The notes beneath the pieces are model-generated. The model worked only from the letters and a program-made list of their open reading frames with translations, was not told the DNA's origin and searched no databases. A program made the position numbers and the translations under genes. Below are positions 1 to 58,099 of a stretch of DNA of 58,099 nucleotides, piece by piece. The stretch comes from an uncultured Bacilli bacterium (GTDB lineage: Bacteria; Bacillota_I; Bacilli_A; RF39; UBA660), in assembly GCA_944358695.1 (NCBI GenBank), contig CALVRM010000018.1:1-58099 (forward strand), given 5' to 3'. Position 1 is the first letter of the stretch; the number at the start of each line of letters is the position of its first letter.

Positions 1-948
1 TCAGAAGAGGATGCAAGAAAGTTTGCTAATTTAGAGCAAAATCAAGATTTGTTTGAGAATTGGGCAAGAAATAATGGATTTTCAGAAGTAATTAATGACA
101 GACAAATGGTAACTTCAGACGATGCTAAAGCCGTCTATATTGATTCGTTAAAATCAGCTGGGATGTCAGAAGAAGTTACCCCTAGTGCTTTTGCTATACA
201 TCTTTATGCTGATGGAAATAATCCAGTGTTTGAAACTTTAGAAGATGCAATGGCTTATGCTGCTGCACATCCTGAATTAGAAGAAGAGTGGACAAAAAAT
301 AATGAAGTACAAGATAATATAAAGGATGAATTTGATCCATCACATGCGCTTTCACCAGGGGATGAAATACCACCTGCATCAGCACAAATGGGTGAAAGTA
401 AGCCGGCTAATGAAAAATTAACTACACGTTTTAAAGAGTGGTTTAAGAGGAATTGGAGGACAGTAGTGGCTTTAGCTGTTGGAGTAGTTGTAACTGCTGT
501 GGCATTCGATGCTGTTGGTGGTTTTGATGCTTTAGCTCAAATGCTTAGTAATGGGTCACCGGTGTTGGAAAATTCAGGAACTAGTGTTGAGACAATAAAT
601 GCTGTTCAGAATTTTACTTCGCCAGGGCCAGAAATGTTTAATTCAAACGTTGATACATCACAACTGAATAATATATATAGTGATGCTTACAGCGCTTCAG
701 CAGGGGTTAATGGGCTAAATTTTGATCAAAGTGTTGATCAAGTATATATTGGAGATTTCTTTAATCCTGAGACTGGACAATATGCGGGGGTAGATACTAG
801 TAATCTGACACAGGAACAGGTCCAACAATTAATAAATGAAGGTTATGATATTCCTTTATATACGAATGATCCGAGCATGATGGCGGCAGATGGAAATACA
901 ATTGCTAATGCCAACGCAGCAACAGGATTTGGCGGACCTATGAGGTAG
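1..948 (+). CDS. Unknown single-pass membrane protein, 5' end missing
   Basis: The reading frame is open from the first base of the window, so the gene begins upstream; 315 residues are visible. The N-terminal half is acidic and helical. One hydrophobic segment (about residues 152-174 of the visible part) follows a basic WFKRNWR stretch, which suggests a cytoplasmic N-terminus and an external C-terminal tail. The tail is rich in Asn, Gln, Ser, Gly and Ala and looks poorly ordered. I do not recognise the family. The next gene starts 13 bases after the stop, so the two are probably co-transcribed. The TTG at 49 is not a convincing start because coding continues before it. Confidence 0.75.
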   Translation, partial: SEEDARKFANLEQNQDLFENWARNNGFSEVINDRQMVTSDDAKAVYIDSLKSAGMSEEVTPSAFAIHLYADGNNPVFETLEDAMAYAAAHPELEEEWTKNNEVQDNIKDEFDPSHALSPGDEIPPASAQMGESKPANEKLTTRFKEWFKRNWRTVVALAVGVVVTAVAFDAVGGFDALAQMLSNGSPVLENSGTSVETINAVQNFTSPGPEMFNSNVDTSQLNNIYSDAYSASAGVNGLNFDQSVDQVYIGDFFNPETGQYAGVDTSNLTQEQVQQLINEGYDIPLYTNDPSMMAADGNTIANANAATGFGGPMR

Positions 949-961
949 ATTGGAGAATTAT

Positions 962-1255
962 ATGAATAATGAGGGTTATAAAGTAGTTAAACTAGCAGAT
1001 GGAACGAAGTGGTTTGTTACTTCTGAAGTAGTATATCAAAATGGTAAATATCAATATATGATTGGCTTGAATGAAACTGAAGATGATTTTCTTGAAAAAG
1101 CACAAGTTATGAGAGTCTATCATTATCAAAATCAGGATTATTTTGATTTAGTTAAGGATCAAGAATTATTAAAAATTCTTGTGCCAATGTTAATGCCGGA
1201 TGCTAAACCTTATATTGATAATCCAGATAAGCTTAAAGAACTAATGGAAGATTAG
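962..1255 (+). CDS. Small soluble protein of unknown function (97 aa)
   Basis: The ATG at 962 is preceded by GGAG (952-955) with 6 bases between, which is better than the in-frame TTG at 950. The protein has alternating beta-type stretches (residues about 5-35 and 50-62) followed by a helical, acidic C-terminus. The overall pattern, short strands then 'DFLEKAQ...' and a final helix, loosely recalls DUF1292/YrzB-type proteins such as the one at 52300, but the similarity is too weak to assign. It lies directly behind the truncated membrane-protein gene and probably shares its transcript. Function unknown. Confidence 0.7.
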   Translation: MNNEGYKVVKLADGTKWFVTSEVVYQNGKYQYMIGLNETEDDFLEKAQVMRVYHYQNQDYFDLVKDQELLKILVPMLMPDAKPYIDNPDKLKELMED

Positions 1256-1265
1256 TTCTTTTCTA

Positions 1266-1294
1266 TTGCATTGATAACGAGAAACTAGTATAAT
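1266..1294 (+). promoter_or_regulatory. SigA-type promoter of rnr
   Basis: TTGCAT at 1266 and TATAAT at 1289 are separated by 17 bases. The predicted transcript starts near 1301, only a few bases before the rnr ribosome binding site AGGGGG. Confidence 0.65.
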
Positions 1295-1315
1295 GATAAT
1301 AGTAGGGGGATCTTT

Positions 1316-3562
1316 ATGCGAGTAAATGATAAAGCAATAATGGAATATATGTATATGGTTGGTAAAAAGTTAACGAAGGAGGAACTGCGCAAAAAATTAG
1401 GCGTTTCTGGGGAATCTGATGTTGACTTTTTTAATTCACAAATTACTGTTTTAGAGGAATCTGGGCAATTATATTTAGATGATGATGGCTTTTATCATAT
1501 TTTTGATGATCACTTAGTTTATTCGTATGGAAAAATATTTATTTCACAGCGTGGAGATGGATATGTGCGTGTATCCTCCGATGGTACAACGAAAAATTAT
1601 ATGATTAGAAATAAGGACTTAAATGGCGCGCTTCCTAATGATTATGTTCTTATTAGTGGTGGCGAAAAAGGTTATTATGGTCATCAATTTGCCGAAGTAG
1701 TAAAAATTTTAAAACGTAATAGCTTTAAAGAATTATTTAAATATATGGGTGATGGCTTATTTAGTTTATATGGAGTTAGATCGAATGTCAATTTTATGGT
1801 CAATAAAAGAGAAAGCGATAAACTAGGAATAGGGGCTTTGGTTTTAGCATCCGTTGGTAATAAAGTGGTAAGCATTGACGATGGAAAAATATTTTTTGAT
1901 GGAAATGTGGAAAAGGTCGCTGGGCACTGTGATGATCCAAAGGCACAAATAATTGCGCTTGGTTATAAATATGGATTTGATCATAATTTCTCTAAAAAAG
2001 TATATAGTATAGTTGAGACTTTGCCTTCTTTTGTCAGTGAGAATGAACTTGATGGTCGCTGTGATTTAAGAGGAGAGAAAATCTTTACAATTGATGGCGC
2101 TGATACTAAAGATATAGATGATGCAGTTTCTATTACCAAAAAAGATGGTCATTATATAGTTAAAGTGAGTATTGCTGATGTTTCTTATTATGTTAAAGAT
2201 CATCCAGAACTTGTCGAAGAAGCTATTAGAAGAGGCAATTCCGCTTACTTAGCTGATTCAGTATTTCCAATGCTTCCACATTCAATGTCTAATGGTATTT
2301 GTTCATTAAATCCAGGAGAAGATAGATTAGCTAAAACGGTAGAAATGATTTTTGATGAAGACGGTAGGGTTGTTTCTTCTACTGTTTATCGGAGTGTTAT
2401 TAATTCTAAAAAGCAGATGCGCTATGAAGACGTTAATAGAATTTTTGCGGGTGAGCATGTAGATGGATATGAATCTTTTGAAAATGAACTGATGTTAATG
2501 CGTAAATTATCAAGAAAAATTAGTAAGAATCGTAATCATAAGGGTAGTTTAGTTTTTGGAAGCCGGGAAAATAAGATTAAAACTGATGGTAGTGGAGAAG
2601 CTTTGGATTTTAAAAAGTCGGTTCCTGGTGAGGCTGAAAAAATTATTGAGAATTTTATGATAGCAGCTAATATCGAATTTATAGATAATTTTGCTTATCT
2701 TGGTTATCCTTTTATTTATCGAGTTCATGAAGAGCCTGATAAAACTAAATTAAAGGCGACATTATTAATTTTAAAAGAGCAAGGGTTATGCACTAGTGCA
2801 GCGGTTGATGAATTGCTTAAAATTATTGAACTTGATAAAAAAATTAGACCACAGAATTTGTTTCCAATTTTGAATTCAATAAAAGATGAAACTTATTATG
2901 AAGCGGTCTCAACGCTTTTGTTAAGATCGATGAAAAAGGCTTTTTATTCACCTTGTGAGATTGGTCATTTTGGATTAGCAGAAGATAGTTATGCTCATTT
3001 AACCTCACCGATCAGAAGATGTTCAGATTTAATTAATCATATTGTTATGGATTATGCAATAGATCTTAATCAACATGCTGATGATGCTGTACAATCGGCT
3101 ATGATTCTTAGTAAATTAGACGAAATTCAAAAACATATTTTAGGGATTTGTGAACAAATTTCTGAACGTGAAGTAGCAGCCGATGATGCTGAAAGAGAAG
3201 TTGAAAAACTTATGCAAGTTCAATATTTTATTTCCAATATTCGAGATTTTGAAGGACCAATAAGCGCAAGAATTCAAGCGATGAATAAGCTAGGAATGAC
3301 GGTTATGGTTGATGATTTAATTACAGCTAAGGTAGATGCAGTTGATTTGGCTGATAATGGGTATTCGTATATGCAAGAAAGTCATACGTTTGTTGATAGT
3401 GCTAAAAAAGAAAAATTTACTTTGGGCGATGATGTATACGTGTTTGATCCAGAACCATCAATTGAAATGAAGAGAATTGAATATCATTCTATTGGCCATC
3501 GACCTGAAGATATTATGGATATTCAGAAACAAAGAGTTTATAGAAAAAGTGTTAAATTATAA
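1316..3562 (+). CDS. rnr: Ribonuclease R (3'-5' exoribonuclease)
   Basis: This 748-residue protein is an RNB-family exoribonuclease that degrades structured RNA processively from the 3' end in the cytoplasm. Order of parts: N-terminal winged-helix region (about 1-70), cold-shock/OB domains (70-230), RNB catalytic domain with the acidic metal site DGADTKDIDDA (D266, D268, D269) and the SPIRRCSDL motif (about 566), then a C-terminal S1 domain (about 640-725) beginning FEGPISARI. Length is normal for the family. The start ATG has an AGGGGG site 6 bases upstream. In many Bacillota smpB and ssrA follow rnr; here polC follows instead and neither is seen. A terminator overlaps the stop codon. Confidence 0.96.
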   Translation: MRVNDKAIMEYMYMVGKKLTKEELRKKLGVSGESDVDFFNSQITVLEESGQLYLDDDGFYHIFDDHLVYSYGKIFISQRGDGYVRVSSDGTTKNYMIRNKDLNGALPNDYVLISGGEKGYYGHQFAEVVKILKRNSFKELFKYMGDGLFSLYGVRSNVNFMVNKRESDKLGIGALVLASVGNKVVSIDDGKIFFDGNVEKVAGHCDDPKAQIIALGYKYGFDHNFSKKVYSIVETLPSFVSENELDGRCDLRGEKIFTIDGADTKDIDDAVSITKKDGHYIVKVSIADVSYYVKDHPELVEEAIRRGNSAYLADSVFPMLPHSMSNGICSLNPGEDRLAKTVEMIFDEDGRVVSSTVYRSVINSKKQMRYEDVNRIFAGEHVDGYESFENELMLMRKLSRKISKNRNHKGSLVFGSRENKIKTDGSGEALDFKKSVPGEAEKIIENFMIAANIEFIDNFAYLGYPFIYRVHEEPDKTKLKATLLILKEQGLCTSAAVDELLKIIELDKKIRPQNLFPILNSIKDETYYEAVSTLLLRSMKKAFYSPCEIGHFGLAEDSYAHLTSPIRRCSDLINHIVMDYAIDLNQHADDAVQSAMILSKLDEIQKHILGICEQISEREVAADDAEREVEKLMQVQYFISNIRDFEGPISARIQAMNKLGMTVMVDDLITAKVDAVDLADNGYSYMQESHTFVDSAKKEKFTLGDDVYVFDPEPSIEMKRIEYHSIGHRPEDIMDIQKQRVYRKSVKL

Positions 3563-3572
3563 CGCTTTTTTT
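3544..3572 (+). terminator. Intrinsic terminator of rnr
   Basis: AAAAAGTGTTA (3544-3554) pairs with TAACGCTTTTT (3560-3570), one G-U pair, 5-base loop, followed by a T run. The stop codon TAA lies at the start of the 3' arm. Confidence 0.8.
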
Positions 3573-3592
3573 GTATTGTAAAGGGAAAAGAG

Positions 3593-3700
3593 TTGACACT
3601 TTTATGATTGTGAATCACTGTATATCTTTCTAAAATATTACTTTGGTTTTAGTAATAAAACGCATTCTTTTGTGTGTGAACAACACAAAAAGGGTGTCAA
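3593..3700. other. 108-bp element with inverted ends and three internal hairpins
   Basis: TTGACACTTTT (3593-3603) is complementary to the bases at 3690-3700 (ending GGTGTCAA), giving an 11-bp closing stem with two G-U pairs. Inside are three separate hairpins: TGATT/AATCA (3605-3617, loop GTG), TATTACT/AGTAATA (3636-3657, 8-base loop) and TTTTGTGT/ACACAAAA (3668-3690, 7-base loop). The layout is that of a four-way junction if transcribed, or of a tiny element with terminal inverted repeats. No flanking target duplication is visible. TTGACA could also be a -35 box, but no -10 box lies at the right distance. Function unknown. Confidence 0.4.
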
Positions 3701-3756
3701 ATAAAAAAATTAAAAATAAAACGGCGTGATTTAGTCTTTATCCGAACAAGGGTATG

Positions 3757-3765
3757 TGTTATAAT
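3757..3765 (+). promoter_or_regulatory. Extended -10 promoter of polC
   Basis: TG-T-TATAAT (3757-3765) is an extended -10 element; no good -35 box is seen. The SD sequence AGGTGG starts only 6 bases later, so the 5' leader would be very short. Confidence 0.6.
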
Positions 3766-3782
3766 AAAAATAGGTGGTTAAT

Positions 3783-6700
3783 GTGCAGGATAAATTAGAA
3801 CTATTATTGGAGCAGATTAAGCTTCCAAGTGAAACTCATAAATATTTTAAAAACGGAAAATTAAGAAAAATTATATGCAATAAAAATAAAGATAATTATG
3901 TATTTTTAATCGCGCTAGAGGCCGTTTTACCTTTAGGGGTTTTTTTTGATTTTAATAAACATTTAAAAGAAAGCTTTAAATGTGCGCAACATGTATCAGC
4001 GCAGTTTAATTGTTCTTCTTTTGCGGTCGAGGATGTAGCTGATTATTATAGATATTATTTAAAAGAATATAGTAAAAATGCTCCATTATTGGAAATTTTT
4101 GTTAATAGTAGTTTAGAACTTGATGAAAAACAGTTGATAATTGAAGTAGCTAATACAGCTGAAGAAATGAAATTTAGTAGTATTTTAGAAGACCTAGAAA
4201 CGAAACTTAATAACGCGGGATTTGATATTAAAATAAAGATTATCATTGATGAAGAACGTTCAGAGGAGATTCGTAAAGAAATTGAACTTTCTAAAACTAG
4301 TGAAGTACCGAAAATACCTAAAAAGGAAAGTCCAATTATTATGGGAAGAGAAATTAAAAGTAAGGTTATGGATATAAGTAATTTGACTTTTGAGTTGGAT
4401 GATGTGGTAATTGAAGCAAAAGTATTTGGCAAAGATTTATTTGAATCACCGAAAAGTGATTTTAAGATAATAACTTTAAAGCTTTATGATGGTACAGATA
4501 GTATGTATTGTAAAATTTTTTGCCGTGATTCTGAAGATTTTCATAAATTTGATAAGCGACTTAAAGAAGGGACTTATTATAAAATTAGGGGTTATACCAA
4601 AAATGATAAATATTCTGGTGAGATTGTTTTAAATGCTAGGGATATAAATACATCTTCTAAACAAGACGAAGTTAGAAAAGATGAAGCTGCGGAAAAAAGA
4701 GTTGAACTACATGCGCATACTAAAATGAGTCAAATGGATGGTATTACAGGCGCAAAGGATTTAATAAAAACGGCGTATGCTTGGGGACATAAGGCCGTAG
4801 CAATTACTGATCATAATGGTGTTCAATCGTTTCCTGATGTTTATCATACGGTTTGTGATATTAATAAGAAAAGTGAAGGTGAGCCATTTAAAGCTTTGTA
4901 TGGTACGGAATTAACGTTGATTGATGATTCCGTCGATATTGTTTTAAGACCAACTGATGATGAATTACTTAAAACTACTTATGTTGTTTTTGACTTTGAA
5001 ACTACTGGTTTTAATGCTGGTGGTGCTGACTCAATTATTGAGGTTGGAGCAGTTAAGATTTGCAATGGAGAAATCATTGATAGATTTTCGGAATTGATTG
5101 ATCCAGGAAGAAAGCTGCCGGCTAAAATTACAGAGATTACTAATATTACTGATGAAATGTTAGCTGGTAAAGATAATGAAGAAATAGTAATTGGTCGTTT
5201 TAAAGAGTGGTTTGGTGATTTACCAGTGGTTGCCCATAATGCGAAATTTGATATTTCGTTTTTAAAAATGGCGTATGAAAAATATGGTCTTGGTGAATTT
5301 AATAATACAGTTATTGATACTTTAGAACTATCTAGGACATTAGATAATAATTTTGCTCGTCATGGGTTATCCGCATTAGTTAAGCGTTATGAGGTGCCTT
5401 GGGAAGAAGATGCACATCACCGTGCGGATTATGATGCGGAAGGGACAGCTTTAGTTTTTCATAAAATGCTTAAGAAACTAGAATCACGTAATTTTGAGAA
5501 AATTAGCGACTTAGATAAATTGGTGTCAAGAGATGAAATTTATAAATATGGTACGGCTTATCATGTTAATTTGATTGCTTTGAATAGAGTTGGATTAAAA
5601 AATTTATTTAAGATCGTATCGCTAGCTAATACTAAATACTTATATAAAACACCGAGAATCTTACGTAGTGAGATTACGAAATACCGTGAAGGATTGTTAG
5701 TTGGTAGTGGTTGTTATGAAAGTGAAATATTTAGGCAGGCTAGAAGCAAGTCTGACGAAGAGTTATCTAATTTAATTAATTTTTATGATTATGTGGAAGT
5801 GCAACCGATTGATGTTTATGATCATTTAATTCAAATGAATGATTTTGGTAATAAAGCAGAACTTATAGAACATCTTAAAAAAATTATTAGGGTTACTAAA
5901 GAAGCGGGTAAGATTATTGTGGCTACTGGTGATGTACATCATTTGCATCCTGATGACCGTATTTATAGAGAAATAATTGTTAATCAAAAAGTTCCAGGAG
6001 GCGGACGTCATCCACTTTCTAGAAAAAATATTACCCAAATACCTAATCAGTATTTTAGAACAACAGATGAGATGCTGGAGGCTTTTAGTTTCTTATCTGA
6101 TGAACAAGCGCATGAATTAGTCATCGACAATCCAAATAGGATTGCAGATATGGCAGAGGTTATTGAGGTTATTATTGAAACTGGCGGTATTCCATTTGCC
6201 CCAAAGATTGAAAATTCAGTGGGACAAACTTTGGATTTGGTGTATGGGAAGGCTAAAGAAGTTTATGGCGATCCTCTTCCTTATTTAATTGAAGAGCGTT
6301 TGGCTAGTGAATTATATGGTGAAGAACCGTTTAAAATAATTAAAGAAGAAACATCTTCTGAGGGTTTATCAGAAGATGAGTATAATAAAATTATTTATAA
6401 TAAATTACACGAACTGATGCTTGCTGGTGATGAAGCAGTTAAGGAATTAGTTGGTAATTATATTAGAAAAAAAAGCGATAAAGAATTAACTGTTGAAGAG
6501 GTAGATAAAGAAGTCAATTCTAAATTGACAGCAATTATTGGAGCAAATTTTGATGTTATTTATTTAATTGCGCAAAAGCTGGTTAAAAAATCAAACGATG
6601 ATGGTTATTTAGTTGGTTCTCGTGGCTCAGTCGGTTCGTCTTTTGTAGCAACGATGATGGGAATCACTGAAGTAAATCCCCTTCCTCCGCATTATGTGTG

Positions 6701-8315
6701 CCCCGAATGCAAGCATAGTATATTTGAATTAGACGGAGAAGCTTTGGGCAGCAATTATGCAAGCGGATATGATTTGCCCGACTATAAATGTCCGAAGTGT
6801 GGTCATAAAATGAATAAAGATGGTCATGATATGCCGTTTGCCACTTTCTTAGGTTTTCATGCTGATAAGGTTCCAGATATTGATTTGAACTTTTCGGATT
6901 TAAATCAAGCAGCAGCTCATGAGTATACAAAAGTTTTATTTGGCGAGGATAATGTTTATCGAGCCGGAACGATTGGTACAGTAGCTGATAAAACAGCATT
7001 TGGTTATGTTAAGGGGTATTGTGAAGATAAGGGCATTATGATGAGAACAGCTGAAGTTGAACGTTTGGCTAAAGGCTGCACCGGTGTTAAGAGGACAACT
7101 GGACAACATCCAGGTGGAATTGTAGTTATTCCAGGATATATGGATGTCTTTGATTTTACACCTTTTCAATATCCAGCTGACGATGTAAATTCAGCTTGGC
7201 GTACAACGCATTTTGATTATCATGCTATCGATCAGGATGTTTTGAAATTGGATATTTTAGGACATTCTGGACCTACTAAATTACGGATGATACAAGATTT
7301 AACGGGTATTGATGTTACAACAGTACCACTTGATGATAAAGAAACTATGGAGATATTTGTATCTACTAAACCGCTTGGAGTAACACCTGATCAAATTATG
7401 TCCGAAGTTGGAACGTTAGGTATTCCAGAGTTTGGAACGCCCTTTACAATTGGCATGGTTAAAGAGACTAAACCAAAAACGTTTGCTGAACTTACTAAAA
7501 TTTCAGGACTTTCCCATGGTACCGATGTTTGGAATGGTAATGCTAAAGATTTAATAGACAATAATATTGTGCCTTTTAGTGAAGTAATTGGATGTCGTGA
7601 TGATATCATGGTTTATTTGATGTATCATGGACTTCCAGCAATTAGAGCTTTTAAAATTATGGAATTTGTTCGTAAAGGTAAAGCCAGTAAACTTCCTGAA
7701 GAATGGGCTGAATATAAAAAAGAGTTGCAAGAAGCGGGAATTGATGATTGGTATATTAATTCATGTGAGAAAATTAAATACATGTTTCCGAAAGCTCATG
7801 CAGTAGCGTACGTTATTAACGCCTTTAGATTAGCGTATTTTAAGGTTCATCGCCCAGGAATATATTATGCTGCGCAATTTTCAGTAGAGTATGTTGATTT
7901 TGATATCGAATCAATGATTAAAGGCTATGATGCCGTTAGACAGAAAATGGTGGAAATTATGGAAAAAGGATATAGTGCGACTAATAAGGAAAGCAGCATA
8001 CTTGAATGTTTGAAACTTTCGTTAGAGGCTTTGGCACGTGGTATTACTTTTGGACCAATTGATATTAATAAAAGTGATGCTTTAAATTTTGTTTTAACTG
8101 AAGATGAAAAAACTTTAATTCCACCGTTTAGAGCAATTGATGGTCTTGGAGATGTTGTAGCTAAAAATATTGTAGCAGAACGTCAAAAAGCGCCTTTCCT
8201 TAGTATTGAAGATTTACAAAAACGAGCAAAAATATCTAGTACTTTAATTGAAAAAATGCGAATGATGGGCATTTTAGATGGAATGGATGAATCTAGTCAA
8301 TTAAGTTTATTTTAA
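3783..8315 (+). CDS. polC: DNA polymerase III alpha subunit, PolC type
   Basis: PolC is the replicative polymerase of low-GC Gram-positives, with its own proofreading exonuclease. Visible parts: N-terminal domains (1-180), OB fold (about 195-285), PHP domain split by the exonuclease (HAH at 310-312), DEDD exonuclease starting FDFETTG (D404, E406), zinc-binding cysteines C973, C976, C1003 and C1006, and the polymerase core with catalytic PDIDLNFSD (D1032, D1034), then the helix-hairpin-helix C-terminus. Length about 1510 residues is normal. I chose the GTG at 3783, 5 bases after AGGTGG (3772-3777); the in-frame GTG at 3774 lies inside that SD. The gene stands alone between promoter and terminator; proS, its usual neighbour in Bacillus, is absent. 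Confidence 0.97.
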   Translation: MQDKLELLLEQIKLPSETHKYFKNGKLRKIICNKNKDNYVFLIALEAVLPLGVFFDFNKHLKESFKCAQHVSAQFNCSSFAVEDVADYYRYYLKEYSKNAPLLEIFVNSSLELDEKQLIIEVANTAEEMKFSSILEDLETKLNNAGFDIKIKIIIDEERSEEIRKEIELSKTSEVPKIPKKESPIIMGREIKSKVMDISNLTFELDDVVIEAKVFGKDLFESPKSDFKIITLKLYDGTDSMYCKIFCRDSEDFHKFDKRLKEGTYYKIRGYTKNDKYSGEIVLNARDINTSSKQDEVRKDEAAEKRVELHAHTKMSQMDGITGAKDLIKTAYAWGHKAVAITDHNGVQSFPDVYHTVCDINKKSEGEPFKALYGTELTLIDDSVDIVLRPTDDELLKTTYVVFDFETTGFNAGGADSIIEVGAVKICNGEIIDRFSELIDPGRKLPAKITEITNITDEMLAGKDNEEIVIGRFKEWFGDLPVVAHNAKFDISFLKMAYEKYGLGEFNNTVIDTLELSRTLDNNFARHGLSALVKRYEVPWEEDAHHRADYDAEGTALVFHKMLKKLESRNFEKISDLDKLVSRDEIYKYGTAYHVNLIALNRVGLKNLFKIVSLANTKYLYKTPRILRSEITKYREGLLVGSGCYESEIFRQARSKSDEELSNLINFYDYVEVQPIDVYDHLIQMNDFGNKAELIEHLKKIIRVTKEAGKIIVATGDVHHLHPDDRIYREIIVNQKVPGGGRHPLSRKNITQIPNQYFRTTDEMLEAFSFLSDEQAHELVIDNPNRIADMAEVIEVIIETGGIPFAPKIENSVGQTLDLVYGKAKEVYGDPLPYLIEERLASELYGEEPFKIIKEETSSEGLSEDEYNKIIYNKLHELMLAGDEAVKELVGNYIRKKSDKELTVEEVDKEVNSKLTAIIGANFDVIYLIAQKLVKKSNDDGYLVGSRGSVGSSFVATMMGITEVNPLPPHYVCPECKHSIFELDGEALGSNYASGYDLPDYKCPKCGHKMNKDGHDMPFATFLGFHADKVPDIDLNFSDLNQAAAHEYTKVLFGEDNVYRAGTIGTVADKTAFGYVKGYCEDKGIMMRTAEVERLAKGCTGVKRTTGQHPGGIVVIPGYMDVFDFTPFQYPADDVNSAWRTTHFDYHAIDQDVLKLDILGHSGPTKLRMIQDLTGIDVTTVPLDDKETMEIFVSTKPLGVTPDQIMSEVGTLGIPEFGTPFTIGMVKETKPKTFAELTKISGLSHGTDVWNGNAKDLIDNNIVPFSEVIGCRDDIMVYLMYHGLPAIRAFKIMEFVRKGKASKLPEEWAEYKKELQEAGIDDWYINSCEKIKYMFPKAHAVAYVINAFRLAYFKVHRPGIYYAAQFSVEYVDFDIESMIKGYDAVRQKMVEIMEKGYSATNKESSILECLKLSLEALARGITFGPIDINKSDALNFVLTEDEKTLIPPFRAIDGLGDVVAKNIVAERQKAPFLSIEDLQKRAKISSTLIEKMRMMGILDGMDESSQLSLF

Positions 8316-8340
8316 CAACTGAATTGTTCAGTTGTTTTTT
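8314..8340 (+). terminator. Intrinsic terminator of polC
   Basis: A perfect 10-bp stem, AACAACTGAA (8314-8323) with TTCAGTTGTT (8327-8336), 3-base loop, followed by T residues. It begins within the polC stop codon. Confidence 0.85.
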
Positions 8341-8475
8341 ATAAAGAATAAATTGATTTTTGTGTACAATTTATTAAAGAAATTTAAAATAAAAATTTAA
8401 CGAAAATTTCTTTTTTAAATATGATATTTTATGATAAAATTTTATAAATTTGTTGTTACGAAAAAATAAAAAAAG

Positions 8476-8484
8476 TGTTATAAT
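8476..8484 (+). promoter_or_regulatory. Extended -10 promoter of the DUF2798 gene
   Basis: TG-T-TATAAT, the same extended -10 form as in front of polC and polA; the SD AAGGAG follows 17 bases later. No clear -35 box. Confidence 0.55.
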
Positions 8485-8514
8485 GAAAAGGTGCTTTTAG
8501 AAAGGAGAGATAAA

Positions 8515-8985
8515 ATGCCAAAAACAAAGAAAGAAAATTTTGTATTTGCTTTAATTATGTGTTTTTTTATGTGCGTTATTATGAGTGCTTATAATATGAT
8601 TTTACACAATGGTCTTTCTGGCAATACACTTGTTATTTGGTTTAAAAGTTTACCGATTACTTTTATTGTAGCTTTTATTATTAGCTATTTTATAGTAAAT
8701 CCCAATGCTAAAAAATTAAGTTTTATATTATCTAAAAATAAGCCACAACACACAGGCTTATTCATTACTTTATTCATGGTAATGGGAATGGTTTTACTGA
8801 TGGGATTTTATGGAACTATTGTTTCTGTTGGTTTTAATTCACATTTTATGGTTAATTATTTAAGAAATATTGTATTTTGTTTTATATTTGCTTTGCCACT
8901 TCAATTATTTATAGTTGGACCGATTGTTAGAGGAATATTTAGCAAGATAGTGAGCCTTAAATATATGCAAACAGAAAATGCTTAG
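8515..8985 (+). CDS. DUF2798 family membrane protein
   Basis: The 156-residue protein has four predicted membrane helices arranged as two similar halves, each of the DUF2798 type: helix, short loop with a Trp/Phe-containing segment, and a second helix ending in a 'VxP' turn (FIVNPNAKK and LFIVGPIVRG). The function of the family is unknown. The ATG at 8515 is chosen because AAGGAG (8502-8507) sits 7 bases upstream; an earlier in-frame start would ignore it. It is a single-gene unit with its own promoter, and its stop codon forms the loop of the terminator. Confidence 0.8.
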   Translation: MPKTKKENFVFALIMCFFMCVIMSAYNMILHNGLSGNTLVIWFKSLPITFIVAFIISYFIVNPNAKKLSFILSKNKPQHTGLFITLFMVMGMVLLMGFYGTIVSVGFNSHFMVNYLRNIVFCFIFALPLQLFIVGPIVRGIFSKIVSLKYMQTENA

Positions 8986-8999
8986 AGCATTTTTATTTT
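8975..8999 (+). terminator. Terminator with the stop codon in its loop
   Basis: AAAATGCT (8975-8982) pairs with AGCATTTT (8986-8993); the three-base loop is the TAG stop codon itself. A T-rich tail follows. Confidence 0.8.
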
Positions 9000-9010
9000 T
9001 TGGAATAGTT

Positions 9011-9060
9011 ACTAATAATAAAGTCACTTAGATGTTTAAGTGACTTTATTATTAGTTTTT
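9011..9060. terminator. Perfect 20-bp hairpin, probably a second terminator
   Basis: The 20 bases at 9011-9030 are perfectly complementary to 9037-9056, with a GATGTT loop and TTTT after. It is much longer than the other terminators in the window and lies 17 bases after one. It can act as a terminator on the plus strand. Confidence 0.6.
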
Positions 9061-9138
9061 AGTATATGTTTTTCGATGTTTGTATTTTATTATATTTATA
9101 GTGATTTTAAGTTTATAGTATAAATAATTTGTTAAAGG

Positions 9139-9147
9139 TGTTATAAT
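9139..9147 (+). promoter_or_regulatory. Extended -10 promoter of polA
   Basis: TG-T-TATAAT at 9139-9147; AAGGTGAT, the polA SD, begins about 5 bases later, so the leader is minimal. Confidence 0.6.
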
Positions 9148-9163
9148 TATAAAAGGTGATACA

Positions 9164-11746
9164 ATGAAGAAGATAATTTTGGTTGACGGAAATAATCTAC
9201 TTTTTAGAAGCTATTATGCTACGGCTTATGCAGGTAATTTTATGAACAATAGTAAAGGTTTTCCAACTAATGCATTATTTGGTTTTACAAATATGATCAA
9301 TAAAATAGTTAATGAGGAGCAGCCTGAATATATTATTGTGGCTTTTGATAAAGGTAAAACGTTTAGACATGAAAAATATGATGTATATAAAGATGGCAGA
9401 GTTGAAACTCCCAACGAACTTAAAATTCAGTTTCCTTTGGCTAAGAAATTACTTACAGCAATGGGAATTAAATATTATGAAATAGATAATTATGAAGCTG
9501 ATGACATCATTGGTACTTTTAGTGAATATTGTAACAAGGATTCAGAGTATATTGGTACTATTATAAGTAGTGATAAGGATTTACTTCAACTAATTAGTGA
9601 TGATGTTGATATTAAATTGTTAAAGCAAAAGGATTATATCAGATATAATAAAGATTCTTTTGAAAGAGAATATGGGATTAAACCAATTAATGTTATTGAC
9701 TTAAAAGCGTTAATGGGGGATGCTTCGGATAATATTCCTGGTGTTAAGGGAGTTGGAGAAAAGACCGCTTTAAAATTACTACATGAATATAAAACTCTAG
9801 ATGGGATTTATGAGAATATTGATAATATTTCTGGTAAATTAAAAGAAAAACTGTTAAATGATAAAGATAATGCTTATATGAGTTATGATTTGGCGACAAT
9901 TGTCAAGAATGTTCCCGTGGAGATAGATATCAATGACATTAAAATTAAAGAGCCTAATATGGCGGAACTTAATCATTTATATGAAGAGTTAGAATTTTAT
10001 TCTTTTTTAAAAAAGGCGAATAAAAAAGAGGAAAAAAAAGACTTGAAAATAGAAGTGATTAAGGATATTTCAGGACTTAAGATTGCTGGTGAAGTGGCAA
10101 TTAGTTTAGAAGTATTTGGGGCTAATTACCATTTAGCGCCAATCTTAGGAATGGGTGTATATAATGATAAAAATAGCTATTTTATTCCATTAGAGGTTTT
10201 AAAACAAAATCCTGAATTTTTAAGGGAAAATATAAAATATACTTATGATGTTAAAAAGATTATAGTAGCGCTTAAGTATTTGGGAATAGAAATTGATAAT
10301 GTGGTTTTTGATACAATGATAGCGGGAGCTTTGCTGGATTATAATGTTAAAGATGATATGGCTTATTTAGCAAATGAAATCGATTATAAATTAGATTTTT
10401 ATGAAACAATATATGGTAAGTTTATTCATTTGAAAATGCCAAGTGAAGAAGAGATTATTAAAAGTACAGTTTTAAGAGCAAAGTTTATATATGAAACAAA
10501 AGAGTTTTTTGAGAATAAATTAAAAGAAGAGGAAGTAATTGATTTATTTCAGAAAGTAGAACTTCCGCTAGCGACAGTTTTAGCGGATATGGAATTTACT
10601 GGAGTTAAGGTAGACTGTGATAAACTTTTAGAAATGGGCGAAGATATCAAAATTAAATTAGAACTTTTGACCAAGGATATTTATAATATGGCGGGCCGGG
10701 AATTTAATATATCTTCACCACAGCAATTATCAGAAATATTATTTGAAAAATTAAATCTTCCACATGGAAAGAAAAAAACAAATGGTTATTCTACGGCGGC
10801 TGATGTTTTGAATAAAATTCGTGATAAGCATCCAATTGTTGACAAAGTTTTAGAATACCGCGGATTATCTAAATTATATAGTACTTATATTGAAGGATTA
10901 TTAGGTTATGTACATAATGGTGAAATTCATACTATTTATACACAAAATTTAACGAGAACGGGGCGTTTATCTTCTGTGGAACCTAATTTACAAAATATTC
11001 CAATCAGAGATGAACTAGGACGCTCAATAAGAAAAGCTTTTGTGCCGGCAAATGATTATATTTTAGGTGCTGATTATTCACAAATAGAGCTTCGCATTTT
11101 AGCGCATATTGCGGTGGTGCCAGCTTTGGAACAAGCCTTTAAAGAAGATAAGGATATTCATGCGAAAACAGCAAGTGATATTTTTGGTGTTCCGATGGAA
11201 TTAGTTACTCCGGAAATGCGCCGAGTAGCTAAGGCGGTTAATTTTGGGATCATTTATGGAATAAGTGGATTTGGCTTAGGGGAGAATTTAGATATTAGAG
11301 CAGTTGATGCTAAGAAATTTATTGATACTTATTTAGAAACTTATCCTGGAATTAAAGATTATATGGATAAAACAATTGCAGATGCTAAAGAAAAGGGATA
11401 TGTCCGAACCTTATTTCACCGTAAACGTAATATTACAGAGCTAAAAAATCCGGTTTATATGATTAGGCAAAGCGGGGAACGAATTGCTTTAAATACCCCT
11501 ATTCAAGGAACAAGTGCTGATATTATTAAGTTAGCTATGGTTAAAGTTTATGAAGCCTTTAAAGAGCGAAAGTTAAAGAGTAAGATGATAATTCAGGTAC
11601 ATGATGAATTAATTTTTGATACATGTAAAGACGAGCTTGAGGAAGTAAAACAAATTGTTAAAGATGTTATGGAAAATGTTTATGAATTAGAAGTTCCATT
11701 AAAGGTTGATATTAATTATGGGAAAAATTGGTTCGAAGCTAAGTAG
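9164..11746 (+). CDS. polA: DNA polymerase I
   Basis: The 860-residue protein fills Okazaki gaps and acts in repair. It has the N-terminal 5'-3' nuclease (about 1-290, with EADDIIG and the GDASDNIPG helix-hairpin-helix motif), a middle 3'-5' exonuclease-like domain (about 295-465) and the polymerase domain with motif A DYSQIELR (D637) and motif C VHDELIF (D814). In the middle domain the expected DxE pair reads SLE (VAISLEVF), so the first catalytic Asp is missing and proofreading is probably lost, as in several Bacillota Pol I enzymes. ATG at 9164 follows AGGTGAT. Single-gene unit. Confidence 0.97.
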   Translation: MKKIILVDGNNLLFRSYYATAYAGNFMNNSKGFPTNALFGFTNMINKIVNEEQPEYIIVAFDKGKTFRHEKYDVYKDGRVETPNELKIQFPLAKKLLTAMGIKYYEIDNYEADDIIGTFSEYCNKDSEYIGTIISSDKDLLQLISDDVDIKLLKQKDYIRYNKDSFEREYGIKPINVIDLKALMGDASDNIPGVKGVGEKTALKLLHEYKTLDGIYENIDNISGKLKEKLLNDKDNAYMSYDLATIVKNVPVEIDINDIKIKEPNMAELNHLYEELEFYSFLKKANKKEEKKDLKIEVIKDISGLKIAGEVAISLEVFGANYHLAPILGMGVYNDKNSYFIPLEVLKQNPEFLRENIKYTYDVKKIIVALKYLGIEIDNVVFDTMIAGALLDYNVKDDMAYLANEIDYKLDFYETIYGKFIHLKMPSEEEIIKSTVLRAKFIYETKEFFENKLKEEEVIDLFQKVELPLATVLADMEFTGVKVDCDKLLEMGEDIKIKLELLTKDIYNMAGREFNISSPQQLSEILFEKLNLPHGKKKTNGYSTAADVLNKIRDKHPIVDKVLEYRGLSKLYSTYIEGLLGYVHNGEIHTIYTQNLTRTGRLSSVEPNLQNIPIRDELGRSIRKAFVPANDYILGADYSQIELRILAHIAVVPALEQAFKEDKDIHAKTASDIFGVPMELVTPEMRRVAKAVNFGIIYGISGFGLGENLDIRAVDAKKFIDTYLETYPGIKDYMDKTIADAKEKGYVRTLFHRKRNITELKNPVYMIRQSGERIALNTPIQGTSADIIKLAMVKVYEAFKERKLKSKMIIQVHDELIFDTCKDELEEVKQIVKDVMENVYELEVPLKVDINYGKNWFEAK

Positions 11747-11774
11747 GAATGAATATAATATATAAGGTGGTTAA

Positions 11775-12638
11775 ATGGATAAGGTAACTAAGGTTTTATT
11801 ACATAGCTTTTTGATTAATGTTGGACTTGCTATTATTAAAATTATTTCAGGAGTAATTGGTGCTTCAGGAGCACTTATTGCGGATGGTATTCATTCTTTA
11901 AGCGATACAATAACTGATGTATTTGCTATTTTTGGTAATCGATGGTCGAGAAAGCCGGCTGATGAAAAGCATCCTTTTGGGCATGGCAATATTGAATATA
12001 TAACTTGTATTATAATTGGCTTTGTTGTGTTTACGATGGGAATTACAATTATATGTAATGCGTTTACGGAAGAGAAAATTATCCCAAGTGTTTATGCATC
12101 AATTATTGGGATAGTGGTTATTATAGCAAAATTTGTCCTAGCTAAGTATATTTTAAATCAGGGTAAAAAGTATAGTAGTAATATTTTAATGGCTTCCGGT
12201 AATGAAAGTTTTTCAGACGTTATTAGTTCGGTAGTAGTTTTGCTTTCTATTTTAATCGCGCAACTAGGCAATTTTTATAAAGTATTTATTTATGCTGATT
12301 CTTTGGCCATGATATTTGTCGGGCTATTGATACTAAAAATTGCATATAATATACTTAAAGATAATTTTAGTGGCCTTTTAGGTGAACAAGTAATAGATAA
12401 AACTTATACGATGTCTTTGGAAAAAATTATTATGAATCACCAAGAAGTGAAAACAGTCGATAAGTTAATAGTTTTAAAATATGGTCCACTATTTAATGTT
12501 ACTTTAGAAGTAAGTATGGATAAGGATATTATTTTGAAAGATGCTCATGCGATTTTAGAAGATATAGAAAATGAGTTAAAAAGTTTTGATAATCGTATTA
12601 GTCATATTATTATTCATATTAATCCATATGAGAGTTGA
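11775..12638 (+). CDS. Cation diffusion facilitator (CDF) family metal efflux transporter
   Basis: The 287-residue protein has the CDF layout: about six membrane helices (residues 10-205) and a cytoplasmic C-terminal domain with a beta-alpha fold (210-287). Signature: DGIHSLSDTITD in the second helix and the basic loop RKPADEKHPFGHGNIEYI. These proteins export Zn, Fe or Mn in exchange for protons; the metal cannot be told from sequence. The fifth-helix site reads NESFSD instead of the common HxxxD, which could shift metal preference. ATG at 11775 has AGGTGG 5 bases upstream. It lies 28 bases behind polA. Its TGA stop is inside the -35 box of the next promoter. Confidence 0.93.
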   Translation: MDKVTKVLLHSFLINVGLAIIKIISGVIGASGALIADGIHSLSDTITDVFAIFGNRWSRKPADEKHPFGHGNIEYITCIIIGFVVFTMGITIICNAFTEEKIIPSVYASIIGIVVIIAKFVLAKYILNQGKKYSSNILMASGNESFSDVISSVVVLLSILIAQLGNFYKVFIYADSLAMIFVGLLILKIAYNILKDNFSGLLGEQVIDKTYTMSLEKIIMNHQEVKTVDKLIVLKYGPLFNVTLEVSMDKDIILKDAHAILEDIENELKSFDNRISHIIIHINPYES

Positions 12639-12663
12639 CTTCGATTTGAAGTTGTGTTAATAT
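12635..12663 (+). promoter_or_regulatory. SigA-type promoter of the serine T-box unit
   Basis: TTGACT (12635-12640), 17 bases, TAATAT (12658-12663). The -35 box overlaps the stop codon of the CDF transporter gene. Confidence 0.65.
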
Positions 12664-12874
12664 GAAGATATAAATCGTTGAGAAGGACTAGTAATATAAG
12701 TAGATATTTATAGAGAATTAGTGGCTGGTGAAAACTAATAATGGAACTTATATGAATCTACCTTTGAGTGGAAATTAATCATTTCTCGGTTAAGGCCGTT
12801 ATTTTAATTAAGACTATGTTAGGATGGTACCGAATTTTAGATTCTCCTATGACATGGTCTTTTTGTTTTTTTGG
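12664..12874 (+). promoter_or_regulatory. T-box riboswitch, serine specifier UCU
   Basis: A tRNA-sensing leader. In stem I, AGTA on the 5' side and GAA (12754-12756) on the 3' side form the loop-E motif around an ATATAAGT/ACTTATAT helix; the next triplet, TCT (12757-12759, followed by A), reads as a serine codon. The T-box sequence AGGATGGTACCG is at 12821-12832. The terminator pairs AAGACTATGT (about 12810-12819) plus TAGGA with TCCTA plus ACATGGTCTT, then a T run to about 12872. Uncharged tRNA-Ser should favour the antiterminator and turn on the two genes behind it. The base pairing with the tRNA discriminator would be U with G, a wobble. Confidence 0.88.
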
Positions 12875-12884
12875 AGGGTATTAT

Positions 12885-13385
12885 ATGGAATCCTTGTTAA
12901 TAATTATAGAAGAATTAGAACGTGAAAAGACAAAACTTTTGAAAGAAAAAGAAAATAACGAATTGTTACTTGACCATATTTCGAAAAAAATACGTGAATG
13001 CGAAGATTTGATTATGGCTAGTAAGTTTTCTATTTCGCTTTATAAAAGTCAAATAATAAGTTATAAGCGACTTTTATCGTTGAAAAGAGAGGATAACAAT
13101 AATTTATTTTTAGTTTTTAGCGATAGTTTAGTTCCTTTTTATGAAAGAAATATTGATGATTTTCAAACAAAGCTAGCTAAGGAACAACGGGCCCAAAAAA
13201 GATATGTGGTGTGCCATAGCTATTGGATAGAGCAAAAGGAAAACTATATTGATCGTAATTTGGAAATTGATAAAGAAATTAAAAAAATAAATGAGGATAT
13301 TAGCAGTTATCAAGTTCCTGAAGAGCCAAAGATATATATGTTAGGGGGAATTAAAAGTGTAAAAACTGGAAAGTTGGAAGACTAA
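12885..13385 (+). CDS. Coiled-coil protein of unknown function under T-box control
   Basis: The 166-residue protein is mostly charged helix with heptad-like patterns (about residues 5-45 and 80-145) and no membrane segment or signal peptide. I do not recognise a family. ATG at 12885 has GGAGGG (12873-12878) 6 bases upstream, directly after the T-box terminator; the longer open frame starting at 12768 runs through the riboswitch and is not real. It lies between the serine T-box and serS, 63 bases before serS, with no terminator between, so both genes should respond to tRNA-Ser charging. A role in seryl-tRNA metabolism is only inferred from this position. Confidence 0.8.
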   Translation: MESLLIIIEELEREKTKLLKEKENNELLLDHISKKIRECEDLIMASKFSISLYKSQIISYKRLLSLKREDNNNLFLVFSDSLVPFYERNIDDFQTKLAKEQRAQKRYVVCHSYWIEQKENYIDRNLEIDKEIKKINEDISSYQVPEEPKIYMLGGIKSVKTGKLED

Positions 13386-13448
13386 GAAATTAGTTGTCTT
13401 TAAGTAGTTAATTTTGGAGATAAAAAATATAGAAAGAAGGTTATATAA

Positions 13449-14732
13449 ATGATAGATATTAAGTTAATTAGAGAAAATAAAGAGTTAGTAAAAGAAAATA
13501 TAAGGAAGAAATTTCAAGATCATAAATTACCACTAGTTGATGAAGTATATGATTTAGATCTTAAAGCTCGTCAAGCTAAAAAAGAAGGCGATAGTCTAAG
13601 GGCGCTAAAAAATGAAAAAAGTGCTTTAATTGGGGATTTAATGCGTAATGGCAAAAAGGAAGAAGCGGAAAAGCTTAAATTAGAGGTCAGTGGTTACAAT
13701 GAAAAAATTGTTGAATATGAACGAATCGAGGAGGATGCTAATAAGCAAATTAAAGAGAAAATGATGGTAATTCCTAATATTATTGCTGATGATGTTCCAC
13801 TTGGAGAAGATGATACTAAAAATGTCGAAAATGAAAAGTTTGGTGAGCCTTTTGTACCGGAATTTGAAATTCCTTATCATGCTGATATATGTGAGAGATT
13901 AAATGGACTTGATAAGGCAAGTGCTGGCAGAACAAGTGGAAATGGTTTTTATTATTTAATTGGTGATATTGCTCGTTTACATTCGGCAATGCTCAGTTAT
14001 GCTCGCGACTTTATGATTGATAAAGGATTTACTTATGCCATTCCGCCTTTTATGATTCGTAGTGATGTCGTTACAGGTGTTATGAGTTTTGAAGAAATGG
14101 ATGCGATGATGTATAAAATAGAAGGTGAGGATTTATATTTAATTGGCACTAGTGAGCATTCAATGATCGGTAAATTTAAGGATCAAATTATTAAAGAGGA
14201 GGAATTACCGATTGCGATGACGTCTTATTCTCCATGCTTTAGAAAAGAAGTTGGGGCTCATGGGATTGAAGAAAGAGGCTTATATCGTGTTCATCAATTT
14301 GAAAAGCAAGAGATGATTGTTTTATGTAAACCAGAAGAAGGCATGCAGTGGTATAATAAAATGTGGCAATATACAGTAGAGTTTTTTAGAAGTTTGGATA
14401 TACCAGTGAGAACTTTGGAATGTTGTAGTGGTGATTTGGCTGATTTAAAAGTTAAATCTTGTGATGTTGAAGCTTGGAGTCCAAGACAACAAAAATACTT
14501 TGAAGTAGGTTCTTGTTCTATTTTAGGCGATGCTCAAGCTAGGAGATTAGGAATTAGAATGAAAACAAGCAATGGAAATGAATATTTGACGACTTTGAAT
14601 AATACTGTTTTGGCAACACCTCGTGGATTAATTGGTTTTATTGAAAATAATTATAATGAAGATGGTAGTATAAGCATTCCTGAGGTTTTAAGACCTTATA
14701 TGGGAGGAAAAGAAAAAATCGAAGCTAAATAG
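13449..14732 (+). CDS. serS: Seryl-tRNA synthetase
   Basis: This class II synthetase charges tRNA-Ser. The 427-residue protein has the N-terminal antiparallel coiled-coil arm that holds the tRNA long arm (about 30-105) and a catalytic domain with motif 2 (RKEVGAHGIEERGLYRVHQF) and motif 3 (VLATPRGLIGFIENNY). Two usually conserved stretches differ: GSCSILGDAQARRL in place of the common SxCSxxxDFQARR, and TLNNTVLATPRGL in place of the LNGSGxAVGRTL type. The motif 3 arginine is kept, so the enzyme should work. ATG at 13449 follows AGAAGG. Expression is expected from the serine T-box upstream. Confidence 0.96.
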   Translation: MIDIKLIRENKELVKENIRKKFQDHKLPLVDEVYDLDLKARQAKKEGDSLRALKNEKSALIGDLMRNGKKEEAEKLKLEVSGYNEKIVEYERIEEDANKQIKEKMMVIPNIIADDVPLGEDDTKNVENEKFGEPFVPEFEIPYHADICERLNGLDKASAGRTSGNGFYYLIGDIARLHSAMLSYARDFMIDKGFTYAIPPFMIRSDVVTGVMSFEEMDAMMYKIEGEDLYLIGTSEHSMIGKFKDQIIKEEELPIAMTSYSPCFRKEVGAHGIEERGLYRVHQFEKQEMIVLCKPEEGMQWYNKMWQYTVEFFRSLDIPVRTLECCSGDLADLKVKSCDVEAWSPRQQKYFEVGSCSILGDAQARRLGIRMKTSNGNEYLTTLNNTVLATPRGLIGFIENNYNEDGSISIPEVLRPYMGGKEKIEAK

Positions 14733-14743
14733 GCTTCTTTTTT
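14721..14743 (+). terminator. Terminator of the serS unit
   Basis: GAAGCT (14721-14726) pairs with GGCTTC (14732-14737), one wobble pair, followed by seven T residues; the stop codon overlaps the stem. Confidence 0.75.
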
Positions 14744-14855
14744 GTGATAATAATTAATATTTTACTGTTTTTGACATTTAACTTTTATAAATTTGAAGGG
14801 AAGTTTAATTATATTTTTAAATTGTGATATGATAAGAAATAAGGAGGATGATATT

Positions 14856-15881
14856 TTGAAATGTGTAGCTATTAAAGGTGTCAGAGAGTTTGAAATAAAA
14901 GAAATCGAAGAACCTGTTTCAGCTAATGGTCAAGTAATTGTGAATATTCAAAAGGCGGGAATTTGTGGTTCCGATATTCATTATTGGTTAGGTGGTGAAC
15001 CTAAAGGGTTGGTAATGGGCCATGAATTTTGTGGAACTGTAACTGATCCTGGAGACCGCCAAGACTTAAAAGTGGGGGATCGGGTTACAGCTTTACCAAT
15101 TTCACCTTGTGGTCATTGTAGGGCATGTAAATCTGGTAACGTTCAGTATTGTGTGGAAACTTGGTTACACGCTGAAGGGTTATCGTTAGATAATCCAGGT
15201 GCTTTAGCGCCTAAAACAGCAGTAAGATCTGATATGGTATTAAAAGTTCCAGATAATGTAAGTGATGAAGAAGCGGCGATGGTAGAACCTACGGCGGTTG
15301 GTCTTCATGCAATTAATTTAGCTAATATTAAAATAGGCGATAGCGTGTTAATTATCGGTGGTGGAATTATTGGTTTAGTATCTGCGATGTTTGCGAAAAA
15401 GGCTGGGGCTTCTTATGTGGCGATATCAGAAACAAATGAAGCGCGCGGAAAGAAGGCAATAAGTTTAGGCGTTGCTTCTGAGTGGTTTGATGCTAGAGAT
15501 GAAAACTTAATTAATAAGCTACTAGCTAAAACTAATGGTGGTTTTGATGCGGTTATTGAGTGCTGTGGTAATGCTCCGGCAGTTAGTTCGAGTTTTGCAG
15601 CAGTTAAACCGGGTGGTACGGTGGTTTTAGTTGGAGTAGCCACAGAGCCAATTACTATTCCAACGGTAATTGCCGTAATGCATGAAATAACAGTACAAGG
15701 GGCAATTGCTTATACTAAAGAAGAGTTTACGAATTGTTTGGAATTGATCGCTAAAAAGGAAATTGATGTTATGAAATTTGTCGATGATGTTGTCAATTTG
15801 GAAGGTGTACAAAACGCTTATGAAAGATTAACTTCAGGCAATGATTCAGCAGTTAAAATCTTAGTAGATCCTAATAAATAA
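14856..15881 (+). CDS. Zinc-dependent alcohol/polyol dehydrogenase (MDR family)
   Basis: A 341-residue medium-chain dehydrogenase. Catalytic zinc ligands: C37 in GICGSDIHYW and H56-E57 in GHEFCG. Structural zinc ligands: C85, C88, C91 and C99. The Rossmann dinucleotide motif is GGGIIGL. It resembles sorbitol or threonine dehydrogenase-like enzymes that oxidise secondary alcohols with NAD(P); the substrate cannot be named. The TTG at 14856 is chosen as start because AAGGAGG (14841-14847) lies 8 bases upstream and the protein then begins M-K-C-V, typical of the family; the longer frame from 14793 has no SD. Single-gene unit with a terminator on either side. Confidence 0.9.
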   Translation: MKCVAIKGVREFEIKEIEEPVSANGQVIVNIQKAGICGSDIHYWLGGEPKGLVMGHEFCGTVTDPGDRQDLKVGDRVTALPISPCGHCRACKSGNVQYCVETWLHAEGLSLDNPGALAPKTAVRSDMVLKVPDNVSDEEAAMVEPTAVGLHAINLANIKIGDSVLIIGGGIIGLVSAMFAKKAGASYVAISETNEARGKKAISLGVASEWFDARDENLINKLLAKTNGGFDAVIECCGNAPAVSSSFAAVKPGGTVVLVGVATEPITIPTVIAVMHEITVQGAIAYTKEEFTNCLELIAKKEIDVMKFVDDVVNLEGVQNAYERLTSGNDSAVKILVDPNK

Positions 15882-15905
15882 AACTTAAAATAATGATTTT
15901 AGAAT

Positions 15906-15939
15906 AAAATGTATCCGAATATTGAGAGGATACGTTTTT
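15906..15939 (+). terminator. Terminator of the alcohol dehydrogenase gene
   Basis: AAAATGTATCC (15906-15916) pairs with GGATACGTTTT (15928-15938) with one wobble pair, then T residues. Confidence 0.8.
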
Positions 15940-16192
15940 ATATAGAATTATTTGAAGAGTTTAACGTTAAGTTTAGTTTAGAAATAACTGATAATAGAAG
16001 AACTATTAAATATGGCCTATTAGTATATTTGCATGTTGAATCGTTTTTTAAAAAATAATGTTGTATAATTGGGCCAATCATTTTTACTCACGATTAACAC
16101 CAACATTTTCTATGAAAATATAATATATTTAAAAAGAATAATTAATCATCTTGACTATTTATTCTTTATATTACAATATACTAATTTTTACG
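15940..16192. other. AT-rich intergenic stretch with no intact gene
   Basis: After the terminator, a 37-codon coding-like stretch on the plus strand (about 15946-16060, beginning E-L-F-E-E-F and ending K-K-stop) has no start codon or SD and could be a gene scrap. Nothing else is recognised before the end of the pentapeptide-repeat gene. Confidence 0.35.
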
Positions 16193-17437
16193 TTATCTTC
16201 CTTTTGTATTCCTTATCTTCACTAATTCTTTGACTGTGCTTATAAATTCATCAGCAACATCTTCTTTGACCTCAGCTCCTGTATCACTTAAATCAGCTTT
16301 TTCTATACAAACATTAGTAAAATCTTTACCACTTAAATCTAAACCAGATAAGTTTGTATTCTTTAAACTTTTGTACTTAACTGTTTGCGGATCTATATTG
16401 GCATTTGTATTACTTAAATTAGCGTGTCTTATGTCAACACCAGAAAAAATTTTACCACTTAAATCTAAACCAGATAAGTTTGTTTCATATAAACTATTAT
16501 ACTTAACTGTTTGCGGTTCTATATTGGCATTTGTATTACTTAAATTAGCGTGTTTTACATCAACACCAGAAAAATCTTTATCGCTTAAATCTAAACCAGA
16601 TAAGTTTGTACCCCATAAACATCTGCTATCAACTGTTTGAGGATTTATGTTGGCATTTGTGTAGCTTAAATTAGCTCTTGCTATATTAACAGCAGTAAAG
16701 TCTTTCCCTCTTAAATCTAAACCAGATAAGTTTGTTCCGAATAAACATTTGTCCTTAACTGTTTGCGGATCTATATTGGCATTTGTATTACTTAAATTAG
16801 CGTAGTTTATATTAACATCATTAAAGACTTGGCCACTTAGATCTACACCAGATAAGTTGGTGCCTTCTAAACTTCTGCCATCAACTGTTTGAGGATTTAT
16901 GTTGGAACTTGTGTAGCTTAAATTAGCTTTTGTTATATTAACATTAGAAAAATCTTTATCGCTTAAATCTAAACCAGATAAGTTTGTATTCTCTAAACTT
17001 TTGATAAAAACTGTTTGTGGATCTATATTGGCCCCTGTATTACTTAAATTAGCTTTCGTTATATTAACATCAGAAAAATCTTTCCCACTTAAATCTAAAC
17101 CGGATAAGTTTGTTCCATGTAAATTTTTATTATAAACTGTTTGCGGGTCTATATTAGCATTTGTATAACTTAAATCAGCGTTTTCTATATCAACACCAGA
17201 AAAATCTATTTCCGATAAATCTAGTTTTCTTAATTCACTTACAGGAAAGGCTACGCTTAATTTGCTGTAACTAATTATTCTACTGAAAATTACTTGCTGT
17301 AATATGTCAGTGTTTAACTTAATTCTTTCGTAGTTGTAATTTTCATCATAAGCCCTTTCAACATCAAATTCTGGAATTTTTTGTAATTCTTCTTTTAAAG
17401 TTTTTCTAATTTCTTCTATCTGTATTTCGCTAAGCAC
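16193..17437 (-). CDS. Pentapeptide-repeat protein with 42-residue superrepeats
   Basis: The 414-residue protein has a helical N-terminal region (1-70), about 7.6 copies of a 42-residue unit (about 71-390) and a short helical tail. Each unit contains consecutive five-residue steps of the A(D/N)LSx type (TNLSG LDLSG KDFSD VNITK ANLSN) followed by an IDPQTV stretch and a short spacer, so it should fold as a quadrilateral beta-helix interrupted by a regular loop. Some pentapeptide proteins mimic DNA and bind gyrase, but most have no known role. The GTG at 17437 is preferred because AGGAG (17446-17450) lies 8 bases upstream; the GTG at 17446 overlaps that SD. The gene stands alone in a patch of decayed sequence, which suggests acquisition. 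Confidence 0.85.
   Translation of the reverse strand: MLSEIQIEEIRKTLKEELQKIPEFDVERAYDENYNYERIKLNTDILQQVIFSRIISYSKLSVAFPVSELRKLDLSEIDFSGVDIENADLSYTNANIDPQTVYNKNLHGTNLSGLDLSGKDFSDVNITKANLSNTGANIDPQTVFIKSLENTNLSGLDLSDKDFSNVNITKANLSYTSSNINPQTVDGRSLEGTNLSGVDLSGQVFNDVNINYANLSNTNANIDPQTVKDKCLFGTNLSGLDLRGKDFTAVNIARANLSYTNANINPQTVDSRCLWGTNLSGLDLSDKDFSGVDVKHANLSNTNANIEPQTVKYNSLYETNLSGLDLSGKIFSGVDIRHANLSNTNANIDPQTVKYKSLKNTNLSGLDLSGKDFTNVCIEKADLSDTGAEVKEDVADEFISTVKELVKIRNTKGR
16269..17227 (-). repeat. 126-bp tandem coding repeats
   Basis: About 7.6 direct repeats with an exact 126-bp period; the shared string CTTAAATCTAAACC-type core recurs near 16331, 16457, 16583, 16709, 16835, 16961 and 17087 and in weaker form near 17213. 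No unit is broken by a frameshift. Such a gene can change length by recombination between units. Confidence 0.85.
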
Positions 17438-17772
17438 TATAACCACTCCTAACTAATTAATCCTTTACCTTTGCAAAATAAAATAATATTACCTAACAAG
17501 AAAAAAGCCTTTTCCAATAATTATATCTTCCATTTTTCTATTAATTTTATCTAAACATTTCTGATTTAATTTCAAAATTCACTCTTTTTTCAGTATGTAT
17601 TTAGAATATATTTTACATCAAAAAAATATATTTTCCAATACCTTTTTATCATTTTGTTATTTTATTTTGTACTAGTTGCATTTGACCAAAATTTAATTTT
17701 TAATATTGATCTATGGCTGAAAATACCAAAAGAGGTAATTTATTTAAATCTTTTGTTGTTAGAGCGGATCAT

Positions 17773-17972
17773 TTATGTATAAATGGTTTCAATTAGTTTA
17801 TTGGAACAGGTATGGTAACATTTACCTTTTGTTTCTTTTTTTGATAATAAAGATAACCTGAGTTTTCTTTATCTAATTTTATAGATAAAATAATAATATT
17901 ATGACTACAATTAAATAAAATTTTTCTGGCATATTTGTTTCCCCTTTTAGAAACGAGGGTATGATAATTCAT
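17773..17972 (-). pseudogene. Remnant of an IS110-family-like transposase (C-terminal piece)
   Basis: A 59-codon minus-strand frame (17793-17972) reads HTLVSKRGNKYARKILF, then YLYYQKKKQK; after a frameshift the next frame continues N-K-L-I-E-T-I-Y-T. This matches the order of conserved pieces at the C-terminus of IS110/IS116 transposases as I know them: an (I/V)SKRGN-x-x-x-R motif, a YYxKK motif and a final (R/N)KL-hydrophobic helix. The N-terminal catalytic DEDD part and the rest of the element are absent, and no SD precedes the ATG. It is a non-functional scrap. The assignment rests on recalled family motifs only. Confidence 0.5.
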
Positions 17973-18128
17973 TTAATTTTGTATAAATATCTTCTTTATC
18001 ATGAATACTTCTTTTCTTGGTTTAACGCTTAGACCTAAAATTATCTTGTCATGCGATTTTATATGGATTAATCTACCTAAACGCAAACCGAAATTTTTAT
18101 CATAAATCAATGAATATTTTTCATCAAT
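17973..18128 (-). pseudogene. Broken reading frame of unknown family
   Basis: A 51-codon minus-strand frame without start codon or SD reads YSLIYDKNFGLRLGRLIHIK, then GLSVKPRKEVF. A frameshift near 18000 would continue it as D-K-E-D-I-Y-T-K-L-N-E-L-S-Y-P-R-F-stop, ending at 17947. Composition looks coding. It is probably the C-terminal part of a dead gene next to the transposase remnant. Family not recognised. Confidence 0.35.
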
Positions 18129-18331
18129 TTACATCTTAAAGTATACATGATATAATTATTAAGAAAGGAATTTTTTTGTTAGGTAATGCGATTTTATTTC
18201 GCAAGAGTAATAAATAATGTAGCGGAAATTATAGACATTTAATTGTCAGATGTTTGACAAAAATGTTTTTGATTAAAATTGCTATTTTGCAAAATTATTA
18301 CTGCCACACATTGTAAGTAGGAGGTTTATTT

Positions 18332-19147
18332 ATGCCGGAATTACCAGAGGTTGAGACTGTCAAGAATACTTTAAAAAGACAAGTTTTAAATAAGAAAATA
18401 GAATTAGCTAATATATATTGGAATAACATTATTGCATTTCCGCAAGTTTCTGATTTTAAAAGATGCGTGCAGAATCAAAAAATTAATAATATTTTAAGGC
18501 GAGGCAAATGGTTAATGTTTGAGTTAGATGATTATTTTCTTTTGTCACATTTAAGAATGGAGGGAAAGTATTTTATTCGAAATGTAGGCGATGAAAGAAA
18601 TAAGCATGAACATGTAATTTTCCAGTTTGACGATAACACGGAACTTCGTTATCATGATACTAGAAAATTTGGGAAAATGTATTTGGTAGATAAATTAACA
18701 GCATATAGTGTTAAACCTTTATGTGAGCTTGGGCTTGAGCCTTGGGATGAAAATTTAACTGTGGAATATTTACGCGAGAGATTAAGAAATAAGCCGATTA
18801 AGTCTGAACTTTTAGATCAAAGTATTATTGTTGGTATTGGAAATATATATGCTGATGAGATATTATTTTTAAGTAAAATTCATCCTAATAGATTAGCGAC
18901 AAAGCTTAGTGACAAAGAATTATCGGATATTATAAAATATACTAAGGTAACTTTGGAAAAAGCGATTGAGCTTGGTGGTACAACGGTAAAAAGTTATACA
19001 TCAAGTGAAGGAGTACATGGTAGATTTCAAAATGAATTGTTAGTTCATACAAAAGCATCGTGTCCTATTTGTCATAAAGATATAGTTAAAACAGTAATTG
19101 GCGGGCGAGGCACTTATTATTGTCCTTCTTGCCAAAGTGAACATTAA
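18332..19147 (+). CDS. mutM: Formamidopyrimidine-DNA glycosylase (Fpg)
   Basis: This base-excision enzyme removes 8-oxoguanine and other oxidised purines and cuts the abasic site. The 271-residue protein begins with the catalytic MPELPEVETV (Pro2 nucleophile, Glu3), includes the DNA-binding segment HLRMEGKY and the glycine-rich loop GGTTVKSY, and ends with the zinc finger CPIC...YYCPSC that contains the Arg used for intercalation (GGRGTYY). Length is normal. ATG at 18332 follows AGGAGG. It faces tmcAL with only 10 bases between the stops. In Bacillus mutM follows polA; here the two genes are about 6.6 kb apart. Confidence 0.97.
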   Translation: MPELPEVETVKNTLKRQVLNKKIELANIYWNNIIAFPQVSDFKRCVQNQKINNILRRGKWLMFELDDYFLLSHLRMEGKYFIRNVGDERNKHEHVIFQFDDNTELRYHDTRKFGKMYLVDKLTAYSVKPLCELGLEPWDENLTVEYLRERLRNKPIKSELLDQSIIVGIGNIYADEILFLSKIHPNRLATKLSDKELSDIIKYTKVTLEKAIELGGTTVKSYTSSEGVHGRFQNELLVHTKASCPICHKDIVKTVIGGRGTYYCPSCQSEH

Positions 19148-19157
19148 AAAGATAAAG

Positions 19158-20291
19158 TTATTTAATAATGGGTTTATGTTTATATTCCATTAAGGTTAAA
19201 TTAACTTTATCTTTTTCTTTAGCATAATAAATATAACTTACTTTCATTTCAATTTCTAACATTTTGTATTTATTGGTGTATCCGGTAATAATCGGTAAAG
19301 CTGATTCTTTTTTTGCTTGTTTTAAGTATTTTTGGCCTTGTTTATTGAAACCTAAAACACGAATATATTCTGGTTCTCTAAAGGTTTTCGCATCTTTTTT
19401 AGTAAAGCCACAAAGGATATTAGTAAACATGCGATTTATTTTGTTATAAGTGTATCTTTTGGTTTTTACTTTAGTAATTAATTCTGCGAGACTAGTTGCT
19501 TCAAAAATGTATTTTTTAATACGATTTTCTATTCCTTCGTCGACATTTAGATATTGATTTAGGTTATTTATTTCACTAATTATTTTATATTTTAGAAGGC
19601 TAAAGTATTGTTCATTGAAATGCATGTTATTTTGAAGTGCTTGATATGTTTCTTTTGGAACATATTCTTTGATGCTTTTATGATGTTTAATAGCTTCTCT
19701 AATACTGGTAGCGGAAGTTATTTTGCTTTTTAATTCTTTACTATGGTAGTCATTGGTTCTTTGAATAGTAATAGGAGTAATCTTACTACCATTTAGCTCT
19801 TTAATATAGCTTAGGCCTAACAAATCATTTGGACTATCTATTTTTATTTTTGTTAGACTATGAACAGCTTTTGATAAACTGGTTGGATAGCTAATACCAC
19901 TATTCATATATTTTTGAACTAATTTATTAAATTGTTTTGTTTTTTGCACTTTAGCTATTTTCTTTAATTCTATTGGGGTTAAAGTCTCAGTACCAAAGAC
20001 AATTTTGTCAACATTAAGGTTTTTTAAAATTGTAATAGCACCATGGGCAAAAATATCAGCTGATTGGATACTAAAAACGAATGGAAGTTCAATTACTAAG
20101 TCGACATAGTTTAAAGCTATTTCGGTTTTTTTCCACTTGTCAATGATACTAACATCACCTCTTTGAGTGAAGTTTCCACTCATAACTAAAATTATTGTGC
20201 TGTCAGGAGCTATTTCTTTAATTTTATTTATGTGATGAATATGCCCATTATGAAAAGGGTTATACTCACAAATTATTCCAATACTTTCCAT
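19158..20291 (-). CDS. tmcAL: tRNA(Met) cytidine acetate ligase TmcAL
   Basis: TmcAL (formerly YlbM) activates acetate with ATP and makes N4-acetylcytidine at position 34 of elongator tRNA-Met. The 377-residue protein opens with the nucleotidyltransferase signature GIICEYNPFHNGH, has SGNFTQRGD (about 36-45) and the substrate segment DLVIELPFVFSIQSAD, all typical of the family. Length is normal (about 400). ATG has AAAGGAGG 5 bases upstream. In Bacillus the gene lies close to the yceD-rpmF pair, as it does here. Confidence 0.95.
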   Translation of the reverse strand: MESIGIICEYNPFHNGHIHHINKIKEIAPDSTIILVMSGNFTQRGDVSIIDKWKKTEIALNYVDLVIELPFVFSIQSADIFAHGAITILKNLNVDKIVFGTETLTPIELKKIAKVQKTKQFNKLVQKYMNSGISYPTSLSKAVHSLTKIKIDSPNDLLGLSYIKELNGSKITPITIQRTNDYHSKELKSKITSATSIREAIKHHKSIKEYVPKETYQALQNNMHFNEQYFSLLKYKIISEINNLNQYLNVDEGIENRIKKYIFEATSLAELITKVKTKRYTYNKINRMFTNILCGFTKKDAKTFREPEYIRVLGFNKQGQKYLKQAKKESALPIITGYTNKYKMLEIEMKVSYIYYAKEKDKVNLTLMEYKHKPIIK

Positions 20292-20330
20292 TGTTACCTC
20301 CTTTATTATTGGTAAAAAAATATGTTTGAA

Positions 20331-20834
20331 TTAACATATTTTATTTTTTTCTAAATATAAGACGTTAGGGTAGCTATAGTTTAAGATTTTATCCAAATCT
20401 TTAGTGCTAATTTCGGCTGACATATCTGGAACACCAACTGAACAAATAAAAGCATCATAGTCTAAAACGACTTTATCAACAATTACAGTGTCAACAATGT
20501 CGTTAATGTAACCAAAAGCAGCTACGCTACCAGGAACACAGCCAATAATTTCAGTCATTTCGTCGCTACTGACAATGTTAACTTTTTCACCAATTAGACC
20601 TTTGATTCTTTTAGAATCTAGTTTTTGATCTTCAGTAGTTATATAGATATAAAATTTACCTGATTTTCCTTTAACAAACAAACTTTTAGTTTCTTTACCA
20701 GTCCATCCTAATTCTTCATCTACTTTAGCTGCAATTTCAAAATTTAAAATTGGTTCATGGCTTGCTAATTTGCAATCGATGTTTAATTTTTTTAATATGT
20801 TTAAAATATTTTCTTTTAACTCTTCTTTTTTCAT
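20331..20834 (-). CDS. YbaK/ProX-type aminoacyl-tRNA deacylase-like protein
   Basis: A 167-residue protein of the YbaK/EbsC/ProX fold, which hydrolyses mischarged tRNAs such as Ala- or Cys-tRNA-Pro in trans. Visible: the central K-S-L-F segment (TKSLFVKG) that supplies the conserved lysine, and the C-terminal GxVPGSVAAFG loop. The ATG at 20834 is used because AGGTGAT lies 4 bases upstream; the GTG three codons earlier sits inside that SD. It follows the divergent yceD promoter region and ends 39 bases before the tmcAL start. Exact substrate unknown. Confidence 0.85.
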   Translation of the reverse strand: MKKEELKENILNILKKLNIDCKLASHEPILNFEIAAKVDEELGWTGKETKSLFVKGKSGKFYIYITTEDQKLDSKRIKGLIGEKVNIVSSDEMTEIIGCVPGSVAAFGYINDIVDTVIVDKVVLDYDAFICSVGVPDMSAEISTKDLDKILNYSYPNVLYLEKNKIC

Positions 20835-20876
20835 ATTTATCACCTATGATTATTATAACATATTTTAAATTTTCAT

Positions 20877-20919
20877 TTTACATTTTTGCGAAAAAAGTAG
20901 GTCTATGGAGAATGTTACT
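20877..20919 (+). repeat. 43-bp repeated element, copy 1 (between yceD and the deacylase gene)
   Basis: Matches the segment at 33747-33789 at 39 of 43 positions without gaps. Core: ACATTTTTGC, an A tract, then GTCT-A/T-TGGAGAATG and TACT. AGTA and TACT near the ends can pair, with TCT/AGA inside. It lies between two divergent promoters, 8 bases upstream of the yceD -35 box. Confidence 0.75.
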
Positions 20920-20927
20920 ATAATAAT

Positions 20928-20956
20928 TTGCTTTATAAAGACTTTTCGTATATAAT
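20928..20956 (+). promoter_or_regulatory. SigA-type promoter of yceD-rpmF
   Basis: TTGCTT (20928-20933), 17 bases, TATAAT (20951-20956). The yceD SD GAGGTGAT begins about 8 bases later. The opposite strand has TG-T-TATAAT at about 20852-20860 for the divergent deacylase gene. Confidence 0.7.
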
Positions 20957-20976
20957 GTTAATGCGAGGTGATGTTA

Positions 20977-21453
20977 TTGCAGATCGATATTGCTAATTTA
21001 CATTCAGGTTTAGAGAATTTTATAACTATTGATGAAACATATTCTTTTGATAAGGAAATGTTAAAAGATACAGAAATTACCGCACTTAAAGATGTAAAAA
21101 TCGTAGGTGATATTACTAAAAATAGTTTAGATGAATATATTATAAATGTAGTAATATCAGGGATAATGGTGTTGCCATGTGCTTTAACGTTAAAGCCGGT
21201 TGATTATCAGTTTGAAACGAATATTTCAGGTAATTTGGCTGACGTTTTTGAAGAATTTGGAGAAAATTACGAAAACAATCAAAAAACTATTGATATTTTG
21301 CCAATAATATGGGAAAATATATTAATGGAAATTCCCATTAGAGTTATTAGTGATGACATTAGTGGTGTAAAAACGAAAGGTGATGGCTGGGAATTAATTA
21401 CCGATGATGGTATGGGTAATTCTAGCTTATCAAAACTGAAAGACTTATTATAG
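20977..21453 (+). CDS. yceD: DUF177 / YceD family protein
   Basis: A 158-residue DUF177 protein. The family is nearly always encoded directly before rpmF and is linked to 23S rRNA and ribosome biogenesis; its exact activity is not settled. Typical here is the central VSGIMVLPCALTLKPVDYQF region, with a conserved Cys, and the acidic C-terminal third with DILPIIWENILMEIPIR. The TTG at 20977 is chosen because GAGGTGAT ends 4 bases before it, the spacing used by other genes in this window; the upstream GTG and ATG overlap the SD. rpmF follows 12 bases after the stop. Confidence 0.9.
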   Translation: MQIDIANLHSGLENFITIDETYSFDKEMLKDTEITALKDVKIVGDITKNSLDEYIINVVISGIMVLPCALTLKPVDYQFETNISGNLADVFEEFGENYENNQKTIDILPIIWENILMEIPIRVISDDISGVKTKGDGWELITDDGMGNSSLSKLKDLL

Positions 21454-21465
21454 GAGGTGTGAGAA

Positions 21466-21654
21466 ATGGCTGTACCAGCTAGAAAAGTAAGTAATACTAG
21501 AGGTAGAAAACGTCGTACACATTATAAAATAGATGAAAAGACCACAACTAAGTGTCCTAAATGTGGCGCTGACGTAAAACCACATAGAGTTTGTAAAGCG
21601 TGTGGAACTTATAAAGGAAAAGAAGTTATTCAAATTGAAGAAGAAACAGCATAG
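21466..21654 (+). CDS. rpmF: 50S ribosomal protein L32
   Basis: A 62-residue L32 with the usual start [19 protein letters not shown] and a zinc ribbon with two CxxC pairs (CPKC and CKAC). The ATG has AGGAGG 8 bases upstream. It is the second gene of the yceD-rpmF unit and its 3' end forms part of the terminator. The Cys-containing form of L32 is the zinc-dependent type. Confidence 0.97.
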
Positions 21655-21668
21655 TTTCTTTTTTTTTG
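21641..21668 (+). terminator. Terminator of yceD-rpmF
   Basis: AAGAAAC (21641-21647) pairs with GTTTCTT (21654-21660), then eight more T residues. The stop codon is in the loop region. Confidence 0.8.
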
Positions 21669-21742
21669 CTGATAAAGAATAAGGGGTTTTTGAGATAACT
21701 TTTCTTAGAGGAAAACAATTGGATAGTTCAGACATTTTGAAA

Positions 21743-21767
21743 AAAATTCACAATAGCTGTGAATTTT
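21743..21767 (-). terminator. Terminator of rodA
   Basis: AAAATTCAC (21743-21751) pairs with GTGAATTTT (21759-21767); on the minus strand a T run follows the stem. Confidence 0.75.
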
Positions 21768-22896
21768 AATTTGTATAACGCATATTTTCATTTGAGATAT
21801 TAAAGATTAAACCCATTGCCAGCATATAGCTTAGTAAGCTTGATCCACCGTAACTGATAAATGGCAGAGTTATTCCGGTTATTGGTAGTAAGCCAAAGGT
21901 CATTCCAATGTTTTGAATTTGTTGATAAATGAGCATTCCAGCTACGCCAGCTATAATATATTTATTGATTAATTTATTGGTTTTAACAGCCATCATAATA
22001 AGCCTGATATCAAAGAAAGCAATGAGTGCTAATAAAAGAACTGAACCGATAAATCCAAAATGACTTGAAAAAACAGCAAATATAAAGTCTGTTTGCGCCT
22101 CTGGAAAGTAAATAGGATTAGTATTCCAACCGTGCCCAAATAGACCGGCCGAGCCAATTGCGCTTAAGCTGTTTTCCAGTTGAAATCCACTTTGATTAGA
22201 CCAATCTAATAAACGATCAACTCTTAGAAAGAAGCTTGTACCAAAGATTTTAATGAATAAGTCTTGGCTAATGAAATAAACGCCAAGTATGAGAGCAATC
22301 GTAATACCAATAATACCAAATAAGATGGCAAACCACCTATATCTTATACCTGAGACAAATAGCATAACTAAAGTAATTAATAGATAGATTAGAACGACAC
22401 CGGTATCGGGTTGCATGAAAGTAAGGATGCTTGGTATTAAAACGATTAACCCGATTTTAATTAAAAAATAAAGTTCTTCTCTAAGGCTTGGATTTGGAAA
22501 GTCTTCATTAAATTTGGCAATTAGTGTCGCATTAGTGATTATTAGTATTATTTTCATGAATTCTGAAGGTTGAATGGTACCAATTCCCTTTATTTCATAC
22601 CAACAGGTGGCATCATTAATGCTGACTCCGAAAAAGAATAGTCCAATTAGAGCGATAATACCAACGCCATATAGAAACCAAGTTATCCGGTAGATCCAAC
22701 TATTACCAATAGTCATGACTAGATAGGCAAGAATAAAGCCAGCTATATACCACATTGTTTGTTTGATTACCAGATTGTCCATATGACTTGGTAGAATACT
22801 ATTTGCCCCATAAAGGGTTATAATACTGATGATAGCGAACAAAACGATGGGGATTAATATTGTTTTATCTACTTTAAATTTAGAAATGTTTTTCAT
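21766..22896 (-). CDS. rodA: RodA-type SEDS peptidoglycan glycosyltransferase
   Basis: A 376-residue polytopic membrane protein (about ten helices) of the SEDS family, which polymerises lipid II into glycan strands together with a class B PBP. Signatures: QPSEFMKI, FMQPDTGVVL with the conserved Asp, FPEAQTDFIFAVF and GITLPFISYGGSSLL. The PEA(H/Q)TDFIFAV segment is of the RodA type rather than FtsW. ATG has GGTGAT 4 bases upstream. The likely partner is the class B PBP at 29825. A SpoVE-like role in spore cortex synthesis cannot be excluded by sequence alone. Confidence 0.88.
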   Translation of the reverse strand: MKNISKFKVDKTILIPIVLFAIISIITLYGANSILPSHMDNLVIKQTMWYIAGFILAYLVMTIGNSWIYRITWFLYGVGIIALIGLFFFGVSINDATCWYEIKGIGTIQPSEFMKIILIITNATLIAKFNEDFPNPSLREELYFLIKIGLIVLIPSILTFMQPDTGVVLIYLLITLVMLFVSGIRYRWFAILFGIIGITIALILGVYFISQDLFIKIFGTSFFLRVDRLLDWSNQSGFQLENSLSAIGSAGLFGHGWNTNPIYFPEAQTDFIFAVFSSHFGFIGSVLLLALIAFFDIRLIMMAVKTNKLINKYIIAGVAGMLIYQQIQNIGMTFGLLPITGITLPFISYGGSSLLSYMLAMGLIFNISNENMRYTN

Positions 22897-23002
22897 GTTA
22901 TCACCATTAAATATAATACACTAACTTACTTAAATATACAATTATTATGAAAAAAGTTTTAAAAAAATCATAATTTATAGTATAATAATATATGGTGATA
23001 AA

Positions 23003-23317
23003 ATGGTTTGGCAATATATAATAATTATATTAGTATTGATTTTAATTGCGTTTGCTATTGTAAGATCTAAAAATAAAGATTTTAAATTAGATGCGAATAA
23101 ATTAGTTCAGTATTTAGGTGGTAAAGCGAATATTATTAATTATGAGGTTAATAATTCACGCTTTGTTGTTAATTTGCATAATATCTCTTTAGTAAACAAA
23201 GAAGCCATTCAAAAAATGGGGGCTCAAGGGATTGTTGAGATTGATAATCAACTTAAAATCATCTTAGGTGAAGAAGCAAAACAATTAAAAAAATACATTG
23301 ATGATTTAAAAGACTAA
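23003..23317 (+). CDS. Membrane-anchored EIIB-like domain lacking the phosphorylation cysteine
   Basis: The 104-residue protein starts with one membrane helix (about 3-21) and continues as a PTS EIIB domain of the glucose type: YLGGKANIINYEVNNSRF, then a GAQGIVEIDNQLKIILG segment and a final helix. In working EIIB proteins the sequence after the GG-K-x-N-I motif contains C-x-T-R; here Asn stands at the Cys position and Ser at the Thr, so it cannot take part in normal phosphotransfer. No PTS permease is near. It could be a sensor or scaffold. Start ATG follows GGTGAT. Single gene with promoter (TATAAT at 22981) and terminator. Confidence 0.8.
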   Translation: MVWQYIIIILVLILIAFAIVRSKNKDFKLDANKLVQYLGGKANIINYEVNNSRFVVNLHNISLVNKEAIQKMGAQGIVEIDNQLKIILGEEAKQLKKYIDDLKD

Positions 23318-23331
23318 ATGGTCTTTTTTTT
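23308..23331 (+). terminator. Terminator of the EIIB-like gene
   Basis: AAAAGAC (23308-23314) pairs with GTCTTTT (23321-23327), followed by T residues; the stop codon is in the loop. Confidence 0.75.
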
Positions 23332-23420
23332 GACACTTTTTTATGTAAAAATGCAATTTTCCCTTTTATTCGACATTTTTTGACATCTTATTTTTTTAAA
23401 ATGATAATGAGGTGATTGTT

Positions 23421-24659
23421 GTGGAAGTGTTTGATAATGTATTGATAAATGTTTTGCAAATTGTAGTTCCTTTTGCGATTTATTTATTTTATGTTGCTTA
23501 TAAGAACATTGATGATGATAGAGAAAATGAATTAGCCATTATTTTAACTATTTTTTCTTCAATGTATATTGGAATTAAATTTAGTGTTCCAATTATAAAT
23601 GGTTTGCCAATGGTAATTATGAATATTCCGCTTATTATGTCTTATTATAAGAAAAATAATATTGCAATTGCAATGTCTTCAATTGTTCTTGTAATATATA
23701 ATTATAAATTTTATGATGCCTTTTTAATATTACTTATTTTAGAATATTTATTATATTATATTATTTATAGAGTATTTATAAAGAAGTTTAATATTAATTG
23801 GTTTGTAATAGCTTTTACAGTAATAAAGACACTTTTTATGGTAGGTACTTTAACGGTTATGCAGATTCAAACGTTGGATAAATATTTTGGTGTATTGTCG
23901 CTGGGAATTATATTTGCTTTTATAGCTTTGGGAATTATTTATTTATTACAAAAAGCTGAAGAGATTTTAAAGGTCCATACATCAATTAAAGAAATAGAGC
24001 ATGATAAGCAAATAAGAACAATGCTATTTCAAATTACACACGAAATAAAAAATCCTATTGCTGTTTGTAAAGGTTATTTAGATATGTTTGATGTTAACAA
24101 TGCTGAACATGCGAAAAGGTATGTGCCGATTATGAAAGATGAAATAGATAGAACTTTAATATTACTTGAAGATTTTTTATCAATGAATAGGGTGAGACTT
24201 AATAAGGATATTTTGGATATTAATTTATTGGTAAATGATGTTATTGATAGTTATGATCTATTGTTAAAAGAGCATAAAGTTAAGGTTAAAAAAGAAATAC
24301 TAGATGATGAGGTTTATGTTGATGGTGATTATAATAAACTTACTCAAGTCTTTGTTAATATTATTAAAAATAGTGTTGAAGCTTTGGATAAAATTCCGGT
24401 TATAGAGGTAAAAACAGAAGTTAAAAATAAAAAAATTTATATTTATTTTAAAGATAATGGCATTGGCATTCCCAAAAATGTTTTGGATAAAATAAAGGAA
24501 CCATTTTTTACAACTAAAACAAAGGGAACAGGGTTAGGAGTGTCATTATCTTATGGAATTATTGAAGCTCATGGTGGGAAAATCATTTATGATTCAGAAG
24601 AAGGAGTATATACGCTAGTTACTGTGGTTTTGCCAACTGTGGAAATTTCAAATTATTAG
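23421..24659 (+). CDS. KinB-like membrane sensor histidine kinase
   Basis: The 412-residue protein has six or seven membrane helices in its first 180 residues with almost no external domain, then a HisKA domain with the phosphorylation site HEIKNPIAVCKGY (H207) and an HATPase domain with N box (VNIIKNSVEAL), G1 (KDNGIGIP), F box (PFFTTK) and G2 (GTGLGVSLSYGI). This layout matches the Bacillus sporulation kinase KinB, which feeds phosphate to Spo0F/Spo0A; no response regulator is adjacent, so the target is inferred. The GTG at 23421 has GAGGTGAT 4 to 5 bases upstream. The nearest TTGACA (23380) would place the -10 box against the SD, so the promoter is unclear. Confidence 0.85.
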   Translation: MEVFDNVLINVLQIVVPFAIYLFYVAYKNIDDDRENELAIILTIFSSMYIGIKFSVPIINGLPMVIMNIPLIMSYYKKNNIAIAMSSIVLVIYNYKFYDAFLILLILEYLLYYIIYRVFIKKFNINWFVIAFTVIKTLFMVGTLTVMQIQTLDKYFGVLSLGIIFAFIALGIIYLLQKAEEILKVHTSIKEIEHDKQIRTMLFQITHEIKNPIAVCKGYLDMFDVNNAEHAKRYVPIMKDEIDRTLILLEDFLSMNRVRLNKDILDINLLVNDVIDSYDLLLKEHKVKVKKEILDDEVYVDGDYNKLTQVFVNIIKNSVEALDKIPVIEVKTEVKNKKIYIYFKDNGIGIPKNVLDKIKEPFFTTKTKGTGLGVSLSYGIIEAHGGKIIYDSEEGVYTLVTVVLPTVEISNY

Positions 24660-24669
24660 TAAAGAAAAA

Positions 24670-24696
24670 AGCTTTATACTTTTTGGGTATAGAGCT
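24670..24696. terminator. Bidirectional terminator between kinase and transglutaminase genes
   Basis: AGCTTTATAC (24670-24679) pairs with GTATAGAGCT (24687-24696), one wobble pair, 7-base loop; A and T runs flank both sides. It serves both convergent genes. Confidence 0.65.
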
Positions 24697-25627
24697 ATTT
24701 TAATTCTGAGTAGTAGTTTTTATCAAAATTATGATTGGTTGAGTCGAGTTTTAATAGACTATTGGTATCGATGAGAAAGAATTTGTGAAGTAATAGATTA
24801 CTGTGATCGCTAGTGACTGGGTCATCCCATGTTAGATCTAGGTGTAGCCATTTATTGTTTATGTACACTAAATTCCAAATATGATTATCATTAGAAATTT
24901 TATAATTTGGTAGTTTTAATTCGTCGAGGAAAAGTTTCATGGCATCGCTATAACCACTGCATAAAGCTTGCCCCTCTAGTAAAGGTCCATTAGCCTTATG
25001 GGAGTTATATTTAAAGTTTTCATCATTGCCTTTTTCTATTTGAATGGCTCTTTCTTCGTCATATACAGAATGATTAATTAAATAGTCATGGTAGGCTTTA
25101 ATTTTATCTTCATTGGACATATTATCTTTGATTATTTCTTTTTTTATTTCAGCCATTTTATTATTAATATTAGTTATATCCTCTTCAGTGTATAGTTTAT
25201 TGATTTCAATGGTGGCTTTACCGTAGGAGTTTATAGTTATATATAATTTTTTATAACTATTATAAGGTGATACCATATTATTTATTACAGAAAGTAATGT
25301 TTGATTTTCAGAAATATTTTTTAAATCATTTGAACATTCTTTATAAGTTTTATCGCAATAAAAAGTGAAATTATCTTGGCCACTATTTAAAACTGTATAT
25401 ATTGTATTTAAAATATCTTGTTTGTTTTTTACGTGAAAGTTATTAGTAGTTTGGACAAATTGAAATTGATAATCATTTTTATAATTATTGTTGTTAGGAG
25501 CAGTAATTTTGGTATTTTGAGCAATATTGCTCATAACAAAAGTAACTATTTCTGTTCGATATAAAAAACAAAAAATAAGTATTACCAATAATATTAATGT
25601 GGAAATATGGATTTTATGTTTTTTCAT
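24695..25627 (-). CDS. Membrane-anchored or exported transglutaminase-like protein
   Basis: The 310-residue protein has an N-terminal membrane helix or signal anchor (about 8-30), a variable region (40-165) and a C-terminal transglutaminase-like/protease fold with the Cys-His-Asp triad: C223 in GQALCSGYSDAM, H249 in DNHIWNLV and D264 in WLHLDLTWDDP. Such extracellular proteins may act as peptidases or cross-linkers at the cell wall; no substrate is known. The ATG at 25627 is chosen because AGGTGA lies just upstream; the earlier GTG at 25636 is inside that SD. Convergent with the kinase gene. Confidence 0.85.
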   Translation of the reverse strand: MKKHKIHISTLILLVILIFCFLYRTEIVTFVMSNIAQNTKITAPNNNNYKNDYQFQFVQTTNNFHVKNKQDILNTIYTVLNSGQDNFTFYCDKTYKECSNDLKNISENQTLLSVINNMVSPYNSYKKLYITINSYGKATIEINKLYTEEDITNINNKMAEIKKEIIKDNMSNEDKIKAYHDYLINHSVYDEERAIQIEKGNDENFKYNSHKANGPLLEGQALCSGYSDAMKLFLDELKLPNYKISNDNHIWNLVYINNKWLHLDLTWDDPVTSDHSNLLLHKFFLIDTNSLLKLDSTNHNFDKNYYSELK

Positions 25628-25652
25628 TTTCTTCACCTATAAACATTATACC

Positions 25653-25690
25653 AAAAAAAAAGTAAATTATTTCATTTCATTTACTTTTTT
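25653..25690 (-). terminator. Terminator of rpsT
   Basis: On the minus strand a 12-bp stem (25656-25667 with 25679-25690) followed by T residues; it overlaps the last rpsT codons and the stop. Confidence 0.75.
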
Positions 25691-25930
25691 AGTTAATCTT
25701 GACTTTTCACGGGCACATTTATTTTTAGCCACTACATTTGCACCAGCCGCTTTGTCGATTTTTTTAATCGCAGTTTTTAAAGCATCCTCGGCTTTATTTT
25801 TATCTTTAGTTAAAACGGCTTTTTCAACGTTTTTAATTGCAGTTTTCATACTAGCTGAATAGTTATTATTGCGAATATTTTTTTTCGCATTCACTAAAAT
25901 TCTTTTTTCAGCATTTTTCATATTGGCCAT
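25667..25930 (-). CDS. rpsT: 30S ribosomal protein S20
   Basis: An 87-residue, very basic, all-helical S20. It starts MANMKNAEKRILVNAKKN and ends with the usual Lys-rich C-terminus. The ATG at 25930 has GGAGGTGA upstream; the longer frame (to 25972) runs over the promoter and SD and is not real. As in Bacillus, the gene is divergent from gpr, the spore protease gene. Confidence 0.96.
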   Translation of the reverse strand: MANMKNAEKRILVNAKKNIRNNNYSASMKTAIKNVEKAVLTKDKNKAEDALKTAIKKIDKAAGANVVAKNKCAREKSRLTKKVNEMK

Positions 25931-25962
25931 AATTTCACCTCCAAGCCACAGCACGTAAATAC

Positions 25963-25991
25963 ATTTTAACAAAAAATAGAAAAAAAAGCAA
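25963..25991 (-). promoter_or_regulatory. Promoter of rpsT
   Basis: On the minus strand TTGCTT (25986-25991), 17 bases, TAAAAT (25963-25968), with TG before the -10 box. Confidence 0.6.
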
Positions 25992-26036
25992 TAAAAACAT
26001 GTTTTTTTGGGAAAAATAGTTAATGAGGTGATAAAA

Positions 26037-27044
26037 GTGGGTCATAAAATAGATTTGAGTGAGTTTCAAGTACGTACAGATTTAGCGATTGAGTTAGTAA
26101 AAGAAGGCGTTAATACAAGGCAAGTAGGCGATATTAAAGTCACTGATATTACGATCGATGAAGCGCAGGGTGCGGATATTAATAAGAAAGCTGGCACCTA
26201 TATTACAATAGAGTTTTCTGATATTACAGATTATGACAATAGTGAAAAGATTAAAACTGTTTTTATCGAAGAGTTAAAAAAACTATTAGTGAAAGTAAAT
26301 GCTACTGCCAACAGCACTTGTTTAGTTATTGGACTTGGTAATGAGAAAACGACGCCAGATGCGGTTGGACCTTTAACAGTTTCCAAAACAATTGTTACTA
26401 ATCATTTATATGTATATGGGCAATTAGAACAAGGTTTTAGGCGTGTCTTTGCTTTATCACCAGGTGTGATGGGGGAAACTGGCATTGAAACTAGTGATTT
26501 GATTAAAGGGGTGGTTGATAAAATTAAACCTGATTTTGTAATTACAGTGGATGCTTTGGCTAGTAGTTCAATAGAAAGGGTTAATAAAACGATTCAAATG
26601 ACAGATGCAGGTATTAATCCGGGTAGTGGAGTGGGAAATAAGCGTAAGGAGATTAGTAAAGTGACGATTGGCGTGCCGGTGATTGCTGTTGGGGTACCGA
26701 CGGTAGTGGATGCGGCTTCAATTGTTAGTGATACAATTAATTATATGTATAAAAACTTTGCTTATACAAAAGCTAATATTAATAACCCTGCTCAAAAATT
26801 AAAAATTAAAGTAAACTACTTGAATAAGGATATTGAAATCCACGATGATGATAAGAAAAATTTATTTGGTATTGTTGGATCTTTAAGTGAAGACGAAGTG
26901 AAAACTTTGATTTATGAAGTTTTAAATCCTGTTGGATATAATTTGATGGTAACGCCTAAGGAAGAAGATTTTATTGTGGAAAAGATATCAGATGTTATTA
27001 GTGGCGGAATAAATGGAGCCCTTCACAAAAAGGTTGAAAATTAA
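26037..27044 (+). CDS. gpr: Germination protease Gpr
   Basis: Gpr degrades the small acid-soluble spore proteins during germination. The 335-residue protein has the zymogen N-terminus FQVRTDLAIE, which carries a self-cleavage type sequence, then CLVIGLGNEKTTPDAVGPL, SPGVMGETGIET and the DALASSSIERVNKTIQ region, all typical of the family. The GTG at 26037 is chosen: AGGTGAT lies 4 bases upstream, and the product then begins close to the Bacillus protein; the TTG at 26007 has no SD. The rpsT-gpr divergent arrangement is the same as in Bacillus. The presence of gpr supports a sporulating lineage. Confidence 0.96.
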   Translation: MGHKIDLSEFQVRTDLAIELVKEGVNTRQVGDIKVTDITIDEAQGADINKKAGTYITIEFSDITDYDNSEKIKTVFIEELKKLLVKVNATANSTCLVIGLGNEKTTPDAVGPLTVSKTIVTNHLYVYGQLEQGFRRVFALSPGVMGETGIETSDLIKGVVDKIKPDFVITVDALASSSIERVNKTIQMTDAGINPGSGVGNKRKEISKVTIGVPVIAVGVPTVVDAASIVSDTINYMYKNFAYTKANINNPAQKLKIKVNYLNKDIEIHDDDKKNLFGIVGSLSEDEVKTLIYEVLNPVGYNLMVTPKEEDFIVEKISDVISGGINGALHKKVEN

Positions 27045-27065
27045 CAATAGGGTTGATTGTTTTTT
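27043..27065 (+). terminator. Terminator of gpr
   Basis: AACAAT (27043-27048) pairs with ATTGTT (27056-27061), followed by T residues. The stem is short. Confidence 0.55.
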
Positions 27066-27130
27066 GTTTGAGTCGTTATTATATATTTCTTCTTTCTCTA
27101 AATTATGGGGGTATAATAAAAAAGGCAAAT

Positions 27131-27164
27131 GAAAAGTAGACACAAAAATAAGTGTTTACTTTTT
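27131..27164 (+). terminator. Second strong terminator in the gpr-spoIIP gap
   Basis: AAAAGTAGACAC (27131-27142) pairs with GTGTTTACTTTT (27151-27162), one wobble pair, then T residues. A TATAAT lies only 14 bases upstream (27112-27117), without a good -35 box, so this is either a back-up terminator for gpr or the end of a very short RNA. Confidence 0.6.
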
Positions 27165-27258
27165 TGTATATTTTGTTAATATTTGTCATAAATGCTTTTT
27201 CTACATTTTATTTACACATATTTTCATATAATGTGAATAAATATGAGTAGGTGAGAAT

Positions 27259-28215
27259 ATGAAAAAAATTAGGCTAAAAAAGAGAAGAAAATTTAAATTT
27301 AGAATTTTTTTGTATGCTTTTTTAGTGTTTCTTGGTTATCAGGTATCTTTTAACGTAATAATGAATTTGAAATTGGTTCATACAAATGAGGATTTTATAA
27401 AGGCATTGCTTGTAGATTCTAATTATCATTTGCTGTATGAAAAAAAGGCTAATAATTTACTAAGCAAAGCTTTTTCTTATTTTTTTGATGTGAATGAGCC
27501 AGTATCAATATTAGAAAATACTTTTCATTATAAAGCTAATAAAGTAGATACACAGACCGTAGGTTATGTTAATAATCCGAATACTACTGAAGAAAAGCTT
27601 GAGGAAGAGCCTTCAGTTTATATTTATAATACTCACCAAGCTGAAGCCTATAAAGGCGAGGGACTATCACAATATAATATTACGCCTGGCGTGATGATGG
27701 CTTCTTATATTTTTCAGGATAAATTAGCTAAATTAAAGGTGAATGCTTTGGTGTTAGAAGATAATTTAGTTGATTATATGAATTTAAACAATATGAAACA
27801 TTCGCAAAGTTATAAAGCAAGTAGGTATTTTATTTCCAAGACAATTAAAAATACTGAATCATTGAAATTAGTTTTTGATTTGCATCGTGATAGTATTCCA
27901 AAGGAAAAATCGACAGTAGTTATTAATAATAAATCATGCGCGAAAATAGCTTTTGTTGTCGGCAATGAATATGATAATTATGAGCAAAATTTAGAGCTTA
28001 CTAATAAGCTTAATCAAATGATTAAGGAAAAATATCCAACTTTGACAAGAGGCGTTTTAATTAAAGGTGGTTCTGGCAATAATGGGGTTTATAATCAGGA
28101 CTTAAGTCCTAAAATGACTTTAATGGAGCTAGGTTCGGATTCAAATACAATTGATGAGGTTTTAAATACCATTGAACTTTTAGCACCAATAATAGGAGAG
28201 TTTGTCCATGGATAA
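27259..28215 (+). CDS. spoIIP: Stage II sporulation protein P
   Basis: SpoIIP is the membrane-bound amidase and endopeptidase that, with SpoIID and SpoIIM, thins the septal wall during engulfment. The 318-residue protein has a basic N-terminus, one membrane helix (about 13-35) and an external amidase domain with YIYNTHQAEAY (H126), VFDLHRDS (H209) and VYNQDLSPKMTLMELG, which match the SpoIIP signature. ATG at 27259 follows AGGTGA. Upstream, CATATAAT (27224-27231) resembles a SigE -10 element, but the -35 part is weak. The next small gene overlaps its stop. Confidence 0.93.
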   Translation: MKKIRLKKRRKFKFRIFLYAFLVFLGYQVSFNVIMNLKLVHTNEDFIKALLVDSNYHLLYEKKANNLLSKAFSYFFDVNEPVSILENTFHYKANKVDTQTVGYVNNPNTTEEKLEEEPSVYIYNTHQAEAYKGEGLSQYNITPGVMMASYIFQDKLAKLKVNALVLEDNLVDYMNLNNMKHSQSYKASRYFISKTIKNTESLKLVFDLHRDSIPKEKSTVVINNKSCAKIAFVVGNEYDNYEQNLELTNKLNQMIKEKYPTLTRGVLIKGGSGNNGVYNQDLSPKMTLMELGSDSNTIDEVLNTIELLAPIIGEFVHG

Positions 28216-28540
28216 AAGAAAGATATTGAAAAGAGTTTTTCGTTATTCACTAATGATTTGTTTTATATCTTTTTTAGCGCTTTATATGTCTCAAAGAACT
28301 GGTTATGTAGAATATGAAAATAGTAAACAAGTAGCCTTAACTGAAAAACAAATTAAGAAATTTGAGGCTGATGTAGCCGCTGGTAAGAAGATAGATATGG
28401 AGCAGTATTTGAAAACTAATGAGAAAAATTATCAAAATGTTATTTCAAGATTAGGACTAAAAATTTCTAAAACCGCTGGTGGTAGTGTGAAAACGATTGT
28501 TGAAAGTGGTTTTAAGGTTTTATCAAAACTTGGCGAGTAA
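28208..28540 (+). CDS. Small membrane protein encoded directly behind spoIIP
   Basis: A 110-residue protein with a basic N-terminus, one membrane helix (about 13-30) and an external or cytosolic helical tail that ends in an amphipathic, Lys-rich stretch (GGSVKTIVESGFKVLSKLGE). Family not recognised. The ATG at 28208 overlaps the spoIIP stop by 8 bases and has AGGAG about 10 bases upstream, so translation is coupled. The coupling suggests a function in engulfment or at the forespore membrane; this is inferred from position only. Confidence 0.75.
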   Translation: MDKRKILKRVFRYSLMICFISFLALYMSQRTGYVEYENSKQVALTEKQIKKFEADVAAGKKIDMEQYLKTNEKNYQNVISRLGLKISKTAGGSVKTIVESGFKVLSKLGE

Positions 28541-28588
28541 GCTTTGAATAGATATGTGAAATGTGGTATGATAATTAAAGGTGATATG

Positions 28589-29506
28589 ATGGATGAATTA
28601 ATAATTGGTAGTCATGTTTCTTATAATATAGCAGAAGGTTTAGCTGGTTGCGTATTAGAAACATTAAAATATGGGGCGAATGCATTTATGTTTTATACAG
28701 GTGCTCCGCAAAATACAATTCGGGCAGGGATTGACTTAGAACTTACGGATTTAGCTCATAAAACAATGAAAGAACAAGGTATTGATATAAAAAACGTTAT
28801 TATTCATGCGCCTTATATTATAAATTTAGCCAACAATAAGGATTTAGAAAAATATGATTTTTCGATTAACTTTTTAAAGCAGGAGCTTAAAAGAAGCGAG
28901 ATACTTGGTGTTAATAAAGTAGTTCTACACCCGGGTAGTCATGTTGGACTTGGTGAAGAGACGGGGCTAAATAATATTATTTATGCTTTAAATCAAGTTT
29001 TAGAAGGTGAAGGCCCAATTATTTGTTTGGAAACAATGGCGGGCAAGGGAACAGAACTTGGCAAAACCTTTGAGGAGATAAAAACGATAATTGATGGGGT
29101 TAGTAATAGCAAACGAATAATGGTATGCTTAGATACTTGTCATATTAGTGATGCTGGTTATGACTTGAATGACTTTGATAAGGTTTTATCTGAATTTGAT
29201 GAGGTGATTGGACTAGAGAAATTAGGTTGCGTTCATATAAATGATAGTAAAAATGTTTATGGATCGCATAAAGATCGTCATGCTAATATTGGGTTTGGTG
29301 AAATCGGTTTTGATAATATGATAAAAATTATTTATCATCAGGCATTAAAAAAAGTTCCTAAAATTTTAGAAACTCCTTATATTTCGGAAAATGATAGTTC
29401 AAAAAAGAGAACTTATCCACCATATAAACAGGAAATTGAAATGATTCGTGCAAAAAAGTTTAATCCTAATTTAATTACCGATATTAGAAAATATTATAAT
29501 AGGTAA
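28589..29506 (+). CDS. nfo: Endonuclease IV (AP endonuclease)
   Basis: This TIM-barrel, three-metal enzyme cuts DNA 5' to abasic sites and works with glycosylases such as MutM. The 305-residue protein shows the metal ligands in IIHAPYIINLA, VLHPGSHVG, CLETMAGKG, CLDTCHISDAGYD, HINDSKN and KDRHANIGFGEIG. The ATG at 28589 is used because AAAGGTG is 5 bases upstream; the frame open before it lacks an SD. Bacillus nfo (yqfS) is expressed in the forespore, which would fit the neighbouring sporulation genes. An extended -10 (TG-G-TATGAT, 28564-28572) may give it its own promoter. The last 13 bases overlap yqfT on the other strand. Confidence 0.95.
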   Translation: MDELIIGSHVSYNIAEGLAGCVLETLKYGANAFMFYTGAPQNTIRAGIDLELTDLAHKTMKEQGIDIKNVIIHAPYIINLANNKDLEKYDFSINFLKQELKRSEILGVNKVVLHPGSHVGLGEETGLNNIIYALNQVLEGEGPIICLETMAGKGTELGKTFEEIKTIIDGVSNSKRIMVCLDTCHISDAGYDLNDFDKVLSEFDEVIGLEKLGCVHINDSKNVYGSHKDRHANIGFGEIGFDNMIKIIYHQALKKVPKILETPYISENDSSKKRTYPPYKQEIEMIRAKKFNPNLITDIRKYYNR

Positions 29507-29757
29507 TCACCAAATTTTTTACGATACTCATTATATAACTTAATGACTTTATCGTAGTTTTCACTGGTTAAATGTTCTTTAAGATAGCTTTTGATAACGC
29601 TGTCATCTTGATATAAAACTTCTTCGTATCTCTGCTTAATGACATCGTAAAGAATATTTAATTCTTTTTCGTTTAAATTGATATTGTTTTTTATGGCAAA
29701 ATCGTTTATATTATTTATGGTAATTTTATTTATATATTGTTTTATTAAAGTATTCAT
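29494..29757 (-). CDS. yqfT: DUF2624 (YqfT-like) protein
   Basis: An 87-residue, all-helical soluble protein. It fits DUF2624: short N-terminal helix, then 'N-I-x-L-N-x-K-E' and a run of helices ending in YRKKFGDYLL. The function is unknown. In Bacillus yqfT also lies next to nfo (yqfS), which supports the call. The ATG at 29757 has GGGGGAA upstream; the longer frame to 29820 has no SD. Here the gene is convergent with nfo and overlaps it by 13 bases, and it is divergent from the PBP gene. Confidence 0.75.
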   Translation of the reverse strand: MNTLIKQYINKITINNINDFAIKNNINLNEKELNILYDVIKQRYEEVLYQDDSVIKSYLKEHLTSENYDKVIKLYNEYRKKFGDYLL

Positions 29758-29824
29758 AATTCCCCCTTTAATATAAATATATGCAATGGTTTTAAATAAG
29801 TTAATCAAAGGAGGTGACACATGG

Positions 29825-31948
29825 ATGAAAAAAAGAGTAAAAAAAGAAAAGCCGATAAAGTCATTAGTTAAGGGCCCGCTTTTTAAACGTCATAAACCCC
29901 TACATTATTCTTCTGGTTATAAGGTTAATAAAGATATTAAACAAGAAATTGAAAAACGTTATAATATTTTGACTGGAATTATCGTGTTTGCAATCATTAT
30001 TTTAATGGGAGGCTTGTTTTTTATTCAAATCGTTAAAAATGATTATTATAAAACGGAGATTCAAACCTTAACGCAGAAAACTGTTGAAGGGCCAAGTGCT
30101 CCACGCGGGAGAATCTACGATCGTAATGGAAAATTAATTGTCGATAATAAGGCCGATAAAGTTATTTATTATCAAAAACCTTCTAATGTAACAGCTAAGA
30201 GTGAGATGAAGGTAGCTTATAAGCTTTCTGAGATGATTGATTTAGATTATTCTAAGTTATCTTTAAATGATTTGAAGATGTTTTGGATTCAAAACAATAA
30301 AGAAAAGGCTAAGGAAAAAATTACTGATGAAGAGTGGGATAAGCTTGAAAAGAGAAAATTAACAGTTGATGATATTGAAAAATTAAAACTGGATAGAGTT
30401 ACAGATGAAGATTTAGGAATTTATACAGAGGCTGATAAAAAGGCTGCATATATTTATACGCTAATGAATACTGGGTATTCTTATGCAGAGAAAGTTATTA
30501 AAGATACAAATGTAACTGACGAGGAATATGCTTTAGTGGCTGAGAATATAAGTAGTTTAAATGGGGTTAATACAAAGCTAGATTGGCAGCGAGTTTATCC
30601 ATATGGAGACACATTTAAATCGATTTTAGGGAATGTGTCAACAAGCAAAACAGGTATTCCTTTAGAACTTAAAGATTATTATTTAGAAAAAGGATATAGC
30701 TTAAATGATCGCGTAGGCATTAGTTATTTAGAATATCAATATGAAGAAATTTTAAAGGGTGAGAAAAATAAATATCAAGTAATGGACGATGGTTCATATA
30801 AATTAATAGAAGAGGGTTCCCGCGGTAACGATATTGTTTTATCGATCGATATTGAATTACAAAAAGCTGTTGAAGAAATTTTAACGGAAGAAGTAAAAAA
30901 GACAAAAAAAGAGCTTAATACAGAATTTTATAATCGTTCATTTGTGATTGTAACGGATCCGCAAACAGGTGAAGTTTTGGCAATGGCCGGGAAACAAGTA
31001 AAAGAAGAAAATGGCGAGCAAGTAGTATATGACTATACTCCAGGGAATTTAACGTCACCAGTTGTTATGGGCTCAGCGGTTAAAGGTGCGAGTCAAATTG
31101 TCGGATATAACACTGGGGCTTTAAAAATTGGCGAATATCGTCAAGATACTTGTGTGAAGATTGCTGCAACGCCGGAGAAATGTTCATGGAAACGTTTAGG
31201 TAGATTAAATGATATTAATGCTTTGGCTTATTCTTCAAATACTTATCAATTTTATACGGCAATTAAAGTTGGTAAAGGTAATTATAAATATAATAAACCA
31301 CTTACAATTGACAAGGAAGCGTTTGACACTTATCGCAATACTTTTAGTCAGTTTGGTCTAGGGGTTAAAACCGGAATTGATTTACCAGTGGAAAGTTTGG
31401 GGTATAAAGGTGAGAAAACTACCTCAGGATATTTATTAGACTTTTCGATCGGGCAGTACGATACTTATACACCTATCCAATTAGGTCAATATATCGGAAC
31501 TATTGCGAATGGTGGGAAAAGAATGCAACCGTATTTATATAAAGGTTTATACGATGAAAATGAAAAAACTAAAGTGAAAGAGGAAGCTGAACCTAAAGAA
31601 CTTAATAAGGTTGATACGAAACCAGAATATATGGATAGAGTAAAACAGGGATTTGAAGCAGTTTTAAAATATGGAACTGGAGCCGGTTATATTGATATGA
31701 CTTATAAACCAGCGGGCAAAACTGGAACAAGTCAAAGTTTTATTGATACGGATGGGGATGGAGTTGTGGATAAAGAAACGATTACCACAACGTTTGTTGC
31801 TTATGCGCCATATGATGACCCACAAGTAACTTTTACAATTATTTCACCCGATGTGTCAAGAAGTGATGGTCGCTCAACTTATCAATCGAATATTAATAAG
31901 CGACTTGCCCAGCAAATTTCTAAAAAATACTTTGAAATTTATAAATAA
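29825..31948 (+). CDS. Class B penicillin-binding protein (PBP2/PbpA type)
   Basis: A 707-residue transpeptidase that cross-links peptidoglycan, probably with RodA in side-wall growth. One membrane helix (about 46-68), a dimerisation/pedestal domain with the conserved APRGRIYDRNG, and a transpeptidase domain with SxxK (MGSAVKGA), SxN (YSSNTYQF) and KTG (AGKTGTSQ). The long charged insertion between about 115 and 210 is seen in Bacilli PBP2-type enzymes. The ATG at 29825 lies 10 bases from AGGAGG (29809-29814); a nearer ATG at 29821 is out of frame and opens only 16 codons. A SpoVD-like role is possible but the pedestal is closer to PBP2. Confidence 0.9.
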   Translation: MKKRVKKEKPIKSLVKGPLFKRHKPLHYSSGYKVNKDIKQEIEKRYNILTGIIVFAIIILMGGLFFIQIVKNDYYKTEIQTLTQKTVEGPSAPRGRIYDRNGKLIVDNKADKVIYYQKPSNVTAKSEMKVAYKLSEMIDLDYSKLSLNDLKMFWIQNNKEKAKEKITDEEWDKLEKRKLTVDDIEKLKLDRVTDEDLGIYTEADKKAAYIYTLMNTGYSYAEKVIKDTNVTDEEYALVAENISSLNGVNTKLDWQRVYPYGDTFKSILGNVSTSKTGIPLELKDYYLEKGYSLNDRVGISYLEYQYEEILKGEKNKYQVMDDGSYKLIEEGSRGNDIVLSIDIELQKAVEEILTEEVKKTKKELNTEFYNRSFVIVTDPQTGEVLAMAGKQVKEENGEQVVYDYTPGNLTSPVVMGSAVKGASQIVGYNTGALKIGEYRQDTCVKIAATPEKCSWKRLGRLNDINALAYSSNTYQFYTAIKVGKGNYKYNKPLTIDKEAFDTYRNTFSQFGLGVKTGIDLPVESLGYKGEKTTSGYLLDFSIGQYDTYTPIQLGQYIGTIANGGKRMQPYLYKGLYDENEKTKVKEEAEPKELNKVDTKPEYMDRVKQGFEAVLKYGTGAGYIDMTYKPAGKTGTSQSFIDTDGDGVVDKETITTTFVAYAPYDDPQVTFTIISPDVSRSDGRSTYQSNINKRLAQQISKKYFEIYK

Positions 31949-31959
31949 TTTGCTATAAT
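31932..31959 (+). promoter_or_regulatory. Promoter of rpmG-efp
   Basis: TTGAAA (31932-31937), 16 bases, TATAAT (31954-31959), preceded by TG-C. It overlaps the 3' end of the PBP gene. Confidence 0.65.
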
Positions 31960-31990
31960 GTAAATAGACATGTAAAAAGGAGGGATAACA

Positions 31991-32158
31991 ATGGCTAAAA
32001 AAGGAGAAGTTAGAGAAAATATAACTCTTGTGTGTACTGTATGTAATTCAGAAAATTATCGTACACCTAAAAATAAAAGAAATACTCCAGAACGTTTAGA
32101 ATTGAACAAATATTGTCCTAAGTGCCAAAAGACAACTATGCATAAGGAGAAAAAATAA
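31991..32158 (+). CDS. rpmG: 50S ribosomal protein L33
   Basis: A 55-residue L33 beginning [18 protein letters not shown], with two CxxC pairs (VCTVCN and YCPKCQ), so it is the zinc-binding form. ATG at 31991 follows GGAGGG. First gene of a unit with efp, 16 bases downstream. It is too short for many gene finders. Confidence 0.95.
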
Positions 32159-32174
32159 TTAGGAGGATTACTTT

Positions 32175-32732
32175 ATGATTAATATTAATGATATTAAAAA
32201 TGGGATGACGGTAATTGTTGATGGCAATATTTGCCAAGTGATTGAATTTTTACACGTTAAGCCTGGAAAAGGCCCTGCTTTTGTTAGAACAAAGCTTAAG
32301 AATTTAAGAACTGGGGCAACTGTTGAGCACACATTTAATACAAATATTAAGCTAGAAAAAGCGATTATTGAAAAAGTGTCTATGCAGTTTTTATATGAAA
32401 ACTCAGGAAGTTATAATTTTATGAATATGGAAACATATGAACAAATTGATTTGACAAAAGATCAATTAGGGGATGATGTCAAGTATTTGAAAGAGGGAAT
32501 TAATGTTGATATTTCTTTCTATCAAGGGGAAGTACTTGGAATTGTTCTACCGGAGAAAATAGAATATATAGTAACTAATACTGAACCGGCAGTTAAGGGT
32601 AATACAGCAACCAATGCTACCAAAGAAGCTGTGTTGGAAAACGGGTTAACAGTTAAAGTTCCATTATTTATAAATGAAGGTGAAACAGTAGTTGTTTCGA
32701 CTAAAGATGGAAAATATGATTCTAGGGCTTAA
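32175..32732 (+). CDS. efp: Elongation factor P
   Basis: EF-P binds between the P and E sites and relieves stalling at consecutive prolines. The 185-residue protein has the three beta-barrel domains, with the tip loop VKPGKGPAFVRTK at 29-41; the lysine that is modified in many species is K32. The C-terminal domain contains the usual GxTVKVPLFINEGE. ATG at 32175 follows AGGAGG. Co-transcribed with rpmG and probably with the next gene. No EF-P modification gene is seen in this window. Confidence 0.96.
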   Translation: MININDIKNGMTVIVDGNICQVIEFLHVKPGKGPAFVRTKLKNLRTGATVEHTFNTNIKLEKAIIEKVSMQFLYENSGSYNFMNMETYEQIDLTKDQLGDDVKYLKEGINVDISFYQGEVLGIVLPEKIEYIVTNTEPAVKGNTATNATKEAVLENGLTVKVPLFINEGETVVVSTKDGKYDSRA

Positions 32733-32767
32733 ATAAAAAAATAAAAGAATAAAGAGGTGCGTGAATT

Positions 32768-33727
32768 ATGCTAGAGAAAAATAGGTTTTTAGCAATTAAA
32801 AATTTAGCTAAAGATATTAGAAAAGAAAATGAAAAATTGTTTAAAGCATTTGCTAAAGAATCAGTGGACGATGCGGTTAGGGAAAAAGAAGAATTCATTG
32901 AGTCAGTAGTTGATAGTATGGATATTGCTTTTAGCGACGGTGAGCAAGGAAAAGAAGAAAGACAGATTTTTCGAGCTAATTTATTAATACCCGATGATTT
33001 AGACTTCTTTAATGCATATTCGAAGGATAAAAACATTCGTAATTTAATGAATAAATATGCCGTAGGTATTGAAGATATTATGAGTAAAATTACGGAGTTA
33101 AATATTTATGGTAAGTATATCGATGTTTTTAATGAAGAAGAAGCAGTCGAAAAGGAAGAAGACTTTGTTGACGAAATGGTTAATCTTTCTTCTAAGGAAG
33201 CTGAAAGTTTATTAGATGAAATTGAGGATTTATCTAGCGTAATGGAAGAATTGGATATTCCGGCTGAGGAAGCAACGGAAGCGTCTGCGGTGGCTTTGGA
33301 ACCAGAAATAATTGAAGAAGCTGAAGATGAAATTATGCAAGAGGATTCTACTGAGGAGCCGACTTTAGAAATGAAGGATATGGAGATTAATGACGAATTT
33401 GAAGACATCAGTAATGCAGTTTCCGGATTTGTTGATGAATATACTAAAGTGAAAGATGATTTAGATATAGCGCAAGCAAAGATAAAAGCATTTGATACTG
33501 AAAAAGAAGAATTATCAACGCAAATTGCATCTTTAAAAGACGAGAATGAAGAGCTTAAAAGAAGTAATTTAGAAAGTGCTAGTGCTTTAAATAAAGCTCG
33601 TGAAGAAGTAAAAATGATTTCTAATGAAAATGTGACTTTAAAAGAACAAATTAAAGTTATGGAGAAAAAAGTTAAACAGTCCGCAGATTTACTTAAGAAA
33701 ATTTATAATAGTATTCCGAAGAAATAG
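32768..33727 (+). CDS. Acidic, coiled-coil protein of unknown function
   Basis: The 319-residue protein has a helical N-terminal domain (1-120), a very acidic low-complexity middle (about 122-215, mostly Glu and Asp) and a long C-terminal coiled coil (about 225-310) ending in basic residues. No membrane segment or signal peptide. I do not recognise the family. ATG at 32768 has GAGGTG upstream. It lies 35 bases behind efp with no terminator between, so it should be made together with L33 and EF-P, which hints at a translation- or division-related role without proving it. Confidence 0.75.
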   Translation: MLEKNRFLAIKNLAKDIRKENEKLFKAFAKESVDDAVREKEEFIESVVDSMDIAFSDGEQGKEERQIFRANLLIPDDLDFFNAYSKDKNIRNLMNKYAVGIEDIMSKITELNIYGKYIDVFNEEEAVEKEEDFVDEMVNLSSKEAESLLDEIEDLSSVMEELDIPAEEATEASAVALEPEIIEEAEDEIMQEDSTEEPTLEMKDMEINDEFEDISNAVSGFVDEYTKVKDDLDIAQAKIKAFDTEKEELSTQIASLKDENEELKRSNLESASALNKAREEVKMISNENVTLKEQIKVMEKKVKQSADLLKKIYNSIPKK

Positions 33728-33745
33728 AAAAAACTATTTCTTTTT
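33719..33745 (+). terminator. Terminator of rpmG-efp-orf
   Basis: AAGAAATAG (33719-33727) pairs with CTATTTCTT (33734-33742), loop of six A, then T residues; the stop codon lies in the stem. Confidence 0.85.
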
Positions 33746-33746
33746 G

Positions 33747-33789
33747 TTTACATTTTTGCAAAAAAAGTAAGTCTTTGGAGAATGGTACT
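33747..33789 (+). repeat. 43-bp repeated element, copy 2 (before the infC operon)
   Basis: Ungapped match to 20877-20919 at 39 of 43 positions, same orientation relative to the ribosomal-protein genes downstream. It starts right behind the terminator of the previous unit and ends 76 bases before the infC -35 box. The TTTTTGCAAAAA part is a 12-bp palindrome in this copy. Confidence 0.75.
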
Positions 33790-33865
33790 TTTTCCTATTA
33801 ATTATAAATGGTTTTTATTCTCTTAAATTTAAGGATGTTTTTGTTTATATTTATCATATTTTTAC

Positions 33866-33894
33866 TTGACAAACATATAATTAGATTGTATAAT
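33866..33894 (+). promoter_or_regulatory. Consensus promoter of infC-rpmI-rplT
   Basis: Perfect TTGACA (33866-33871), 17 bases, perfect TATAAT (33889-33894). Confidence 0.8.
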
Positions 33895-33900
33895 CGTAAA

Positions 33901-34034
33901 GGAAATGAAAAAAGGAAAGAAGGAGTATCCACTTCTCACCCGATTGCTAAAGGCGATGGGTTAATGCCGGTCAAGTAGAACTAGAACGCATAAGTGGATA
34001 CATTCGTATTCACTTTTTTATGGAGGTGTCAGGT
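33901..34034 (+). promoter_or_regulatory. L20-type attenuator leader of infC-rpmI-rplT
   Basis: Two mutually exclusive folds. GTATCCACTT (33925-33934) pairs perfectly with AAGTGGATAC (33992-34001), enclosing an ACCC/GGGT hairpin (33938-33961). Alternatively AAGTGGATAC pairs with GTATTCACTT (34006-34015) and forms a terminator followed by T residues, just before the infC SD. This is the logic of the L20 leader in Bacillota, where excess L20 favours the terminator; L20 binding itself is inferred. Confidence 0.85.
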
Positions 34035-34565
34035 ATCGCAAGTAGAGAAAAAGATTTATACATAAACGAACAAATTCGTGCAAAAGAAGTATTGGTAATT
34101 GGTCCTAATGGTGAACAATTGGGGATAAAATCGATTAAGGATGCTTTAACTTTGGCTTCTTATGCTGGTTTCGATTTGGTTTTAATGAATCCAAATGGTA
34201 AACCACCAGTATGTAAGATAATGGATTATAATCGTTATAAATATGATCAAAAGAAAAAGCAAAAAGAAAATATGAAAAGACAACGAGAAAATAATTTGGA
34301 GATGAAAGAATATAGATTATCAGTATCTATTGATGTTCATGATTTTAATACGCGAGTAAACAATGCAACAAAGTATTTGCAAAAAGGGCATAAGATCAAA
34401 GTAACTATTCGCTTCAAGGGTAGGGAAATGGCGCATCAATATCTAGGAAAAGAAGTTTTACTTCGATTTGCTGAGGCAGTTAGTGAGTATGCGACTGTGG
34501 AGCAACAGCCTAAGTTAGATGGACGTTTTATGAATATGATACTTGCACCGATTAAAGAAAAATAG
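34035..34565 (+). CDS. infC: Translation initiation factor IF-3, apparent AUC start
   Basis: IF-3 binds the 30S subunit and controls start-codon selection. The 176-residue protein has the N-domain (LYINEQIRAKEVLVIGPNGE), a Lys-rich linker (about 75-90) and the C-domain (SVSIDVHDFNTRVNNA). The only strong SD, GGAGGTG (34022-34028), overlaps the in-frame ATG at 34020, which itself lies against the attenuator T run. Six bases after the SD is ATC (34035), which gives M-A-S-R-E-K-D-L-Y-I-N-E-Q, the normal IF-3 N-terminus. A non-canonical AUU/AUC start is known for infC and gives self-control, because IF-3 rejects such codons. Confidence 0.9.
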   Translation: MASREKDLYINEQIRAKEVLVIGPNGEQLGIKSIKDALTLASYAGFDLVLMNPNGKPPVCKIMDYNRYKYDQKKKQKENMKRQRENNLEMKEYRLSVSIDVHDFNTRVNNATKYLQKGHKIKVTIRFKGREMAHQYLGKEVLLRFAEAVSEYATVEQQPKLDGRFMNMILAPIKEK

Positions 34566-34576
34566 GAGGAAGAAAT

Positions 34577-34777
34577 ATGGCTAAAAAGACTCAAAAAACT
34601 CATAAAGGTTTAGCAAAAGTTATAAAAGTAAGAAAAGGTGGTTCTATTAAGTACCAACCGGCTAATAAAAATCATAAATTAACTCATAAAAGTAATGCAT
34701 CAAGAAGAAGAAGACATCACGAGTCTGAAATGCATAGTTCAGATATTAAACGAGTTAAAGAATTAATTAATAAGTAG
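34577..34777 (+). CDS. rpmI: 50S ribosomal protein L35
   Basis: A 66-residue, Lys/Arg-rich L35, starting MAKKTQKTHKGLAKV and containing KLTHKSNASRRRRH. ATG follows AGGAGG. Middle gene of infC-rpmI-rplT, 11 bases behind infC and 22 before rplT. Confidence 0.96.
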   Translation: MAKKTQKTHKGLAKVIKVRKGGSIKYQPANKNHKLTHKSNASRRRRHHESEMHSSDIKRVKELINK

Positions 34778-34799
34778 AGATTAGAGGAGGACAATATAT

Positions 34800-35336
34800 A
34801 TGACAAGAGTTAAAGGTGGGACGATTTCACGTGCTCGTCACAAGAAAGCTTTAAAACAGGCAAAAGGTTATTTTGGAAGTAAACATAAATTATATAAGAC
34901 AGCTAAAGAACAAGTAAGACATTCATTAATGTATGCATATAGAGATAGAAGAACTAAAAAAAGAGATTTTAGAAAGTTATGGATCACCAGAATTAATGCG
35001 GCTTGCAGACAAAATGATATTTCATATTCAAGATTTATCAATGGTTTATCTAAAGCTGGAATTGAAATCAATAGAAAAATGTTATCAGAGATCGCAATTG
35101 ATGATCCTAAAATGTTTGCTGGATTAGTAGCTACGGCTAAAGCAGCTTTATCTGGAAAACAGATTAAAGAAGAACAAGAAACTGCAAAAGTTGCTTCTAA
35201 AAGTGAAACTAAAGTAGATACTAAAGAAGATATTTCAAAATTAACAGTTGCTGAACTTAAAAAGCTAGCTAAAGAAAAAAAAGTAGAAGGTTATTCTACA
35301 ATGAAAAAAGCTGAATTATTAGATGCCTTAAAATAA
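34800..35336 (+). CDS. rplT: 50S ribosomal protein L20 with C-terminal Rho-N-like extension
   Basis: Residues 1-118 are a normal L20 ([16 protein letters not shown], the [10 protein letters not shown] and [14 protein letters not shown] segments). L20 organises 23S rRNA early in assembly and represses its own operon. The family usually ends near 118; here a charged linker (119-143) and a 35-residue unit follow: [34 protein letters not shown]. That unit has the L-T-x-x-E-L-K-x-x-A-K and S-x-x-x-K-x-E-L pattern of the Rho N-terminal or SAP helix-loop-helix nucleic-acid-binding motif. The frame is continuous and ends at a terminator, so the extension is real. ATG has GAGGAGG upstream. Confidence 0.95.
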
Positions 35337-35348
35337 GGTATCTTTTTT
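35322..35348 (+). terminator. Terminator of infC-rpmI-rplT
   Basis: GATGCCTT (35322-35329) pairs with AAGGTATC (35335-35342), one wobble pair, then six T residues; it overlaps the rplT stop. Confidence 0.8.
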
Positions 35349-35401
35349 AATGATTTAAAATAATTTTATAATGTTTTTCATGTAAATTGCTAAGTTCCAT
35401 C

Positions 35402-35431
35402 AAAAAATACATCTATCGTGATGTATTTTTT
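35402..35431 (-). terminator. Terminator of the diacylglycerol-kinase family gene
   Basis: Perfect 12-bp stem, AAAAAATACATC (35402-35413) with GATGTATTTTTT (35420-35431), loop of six. Symmetric, so it can act in both directions; it overlaps the stop of the minus-strand gene. Confidence 0.85.
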
Positions 35432-36366
35432 CTGCCGACTAATTGTAATATTTTACCACCGGATTTTACCGATATTTTAGGGTTTTCAGCTGTTATTATC
35501 TCTTTAGGATCACCATCACAATTAATTGGATAAAATGGTATGTTGCTATCAAAAGTTAATTCCAGATGATCTGTGCTAAAAACATTGTTTTCCTCTAAAT
35601 CCATGATACCGTTTTTGGAAGTAAAAGTTTTCCTTAGCATTTTGAATAACTCGCTTTGACTGTGAACAATTGCTACTTCAAATTTATTATCACACATGTT
35701 AGCATTTGGATTAATATTTAAATTGGCAAATGATCTACCATTAAATATAGCGAAGAAAATGGCCTTGGTTTGTCTGGTTTTTCCGTCAGATGTATAGGTT
35801 ATTTGGTAAGGATTATCAATAACATCTTTATATAAGCGTTTATCACTAAATATTCTTCTAGCTCCATATCTGATATAACTTAAAGTGCCAACGTCTTTTT
35901 TATCATTGCTTTTATCGATTAGAAAGGTTACAGGGGCTAGGACACCTCCGGCTGCTACATAAGCAATTGGCTGATTATTTACGGTTATTATTTCGCGATT
36001 TTCGATAATCCCGTTTAATAATAAGGACGTTGCTTTTACGGGATTGTACCTAGGAAGATAAGTATTTGGTCCCATATCATTGGTGGTTCCACCTGGAACA
36101 TGTCCATAAATTGCATGTTGATCTTTTAAATGATGAAAGGCTTCATAGGCTTTACTGACCGTTCCGTCTCCTCCCATGGTTAAAATTATATTAAATTCAT
36201 CATTTAATTTAGGTATTTGATCTTTAATGTATCCGGCGTATTCACTTTCAAGTAAAGTGGGATTATAACCGGCTTTAATAATTTCTTCTGCTATTTTTGG
36301 AAGTTTTTCCTTTTTAAAGCCAGAAGCATGCTTGTTATATATAAGACAACAATTAGGTTTTGACAA
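35413..36366 (-). CDS. Diacylglycerol kinase / lipid kinase family protein
   Basis: A 317-residue protein of the DagK/YegS/BmrU superfamily. It has the nucleotide loop MGGDGTVS (about 64-71) and a second glycine-rich loop GHVPGGTTNDMG, where most members have P-x-G-T-x-N-D-x. In Bacilli the soluble member DgkB returns diacylglycerol to phosphatidic acid during lipoteichoic acid synthesis; this protein may do the same, but sphingosine-kinase-like members exist. Start TTG at 36366 follows a G-rich SD (AAGGGGGGG) 8 bases upstream. Divergent from murD. Confidence 0.85.
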   Translation of the reverse strand: MSKPNCCLIYNKHASGFKKEKLPKIAEEIIKAGYNPTLLESEYAGYIKDQIPKLNDEFNIILTMGGDGTVSKAYEAFHHLKDQHAIYGHVPGGTTNDMGPNTYLPRYNPVKATSLLLNGIIENREIITVNNQPIAYVAAGGVLAPVTFLIDKSNDKKDVGTLSYIRYGARRIFSDKRLYKDVIDNPYQITYTSDGKTRQTKAIFFAIFNGRSFANLNINPNANMCDNKFEVAIVHSQSELFKMLRKTFTSKNGIMDLEENNVFSTDHLELTFDSNIPFYPINCDGDPKEIITAENPKISVKSGGKILQLVGRKNTSR

Positions 36367-36514
36367 GTTACTTTCCCCCCCTTCATTAGATATATATTAT
36401 ACACTTTTTTTAATTATGAAATCAAGGGGTATTAGACCTATATCATGATAAATTTTTTTATAATATAGGTATACGCTAATGTTTGTTTATGTTATTCATT
36501 ATTGTCTAAGACTA

Positions 36515-36523
36515 TGATATAAT
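36515..36523 (+). promoter_or_regulatory. Extended -10 promoter of murD
   Basis: TG-A-TATAAT; the SD AGGAAGGTG begins about 7 bases later. No clear -35 box. Confidence 0.6.
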
Positions 36524-36545
36524 TATATTAGGAAGGTGAAATAAA

Positions 36546-37874
36546 ATGTACGAAGGGAAAAGGTTGTTTGTACTTGGCATGGGACGTAGTGGGGTGGCAG
36601 TCAGTAAATTGTTGCACGAGAAAAATCATATTTTATTGACTGATATTGAATATGATGATTATAGTTTAATTAAAGAGCTAGAAGATATGGGAATAAATGT
36701 GGTTATTACTAAAGATCAAGATAAACTTTTAAACGATAAATTTGATTATGTTATTAAAAATCCAGCGATTAGGGCTGATAATCAAACCGTAAAGAAAGCT
36801 TTGAAACTAGGTATTCCCGTGGTGAACGAGATGGAAGTTGTGTATAATTTATTACCTAAAGACGTTAAGATTATCGGAATAACTGGATCTAATGGCAAGA
36901 CGACAACGGCATATTTAACTTATGAGATGTTGAAAATGGCCGATTTACCAGTTAAATTAGGCGGAAATCTCGGCATTCCTTTTTCAGCTTTTGCGCTGGA
37001 TATTGAATCAGGTGATATTGTTGTTTTAGAAATATCTAGCCATCAACTTTTAGATTTTGATAAGTTTAAGACGGACATTAGTGTATTTACTAACTTGAGT
37101 GAAGTGCATATTGATATGTTTGGAACTTATAAAAAGTATAAGCAAAACAAATTGCGTATTTTTAATCATCATACCGAAAAAGATATTGCTATTTTAAATA
37201 GTGGCGATGAAGAAGTTGTCAAATTAACTAAAACTATTCCTTCAGAAAAGTTATATTTTTCAAGCTGGGAGTCAGCTGATTGTTATATTAAGAATAATCA
37301 AATTTGGTATAAGGATGCGCAAATTTGTGAGCTTAGTGATATTAGACTTAAGGGAAGACATAATTATGAAAATGTTATGTGTGCAATAATGGTGGCAAAG
37401 CAGTTTAATGTGTCTAATGAAGCGATTAAAGAGGCTTTGGATAACTTTAGCGGAGTTGAACACAGGATGGAATTTGTCAGAAGACTTAATGACCGGGAAT
37501 TTTATAACGATTCTAAGGCGACAAATAATAAGTCTACGATAGTGGCTTTATCTTCTTTTGACTCACCAATTATTTTGTTGTTGGGTGGTTTAGATAGAGG
37601 GCAGTCTTTTACAGAGTTAGACGGTCATTTAGAACACGTAAAAAAGGTTGTATGTTATGGTCAGACACGTGAAAAAATTAAGAGGTATTGTGAAAAGAAA
37701 AGTATTGACGTAACAGTAGTTGACGATATGGCTGAAGCAGTAAAATTAGCATATAATTTATCGGAAGCAGGGGATACTATTTTATTGAGTCCGGCTTGTG
37801 CAAGTTGGGATCAATTTAAATCGTTTGAGGAACGTGGAAAGAAATTTAAAGAAATTGTTGACAAGTTACAATAG
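36546..37874 (+). CDS. murD: UDP-N-acetylmuramoyl-L-alanine--D-glutamate ligase
   Basis: MurD adds D-Glu to UDP-MurNAc-L-Ala with ATP in the cytoplasm. The 442-residue protein has the UDP-binding N-domain (GMGRSGVAVS at 11-20), the ATP loop GITGSNGKTTT (about 110-120), the central-domain HRMEFV and YNDSKATN segments and the C-terminal LLLGGLDRG and LLSPACASWDQF. Length is normal. It is not next to ftsW or murG as in the standard dcw cluster; mraY is 1.4 kb downstream behind two unrelated genes. ATG follows GAAGGTG. Own promoter and terminator. Confidence 0.96.
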   Translation: MYEGKRLFVLGMGRSGVAVSKLLHEKNHILLTDIEYDDYSLIKELEDMGINVVITKDQDKLLNDKFDYVIKNPAIRADNQTVKKALKLGIPVVNEMEVVYNLLPKDVKIIGITGSNGKTTTAYLTYEMLKMADLPVKLGGNLGIPFSAFALDIESGDIVVLEISSHQLLDFDKFKTDISVFTNLSEVHIDMFGTYKKYKQNKLRIFNHHTEKDIAILNSGDEEVVKLTKTIPSEKLYFSSWESADCYIKNNQIWYKDAQICELSDIRLKGRHNYENVMCAIMVAKQFNVSNEAIKEALDNFSGVEHRMEFVRRLNDREFYNDSKATNNKSTIVALSSFDSPIILLLGGLDRGQSFTELDGHLEHVKKVVCYGQTREKIKRYCEKKSIDVTVVDDMAEAVKLAYNLSEAGDTILLSPACASWDQFKSFEERGKKFKEIVDKLQ

Positions 37875-37885
37875 TTTCTTTTTTT
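37848..37885 (+). terminator. Terminator of murD
   Basis: AAAGAA plus ATTGT (37848-37858) pairs with ACAAT plus TTTCTTT (37868-37881), with a small bulge, then T residues. It overlaps the end of murD. Confidence 0.65.
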
Positions 37886-37893
37886 ATTTCTCA

Positions 37894-37922
37894 TTGACAA
37901 ACAAATGTTTGGTGTGTATAAT
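37894..37922 (+). promoter_or_regulatory. Consensus promoter of the HAD nucleotidase gene
   Basis: Perfect TTGACA (37894-37899), 17 bases, perfect TATAAT (37917-37922). Confidence 0.8.
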
Positions 37923-37947
37923 TCTTATAGAGAATAGGAGGAATATT

Positions 37948-38445
37948 ATGCTTAATTTATATATTGATTTCGATGGTGTTATTATGAATACGATTGATAT
38001 AACTTATAAAATTTTAAATCAAAAGGGAATTGATCTTAAAGATTATAAAAGCTGTGAACGATTTTATCGCGAATTAGATTGGCATGAGGTATTAAAAAAT
38101 AGTGCGCCGATTCATGACAGTTGGGGGTGTATTGAGAAAATTATAAAGAGTCAAAAATTTAATGTAGCAATTTTAACCCATGTCAATTCTTTAACAGAGA
38201 TTGAAGAAAAAGTTAAAGTAATTCGTCAACATTTTCGTGATATTACAATCATTCCTGTGCCTAAGTCCATCTCTAAAACCGAAATGCTTAAAGCTGAAGG
38301 AGCGGTTTTAGTTGATGATTATATTCATAATTTAAAAGAGTGGGAAGCAGCTGGTGGCTATGGGATTCGCTTTGATTTAGACATGGATGGCAAGGGCTAT
38401 CCGGTTATTGATAGATTAGACGTTTTAATTGATATGCTTGATTGA
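37948..38445 (+). CDS. HAD-family 5'-nucleotidase-like phosphatase
   Basis: A 165-residue HAD hydrolase of the small 5'(3')-deoxyribonucleotidase type. It begins YIDFDGVIMNT with the nucleophile and acid-base Asp pair (D7 and D9), has VAILTHVNS (motif II Thr), the Lys of motif III near KSISKTEML and GAVLVDDYIHN (motif IV Asp pair). The family dephosphorylates nucleotides or related small molecules; the substrate is unknown. The ATG at 37948 follows AGGAGG; the longer frame from 37798 overlaps murD and is not real. Confidence 0.85.
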   Translation: MLNLYIDFDGVIMNTIDITYKILNQKGIDLKDYKSCERFYRELDWHEVLKNSAPIHDSWGCIEKIIKSQKFNVAILTHVNSLTEIEEKVKVIRQHFRDITIIPVPKSISKTEMLKAEGAVLVDDYIHNLKEWEAAGGYGIRFDLDMDGKGYPVIDRLDVLIDMLD

Positions 38446-38485
38446 TTTTAATTTGACATGTTTTATCAATTATTTCTATTCTTTC

Positions 38486-38515
38486 TTGACTTTAACTTTA
38501 GCAAAGTGATATTAT
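38486..38515 (+). promoter_or_regulatory. Promoter of the SipW-type exported protein gene
   Basis: TTGACT (38486-38491), 18 bases, TATTAT (38510-38515). Confidence 0.5.
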
Positions 38516-38557
38516 TAATTTGATAGTAAAGTTATCGATAGTATAGGAGGAAAGAAA

Positions 38558-39112
38558 ATGCATAACAAGAATATTTTGATTGGTGGTTTAATTGCAATTG
38601 TGGTGGTAATGGTCAGTGGATATGCAGCTTTTGCAACACAGTTAAATATCAATGGTACTGCAAATATTACTTCATCTTGGAATGTGGCTTTTGATACAAC
38701 GCAGACTTCAGCATATACTCCAACAACTGGGTTATCTGGTGCTACTGCTCCAACAGGGTCTATTGCTTTTACTGATGACCAAACTGCAAATTTAACGGCT
38801 AATCTTAATCAACCTGGTGATAAAATAGTATTTACTTTGACGGTAAAAAATACTGGGAATTTGAAAGCTAAATTGGAGGCGCCTACTTTAACCGGCACTT
38901 CATGTACGGTTAGTGATTTAACTTGTACAAGTGCAAGTGGTCATATTAAGTTTACGGTGACAAATCCAACTCCAACATCAATTGCGGCTACCACAGGTAC
39001 TGCCACAATTACAGTAACAGCTGAATATCCTAATACGACTGTTGAAGAAGCATCAACAGAATCAGCCTCAATTAAAGTATCATTAAATGCGACACAAGAT
39101 ACAAGTGCATAA
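38558..39112 (+). CDS. Exported Thr-rich protein with SipW-type signal segment
   Basis: A 184-residue secreted or surface protein. N-terminal signal: short positive stretch, hydrophobic core ILIGGLIAIVVVMVSGYAAF, then ATQLNINGTANI. This arrangement resembles SipW-dependent signal peptides of the TasA/camelysin group as I know them. The mature part is rich in Thr, Ser, Ala and Asn, predicted all-beta (Ig-like), with two Cys about 8 residues apart (GTSCTVSDLTCT). It may be a surface filament or matrix protein; no peptidase or partner gene is adjacent. ATG follows GGAGG. Own promoter and strong terminator. Codon use is richer in ACT/GCT than the neighbours, as expected for the composition. Confidence 0.7.
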   Translation: MHNKNILIGGLIAIVVVMVSGYAAFATQLNINGTANITSSWNVAFDTTQTSAYTPTTGLSGATAPTGSIAFTDDQTANLTANLNQPGDKIVFTLTVKNTGNLKAKLEAPTLTGTSCTVSDLTCTSASGHIKFTVTNPTPTSIAATTGTATITVTAEYPNTTVEEASTESASIKVSLNATQDTSA

Positions 39113-39118
39113 GTGTTT

Positions 39119-39149
39119 AAAAAATTATCTAGTTTTCAGATAATTTTTT
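39119..39149 (+). terminator. Terminator of the exported protein gene
   Basis: Perfect 12-bp stem, AAAAAATTATCT (39119-39130) with AGATAATTTTTT (39138-39149), 7-base loop. Confidence 0.85.
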
Positions 39150-39239
39150 GTTTTTATTTAAAAATTTAATTAAATTATGGAAATTTTGTCTAGTGTAATA
39201 AAAAAAGAGTTAAAATGCTGTACAAACTCTAACGAAAAA

Positions 39240-39248
39240 TGGTATAAT
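39240..39248 (+). promoter_or_regulatory. Extended -10 promoter of mraY-tig
   Basis: TG-G-TATAAT; the SD region GGAGATGAGG begins about 11 bases later. Confidence 0.6.
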
Positions 39249-39271
39249 TATAACTACATGGAGATGAGGCT

Positions 39272-40264
39272 ATGTTAGTTTTAGCAAAGGTAGTCATGGC
39301 TATAATGATTGGTTTTGTCTTTTCAGTATTTTTTGGCTATTTTGTGGTAAAATGGCTAAAAAAAGAGAAATTAGGGCAAAATGTAAGTAAGACACTAGGA
39401 AAACGTCATGAAGAAAAACAAGGAACACCGACGATGGGCGGAATTATGTTTATTATACCAACGCTTATTATTATGCTTGGGTTAATTTTAACTGATAAAG
39501 TCGATGTGACAGCCAATTTATTTGTTGTTTTATTTGTTTTTACAGCATATGCTTTATTGGGCTATATTGATGATTATTTGGTTGTCAAAAAGCATAATAA
39601 TAAAGGTTTATCGATTATTGTCAAATTATTTGCTCAATTGGTAATTGCCTTAGTATTTTTCTATATTTACTTAAGTAGTGGTAATGATCCAGTTTTAGAT
39701 ATTAATACTTTAGGTATTAAAATCAATCTGGGCTGGCTCTACGGTCTATTTTTACTATTTGTGCTAGTTGGAAGTAGTAATGCCGTAAATATTACTGATG
39801 GACTTGATGGCTTAGCCGGTGGGCTTTCGGCAATTGCTTTCTTTGCTTTTGGAATTATTAGCTGGGGTTCCCCATGGACTGTTGGTAATGAAGATATAGC
39901 AATTTTTTGTTTCGTTTTGGTGGGATCATTAGTGGGATTCTTAGTGTATAATAGTCATCCAGCTAAAGTTTTTATGGGTGATACGGGTTCATTAGCGCTA
40001 GGGGCAGCTTTAGGTAGTGTAGCTATTATTAGTAACCATGAGATTACACTAATTGTTGTGGCTGGTGTATTTATTATTGAAACTTTAAGTGTTATTATTC
40101 AGCTAGTGGCAATTAAAAAATTTCATAAAAAGGTGTTTTTGATGGCACCGTTACACCATCATTTTGAAAAACTAGGGTGGTCTGAAGTCGATATTGTAAG
40201 ATTGTTTTGGTCAGTAGGCTTAATACTTAGTATGGCGGCTATTGGCTTTGGTGTATGGTTATAA
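39272..40264 (+). CDS. mraY: Phospho-N-acetylmuramoyl-pentapeptide transferase
   Basis: MraY transfers phospho-MurNAc-pentapeptide to undecaprenyl phosphate and makes lipid I at the membrane. The 330-residue protein has about ten helices, with GTPTMGGIMF, the Asp-rich LLGYIDDYLVV, NITDGLDGLAGG, FMGDTGSLALG and APLHHHFEKLGW, all conserved in the family. Start ATG at 39272 uses GGAG 8 bases upstream. tig follows after 14 bases, an unusual partner; murD lies 1.4 kb upstream and the rest of the mur genes are not in the window. Confidence 0.97.
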   Translation: MLVLAKVVMAIMIGFVFSVFFGYFVVKWLKKEKLGQNVSKTLGKRHEEKQGTPTMGGIMFIIPTLIIMLGLILTDKVDVTANLFVVLFVFTAYALLGYIDDYLVVKKHNNKGLSIIVKLFAQLVIALVFFYIYLSSGNDPVLDINTLGIKINLGWLYGLFLLFVLVGSSNAVNITDGLDGLAGGLSAIAFFAFGIISWGSPWTVGNEDIAIFCFVLVGSLVGFLVYNSHPAKVFMGDTGSLALGAALGSVAIISNHEITLIVVAGVFIIETLSVIIQLVAIKKFHKKVFLMAPLHHHFEKLGWSEVDIVRLFWSVGLILSMAAIGFGVWL

Positions 40265-40278
40265 AGGGAGGAAGAAAA

Positions 40279-41535
40279 ATGAGTAGAATAAAAGAAATAG
40301 AAATTAAAGTAGAAGGAAATGAATGGGAAGAGGCTCAAGACAAAGCTTATAAAAAGGCTAATCAAAAAGTAAAAATTGATGGTTTTAGACAAGGTAAGGC
40401 ACCTAAAGACATTTTCTTAAAGAAATATGGAAAAGAAGCTTTATTTATGGATGCTGCTGACATTGTAATTGAAAAAGCTTATGGAAAAATGCTTGAAGAT
40501 AATAAGGATGTAATTACTGAGCTGGTGGCTAAACCGGATATTGAATTAAAGAGCATCGATGAAAAAAGTGTAGAGTTTAAATTTGTTCTTACTTTAAAAC
40601 CTGAAGTTAAATTAGGGAAATATAAGAATTTAGATATTAAAAAGGAAAAAGCCGAAGTTACAAAGGAAGAAATTGAAGAAGCAATTAACAATATGCGTCA
40701 AAGATTCGCTGAAAACGTTCTTAAAGAAGGCGAAATTGTTGAAGGCGATGTTGCTATTATCGATTTTGAAGGTTTTGTTGATGGTAAAGCTTTCGATGGT
40801 GGTAAAGGTGAAAATTATTCTTTGACAATTGGTAGTGGAACTTTTATTCCAGGATTTGAGGACCAATTAATTGGGCTTAAATCAGGCGATGAAAAAGACG
40901 TAGTAGTTACTTTCCCAGAAGACTATCATGCGGAAGATTTAAAAGGTAAAGAGGCGACATTCAAAGTTAAGGTTCACGAGGTTAAAGAAATTTCTGTTCC
41001 AGAGTTAGATGAGGATTTCTTTGCTGATTTAGGAATGGAAGGCATTGATACTAAGGAAAAATTAGAAGCTGAAATTTCAGACAATATTTTGTCTCATAAA
41101 GAGAGTGAAATTGAAAATAAATTTATGGATGCGTTATTAGAGGAAGCTGCTAAGGGGGTTGAAGTTGAGATTCCAGAGGTAATGATCAGTGAAGAATTAG
41201 ATCGCATGGTCTCTCAATATCGTGAGCATTTACAAATGCAAGGTATTTCCCTTGAACAATTTTATCAATTTACTAATTCAAATGAAGAAGCTTTACGTGA
41301 TCAAATGCGCGAAGAAGCAACTAAGAGAATTACTTATAGACTTATGCTTGAAGAAATTGCTAAAAATGAAAAAATTGAAATTTCTGATGAAGATGCTGCT
41401 AAGGAAGCTGAAAAAATGGCTGAGAAATATCAAATGGATAAAGAAGAATTTCTTAAACTATTTGGTGGCTTAGAAATGGTTAAATACGACATGGAAATGC
41501 GTAAGGCTATGGAAATTATTAAGGGTGAAAAGTAG
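40279..41535 (+). CDS. tig: Trigger factor
   Basis: Trigger factor is the ribosome-bound chaperone and prolyl isomerase. The 418-residue protein has the ribosome-binding N-domain with GFRQGKAPKDIFLKKYG (signature near 35-50), the FKBP domain (about 150-235, IDFEGFVDGKAFDGG) and the C-terminal arms. The ATG at 40279 follows GGGAGG; the longer frame overlaps mraY and lacks an SD. Second gene of the mraY-tig unit. In Bacillus tig is next to clpX, which is absent here. Confidence 0.96.
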   Translation: MSRIKEIEIKVEGNEWEEAQDKAYKKANQKVKIDGFRQGKAPKDIFLKKYGKEALFMDAADIVIEKAYGKMLEDNKDVITELVAKPDIELKSIDEKSVEFKFVLTLKPEVKLGKYKNLDIKKEKAEVTKEEIEEAINNMRQRFAENVLKEGEIVEGDVAIIDFEGFVDGKAFDGGKGENYSLTIGSGTFIPGFEDQLIGLKSGDEKDVVVTFPEDYHAEDLKGKEATFKVKVHEVKEISVPELDEDFFADLGMEGIDTKEKLEAEISDNILSHKESEIENKFMDALLEEAAKGVEVEIPEVMISEELDRMVSQYREHLQMQGISLEQFYQFTNSNEEALRDQMREEATKRITYRLMLEEIAKNEKIEISDEDAAKEAEKMAEKYQMDKEEFLKLFGGLEMVKYDMEMRKAMEIIKGEK

Positions 41536-41553
41536 TAATTACTACTTTTTTTT
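41528..41553 (+). terminator. Terminator of mraY-tig
   Basis: Perfect palindrome: AAAAGTAGT (41528-41536) and ACTACTTTT (41541-41549), AATT loop, then T residues; the stop codon lies in the stem. Confidence 0.85.
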
Positions 41554-41653
41554 GTACATTGGAATTTTATAGATTACCAAAAACATTTGATAATGATTAA
41601 GAAAATTATTACAACAATTTAATAGTCAATATTGAACCGAACTGTAAAACGAT

Positions 41654-41713
41654 AAAACCTAGCATGAACTAGGTTTTAAAATGGAAATTTTATTTCCCCA
41701 TACAAATGTATGG
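41654..41713. other. Three consecutive hairpins before priA
   Basis: AAAACCTAG/CTAGGTTTT (41654-41677, perfect 9-bp stem), GGAAAT/ATTTCC (41683-41697, 3-base loop) and CCATAC/GTATGG (41698-41713, 4-base loop) follow each other with almost no gap. None has a long T run, so they are not obvious terminators. They lie upstream of the likely priA -10 box, so they would not be in its leader. Role unknown. Confidence 0.4.
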
Positions 41714-41733
41714 AATTTGTTTTTAATTTATTA

Positions 41734-41739
41734 TATAAT
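41734..41739 (+). promoter_or_regulatory. -10 box of priA
   Basis: TATAAT at 41734, six bases before the SD AGGGTGAT (41746-41753). No TG extension and no clear -35 box. Confidence 0.45.
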
Positions 41740-41756
41740 TTAAGTAGGGTGATAGT

Positions 41757-43904
41757 ATGTATGCACAAGTATTGGTTGAAATAAAGGCAAAAGCTATTGA
41801 TAAAACTTTTACATACAAAATTCCAGAAGGAATGATTATAAAAGTTGGAATGCGCGTTTTAGTTCCTTTTGGCAAAAGAACTATTGAAGGTTTTGTTTTA
41901 AAAATAGAAGAATCCGGTGATTTTGATTATGAAGTTAAAGATATTATTATGGTTATTGACGATAGCCCGGTTATTAATGAAGAAATGTTAGAGCTTGGCA
42001 AATATATTAGTAAAAAAACATTATCACCTTTAATTATGGCTTATCAAGCTATGTTACCAACGGCCTTAAAAGCACGCCATAAGGGAAAAGTTAATAAAAA
42101 ATATATAACAATTTTACAAATTATTAAAGAAGAAAATTTACAAGGTAAGCAATTAGAAATATATAATTTAATTAAAAATGGTAAGAACAATAAAAGCGAG
42201 CTTAATAAAATATCTAGTTATGCGGTTAAAAAACTAATAGAAAATGGGATAGTTCAAGAGGTAAAAAAAGAAGTTTATAGAACAAATGCGGAAGAAAAAG
42301 GAGACATCGAAGATCCTATTTTAACAGAGGAACAAAAAAATGTAATTAGTAAAATTTCCTTTGATGAATTTAATCCATATTTGCTTTATGGAGTTACTGG
42401 TAGTGGCAAAACATTGGTTTATATAAAAGTTATTGAACAGGTTTTACAACTAAAAAAAGAAGCGATCTTATTGGTTCCAGAAATAAGTTTAACACCCCAG
42501 GTTGTTGATATTTTTAGAAAACGTTTTGGGAAAATAGTGGCAATATTGCATAGTGGACTTAGTGATGGAGAAAAGTATGATGAATGGCGAAAAATTGCGA
42601 AAGGTGAAGTTTCTATTGTTATTGGCGCAAGAAGTGCGATTTTCGCACCGTTTACTAATTTAGGAGTTATTATTATTGATGAGGAGCATTCAGTAACTTA
42701 TAAGCAGGAAAATACACCTAAATATAATACAATAGATGTGGCAATTAGAAGAGCTAAAACTTATAATATTCCCTTAATTTTAGGTAGTGCGACGCCTTCA
42801 GTTGAAAGTTATACGAGGGCTCTTACTGGGACTTATGAACTTTTAGAGATGAAAAATAGGGTTAATCATAATTTACCTAAAGTTACTTTAGTTGATATGA
42901 AAGAGGAATTTAAGAAAGGTAATAGAATATTTTCGGATTTATTTAAAGAAAAAGTAAACAAGGCCTTAGAACGTGAAGAGCAAGTTATTATTTTACTAAA
43001 TAGGCGAGGTTTTTCTACGGTCATCACTTGTAAGGAATGTGGGTTTACGCATAAATGCCCAAGATGTGATATTCTTTTAACTTATCATAAAAGTACTAAT
43101 AGTATGAAATGTCATTATTGTAATTATACAGCGCCGAAATTAAATACGTGTCCTGAATGTCATGGTAAAAATATTAATGCTTTAGGGATGGGCACCGAAC
43201 GATTAGAAAGTTTAATTAATGAACAATTTCCTTTGGCTAAGACAGTTAGAATGGATGTTGATACGACTAAAAATAAAGGGGCACACGCTAAAATAATCGC
43301 GGCTTTTCGCGAGGGTAAATATAATGTGTTAGTGGGGACACAAATGATATCTAAAGGGCTTGATTTTCCCAATGTTACTTTAGCTTGTGTAGTTAGTGGA
43401 GATAGTTCACTAAATATTCCAGATTTTAGAAGCGCCGAAAGGACTTATCAACTTTTAAATCAGATTGCTGGCAGGGCCGGACGGGCTTCTAAAAAAGGCG
43501 AAGTTATTATGCAAGGCTTTAATATGGAACATTATAGCATCGTGGCCGCTAGTAAACATGATTATAATAGTTTTTATCGTGAAGAAATGAAAATCAGGAA
43601 AAAACTTAAATATCCACCATTTTATAATTTAGCTTATATTAAAATAAGTGGGAAAAAATATGACGTGGTTATGGAAGAAGCTTCTAAGATAGCTATTTAT
43701 TTGAAAAATGAACTTTTTAATAGTATTATTTTGGGTCCAAGTACGGCTAATGTACCAAAGGTTAATAATATATATTACGTAGGAATAATTATAAAATTTA
43801 AAAATACTGTGGAAATTATGGAACCTTTAGTGTTTATTAATAGAAAATATAGTACAAATAATAAAGTTATGGTAGAAGTGGATTTAAATCCGGTAAAAAT
43901 ATAG
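41757..43904 (+). CDS. priA: Primosomal protein N' (PriA helicase)
   Basis: PriA recognises stalled forks and D-loops and reloads the replicative helicase. The 715-residue protein has the 3'-end-binding N-domain (starting YAQVLVEIKAKAIDKTFTY), the ATP loop GVTGSGKTLVY, a DEEH box, the motif III GSATPSVES and a zinc module with four CxxC pairs (CKEC, CPRC, CHYC, CPEC) between about residues 424 and 465. The helicase C-half has GTQMISKGLDF and QIAGRAGRA. Slightly short for the family. ATG follows AGGGTGAT. fmt follows after 44 bases, as in many bacteria. Confidence 0.96.
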   Translation: MYAQVLVEIKAKAIDKTFTYKIPEGMIIKVGMRVLVPFGKRTIEGFVLKIEESGDFDYEVKDIIMVIDDSPVINEEMLELGKYISKKTLSPLIMAYQAMLPTALKARHKGKVNKKYITILQIIKEENLQGKQLEIYNLIKNGKNNKSELNKISSYAVKKLIENGIVQEVKKEVYRTNAEEKGDIEDPILTEEQKNVISKISFDEFNPYLLYGVTGSGKTLVYIKVIEQVLQLKKEAILLVPEISLTPQVVDIFRKRFGKIVAILHSGLSDGEKYDEWRKIAKGEVSIVIGARSAIFAPFTNLGVIIIDEEHSVTYKQENTPKYNTIDVAIRRAKTYNIPLILGSATPSVESYTRALTGTYELLEMKNRVNHNLPKVTLVDMKEEFKKGNRIFSDLFKEKVNKALEREEQVIILLNRRGFSTVITCKECGFTHKCPRCDILLTYHKSTNSMKCHYCNYTAPKLNTCPECHGKNINALGMGTERLESLINEQFPLAKTVRMDVDTTKNKGAHAKIIAAFREGKYNVLVGTQMISKGLDFPNVTLACVVSGDSSLNIPDFRSAERTYQLLNQIAGRAGRASKKGEVIMQGFNMEHYSIVAASKHDYNSFYREEMKIRKKLKYPPFYNLAYIKISGKKYDVVMEEASKIAIYLKNELFNSIILGPSTANVPKVNNIYYVGIIIKFKNTVEIMEPLVFINRKYSTNNKVMVEVDLNPVKI

Positions 43905-43948
43905 TTATTTATTTTAAAATGTGTTAAAATTAAAGATAGGGTGATGAT

Positions 43949-44905
43949 ATGGATTTTGATAAAATTGAAGTAAAAAAAGACCCAGTTATTATTTTTATGG
44001 GGACTCCAGAATTTAGTGTTCCGGTGCTTGAGGGTTTGATAGCTAATTATAAAATTAGAGCAATTGTGACTCAGCCTGATAAACCTTACGGCCGAAATGG
44101 GATCTTAAAAGCTTCGCCGATTAAAGAGGTGGCGATTAAGCATAACATTTTATGTTTGCAACCTGAGAAAATTAAAGATGCATTGCAAGAAATAAATGCT
44201 TTGGAACCTGATTTAATTATAACTTGTGCTTATGGTAAAATTTTGCCATTAGAGCTATTATTAATTCCGAAGTTAGGATGTATTAATGTTCATGCTTCAT
44301 TACTTCCGAAACTTCGCGGTGGGGCGCCAATTCACCATGCTATAATTGATGGCTATTCTAAAACCGGTGTAACAATTATGTATATGTCTGAACAGATGGA
44401 TGCGGGAGATATAATTAGTCAAGAAATAGTGGAAATTACTCAAGCAGATACGGCTTCTAGTTTGCATGATAAATTAAAAGTCGTTGGTCGCGATTTACTT
44501 TTAAAAACTTTGCCGAGTATTTTAGCTGGGACTAATAATCGCTTAAAACAAGATGAGTCCGAAGTTACTTATGGTTTTGTTATTAAAAGAGAGGACGAGA
44601 AGTTAGATTTTTCTAAAACAAAACGAGAAATTATTAACCAAATTCGCGGTTTAAATGCTTGGCCAGGGGCTTATTGTTATTTTGAGGAAAAGATAATGAA
44701 AGTATGGCAGGCTTATCGCACGGATAATTTATTTGAGCTTGCTTATCCTGGGGAAATTACGGCTATTTATAATGATGGTTTTGGGGTAAAAGTATCAAAC
44801 GGTGAGGTTGTTTTTACAGAAATTCAATTAGAAGGCAAAGGTAAAATAAAGGCGGTTGATTTTATTCATGGCCATCCAGATTTAATTGGTAAGATATTGA
44901 GGTAG
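43949..44905 (+). CDS. fmt: Methionyl-tRNA formyltransferase
   Basis: Fmt formylates initiator Met-tRNA with 10-formyl-THF. The 318-residue protein has FMGTPEFSVPVLEGL, NVHASLLPKLRGGAPIHHAI (with the catalytic Asn-His) and the C-terminal OB-like tRNA-binding domain. About 12 residues precede the usual start of the fold. ATG at 43949 follows AGGGTGAT; an extended -10 (TG-T-TAAAAT, 43922-43930) may give an extra promoter. Two small membrane-protein genes follow closely. Confidence 0.96.
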   Translation: MDFDKIEVKKDPVIIFMGTPEFSVPVLEGLIANYKIRAIVTQPDKPYGRNGILKASPIKEVAIKHNILCLQPEKIKDALQEINALEPDLIITCAYGKILPLELLLIPKLGCINVHASLLPKLRGGAPIHHAIIDGYSKTGVTIMYMSEQMDAGDIISQEIVEITQADTASSLHDKLKVVGRDLLLKTLPSILAGTNNRLKQDESEVTYGFVIKREDEKLDFSKTKREIINQIRGLNAWPGAYCYFEEKIMKVWQAYRTDNLFELAYPGEITAIYNDGFGVKVSNGEVVFTEIQLEGKGKIKAVDFIHGHPDLIGKILR

Positions 44906-44913
44906 GATTTAGA

Positions 44914-45615
44914 ATGTTTAAAAGAATAAGAGAGAGCGAAAGATATATAAAATTAAAAGAACTATGGACTAATCCTAAAACTCATGCGATGATGGTCCTA
45001 GCTTTTTGGTTAATATTTATGGTGGTTGCGATTGTTTTAGTTAGAGTAATGTCTCATACATCGGTGTCAACTAGTAAGGTCGAAAATGTGGCGACTAGTT
45101 TTGCTAATATTACAGGATATGATTTTACCTATAAAACTAATAACGAGGAAATTAATGGATCTTATTATGACGGTGCGATAATATTTTACTTAAATAATAA
45201 ACGTTATTACTATAAGGACAATGTTTATTTAATTGATGATGAAGTTCAAAAAGTAGAAGGTTTTGATTTAAATGTTTTAAAATTAAATAGTAAATTACTC
45301 AATAATTTAGTAAGTGGGATAACTCCAGCTTTAAATGATAATTTTAAACAATATATAGTGCCATTAGATCGATTTATTAACTTGTATGAAGTAGATACGG
45401 ATATGGATTTATCACAAGCCGCAACTTATAATGTGGTAGTAAGTGTTTATACAAATAATAAGGTGATAAATAAAGTTGTTTTAGATTTATCTAGTTATTA
45501 TACTATGAAAACAGGCGCTAGCGCTAGTTATCCGGTGACCATTAATTATTATAATGTAAATAATGTATCAGATTTTACAAGTGGATATGATGAATTAATA
45601 GAGGTGAAAAAATGA
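44914..45615 (+). CDS. Single-pass membrane protein of unknown function
   Basis: The 233-residue protein has a basic, charged N-terminus (1-24), one membrane helix (about 26-46) and an external domain of about 185 residues rich in Asn, Tyr and Asp with many predicted beta strands. There is no lipobox cysteine. Family not recognised. It starts 9 bases after fmt and its stop overlaps the next ATG by 4 bases, so the three genes are translated together. A weak AGG-rich SD lies 8 bases before the ATG. Confidence 0.7.
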   Translation: MFKRIRESERYIKLKELWTNPKTHAMMVLAFWLIFMVVAIVLVRVMSHTSVSTSKVENVATSFANITGYDFTYKTNNEEINGSYYDGAIIFYLNNKRYYYKDNVYLIDDEVQKVEGFDLNVLKLNSKLLNNLVSGITPALNDNFKQYIVPLDRFINLYEVDTDMDLSQAATYNVVVSVYTNNKVINKVVLDLSSYYTMKTGASASYPVTINYYNVNNVSDFTSGYDELIEVKK

Positions 45616-45920
45616 CAGTACAACTTATAATATTTTTAATTGCTTTAGTAGCAGTAATTTTCTTTTTTAAAAATTTTAATGCAAGTGTATATTTTATTGT
45701 GATGATTGATATATTCTTGCGTGTTATTACGTATTTAAAGATAAACTATTTAAGAGACGATGCGTTTAGTTTCTTTAATGTGATTCCGGCAAGTGTTTTG
45801 GATATTTTTAATGGTTTTGATCTTGGAGTCTTTAATGAAATACTAGTGGCTATATATATTGTGATTTATATTGTTTTTGAAGTATTACTTATTAGACTAT
45901 TTATCAAAAAGAAATTTTAG
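45612..45920 (+). CDS. Small three-helix membrane protein of unknown function
   Basis: A 102-residue, very hydrophobic protein with three predicted membrane helices (about 4-20, 26-43 and 78-98). The start ATG overlaps the previous stop (ATGA), a sign of translational coupling; GAGGTG lies 6 bases upstream. Family not recognised. It probably forms a membrane pair with the preceding protein. Confidence 0.7.
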   Translation: MTVQLIIFLIALVAVIFFFKNFNASVYFIVMIDIFLRVITYLKINYLRDDAFSFFNVIPASVLDIFNGFDLGVFNEILVAIYIVIYIVFEVLLIRLFIKKKF

Positions 45921-45942
45921 AATCAAAATAATTTGATTCTTT
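45917..45942 (+). terminator. Terminator of the priA/fmt region
   Basis: AGAATCAAA (45917-45925) pairs with TTTGATTCT (45930-45938), 4-base loop, then T residues; overlaps the stop codon. Confidence 0.85.
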
Positions 45943-45999
45943 TTAAAAAGGGTAATTTATTATATAGAACAAATGTATCTATCTTTAAACTGTTTATTG

Positions 46000-46008
46000 T
46001 GATATAAT
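46000..46008 (+). promoter_or_regulatory. Extended -10 promoter of ruvA
   Basis: TG-A-TATAAT, followed six bases later by GGTGAT, the ruvA SD. The -35 region is not conserved. Confidence 0.6.
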
Positions 46009-46026
46009 GTATATGGTGATGGTAGT

Positions 46027-46578
46027 ATGTATGCGTATATTAAGGGACAAGTAAAAGATGTTGATAGTAATTATATTGTTCTAGATAATGGTGGTGTTGG
46101 CTATTTAATTTATACAGCAAACCCTTATTCATTTGATGTTGATAAAGAATATACAATTTATTTATATCAATATGTTAGAGAAGATGAAATAAGTTTATAT
46201 GGTTTTAAAACGTTGGAAGAAAAAAAATTATTTTTAAAATTAATTGGTGTTAAAGGTTTAGGATGTAAAATGGCTTTGCCAATGATTGCTTTGGGTTCAC
46301 CGGATGGAATTATTGATGCAATTGAAAGAGAGAATGTTTTATATCTTAAGAAATTTCCAAAGATCGGGGATAAAGTAGCTCGGCAAATTATCTTGGATTT
46401 AAAGGGTAAATTGGTGGCTAACAATGAGGTTTTGGCCAATAATAACGATGAATTAGCTGAAGCGTTAAGAGGATTGGGCTACAAAAATAGTGATATAAGT
46501 AAAGTTGTGAAGCAAATAAATAGCACCGATGAAATTGAAGTACAAATAAAAGAAGCTTTAAGATTATTGTTAAAATAA
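46027..46578 (+). CDS. ruvA: Holliday junction helicase subunit RuvA
   Basis: RuvA binds four-way junctions and loads the RuvB motor. The 183-residue protein has the N-terminal OB domain (YIKGQVKDVDSNYIVLDNGG), two helix-hairpin-helix motifs (LKLIGVKGLGCKMALPMI and LKKFPKIGDKVARQIILDL) and the C-terminal RuvB-binding helices (DELAEALRGLGYKNSDISK). Length is normal. First gene of ruvA-ruvB, 19 bases before ruvB. Confidence 0.96.
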   Translation: MYAYIKGQVKDVDSNYIVLDNGGVGYLIYTANPYSFDVDKEYTIYLYQYVREDEISLYGFKTLEEKKLFLKLIGVKGLGCKMALPMIALGSPDGIIDAIERENVLYLKKFPKIGDKVARQIILDLKGKLVANNEVLANNNDELAEALRGLGYKNSDISKVVKQINSTDEIEVQIKEALRLLLK

Positions 46579-46597
46579 TGATTTTTAGGAGGTCAAT

Positions 46598-47602
46598 ATG
46601 GATGAGAGAATAGTTACTAATCATGAACTTGCAGAAGATACTTTTGAGGGAACAATAAGGCCTGATAGTATCGATGAATATATTGGTCAAAGTGAAGTTA
46701 AAGATAATTTGAATGTCTTTATTAAAGCAGCTAAAATGCGCGATGAAGCTTTAGATCATGTTTTACTTTATGGACCTCCTGGTCTTGGGAAAACAACGAT
46801 GGCCTATATTATTGCTAATGAGTTAGGTAGTAACATTAAAACTACTAGTGGTCCGGCTATTGAAAAAAGTGGGGATTTAGCGGCAGTGTTATCTACTTTG
46901 GAACCGGGCGATGTATTGTTTATTGATGAAATTCATCGTATTCCCAGATATATTGAAGAGATCTTATATTCAGCGATGGAGGATTTTACTTTAGATATAA
47001 TTGTCGGTAGTGATTCTTCAAGCCGAAATATTAGAATAGATTTGCCTCCGTTTACTTTAGTAGGGGCAACAACTAGGGCTGGTGATTTAACTGGTCCATT
47101 ACGTGATAGATTTGGAATTATTTCAAAGCTTAATTACTATACGGAAGAAGAGTTAACGCAAATTGTTTTAAGGACAAGTAGGGTCTTAGATTGTTCGATT
47201 GATGAAGCTGCGGCTGTTGAGCTTGCTCGTAGGAGTCGTGGGACCCCAAGGATTGCTAATAGGCTATTTAAACGAGTACGCGACTATGCTTTAGTAATGG
47301 GCAATGGTAATATTGATTTGCAAATTACCAAACTAGCTTTAGACAAATTAAAAGTTGATGCATTTGGTTTAGATGAGACAGATTACAATTTATTGAAATC
47401 AATTATTGAAAAATTCAATGGTGGTCCAGTTGGTATTGATTCGTTAGCTTCTTCGATTGGCGAGGAAGTGACGACGATTGAGGATGTGTACGAACCATAT
47501 TTATTGCAAAATGGCTTTTTAAAAAGAACAAGTCGTGGTAGAATAGTTACAGAGAAGGCTTATGAGCATTTAAAAATAAATAGACAAGGTAATTTATTTT
47601 AA
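46598..47602 (+). CDS. ruvB: Holliday junction branch-migration ATPase RuvB
   Basis: This AAA+ motor drives branch migration with RuvA. The 334-residue protein has [18 protein letters not shown], Walker A ([10 protein letters not shown]), Walker B (LFIDEIHR), sensor and arginine-finger segments ([18 protein letters not shown]) and the winged-helix C-terminus ending [19 protein letters not shown] follows AGGAGG. queA follows in the same direction, the order seen in Bacillus (ruvA-ruvB-queA). Confidence 0.97.
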
Positions 47603-47607
47603 GTAGT

Positions 47608-47640
47608 ACTGAATACTTTAGTATTCGGTTTTCTATTTTG
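47608..47640 (+). terminator. Possible terminator after ruvB
   Basis: ACTGAATAC (47608-47616) pairs with GTATTCGGT (47621-47629), one wobble pair; the tail TTTTCTATTTT is interrupted, so read-through into queA is likely. Confidence 0.5.
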
Positions 47641-47656
47641 TAGAAAGAGTGATAAA

Positions 47657-48682
47657 ATGACAACTGAGGATTTTGATTTTGATTTGCCCGATTATTTAAT
47701 CGCGCAGAGGCCGCTTGAGAAAAGAGATGCTTCAAAGTTGCTTGTTTTGGATAGAAAAACGGGGACAATAGAGCATAAGCATTTTACCGATATTTTAGAT
47801 TATATAGCTCCTGGTGATACTTTAGTTTTGAATGATACTAAGGTTATTCCAGCAAGATTAATGGGAGTTAAGGCTGATACTGGAGCTGTAATTGAAATGC
47901 TTATGCTTAAGGAAACTTCTAAAGATGTTTGGGAATGTTTAACTAAACCAGCCAAGAGAATTAAAGAAGGAACTTTAGTAAATTTTGGTGATGGTAAGTT
48001 ACAAGCTGAATGTGTGAAGGTTGGCGATGAAGGCATTCGTTATTTTAAGTTGATTTATAAAGGGATTTTATATGAAGTTTTGGATGAATTAGGTGAAATG
48101 CCACTTCCACCTTATATTCATGAGAAGCTTGAAGATCAAAATCGATACCAGACGGTTTATGCTAAACATATTGGTAGCGCGGCAGCACCAACAGCTGGAC
48201 TTCATTTTACACCTGAGTTATTAAAACAAGCTGAAATGAAAGGCATAAATATTGCTTATATTACTCTGCACGTTGGGCTTGGAACTTTTAGACCGGTTTC
48301 CGTAACGAATGTTAATGAACATAAAATGCATAGTGAGTTTTATATTATGAGCAATGAAACTGCGGATTTGCTTAATAGAACTAAGGAATCTGGGCATAAA
48401 ATTATAAGTGTTGGAACGACAACTACCCGAACATTAGAAACAGTGATGAATTTATATGGGGTGTTTAAAGCTAGTAGTGGTTTTACGGATATATTTATTT
48501 ACCCCGGATATAAATTTAAGGGAATTGATCAATTAATTACTAATTTTCATTTGCCAAAATCAACTTTAATTATGTTGGTTAGTGCTTTGGCGGGAAAAGA
48601 TAATATTATGAAAGCTTATAATATTGCTGTTAAAGAAAAATATCGCTTTTTTTCGTTTGGCGATAGTATGTTTATAAAGTAG
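47657..48682 (+). CDS. queA: S-adenosylmethionine:tRNA ribosyltransferase-isomerase
   Basis: QueA moves the ribosyl part of SAM onto preQ1 at position 34 of tRNA and forms epoxyqueuosine. The 341-residue protein has [45 protein letters not shown] and VGLGTFRPV, all conserved in the family. ATG follows GAGTGAT. tgt, the usual companion that inserts preQ1, is not in the window. miaA follows after 8 bases. Confidence 0.96.
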
Positions 48683-48690
48683 GTGATAAG

Positions 48691-49563
48691 ATGGTTATAG
48701 TTATAACAGGACCAACGGGAACGGGGAAAACAGAGCTTAGTTTGTTTTTAGCAAAGAAGTTAAAAGGCGAAATTGTAAATGCTGATAGTACGCAATTTTA
48801 TAAAGATTTAAATATTGCGACTAATAAGGTGACAGATAAAAAAGGTATTGTGCACCATTTATTTGATATTGTAGATATTACGAAAGATTATACGGTTTTT
48901 GATTATCAACGGGATGCTAGAGCATGTATCGCTGATATTTTAAATCGAGGTAAAACGCCCATTTTAGTTGGGGGCTCTGGATTATATATTAAGGCAGCTT
49001 TATATAACTATGAATTTGCGGATAAAGAAAAAAAAGATTATGAAGGTGTTAGTAATGACGAGCTATATAAAAGGTTATTAGAAGTTGATCCTGATACAAA
49101 AATTCATTTAAATAATAGAGTTAGGGTAATAAGTGCTTTAAATTATTACGAAGCAAATCGTCGGCCATATAGTGAAAAGGCAAAGAGCGAAAAACTACTA
49201 TATGATACTTTGTTTATTGGCTTAACAGCGGAACGCGATATATTGTATTATAAAATAAATAAACGAGTTGAAATGATGGTGGAAGAAGGGTTATTGGAAG
49301 AAGCTAGGAATATTTATGACTCGCAAATTAGAACTAAAGCAGTGATGACACCCATTGGTTATAAAGAATTGTTTGATTATTTTGAAGGGAAAAAGGATTT
49401 GAATGAGTGTTTAGATTTAATTAAACAGAAAAGCCGTAATTATGCGAAGAGACAATATACATGGTTTAATAATCAAATGAATTTAAAATGGTTTCATGTA
49501 GATTATGAAAATTTTGATAATACAGAAAACGATGTATTAGAATATATTACTAATAGGAAATAG
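48691..49563 (+). CDS. miaA: tRNA dimethylallyltransferase
   Basis: MiaA adds a dimethylallyl group to A37 of tRNAs that read UNN codons. The 290-residue protein has the P-loop GPTGTGKTELS (7-17), the substrate segment NADSTQFYKDLNIATNK, VGGSGLYIKA and the C-terminal KQKSRNYAKRQYTWFN. Length is slightly short but complete. The SD AGGTGAT contains the queA stop codon, so the two are co-translated. Last gene of the ruvAB-queA-miaA group. Confidence 0.96.
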   Translation: MVIVITGPTGTGKTELSLFLAKKLKGEIVNADSTQFYKDLNIATNKVTDKKGIVHHLFDIVDITKDYTVFDYQRDARACIADILNRGKTPILVGGSGLYIKAALYNYEFADKEKKDYEGVSNDELYKRLLEVDPDTKIHLNNRVRVISALNYYEANRRPYSEKAKSEKLLYDTLFIGLTAERDILYYKINKRVEMMVEEGLLEEARNIYDSQIRTKAVMTPIGYKELFDYFEGKKDLNECLDLIKQKSRNYAKRQYTWFNNQMNLKWFHVDYENFDNTENDVLEYITNRK

Positions 49564-49583
49564 GCACTATTAGTAATTTTTTT
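49546..49583 (+). terminator. Terminator of miaA
   Basis: ATTACTAATA (49546-49555) pairs with TATTAGTAAT (49568-49577), then T residues; the stop codon is in the loop. Confidence 0.8.
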
Positions 49584-49696
49584 GTTTAGATTTTTTTATT
49601 AAAAATAAACTATCTGATAGGTTTTATTGTTTCATAGTTGGATGTTAGTGGTGTTTTAGGCTGTTAAGTTTTATTATATTTAAAATAGCATTAAAA

Positions 49697-49719
49697 AAAA
49701 ATAGTTAATTACTATTTTT
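49697..49719 (-). terminator. Terminator of the VanY pair
   Basis: AAAAATAGT (49697-49705) pairs with ACTATTTTT (49711-49719), 5-base loop; on the minus strand a T run follows. Overlaps the stop codon. Confidence 0.75.
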
Positions 49720-50574
49720 ATTTTGAATATAATATGCATAATATTCTTCTAAAGTTAAATTCTCTTTTTGAAGCTGGTTAGCTATTTTTGAGCCAACGTA
49801 TCGGTAGTGCCAAGGCTCATATTGATAACCTGTGATGTCTTCTTTATCTTTAGGAAATCTTAAGATAAAACCATATTTATATGCGTTTTTTTGAAGCCAT
49901 TTGAAAGCATCAGTATTTTCAAAACTATTATCAATTTGATTAATATCGGTAGCTAAGCCGGTTTGGTGTTCTGAAAACCCTGGTCTAGCTGAATAAGTAT
50001 CAGCGGCAGTTTTACCATCTCTTTCAACGTAATTATTATATAAGGTTGTTTGATACTTATAAGTACGATAAGCTGAAGCATTTTTAATTATAATATTATC
50101 AAGAGTTGCCGCATCAGACATTTCCATAAAAGCATTGGCAGCTTCTTTTCGCATTTGACTATTTATACCAGTGTTATATTTAGCATTTAGTGTTATTAGG
50201 TCATCTGGTTCATAATCTTCTGTTAAATAATAATATTTGTTAACAAGCATTAAGTTATTATCTTGTAGGTTAGTTGCGATTGTATCTTTATATTTTTCTT
50301 TGTCTAAATTACAATTAACGTCAGCAATAATTTTACTGGGACTTAAATTTTTATCTTTGGCATAGGTTAGGTATCTATTTAAGTTGGCTTCAATATAATA
50401 TGTTTCTTCTTTTAAACTATTTTCAAGAGGATCAACAGGTTGATTTGCTTGGATATTTTTTTCTTCTTTTTTGTCTGTGGTGAGAAAATAAACTAGAGTG
50501 CCAATAATAATTAAAAGAAGAATATTGATGACAATAAATGTATTGCGTTTTTTCTTTTTTCTTTGTTTTGTCAT
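49705..50574 (-). CDS. VanY-type D-alanyl-D-alanine carboxypeptidase, second copy
   Basis: A 289-residue zinc peptidase of the VanY family, anchored by one N-terminal helix (about 12-31) with the enzyme outside the cell. Zinc and catalytic residues: SEHQTGLATD (H203, D210) and EPWHYRYVG (E253, H256). It trims the terminal D-Ala of peptidoglycan stems; without other van genes near, a role in normal wall turnover is more likely than glycopeptide resistance. ATG has AAGGAG 5 bases upstream. It starts 2 bases after the stop of its paralogue, with which it shares the layout and many motifs. Confidence 0.92.
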   Translation of the reverse strand: MTKQRKKKKRNTFIVINILLLIIIGTLVYFLTTDKKEEKNIQANQPVDPLENSLKEETYYIEANLNRYLTYAKDKNLSPSKIIADVNCNLDKEKYKDTIATNLQDNNLMLVNKYYYLTEDYEPDDLITLNAKYNTGINSQMRKEAANAFMEMSDAATLDNIIIKNASAYRTYKYQTTLYNNYVERDGKTAADTYSARPGFSEHQTGLATDINQIDNSFENTDAFKWLQKNAYKYGFILRFPKDKEDITGYQYEPWHYRYVGSKIANQLQKENLTLEEYYAYYIQNKNSN

Positions 50575-50576
50575 AT

Positions 50577-51530
50577 TTACTCCTTATCTAAATAATAAGC
50601 ATAGTATTCATCGTATGTTAATCCAGATTTTTTGACTTTGGTTGCTAAATCTTTACCTAAATAGCGGTAGTGCCATGATTCATAGGCGTAACCGGTTATT
50701 TCTTCTTTGTCTTTAGGGTACCTTAAGATAAAACCATATTTATGGGCATTTTTTTGAAGCCATTTGAAAGCATCAGTTTGATCAAAAGTTTCTCCGGATG
50801 CTCCATAAGTAATAATATCTAAGGCAAGCCCGCTTTGGTGTTCTGAATAATCAGGTCTAGCTGCATATTCATCGGCATATTCTTCACCTTTTAACTCTTT
50901 ATAGTCGTCATATATTTTTTTCTGTTCTTCATAAGTGCGGTAACCGGAATTGATGATTAAAGTATAGCCTTCTTCTTTGGCACTATTAAACATTTCTTTA
51001 AATGCATCTAAGACAACTTGTCTAGTTTTGATTCCGTCAAAAGCATACCAATTACTAACATCTACAACATCAGTTGGAGCGTATTTATCAGGTAAAGAAA
51101 AGTATTTATTAACTAAAATAGCATTTTCTTGTTGCATATCAGTTTTTTTAGTATGCGTGTAATAATCATAATTGCGTTTAACATTAACCATAGCTACTAT
51201 ATCTTGATAATCAATATCGTTAGTTTCTTTTTCTTTTTTAGTTATATATTCTTTATAAATGCTGTAATTTTTCCATAAAAAATATTTTTGCTTAGTTAAA
51301 GGAATTAAATCTTTATCATATTTTGTCAAGGCTTTGTCTAGGACCTTTTTATCGCTTTTAAGTAAAGCTGATATTTCTTTTTCGTTATATCCTAGTTTAT
51401 CTAGTTTATATTCATTACTAGTGTAATGCGTGTAAAGTTTAAACGCTATCACTGCTATTATTATAATAATTACGATAATTATAGCTATGATAATTGGTCT
51501 TTTTTTTATTTTCCTTTTTTTATTATACAT
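50577..51530 (-). CDS. VanY-type D-alanyl-D-alanine carboxypeptidase, first copy
   Basis: A 317-residue paralogue of the neighbouring gene: basic N-terminus, one membrane helix (about 11-31), a variable helical region (40-140) and the VanY domain with SEHQSGLALD (H231, D238) and ESWHYRYLG (E284, H287). Both proteins share an unusual N-K-Y-(F/Y)-x-L-x-(D/E)-x-Y-x-P-x-D segment just before the catalytic domain. ATG follows GGTGAT by 3 bases. First gene of a two-gene unit. Confidence 0.92.
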   Translation of the reverse strand: MYNKKRKIKKRPIIIAIIIVIIIIIAVIAFKLYTHYTSNEYKLDKLGYNEKEISALLKSDKKVLDKALTKYDKDLIPLTKQKYFLWKNYSIYKEYITKKEKETNDIDYQDIVAMVNVKRNYDYYTHTKKTDMQQENAILVNKYFSLPDKYAPTDVVDVSNWYAFDGIKTRQVVLDAFKEMFNSAKEEGYTLIINSGYRTYEEQKKIYDDYKELKGEEYADEYAARPDYSEHQSGLALDIITYGASGETFDQTDAFKWLQKNAHKYGFILRYPKDKEEITGYAYESWHYRYLGKDLATKVKKSGLTYDEYYAYYLDKE

Positions 51531-51545
51531 ACTATCACCATTTTA

Positions 51546-51554
51546 ATTATACCA
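51546..51554 (-). promoter_or_regulatory. Extended -10 promoter of the VanY pair
   Basis: On the minus strand TG-G-TATAAT, six bases, then the SD GGTGAT. Confidence 0.6.
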
Positions 51555-51875
51555 TTTTTTTTTATAAATGGAAATGTTATAAGCTATTTAATGAGTGCTA
51601 ATGGTGCTGTTGATGAATATTTATTTTAAAAAGAACGGTAGTAAATTTGTTGTTAATAAGCTGTTAAATAAATTAATTTTCTTGTTAGAACTTGGAAATT
51701 AGAATAAAAGTTTTTTTCGTAGAGGTTTGGTCGATCTATTATAGTGGTTTTTTGCTGATTATTTTTTAATTATGATGTTTAAAAATCATTTTCCTTTCAA
51801 CAAAATTGTTAAAGGGGTATACAAATTTTAAAATAAATGTTAAAATTATATTGTATTCAAATAGAGGGTGATTGG
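51555..51875. other. AT-rich divergent intergenic region
   Basis: Lies between the VanY pair and ruvX. It holds the ruvX promoter (51806-51834). A 33-codon plus-strand frame (51599-51700, starting M-V-L-L-M-N-I-Y-F) looks coding-like but has no SD. An imperfect hairpin pairs CCTTT-C-AAC with GTTAAAGG (about 51792-51815). Nothing else recognised. Confidence 0.35.
51806..51834 (+). promoter_or_regulatory. Promoter of the ruvX-yrzB-mltG-trmR unit
   Basis: TTGTTA (51806-51811), 17 bases, TAAAAT (51829-51834). A second candidate -10, TG-T-TAAAAT, lies just downstream. Confidence 0.5.
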
Positions 51876-52295
51876 GTGAAATATTTAGGTTTAGATTTAG
51901 GTACGCGAACTTTAGGTGTTGCGATATCTGACATAACTAAAACAATTGCGACAACCTATACAACGCTTCATTTTAGCGATAACGACTATGAAAGTGCACT
52001 TAAACAGTTAGAACCTATTATCGAAACTGAAAATATCGAGAAAATTATCTTGGGTTTTCCGAAAAATATGAACAATTCAGTAGGCCCTCGAGCTGAAACA
52101 ACATTATCATTTAAACGTTTATTGGAACTGAAGTTTGATATCGAAGTGATAATGCAAGATGAAAGGTTATCAACCAAAGAGGCGAGTAGTTATATGATAA
52201 AGGCCGATATGTCGAGAAAGAAACGCAAAAAGAAAATTGACAGTTTGGCGGCTAATATTATATTACAAACTTATTTGGATAAAAGAAAGGATTGA
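51876..52295 (+). CDS. ruvX: Putative pre-16S rRNA nuclease / Holliday junction resolvase RuvX (YqgF)
   Basis: A 139-residue RNase H-fold nuclease. Signatures: YLGLDLGTRTLGVAISD (catalytic Asp), ILGFPKNMNNSVGPRA and QDERLSTKEA, with a last Asp in KKIDSLAANI. The family processes the 5' end of pre-16S rRNA and has also been studied as a resolvase. The GTG at 51876 is chosen: AGGGTGAT lies 3 bases upstream and the protein then starts M-K-Y-L-G-L-D-L-G; the ATG at 51837 has no SD. First gene of a unit that matches Bacillus yrrK-yrzB-yrrL-yrrM. Confidence 0.92.
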   Translation: MKYLGLDLGTRTLGVAISDITKTIATTYTTLHFSDNDYESALKQLEPIIETENIEKIILGFPKNMNNSVGPRAETTLSFKRLLELKFDIEVIMQDERLSTKEASSYMIKADMSRKKRKKKIDSLAANIILQTYLDKRKD

Positions 52296-52299
52296 GATT

Positions 52300-52617
52300 A
52301 TGCCAGGAAATGAAAAATTACCAGAACTAAAATTTAAAGCTGTGGATGCAGAAGGAAGACAAATTGATTGTGATACATTATTTATGTTCGAATCGCCAGA
52401 AACTGGGAAAAATTATATAGTTTATACTGATAATTCTATTGACGAAGAAGGAAATACAAGGGTGTATGCTTCAATTTATAATCCAGAGGATTTAAAAATG
52501 GCTGAAGGGCAAGACTTAGCTGCTTTAGAGCTTATTCCTATTGAAACAGAAAAAGAGTGGAAGATTATTGAAACAATTCTTGAAGAAATGCAAAATCATG
52601 TTGAGGAAGATCAGTAG
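52300..52617 (+). CDS. DUF1292 (YrzB) family protein
   Basis: A 105-residue acidic protein of DUF1292. It has the FMFESPETGKNYIVYTD beta segment, the Y-A-S-I-Y-N-P-E-D stretch and the C-terminal IETEKEWKIIETILEEM helix typical of YrzB. Function unknown. The ATG at 52300 lies 4 bases behind the ruvX stop, with AAAGGA upstream; the longer frame from 52237 overlaps ruvX and is not real. Its place between ruvX and mltG is conserved in Bacilli. Confidence 0.88.
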   Translation: MPGNEKLPELKFKAVDAEGRQIDCDTLFMFESPETGKNYIVYTDNSIDEEGNTRVYASIYNPEDLKMAEGQDLAALELIPIETEKEWKIIETILEEMQNHVEEDQ

Positions 52618-52625
52618 GTTTAACC

Positions 52626-53705
52626 TTGAAACGACGTAAGTTTTCAATAAAAAAATTTGCACTATTCATAATAGTGCTTATTATTTTAGCTGTAGTATTA
52701 TTTTTAGGTTTTTATAAGTTGCAAACGTCATCTGTGAGTAAGGACACAAAAGCTATTGCAGTTGAAGTTGAAAAAGGTGATAATTACTTTACTATGGCTA
52801 GTAAATTGAAAAATCAAGATTTGATAAGATCAGAATTTTTCTATAAAATCTTCCTAAAATTTCATAAGCCGGGAGAACTTAACGTGGGGACTTATGAATT
52901 GAATCAAGCGATGAGTGTAGCTGAAATTGTTGAGACCCTTGGCAATGAAAATAACCTTCAGGATTCAAGAGTTAAACTAACTTTTAGAGAAGGTTTAAAT
53001 GTAAGACAGATGGCCGATATTGTTGAAGAAAAAACTGACATTAAAGCTGAAACATTTTTGGCTAAAATATCTGATGAAACGTATATTAATAGTTTAATAA
53101 ATAAGTATTGGTTTATTACTGATGAGGTAAAAAATGCTGAAATTTATTATGACCTTGAGGGATATTTATTTCCAGATACGTATATTTTTGAAAAAGATGA
53201 GGTTACTTTAGATAGTATTTTAGAAAAGATTTTAGAAAATACTGATAAGAAGCTAAGTAACTTTAAAACGGAGATACAAAATAGTGATTACACGGTTCAT
53301 CAAATTTTAACTTTAGCTTCATTAGTTGAACTTGAGGCTGTAACTGATAGTGATAGAGCGAAGGTAGCTGGGGTATTTTATAATAGGTTAAATAATGGGT
53401 GGTCACTAGGCAGTGACGTAACTACTTATTATGCTGCGAAAAAATCGATGACTGAAAAATTAACTAAGTCTGAATTAAATTCATGTAATGGTTATAATAC
53501 AAGATGTACTTCGATGAAAGGCCTTCCAGTTGGACCAATTGATAATCCAAGCTTAAGTGCAATTGAGGCGTCAATTAATCCAACTGACACTGATTGTTAT
53601 TATTTTGTAGCTGATAGCGAGAAAAAAGTTTATTTTACAAGAAATGCGAATGAACATGAGGCGATAATTGCTAAACTGAAAGAGGAAGGCAAATGGATAG
53701 GCTAG
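52626..53705 (+). CDS. mltG: Endolytic murein transglycosylase MltG
   Basis: MltG cuts nascent glycan strands inside the chain at the membrane and sets their length. The 359-residue protein has a basic N-terminus, one membrane helix (about 11-31), a LysM-like domain (45-110) and the YceG catalytic domain with ASLVELEA (E235, catalytic Glu) and SLGSDVTTYY and GLPVGPIDNPS. The start is TTG at 52626, with AGG 8 bases upstream, and no better start is near. It overlaps trmR by 13 bases. Works with the PBP2-RodA type machinery. Confidence 0.94.
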   Translation: MKRRKFSIKKFALFIIVLIILAVVLFLGFYKLQTSSVSKDTKAIAVEVEKGDNYFTMASKLKNQDLIRSEFFYKIFLKFHKPGELNVGTYELNQAMSVAEIVETLGNENNLQDSRVKLTFREGLNVRQMADIVEEKTDIKAETFLAKISDETYINSLINKYWFITDEVKNAEIYYDLEGYLFPDTYIFEKDEVTLDSILEKILENTDKKLSNFKTEIQNSDYTVHQILTLASLVELEAVTDSDRAKVAGVFYNRLNNGWSLGSDVTTYYAAKKSMTEKLTKSELNSCNGYNTRCTSMKGLPVGPIDNPSLSAIEASINPTDTDCYYFVADSEKKVYFTRNANEHEAIIAKLKEEGKWIG

Positions 53706-54262
53706 AAGAGTACGCTAGTGAAAATAATATTCCCATCATGCAAAAAGATGGGATTTTATTTCTGACTAATTATATTAAAACTAATGATGTTAAGCGTATT
53801 TTAGAAATTGGATCGGCGATTGGTTATTCAGCTTGTAAAATGGCTTTAGTTGATGAGGATATTTCAATTGTTACGATTGAAAAGGATGAAGTTAGATACA
53901 ATGAAGCTATCAAAAATATTCGTGATTTTGGTCTTGAAAAACAAATCGAAGTAATACTAGGTGATGCACTCGAAACGAAGATCGAAGGTTTATTTGATTT
54001 AATATTTATTGATGCAGCTAAAGCGCAATATATTAAATTTTTTGAAAAGTATAAAGCTAATTTGGCTGATAATGGTGTTATTATTTCTGACAATCTTAAT
54101 TTTCATGGATTAACTTTAAACATTGATAGTATTCAAAGTAAAAATTTAAAGGCTTTAGTTCGAAAAATAATAAATTATAAAAAGTTTTTAATGGATAACA
54201 AAGAATTTCATACTGAGTTTTTAGAAATTGGTGATGGAATTGGTATTAGTAAAAGAATATAA
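53693..54262 (+). CDS. trmR: tRNA 5-hydroxyuridine methyltransferase TrmR (YrrM)
   Basis: A 189-residue class I O-methyltransferase. SAM-binding motif ILEIGSAIGYSACKMA, the acidic residue in IVTIEKDEVRYNEA, and LIFIDAAKAQY plus ISDNLNFHG for metal binding. Bacillus TrmR methylates ho5U34 of tRNA to mo5U34; the TrhP proteins that make ho5U34 are encoded nearby (55318 and 56126), which supports the assignment. The ATG at 53693 overlaps mltG by 13 bases and has a GAGGAAGG stretch upstream. About 20 residues shorter than the Bacillus protein. Confidence 0.88.
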   Translation: MDRLEEYASENNIPIMQKDGILFLTNYIKTNDVKRILEIGSAIGYSACKMALVDEDISIVTIEKDEVRYNEAIKNIRDFGLEKQIEVILGDALETKIEGLFDLIFIDAAKAQYIKFFEKYKANLADNGVIISDNLNFHGLTLNIDSIQSKNLKALVRKIINYKKFLMDNKEFHTEFLEIGDGIGISKRI

Positions 54263-54363
54263 GCTTTTCCTTTTGCGTTATAAGGTCATTCTTATCAAGT
54301 GTTGCTTAAATAAATTGAGATAAATTGCAGTGGTGGTATTTGGCTTTATTATTGCAATAAAAT

Positions 54364-54392
54364 AGTAAGTATGTTTTGTACTTGCTTTTTTT
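54364..54392 (+). terminator. Terminator behind trmR
   Basis: AGTAAGTA (54364-54371) pairs with TACTTGCT (54379-54386), one wobble pair, then T residues. Confidence 0.75.
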
Positions 54393-54457
54393 GTCTAAAT
54401 TTGTTAAAAATGATTTATTTTATGATATACTAAAAATAGAGAGGAGTACGTTTAGAT

Positions 54458-55234
54458 ATGAATAATGCAAAATTAAAAGCTAGTGCAAGAAAAAAATTGT
54501 CTGGTAATTATGGACCTTTACTTTCAGCACTATTAATATTTATCCTATTAGGAGGGTTATGCCATTTGGTTTCGTATTTAGTAAATACCCCTTGGTTAGA
54601 TCCTTTATTAATGTTGATCGTTTATGCTTTGTTTATGATGGGATTAATAAAAATGGTTGTTAAAGTATCGCGGGGGAAAAAAGCAAAGATAGAAGATTTT
54701 TTTAATCAAACTGAGGCCTTTTTTAAATATATAGGAATTACTTGCTGTCTATTGGTTATTGCGTTTGTTTTGGGTCTACTAGAGATGATTGCTTTTAAGA
54801 CATTAGTTGAAGTAATAACTTATCAAGCGGAAATGAATTTTGCTTTAGCTATATTTTTAATTATTTTTGGCTTGCTTTTAACGGTTGCTATATTAATGGT
54901 TGGAATATTTATAGCTATTGCTTTTTCACAAATATTATTTATTTTAAATGATGAACCTGATATTACTATTAGAAAAGTTTTTTCTAAAAGTTTTGACATG
55001 ATGGAAAATTATATTTTTGATTATTTTGTTTTAATTTTAAGTTTTTGTGGTTGGCTTATTTTAGGGATATTTACTTTTGGTATTTTATACTTTTGGTTAA
55101 TACCGTATATGATGGTGACGCTGGCTAATTTCTATAATGAGATAAAAAAAGAATATGTCGAATATAAGGGCAATAGGGAACCGGAAATGATTTTTAATAA
55201 TAGCGATGTTGATGATGATATTGAATATTTATAA
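54458..55234 (+). CDS. DUF975 family membrane protein
   Basis: A 258-residue integral membrane protein with about five helices. It begins with the DUF975 hallmark helix MNNAKLKASARKKLSGNYG, which is amphipathic, and ends in a polar acidic tail. The function of the family is unknown. SD GGAG is upstream. An extended -10 (TG-A-TATACT) precedes it. It stands between trmR and trhP1, where Bacillus has no such gene, so it is an insertion into a conserved block. Confidence 0.85.
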   Translation: MNNAKLKASARKKLSGNYGPLLSALLIFILLGGLCHLVSYLVNTPWLDPLLMLIVYALFMMGLIKMVVKVSRGKKAKIEDFFNQTEAFFKYIGITCCLLVIAFVLGLLEMIAFKTLVEVITYQAEMNFALAIFLIIFGLLLTVAILMVGIFIAIAFSQILFILNDEPDITIRKVFSKSFDMMENYIFDYFVLILSFCGWLILGIFTFGILYFWLIPYMMVTLANFYNEIKKEYVEYKGNREPEMIFNNSDVDDDIEYL

Positions 55235-55317
55235 AAACTTTGTTTTTTAATAATTATTAATACTATTGATGACAAAGATAATTATTTTTTGGTATAATAT
55301 TTTCTCGAGGTGTGTTT

Positions 55318-56133
55318 ATGAAAGTAGCTGCTGTTATTCAAAGTATCGATCAAGCATGGAAAATTAAAAATTTGGTTTCGGCGTATTTAGTGCCAATTAA
55401 CGATTTTAGTATCAATTATACTAAAACTTTTTCTTTAAAAGAGGTTTTTTCGCTTACAAAAACCGAAAAAGAAATATTTTTAATTGTTAATAAAAATATT
55501 CATAATAGTGAACTTGGTGATTTAGAAAAATTATTATTAGAAATTGAAAACTTTGGGATCTCAGGAATTGTTTATTATGATATTTCTTTAATTAATATTA
55601 AAAGAAAATTAAGATTAAAAACGCCATTGATATGGGGTCAAGAACACATGGTGACAAATTATAAAACTATCAACTATTGGTATTCAAAGGGTGCTGATTA
55701 TGCATATTTATCTTCAGAACTGACGAAAAAAGAGATAGATGAGATTATAGAAAAGAGTAAAGCGAAACTGTTTATTAATGTTTTTGGTTATGTTCCTATG
55801 TTTACCTCAAGAAGGCATTTGATAAATAATTATTTGGAATATTTCGATTTGCAGGCTGAGAATAAATCTAAATTGATCTATAAAGAAGGAAATTATTATC
55901 CAATTGTAGATACACCTTATGGGACAACTGTTTATTCTAATTATGTACTAAATATGTTAGATCAGGATTTTTCTTTAGTAGATTATATTGTTTTTAATAG
56001 TGAACTAATTAAGGAAGAAGATTTTTACGATGTTTTATTTAAGTATAAAAATGGTAAAAATAATTATAAGTTTCCTTTTGAATATGGCTTTTTATATAAA
56101 GAAACTGTTTATAGGGTGAAGAAAGATGCATAG
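55318..56133 (+). CDS. trhP1: U32-family protein TrhP1/YrrN-like
   Basis: A 271-residue partner of the U32 peptidase family. It matches the shorter YrrN type that precedes the full-length YrrO: N-terminal KVAAVIQSIDQAWKIKNL, GISGIVYYDISLINI, TPLIWGQEHMVTNYKTINYW and a C-terminal domain. It lacks the Cys cluster of the longer protein. In Bacillus TrhP1 and TrhP2 are needed for 5-hydroxyuridine at tRNA position 34. The ATG at 55318 follows GAGGTG by 5 bases; the GTG at 55312 overlaps the SD. Its stop overlaps the next start by 8 bases. Confidence 0.85.
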   Translation: MKVAAVIQSIDQAWKIKNLVSAYLVPINDFSINYTKTFSLKEVFSLTKTEKEIFLIVNKNIHNSELGDLEKLLLEIENFGISGIVYYDISLINIKRKLRLKTPLIWGQEHMVTNYKTINYWYSKGADYAYLSSELTKKEIDEIIEKSKAKLFINVFGYVPMFTSRRHLINNYLEYFDLQAENKSKLIYKEGNYYPIVDTPYGTTVYSNYVLNMLDQDFSLVDYIVFNSELIKEEDFYDVLFKYKNGKNNYKFPFEYGFLYKETVYRVKKDA

Positions 56134-57322
56134 ACCGGAGTTATTAGCGCCAGCGGGTGATTTGGAAAGATTGAAGATAGCTTTGCTATATGGGGCGGAT
56201 GCAGTATATATCGGTGGTGATTTTAGTCTTAGGGCAAACGCCAATAATTTTAGTTTGTCAGAGATCGAAGAAGGGGTATGTTATGCTCATAAACTTAATA
56301 AAAAAGTTTATGTCACTGTTAATATAGCAATGCATAATAAAGAGTTAGAAACAATTGTTAGCTATTTAAAAGATTTAGATAGTATAGGCGTTGATGCAAT
56401 TATTGTTAGTGATCCAGGAATTATTCATTTGGCGAAAGAGCATACTAATTTGGAAATTCATTTATCTACTCAAAATTCTAGTTTAAATAAAGAGGCAATA
56501 GCTTTTTGGAAAAGTGAAGGCTTAACTAGAGTGGTTTTAGCTAGAGAATGCACAAGAGAAGACATAAAAGATATAAAAGAAAATGTTGATATTGAGCTTG
56601 AAGTTTTTGTTCATGGTGCGATGTGTGCTTCATATAGTGGCAGATGTGTGCTTTCTAATTTTTTAACGGCTCGTGATTCTAATCGTGGTGGTTGTAGTCA
56701 AATATGTCGCTGGGATTTTGATTTAATCGAGGAAGGCGAGCATTTAAAAGGCGAAAGACCTTTTACCTTTTGTACTAAAGATTTATCGTTAATTAAGTAT
56801 ATACCTGATCTAATTAATATTGGAGTAGACAGTTTAAAAGTTGAAGGTAGAATGCGTTCATCTTACTATATTGCAACGATTATTAAAGTTTATCGTATGG
56901 TAATTGATGAATATATGAACAATCCGGAAAAGTATGAATATAATTTAGAGTATGAACGTATTTTAAGGCGCTGTGCTAATCGTGATTCTGTACCGCAATT
57001 TTTTAATGGTATATTTGATAAGGATGTACAATATTATAATGGCAGGATGGAAATTACGAATCAAGATTTCTTAGGAATGGTTTTGGAATATGATCGAGAG
57101 AATGGACTTGCAAAAATTCAACAGCGAAATTATTTTGCACTCGGTGATGAAATGACAATATTTGGTCCTAAGGAAGAGTGTACTTTTACGTTAACTGAGC
57201 TCTATGATGAAAGTATGCAACCGCTTGAAATTGTTCGTCATCCTAAGCAAATTGTTTATATTAAAGTGCCAATAGCGGTGGATGAAAATTATATGTTAAA
57301 AAAGTCCTTGACAAAGGATTGA
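56126..57322 (+). CDS. trhP2: U32-family tRNA hydroxylation protein TrhP2/YrrO
   Basis: A 398-residue U32 protein. It starts HRPELLAPAGDLERLKIALL, contains YGADAVYIGGDFSLRANANN and a four-cysteine set (C167, C174, C190, C194) in HGAMCASYSGRCVLSN and RGGCSQICRW, expected to bind an iron-sulfur cluster, then KVEGRMRSSYYIA and a C-terminal beta domain. TrhP uses prephenate to hydroxylate U34 of several tRNAs. The overlap of 8 bases with trhP1 indicates translational coupling. A full promoter for greA is embedded in its last codons. Confidence 0.92.
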   Translation: MHRPELLAPAGDLERLKIALLYGADAVYIGGDFSLRANANNFSLSEIEEGVCYAHKLNKKVYVTVNIAMHNKELETIVSYLKDLDSIGVDAIIVSDPGIIHLAKEHTNLEIHLSTQNSSLNKEAIAFWKSEGLTRVVLARECTREDIKDIKENVDIELEVFVHGAMCASYSGRCVLSNFLTARDSNRGGCSQICRWDFDLIEEGEHLKGERPFTFCTKDLSLIKYIPDLINIGVDSLKVEGRMRSSYYIATIIKVYRMVIDEYMNNPEKYEYNLEYERILRRCANRDSVPQFFNGIFDKDVQYYNGRMEITNQDFLGMVLEYDRENGLAKIQQRNYFALGDEMTIFGPKEECTFTLTELYDESMQPLEIVRHPKQIVYIKVPIAVDENYMLKKSLTKD

Positions 57323-57336
57323 TTGTGTAGTATGAT
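57308..57336 (+). promoter_or_regulatory. Promoter of greA
   Basis: TTGACA (57308-57313), 17 bases, TATGAT (57331-57336). It overlaps the 3' end of trhP2 and gives greA its own start. Confidence 0.75.
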
Positions 57337-57375
57337 TTTATGAAGTCATGATATTATAGAACTGAGGTGAAAATT

Positions 57376-57846
57376 ATGTCAAAAGCCGAAGAAGTTTATA
57401 TAACTGAACAAGGTCTTGAAGATATGAAAAAAGAATTAGAATACTTGCAAACTGAAAAAAGGCCAGAAGTTATAGAAGCACTAAAAGAAGCTCGTGCATT
57501 AGGAGATTTGAGCGAAAATGGTGAATATGATGCTGCAAGAAGTGAACAAGCAGAAGTTGAAACAAAAATCGCATCTTTAACTTCGATGATCGAAAATGCA
57601 ATAGTTATTGGTGATGCAGATACTGATGAGGTTTCAATTGGCAATACTGTTGAAGTGGAATATCTTGGTGACGATGAAAAAGAAATTTATGCAATTGTGG
57701 GTAGCACAGAAGCTGATCCATTTGAAAATAAAATTTCTAATGAATCGCCAATTGCACAGGCTATTATGGGTAAAAAAGTTGGTGACATAGCTAAAGTAGT
57801 TAGTCCAAATGGCGAATATGAAGTTAAAATTTTAAATATTAAATAA
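57376..57846 (+). CDS. greA: Transcription elongation factor GreA
   Basis: GreA rescues backtracked RNA polymerase by stimulating transcript cleavage. The 156-residue protein has the N-terminal coiled coil (about 10-75) with the tip acids in ALGDLSENGEYDAARSEQ, and the C-terminal FKBP-like domain ending GEYEVKILNIK. The ATG at 57376 has GAGGTG 6 bases upstream; the GTG at 57367 overlaps that SD. As in Bacillus, it closes the yrrM-yrrN-yrrO block; udk, which lies before greA there, is missing. Confidence 0.97.
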   Translation: MSKAEEVYITEQGLEDMKKELEYLQTEKRPEVIEALKEARALGDLSENGEYDAARSEQAEVETKIASLTSMIENAIVIGDADTDEVSIGNTVEVEYLGDDEKEIYAIVGSTEADPFENKISNESPIAQAIMGKKVGDIAKVVSPNGEYEVKILNIK

Positions 57847-57899
57847 GTTGTTTTAAATATATTATAAGTTTGATAATTATAAATAATAGGTTTTAATAA

Positions 57900-57928
57900 A
57901 AATTAGATTTAGACGATCTAATTTTTTT
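57900..57928 (+). terminator. Terminator of greA
   Basis: AAATTAGAT (57900-57908) pairs with ATCTAATTT (57916-57924), then T residues; symmetrical enough to act in both directions. Confidence 0.8.
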
Positions 57929-58099
57929 GTGATTTTACTTCTTTTGCAATCCCTTGTGTAAACCTGCATTTTCGTTAAATTAAGAGAAAACTTCCCGGTA
58001 TAAACCCAAAAATAGTTATAGAGGTAAAATCCCGGAAAATAAGGGGAAAGTCTAGACAAAAACAAATTAAAATGATAAAATAAAGCCGAATTAAGTTAA
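57929..58099. other. Unassigned end of window
   Basis: No gene can be called. Two CCCGG runs (58000-58040) stand out from the AT-rich surroundings. On the minus strand a short frame ends F-T-Q-G-I-A-K-E-V-K-S-Q-K-N-stop right at the terminator, which could be the C-terminus of a gene or gene remnant beyond the window, but frame breaks upstream argue for a remnant. Confidence 0.3.

Follow-up and report, generated by a model that had tools for sequence, protein, structure and literature searches.

Short interspersed repeats of bacterial chromosomes such as REP/BIME, BOX, RUP and MITEs are non-coding, scattered and intergenic, often sit at the 3′ ends of genes or in convergent spacers, and are restricted to particular lineages; the element described here resembles them in all of these respects. 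For the small-genome uncultured Bacilli of gut and rumen, we know of few described repeats or gene-shuffling systems.

The window, that is, the whole stretch of DNA that we analysed, comprises 58,099 nt from an uncultured Bacilli bacterium (source genome G000). A sequence-only reading had drawn attention to a 43-bp repeat in front of two ribosomal-protein operons and had offered four candidate roles for it, as a shared regulator site, an upstream promoter element, a small RNA element or a short mobile repeat. Alignment of 20877–20919 with 33747–33789 agreed with this description, revealing 39 of 43 identical positions without a gap and on the same strand, far above chance. With up to three mismatches allowed, the consensus pattern matched these two places in the window and no others, and it matched nowhere in 100 dinucleotide-preserving shuffles; a BLAST search of the genome with its own copy 1 retrieved copy 2 at E = 4e-11. 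The profile placed the conserved unit at 20877–20921 and 33747–33791, slightly longer than the 43 bases first noted. The downstream genes had also been named correctly, with YceD and IF3 recognized by Pfam. The two copies and their surroundings are as follows.

20331..20843, minus strand: YbaK-like tRNA-editing protein with an aminoacyl-tRNA editing domain (PF04073), divergent neighbour of copy 1
20877..20921, plus strand: first copy of the element (profile R2 score 48.2 bits), flanked by the divergent YbaK-like gene (minus) and yceD (plus)
20928..20956, plus strand: putative sigma-70 promoter of yceD-rpmF (TTGCTT, 17 bases, TATAAT)
20968..21453, plus strand: yceD (Pfam PF02620)
21466..21654, plus strand: rpmF, 62 aa, named by its position after yceD and by sequence
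32768..33727, plus strand: gene upstream of copy 2, encoding a 319-aa coiled-coil protein of unknown family
33721..33745, plus strand: intrinsic terminator (GAAATAG-loop-CTATTTC-TTTTT) that overlaps the stop codon at the end of the coiled-coil gene
33747..33791, plus strand: second copy of the element (profile R2 score 49.9 bits), immediately past the terminator of the upstream gene
33866..33894, plus strand: putative infC promoter (TTGACA, 17 bases, TATAAT), its −35 starting 76 bases past copy 2
34020..34565, plus strand: infC (IF3_N, IF3_C)
34577..35336, plus strand: rpmI and rplT after infC, named from gene order and sequence

The −35 hexamer of the putative yceD promoter lies approximately 8 bases past copy 1, an arrangement that recurs at yceD in other species, and copy 2 begins 1–2 bases past the T-run of the terminator.

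Three other features of the window were recorded. Seven tandem 126-bp repeats (16154–17209) lie inside a minus-strand ORF (16193–17446) and yield a protein of 42-residue repeats. Nearby, 17465–17504 and 18171–18210 form an inverted repeat with 40-base arms that are 83% complementary, separated by approximately 670 bases without a clear gene; it may be a small mobile element or a remnant. Divergent to yqgF, two adjacent homologous minus-strand genes (49705–50574 and 50577–51530) share 196 bp at 75% identity and are, judging from this similarity, a recent tandem duplication.

A polar intergenic family with a retained core

To follow the element beyond the window, we used a first, sequence-only profile built from eight copies and a second built from 112 copies. 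The source genome (45 contigs, 1.15 Mb) contains seven copies, five more than the window pair. Within the genus, 41 of 44 genomes gave matches, with 1–8 copies each and mostly 3–8 (G019, G023 and G028 have no copies or almost no copies), and the score distribution was bimodal, with true copies at 20 bits or more and everything else below 12. Outside the genus the element is rare: only four of 288 genomes (102 genera of the order) gave matches, from three further genera, in a survey that scored the best 21 candidates per genome and may miss weak copies. A class-wide sample, in which 24 candidates were scored, gave no match in other genera. Two genomes that fall beyond the genus or at its margin carry copies directly past smpB (L239 4494–4539 and L250 1073–1117). 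In the named collection, the exact core with the full element occurred in metagenome-assembled genomes labelled as uncultured Tenericutes, Bacilli or Firmicutes, including one that belongs to the RUG rumen set. Copies within one genome resemble each other (0.776) only a little more than do copies that share a site in different genomes (0.755) or copies elsewhere (0.741).

Phage records, plasmids and viral contigs contained no clear copies. The one exact core match in viral contigs consisted of the core alone (18 bits) inside a phage gene, and the single plasmid match was chance-like, so a phage or plasmid origin was rejected. Bacteroidota genomes gave exact matches to the core only, which were incomplete and probably due to chance. 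Rfam gave no match in the window, and the open literature held no paper describing such an element; a literature match to the core sequence proved to be a PCR primer. The searches thus brought up no described family of this sequence, and the element fits the broad kind of short interspersed intergenic bacterial repeats.

The element is approximately 46 bp long and direction-bearing, with a consensus of about YTTKACAYTTTTGCRAAAAAATGTAAGTCTTTGGAGAATRTTACYTTA. Its most invariant blocks are CTTKACA, an A-tract, TCTTTGGAGAA and the AC of TKACY, and its middle (GNMR) is loose; CTTKACA and TGTAAG form weak inverted arms spanning approximately 26 bp overall. Covariation analysis of the copies revealed no compensatory base-pair changes, and single-sequence folding was no better than that of shuffles, at or above the shuffle mean. 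Any action of the element would therefore be as double-stranded DNA, and these results do not support the RNA element offered by the sequence-only reading. The rny loci hinted at a larger unit of 120 bp whose ends are inverted (CTTTACAC...GTGTAAAG), but this proved not to be general.

Comparison between species revealed that the core is retained while its surroundings change. In the dusB, prepilin-locus and nrdG-side groups, the element is 67–72% identical between species, and on one side or both the adjoining sequence lies close to the shuffled baseline (32–34%). At yqgF the element is 80% identical versus 50–66% in the flanks, and at rny, where the copy is retained even in another genus, the downstream flank falls to 40% and then to 26%. 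Because core identity is kept where flanks have diverged, the core is taken to be under constraint, through a host function, continued recombination or both.

Placement, promoters and orientation

Only 3 of the 112 copies overlap called frames, each of them short (49–61 codons) and probably spurious. The genome-wide search that the sequence-only reading had set as its test therefore found more than two copies and none inside genes. The copies occupy approximately 27 distinct gene neighbourhoods. By neighbour orientation, 47 copies are tandem, 32 convergent and 30 divergent; convergent spacers hold approximately 29% of copies versus approximately 6% of intergenic bases in the same genomes and are thus over-represented. 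Counted by distinct neighbourhood, 15 are tandem, 6 convergent and 5 divergent, with some loci merged by the clustering. Recurrent sites are the 3′ ends of rny and alaS and the regions upstream of yqgF, dusB, a prepilin gene beside tmcAL, yceD (also in G021, G022, G025 and G035), infC (also in G013, G022 and G034), rodA, a U32 peptidase/RNHCP pair and phosphoketolase; further neighbours include Fic and ligA, and only a minority of neighbours are ribosomal genes. Several species (for example L138 2650–2900, L131 10290–10520) have, upstream of yqgF, a second conserved non-coding block, AAGGTAATATTTAGGTAAGATAAGATAA and then TGTAAATTTACATTTTATTTACA, downstream of the element; it looks like a separate regulator site and is not evident upstream of the yqgF of the window.

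Where a same-strand gene ends within 60 bases upstream, the element directly follows a hairpin and T-run in 43 of 51 copies, mostly within a few bases. A good −35/−10 pair occurs in the first 60 bases for 29 of 65 copies with a same-strand gene downstream, often with the −35 at 2–7 bases, and for 0 of 44 copies where the next gene is convergent. The link to promoters proposed from the window pair therefore stands in part: at approximately eight independent loci a sigma-70 −35 hexamer begins 0–8 bases downstream of the element, and the link fails where the next gene is convergent.

Orientation is strongly biased. The direction of 26 of 30 copies follows the majority of coding sequence in the surrounding 10–58 kb (4 oppose it), and neighbouring copies on one contig, within approximately 15 kb, nearly all point the same way, with exceptions on G001:C6 and G012:C7. 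At rny and yqgF, tandem pairs without a gene between them lie 99–131 bp apart; their helical phasing is weak (p about 0.01–0.05) and not significant when related spacings are merged (p = 0.35).

Loci with one copy and loci with a gene between copies

In the source genome, the copy upstream of dusB (C5:9648) and that at C10:12086 share 109 bp at 90% identity in unrelated surroundings, and the pair is by this measure a recent duplicate. Some sites are singletons found in single species. One site has probably decayed or been lost: the dusB copy is present in G066, and its close relative G005 is without 31 bases of it, with a possible remnant kept.

Four loci exist in two states, with a single copy in some species and a copy-gene-copy arrangement in others. 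Between ligA and pflB, G061 has a single copy and G011 has copies around an ORF6N gene; at the U32 peptidase/RNHCP pair, G061, G021 and G007 have a single copy and G011 has copies around two ORF6N genes. Between rny and a convergent gene, a single copy in G000, G030 and G031 corresponds to copies around a leucine-rich-like gene in G002, G065 and G017, and at alaS a single copy in G001, G022 and G025 corresponds to copies around a Bro-N gene in G009. Paired copies always share one orientation. Behind ORF6N, the copy is near-identical at both G011 loci and begins right at the stop codon, and it looks as if it had travelled with the gene. In G017, the repeated stretch runs approximately 16 bp beyond the element. 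The leucine-rich-like family (311–370 aa) lies between two elements at rny of three species (L116 2673–3608, L113 2262–3356, L302 7917–9029) and had no Pfam, PHROG or NCBIfam match. Only a few genomes are known to carry such inserted genes. ORF6N genes are not obligate cassettes, since most of the 60-odd in the genus have no copy nearby. Copy number, the recent 109-bp duplicate and the copy-gene-copy arrangements all speak for a scattered repeat.

Readings of the element and known systems

The reading that we tentatively favour, while holding it somewhat short of probable, is that of a scattered, att-like intergenic repeat, recognized by a protein, at which accessory genes become inserted. A polar element of approximately 46 bp has spread by copying to scattered intergenic sites in one genus. 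Its conserved blocks CTTKACA, A-tract, TCTTTGGAGAA and TKACY would form a protein recognition site, and a protein probably does recognize the element. An accessory gene would insert beside an element together with a further copy, giving the copy-gene-copy arrangement in direct orientation; we infer that site-specific insertion rather than chance made these arrangements. We favour the att-like reading because no other accounts for the correspondence between loci that hold a gene flanked by direct copies and single-copy loci elsewhere. Our confidence is limited in that no dedicated recombinase turned up and that many copies stand alone with no inserted gene: G000 carries seven copies, yet XerC and XerD are its only tyrosine recombinases, and its dif site differs from the element. 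Long-term retention at rny, even in another genus, suggests a host function and counts against the att-like reading, as does the repeat that extends approximately 16 bp past the element in G017, which a precise crossover inside the element does not predict. The many ORF6N genes with no copy close by, the lack of clear copies in phage records, plasmids and viral contigs, and the small number of genomes with inserted genes weigh in the same direction.

A host function is the core of a possible but rather doubtful account, in which the element is a binding site for a host protein selected at transcription-unit borders (between terminator and promoter, at divergent promoters or between convergent genes), where the bound protein would insulate or activate neighbouring transcription or organize the chromosome. 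The hairpin and T-run before 43 of 51 copies with a close same-strand upstream gene, the −35 hexamers 0–8 bases downstream at approximately eight independent loci, the core that persists as flanks diverge, the orientation of 26 of 30 copies with the local coding majority and the weakly phased tandem copies at rny and yqgF are consistent with it. However, a compact genome offers no neutral places other than the gaps between terminator and promoter, convergent sites lack a promoter, most sites are filled in a subset of species only and the phasing is not significant when treated conservatively (p = 0.35); by itself, a host-protein site leaves the copying and the copy-gene-copy loci unexplained. 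Patchy occupancy, genus restriction, over-representation between convergent genes (approximately 29% of copies versus 6% of intergenic bases), the recent 109-bp duplicate and the probable loss or decay at dusB in G005 would instead suit a passive, non-autonomous, MITE-like mobile repeat that inserts beside terminators without a function, the genes between copies being composite insertions or chance. We consider this distinctly unlikely, given that terminal inverted repeats are not general, no target duplication is recognizable, no transposase partner appeared (Y1 transposases occur in just 5 of 44 genomes), the core persists in old copies and close relatives have sites in common. Regulation of ribosomal or growth genes, through a regulator site, promoter element or RNA leader, is very improbable. 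Several species do have copies upstream of yceD-rpmF and infC, and in G509 the element precedes rbfA, but most neighbourhoods are non-ribosomal and approximately 29% of copies lie between convergent genes, a distribution that already contradicts the link to ribosomal-protein operons drawn from the window pair. A cis-regulatory RNA (leader or riboswitch) was rejected on the same placement between convergent genes and on the lack of an Rfam match and of covariation.

Most species of the genus thus have a conserved polar multi-copy site, with accessory genes between direct copies in several. Such an element offers a handle on gene gain in reduced genomes, or on an unknown DNA-binding protein. It also carries a caution, as a repeat before two ribosomal operons need not mean ribosomal control; here the wider survey removes the link.

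Among known systems, replication-fork Ter sites are likewise few, polar and intergenic, mostly in one orientation relative to local genes. A Ter-like site was rejected because contig C32, which holds dif, has no copy and orientation has clear exceptions (4 of 30 oppose local coding). The dif/pdif modules resemble the element as short sites, direct or inverted, that flank movable genes, and in its weak inverted arms; the element differs in its additional conserved TCTTTGGAGAA-TKACY half. A genuine chromosomal dif, TTCCTATAATATATATTATGTTAA, lies near xerD at G000:C32:62926–62949 (L198), similar sites occur near xerD in several genus members, one per genome where found, and its sequence differs from the element, which argues against a dif or Xer site. 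Unlike REP/BIME, BOX, RUP and MITEs, the element has no stable palindrome, terminal inverted repeats or covariation, has few copies per genome, is strongly polar and had no RAYT or transposase partner among the genomes searched. For REP/RAYT, the Y1 transposase (PF01797) occurs in 5 of 44 genus genomes versus elements in 41 of 44, and a REP-type hairpin does not fit the absence of compensatory covariation and folding at or above the shuffle mean; for MITEs, no inverted end is enriched downstream of copies overall, no target duplication is recognizable and the ends abut terminators.

Integron attC/attI sites share with the element direct-orientation sites around single accessory genes, a site that abuts the stop codon and an apparent insert consisting of a gene plus one site. 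The element differs from them in having no hairpin-forming conserved core (folding and covariation were both negative for an attC-like, foldable single-stranded hairpin), in being dispersed on the chromosome versus gathered in one array and in that most copies have no cassette. The tyrosine recombinases examined in G000 were of XerC and XerD type only and included no IntI integrase, and no tyrosine recombinase adjoined an element within the loci scanned. It is conceivable, if unlikely, that the element belongs to a cassette system unlike integrons, with short, double-stranded, hairpinless sites dispersed on the chromosome beside housekeeping genes, at which an enzyme would insert single genes (ORF6N, Bro-N, leucine-rich-like and others), each ending in its own copy of the site.
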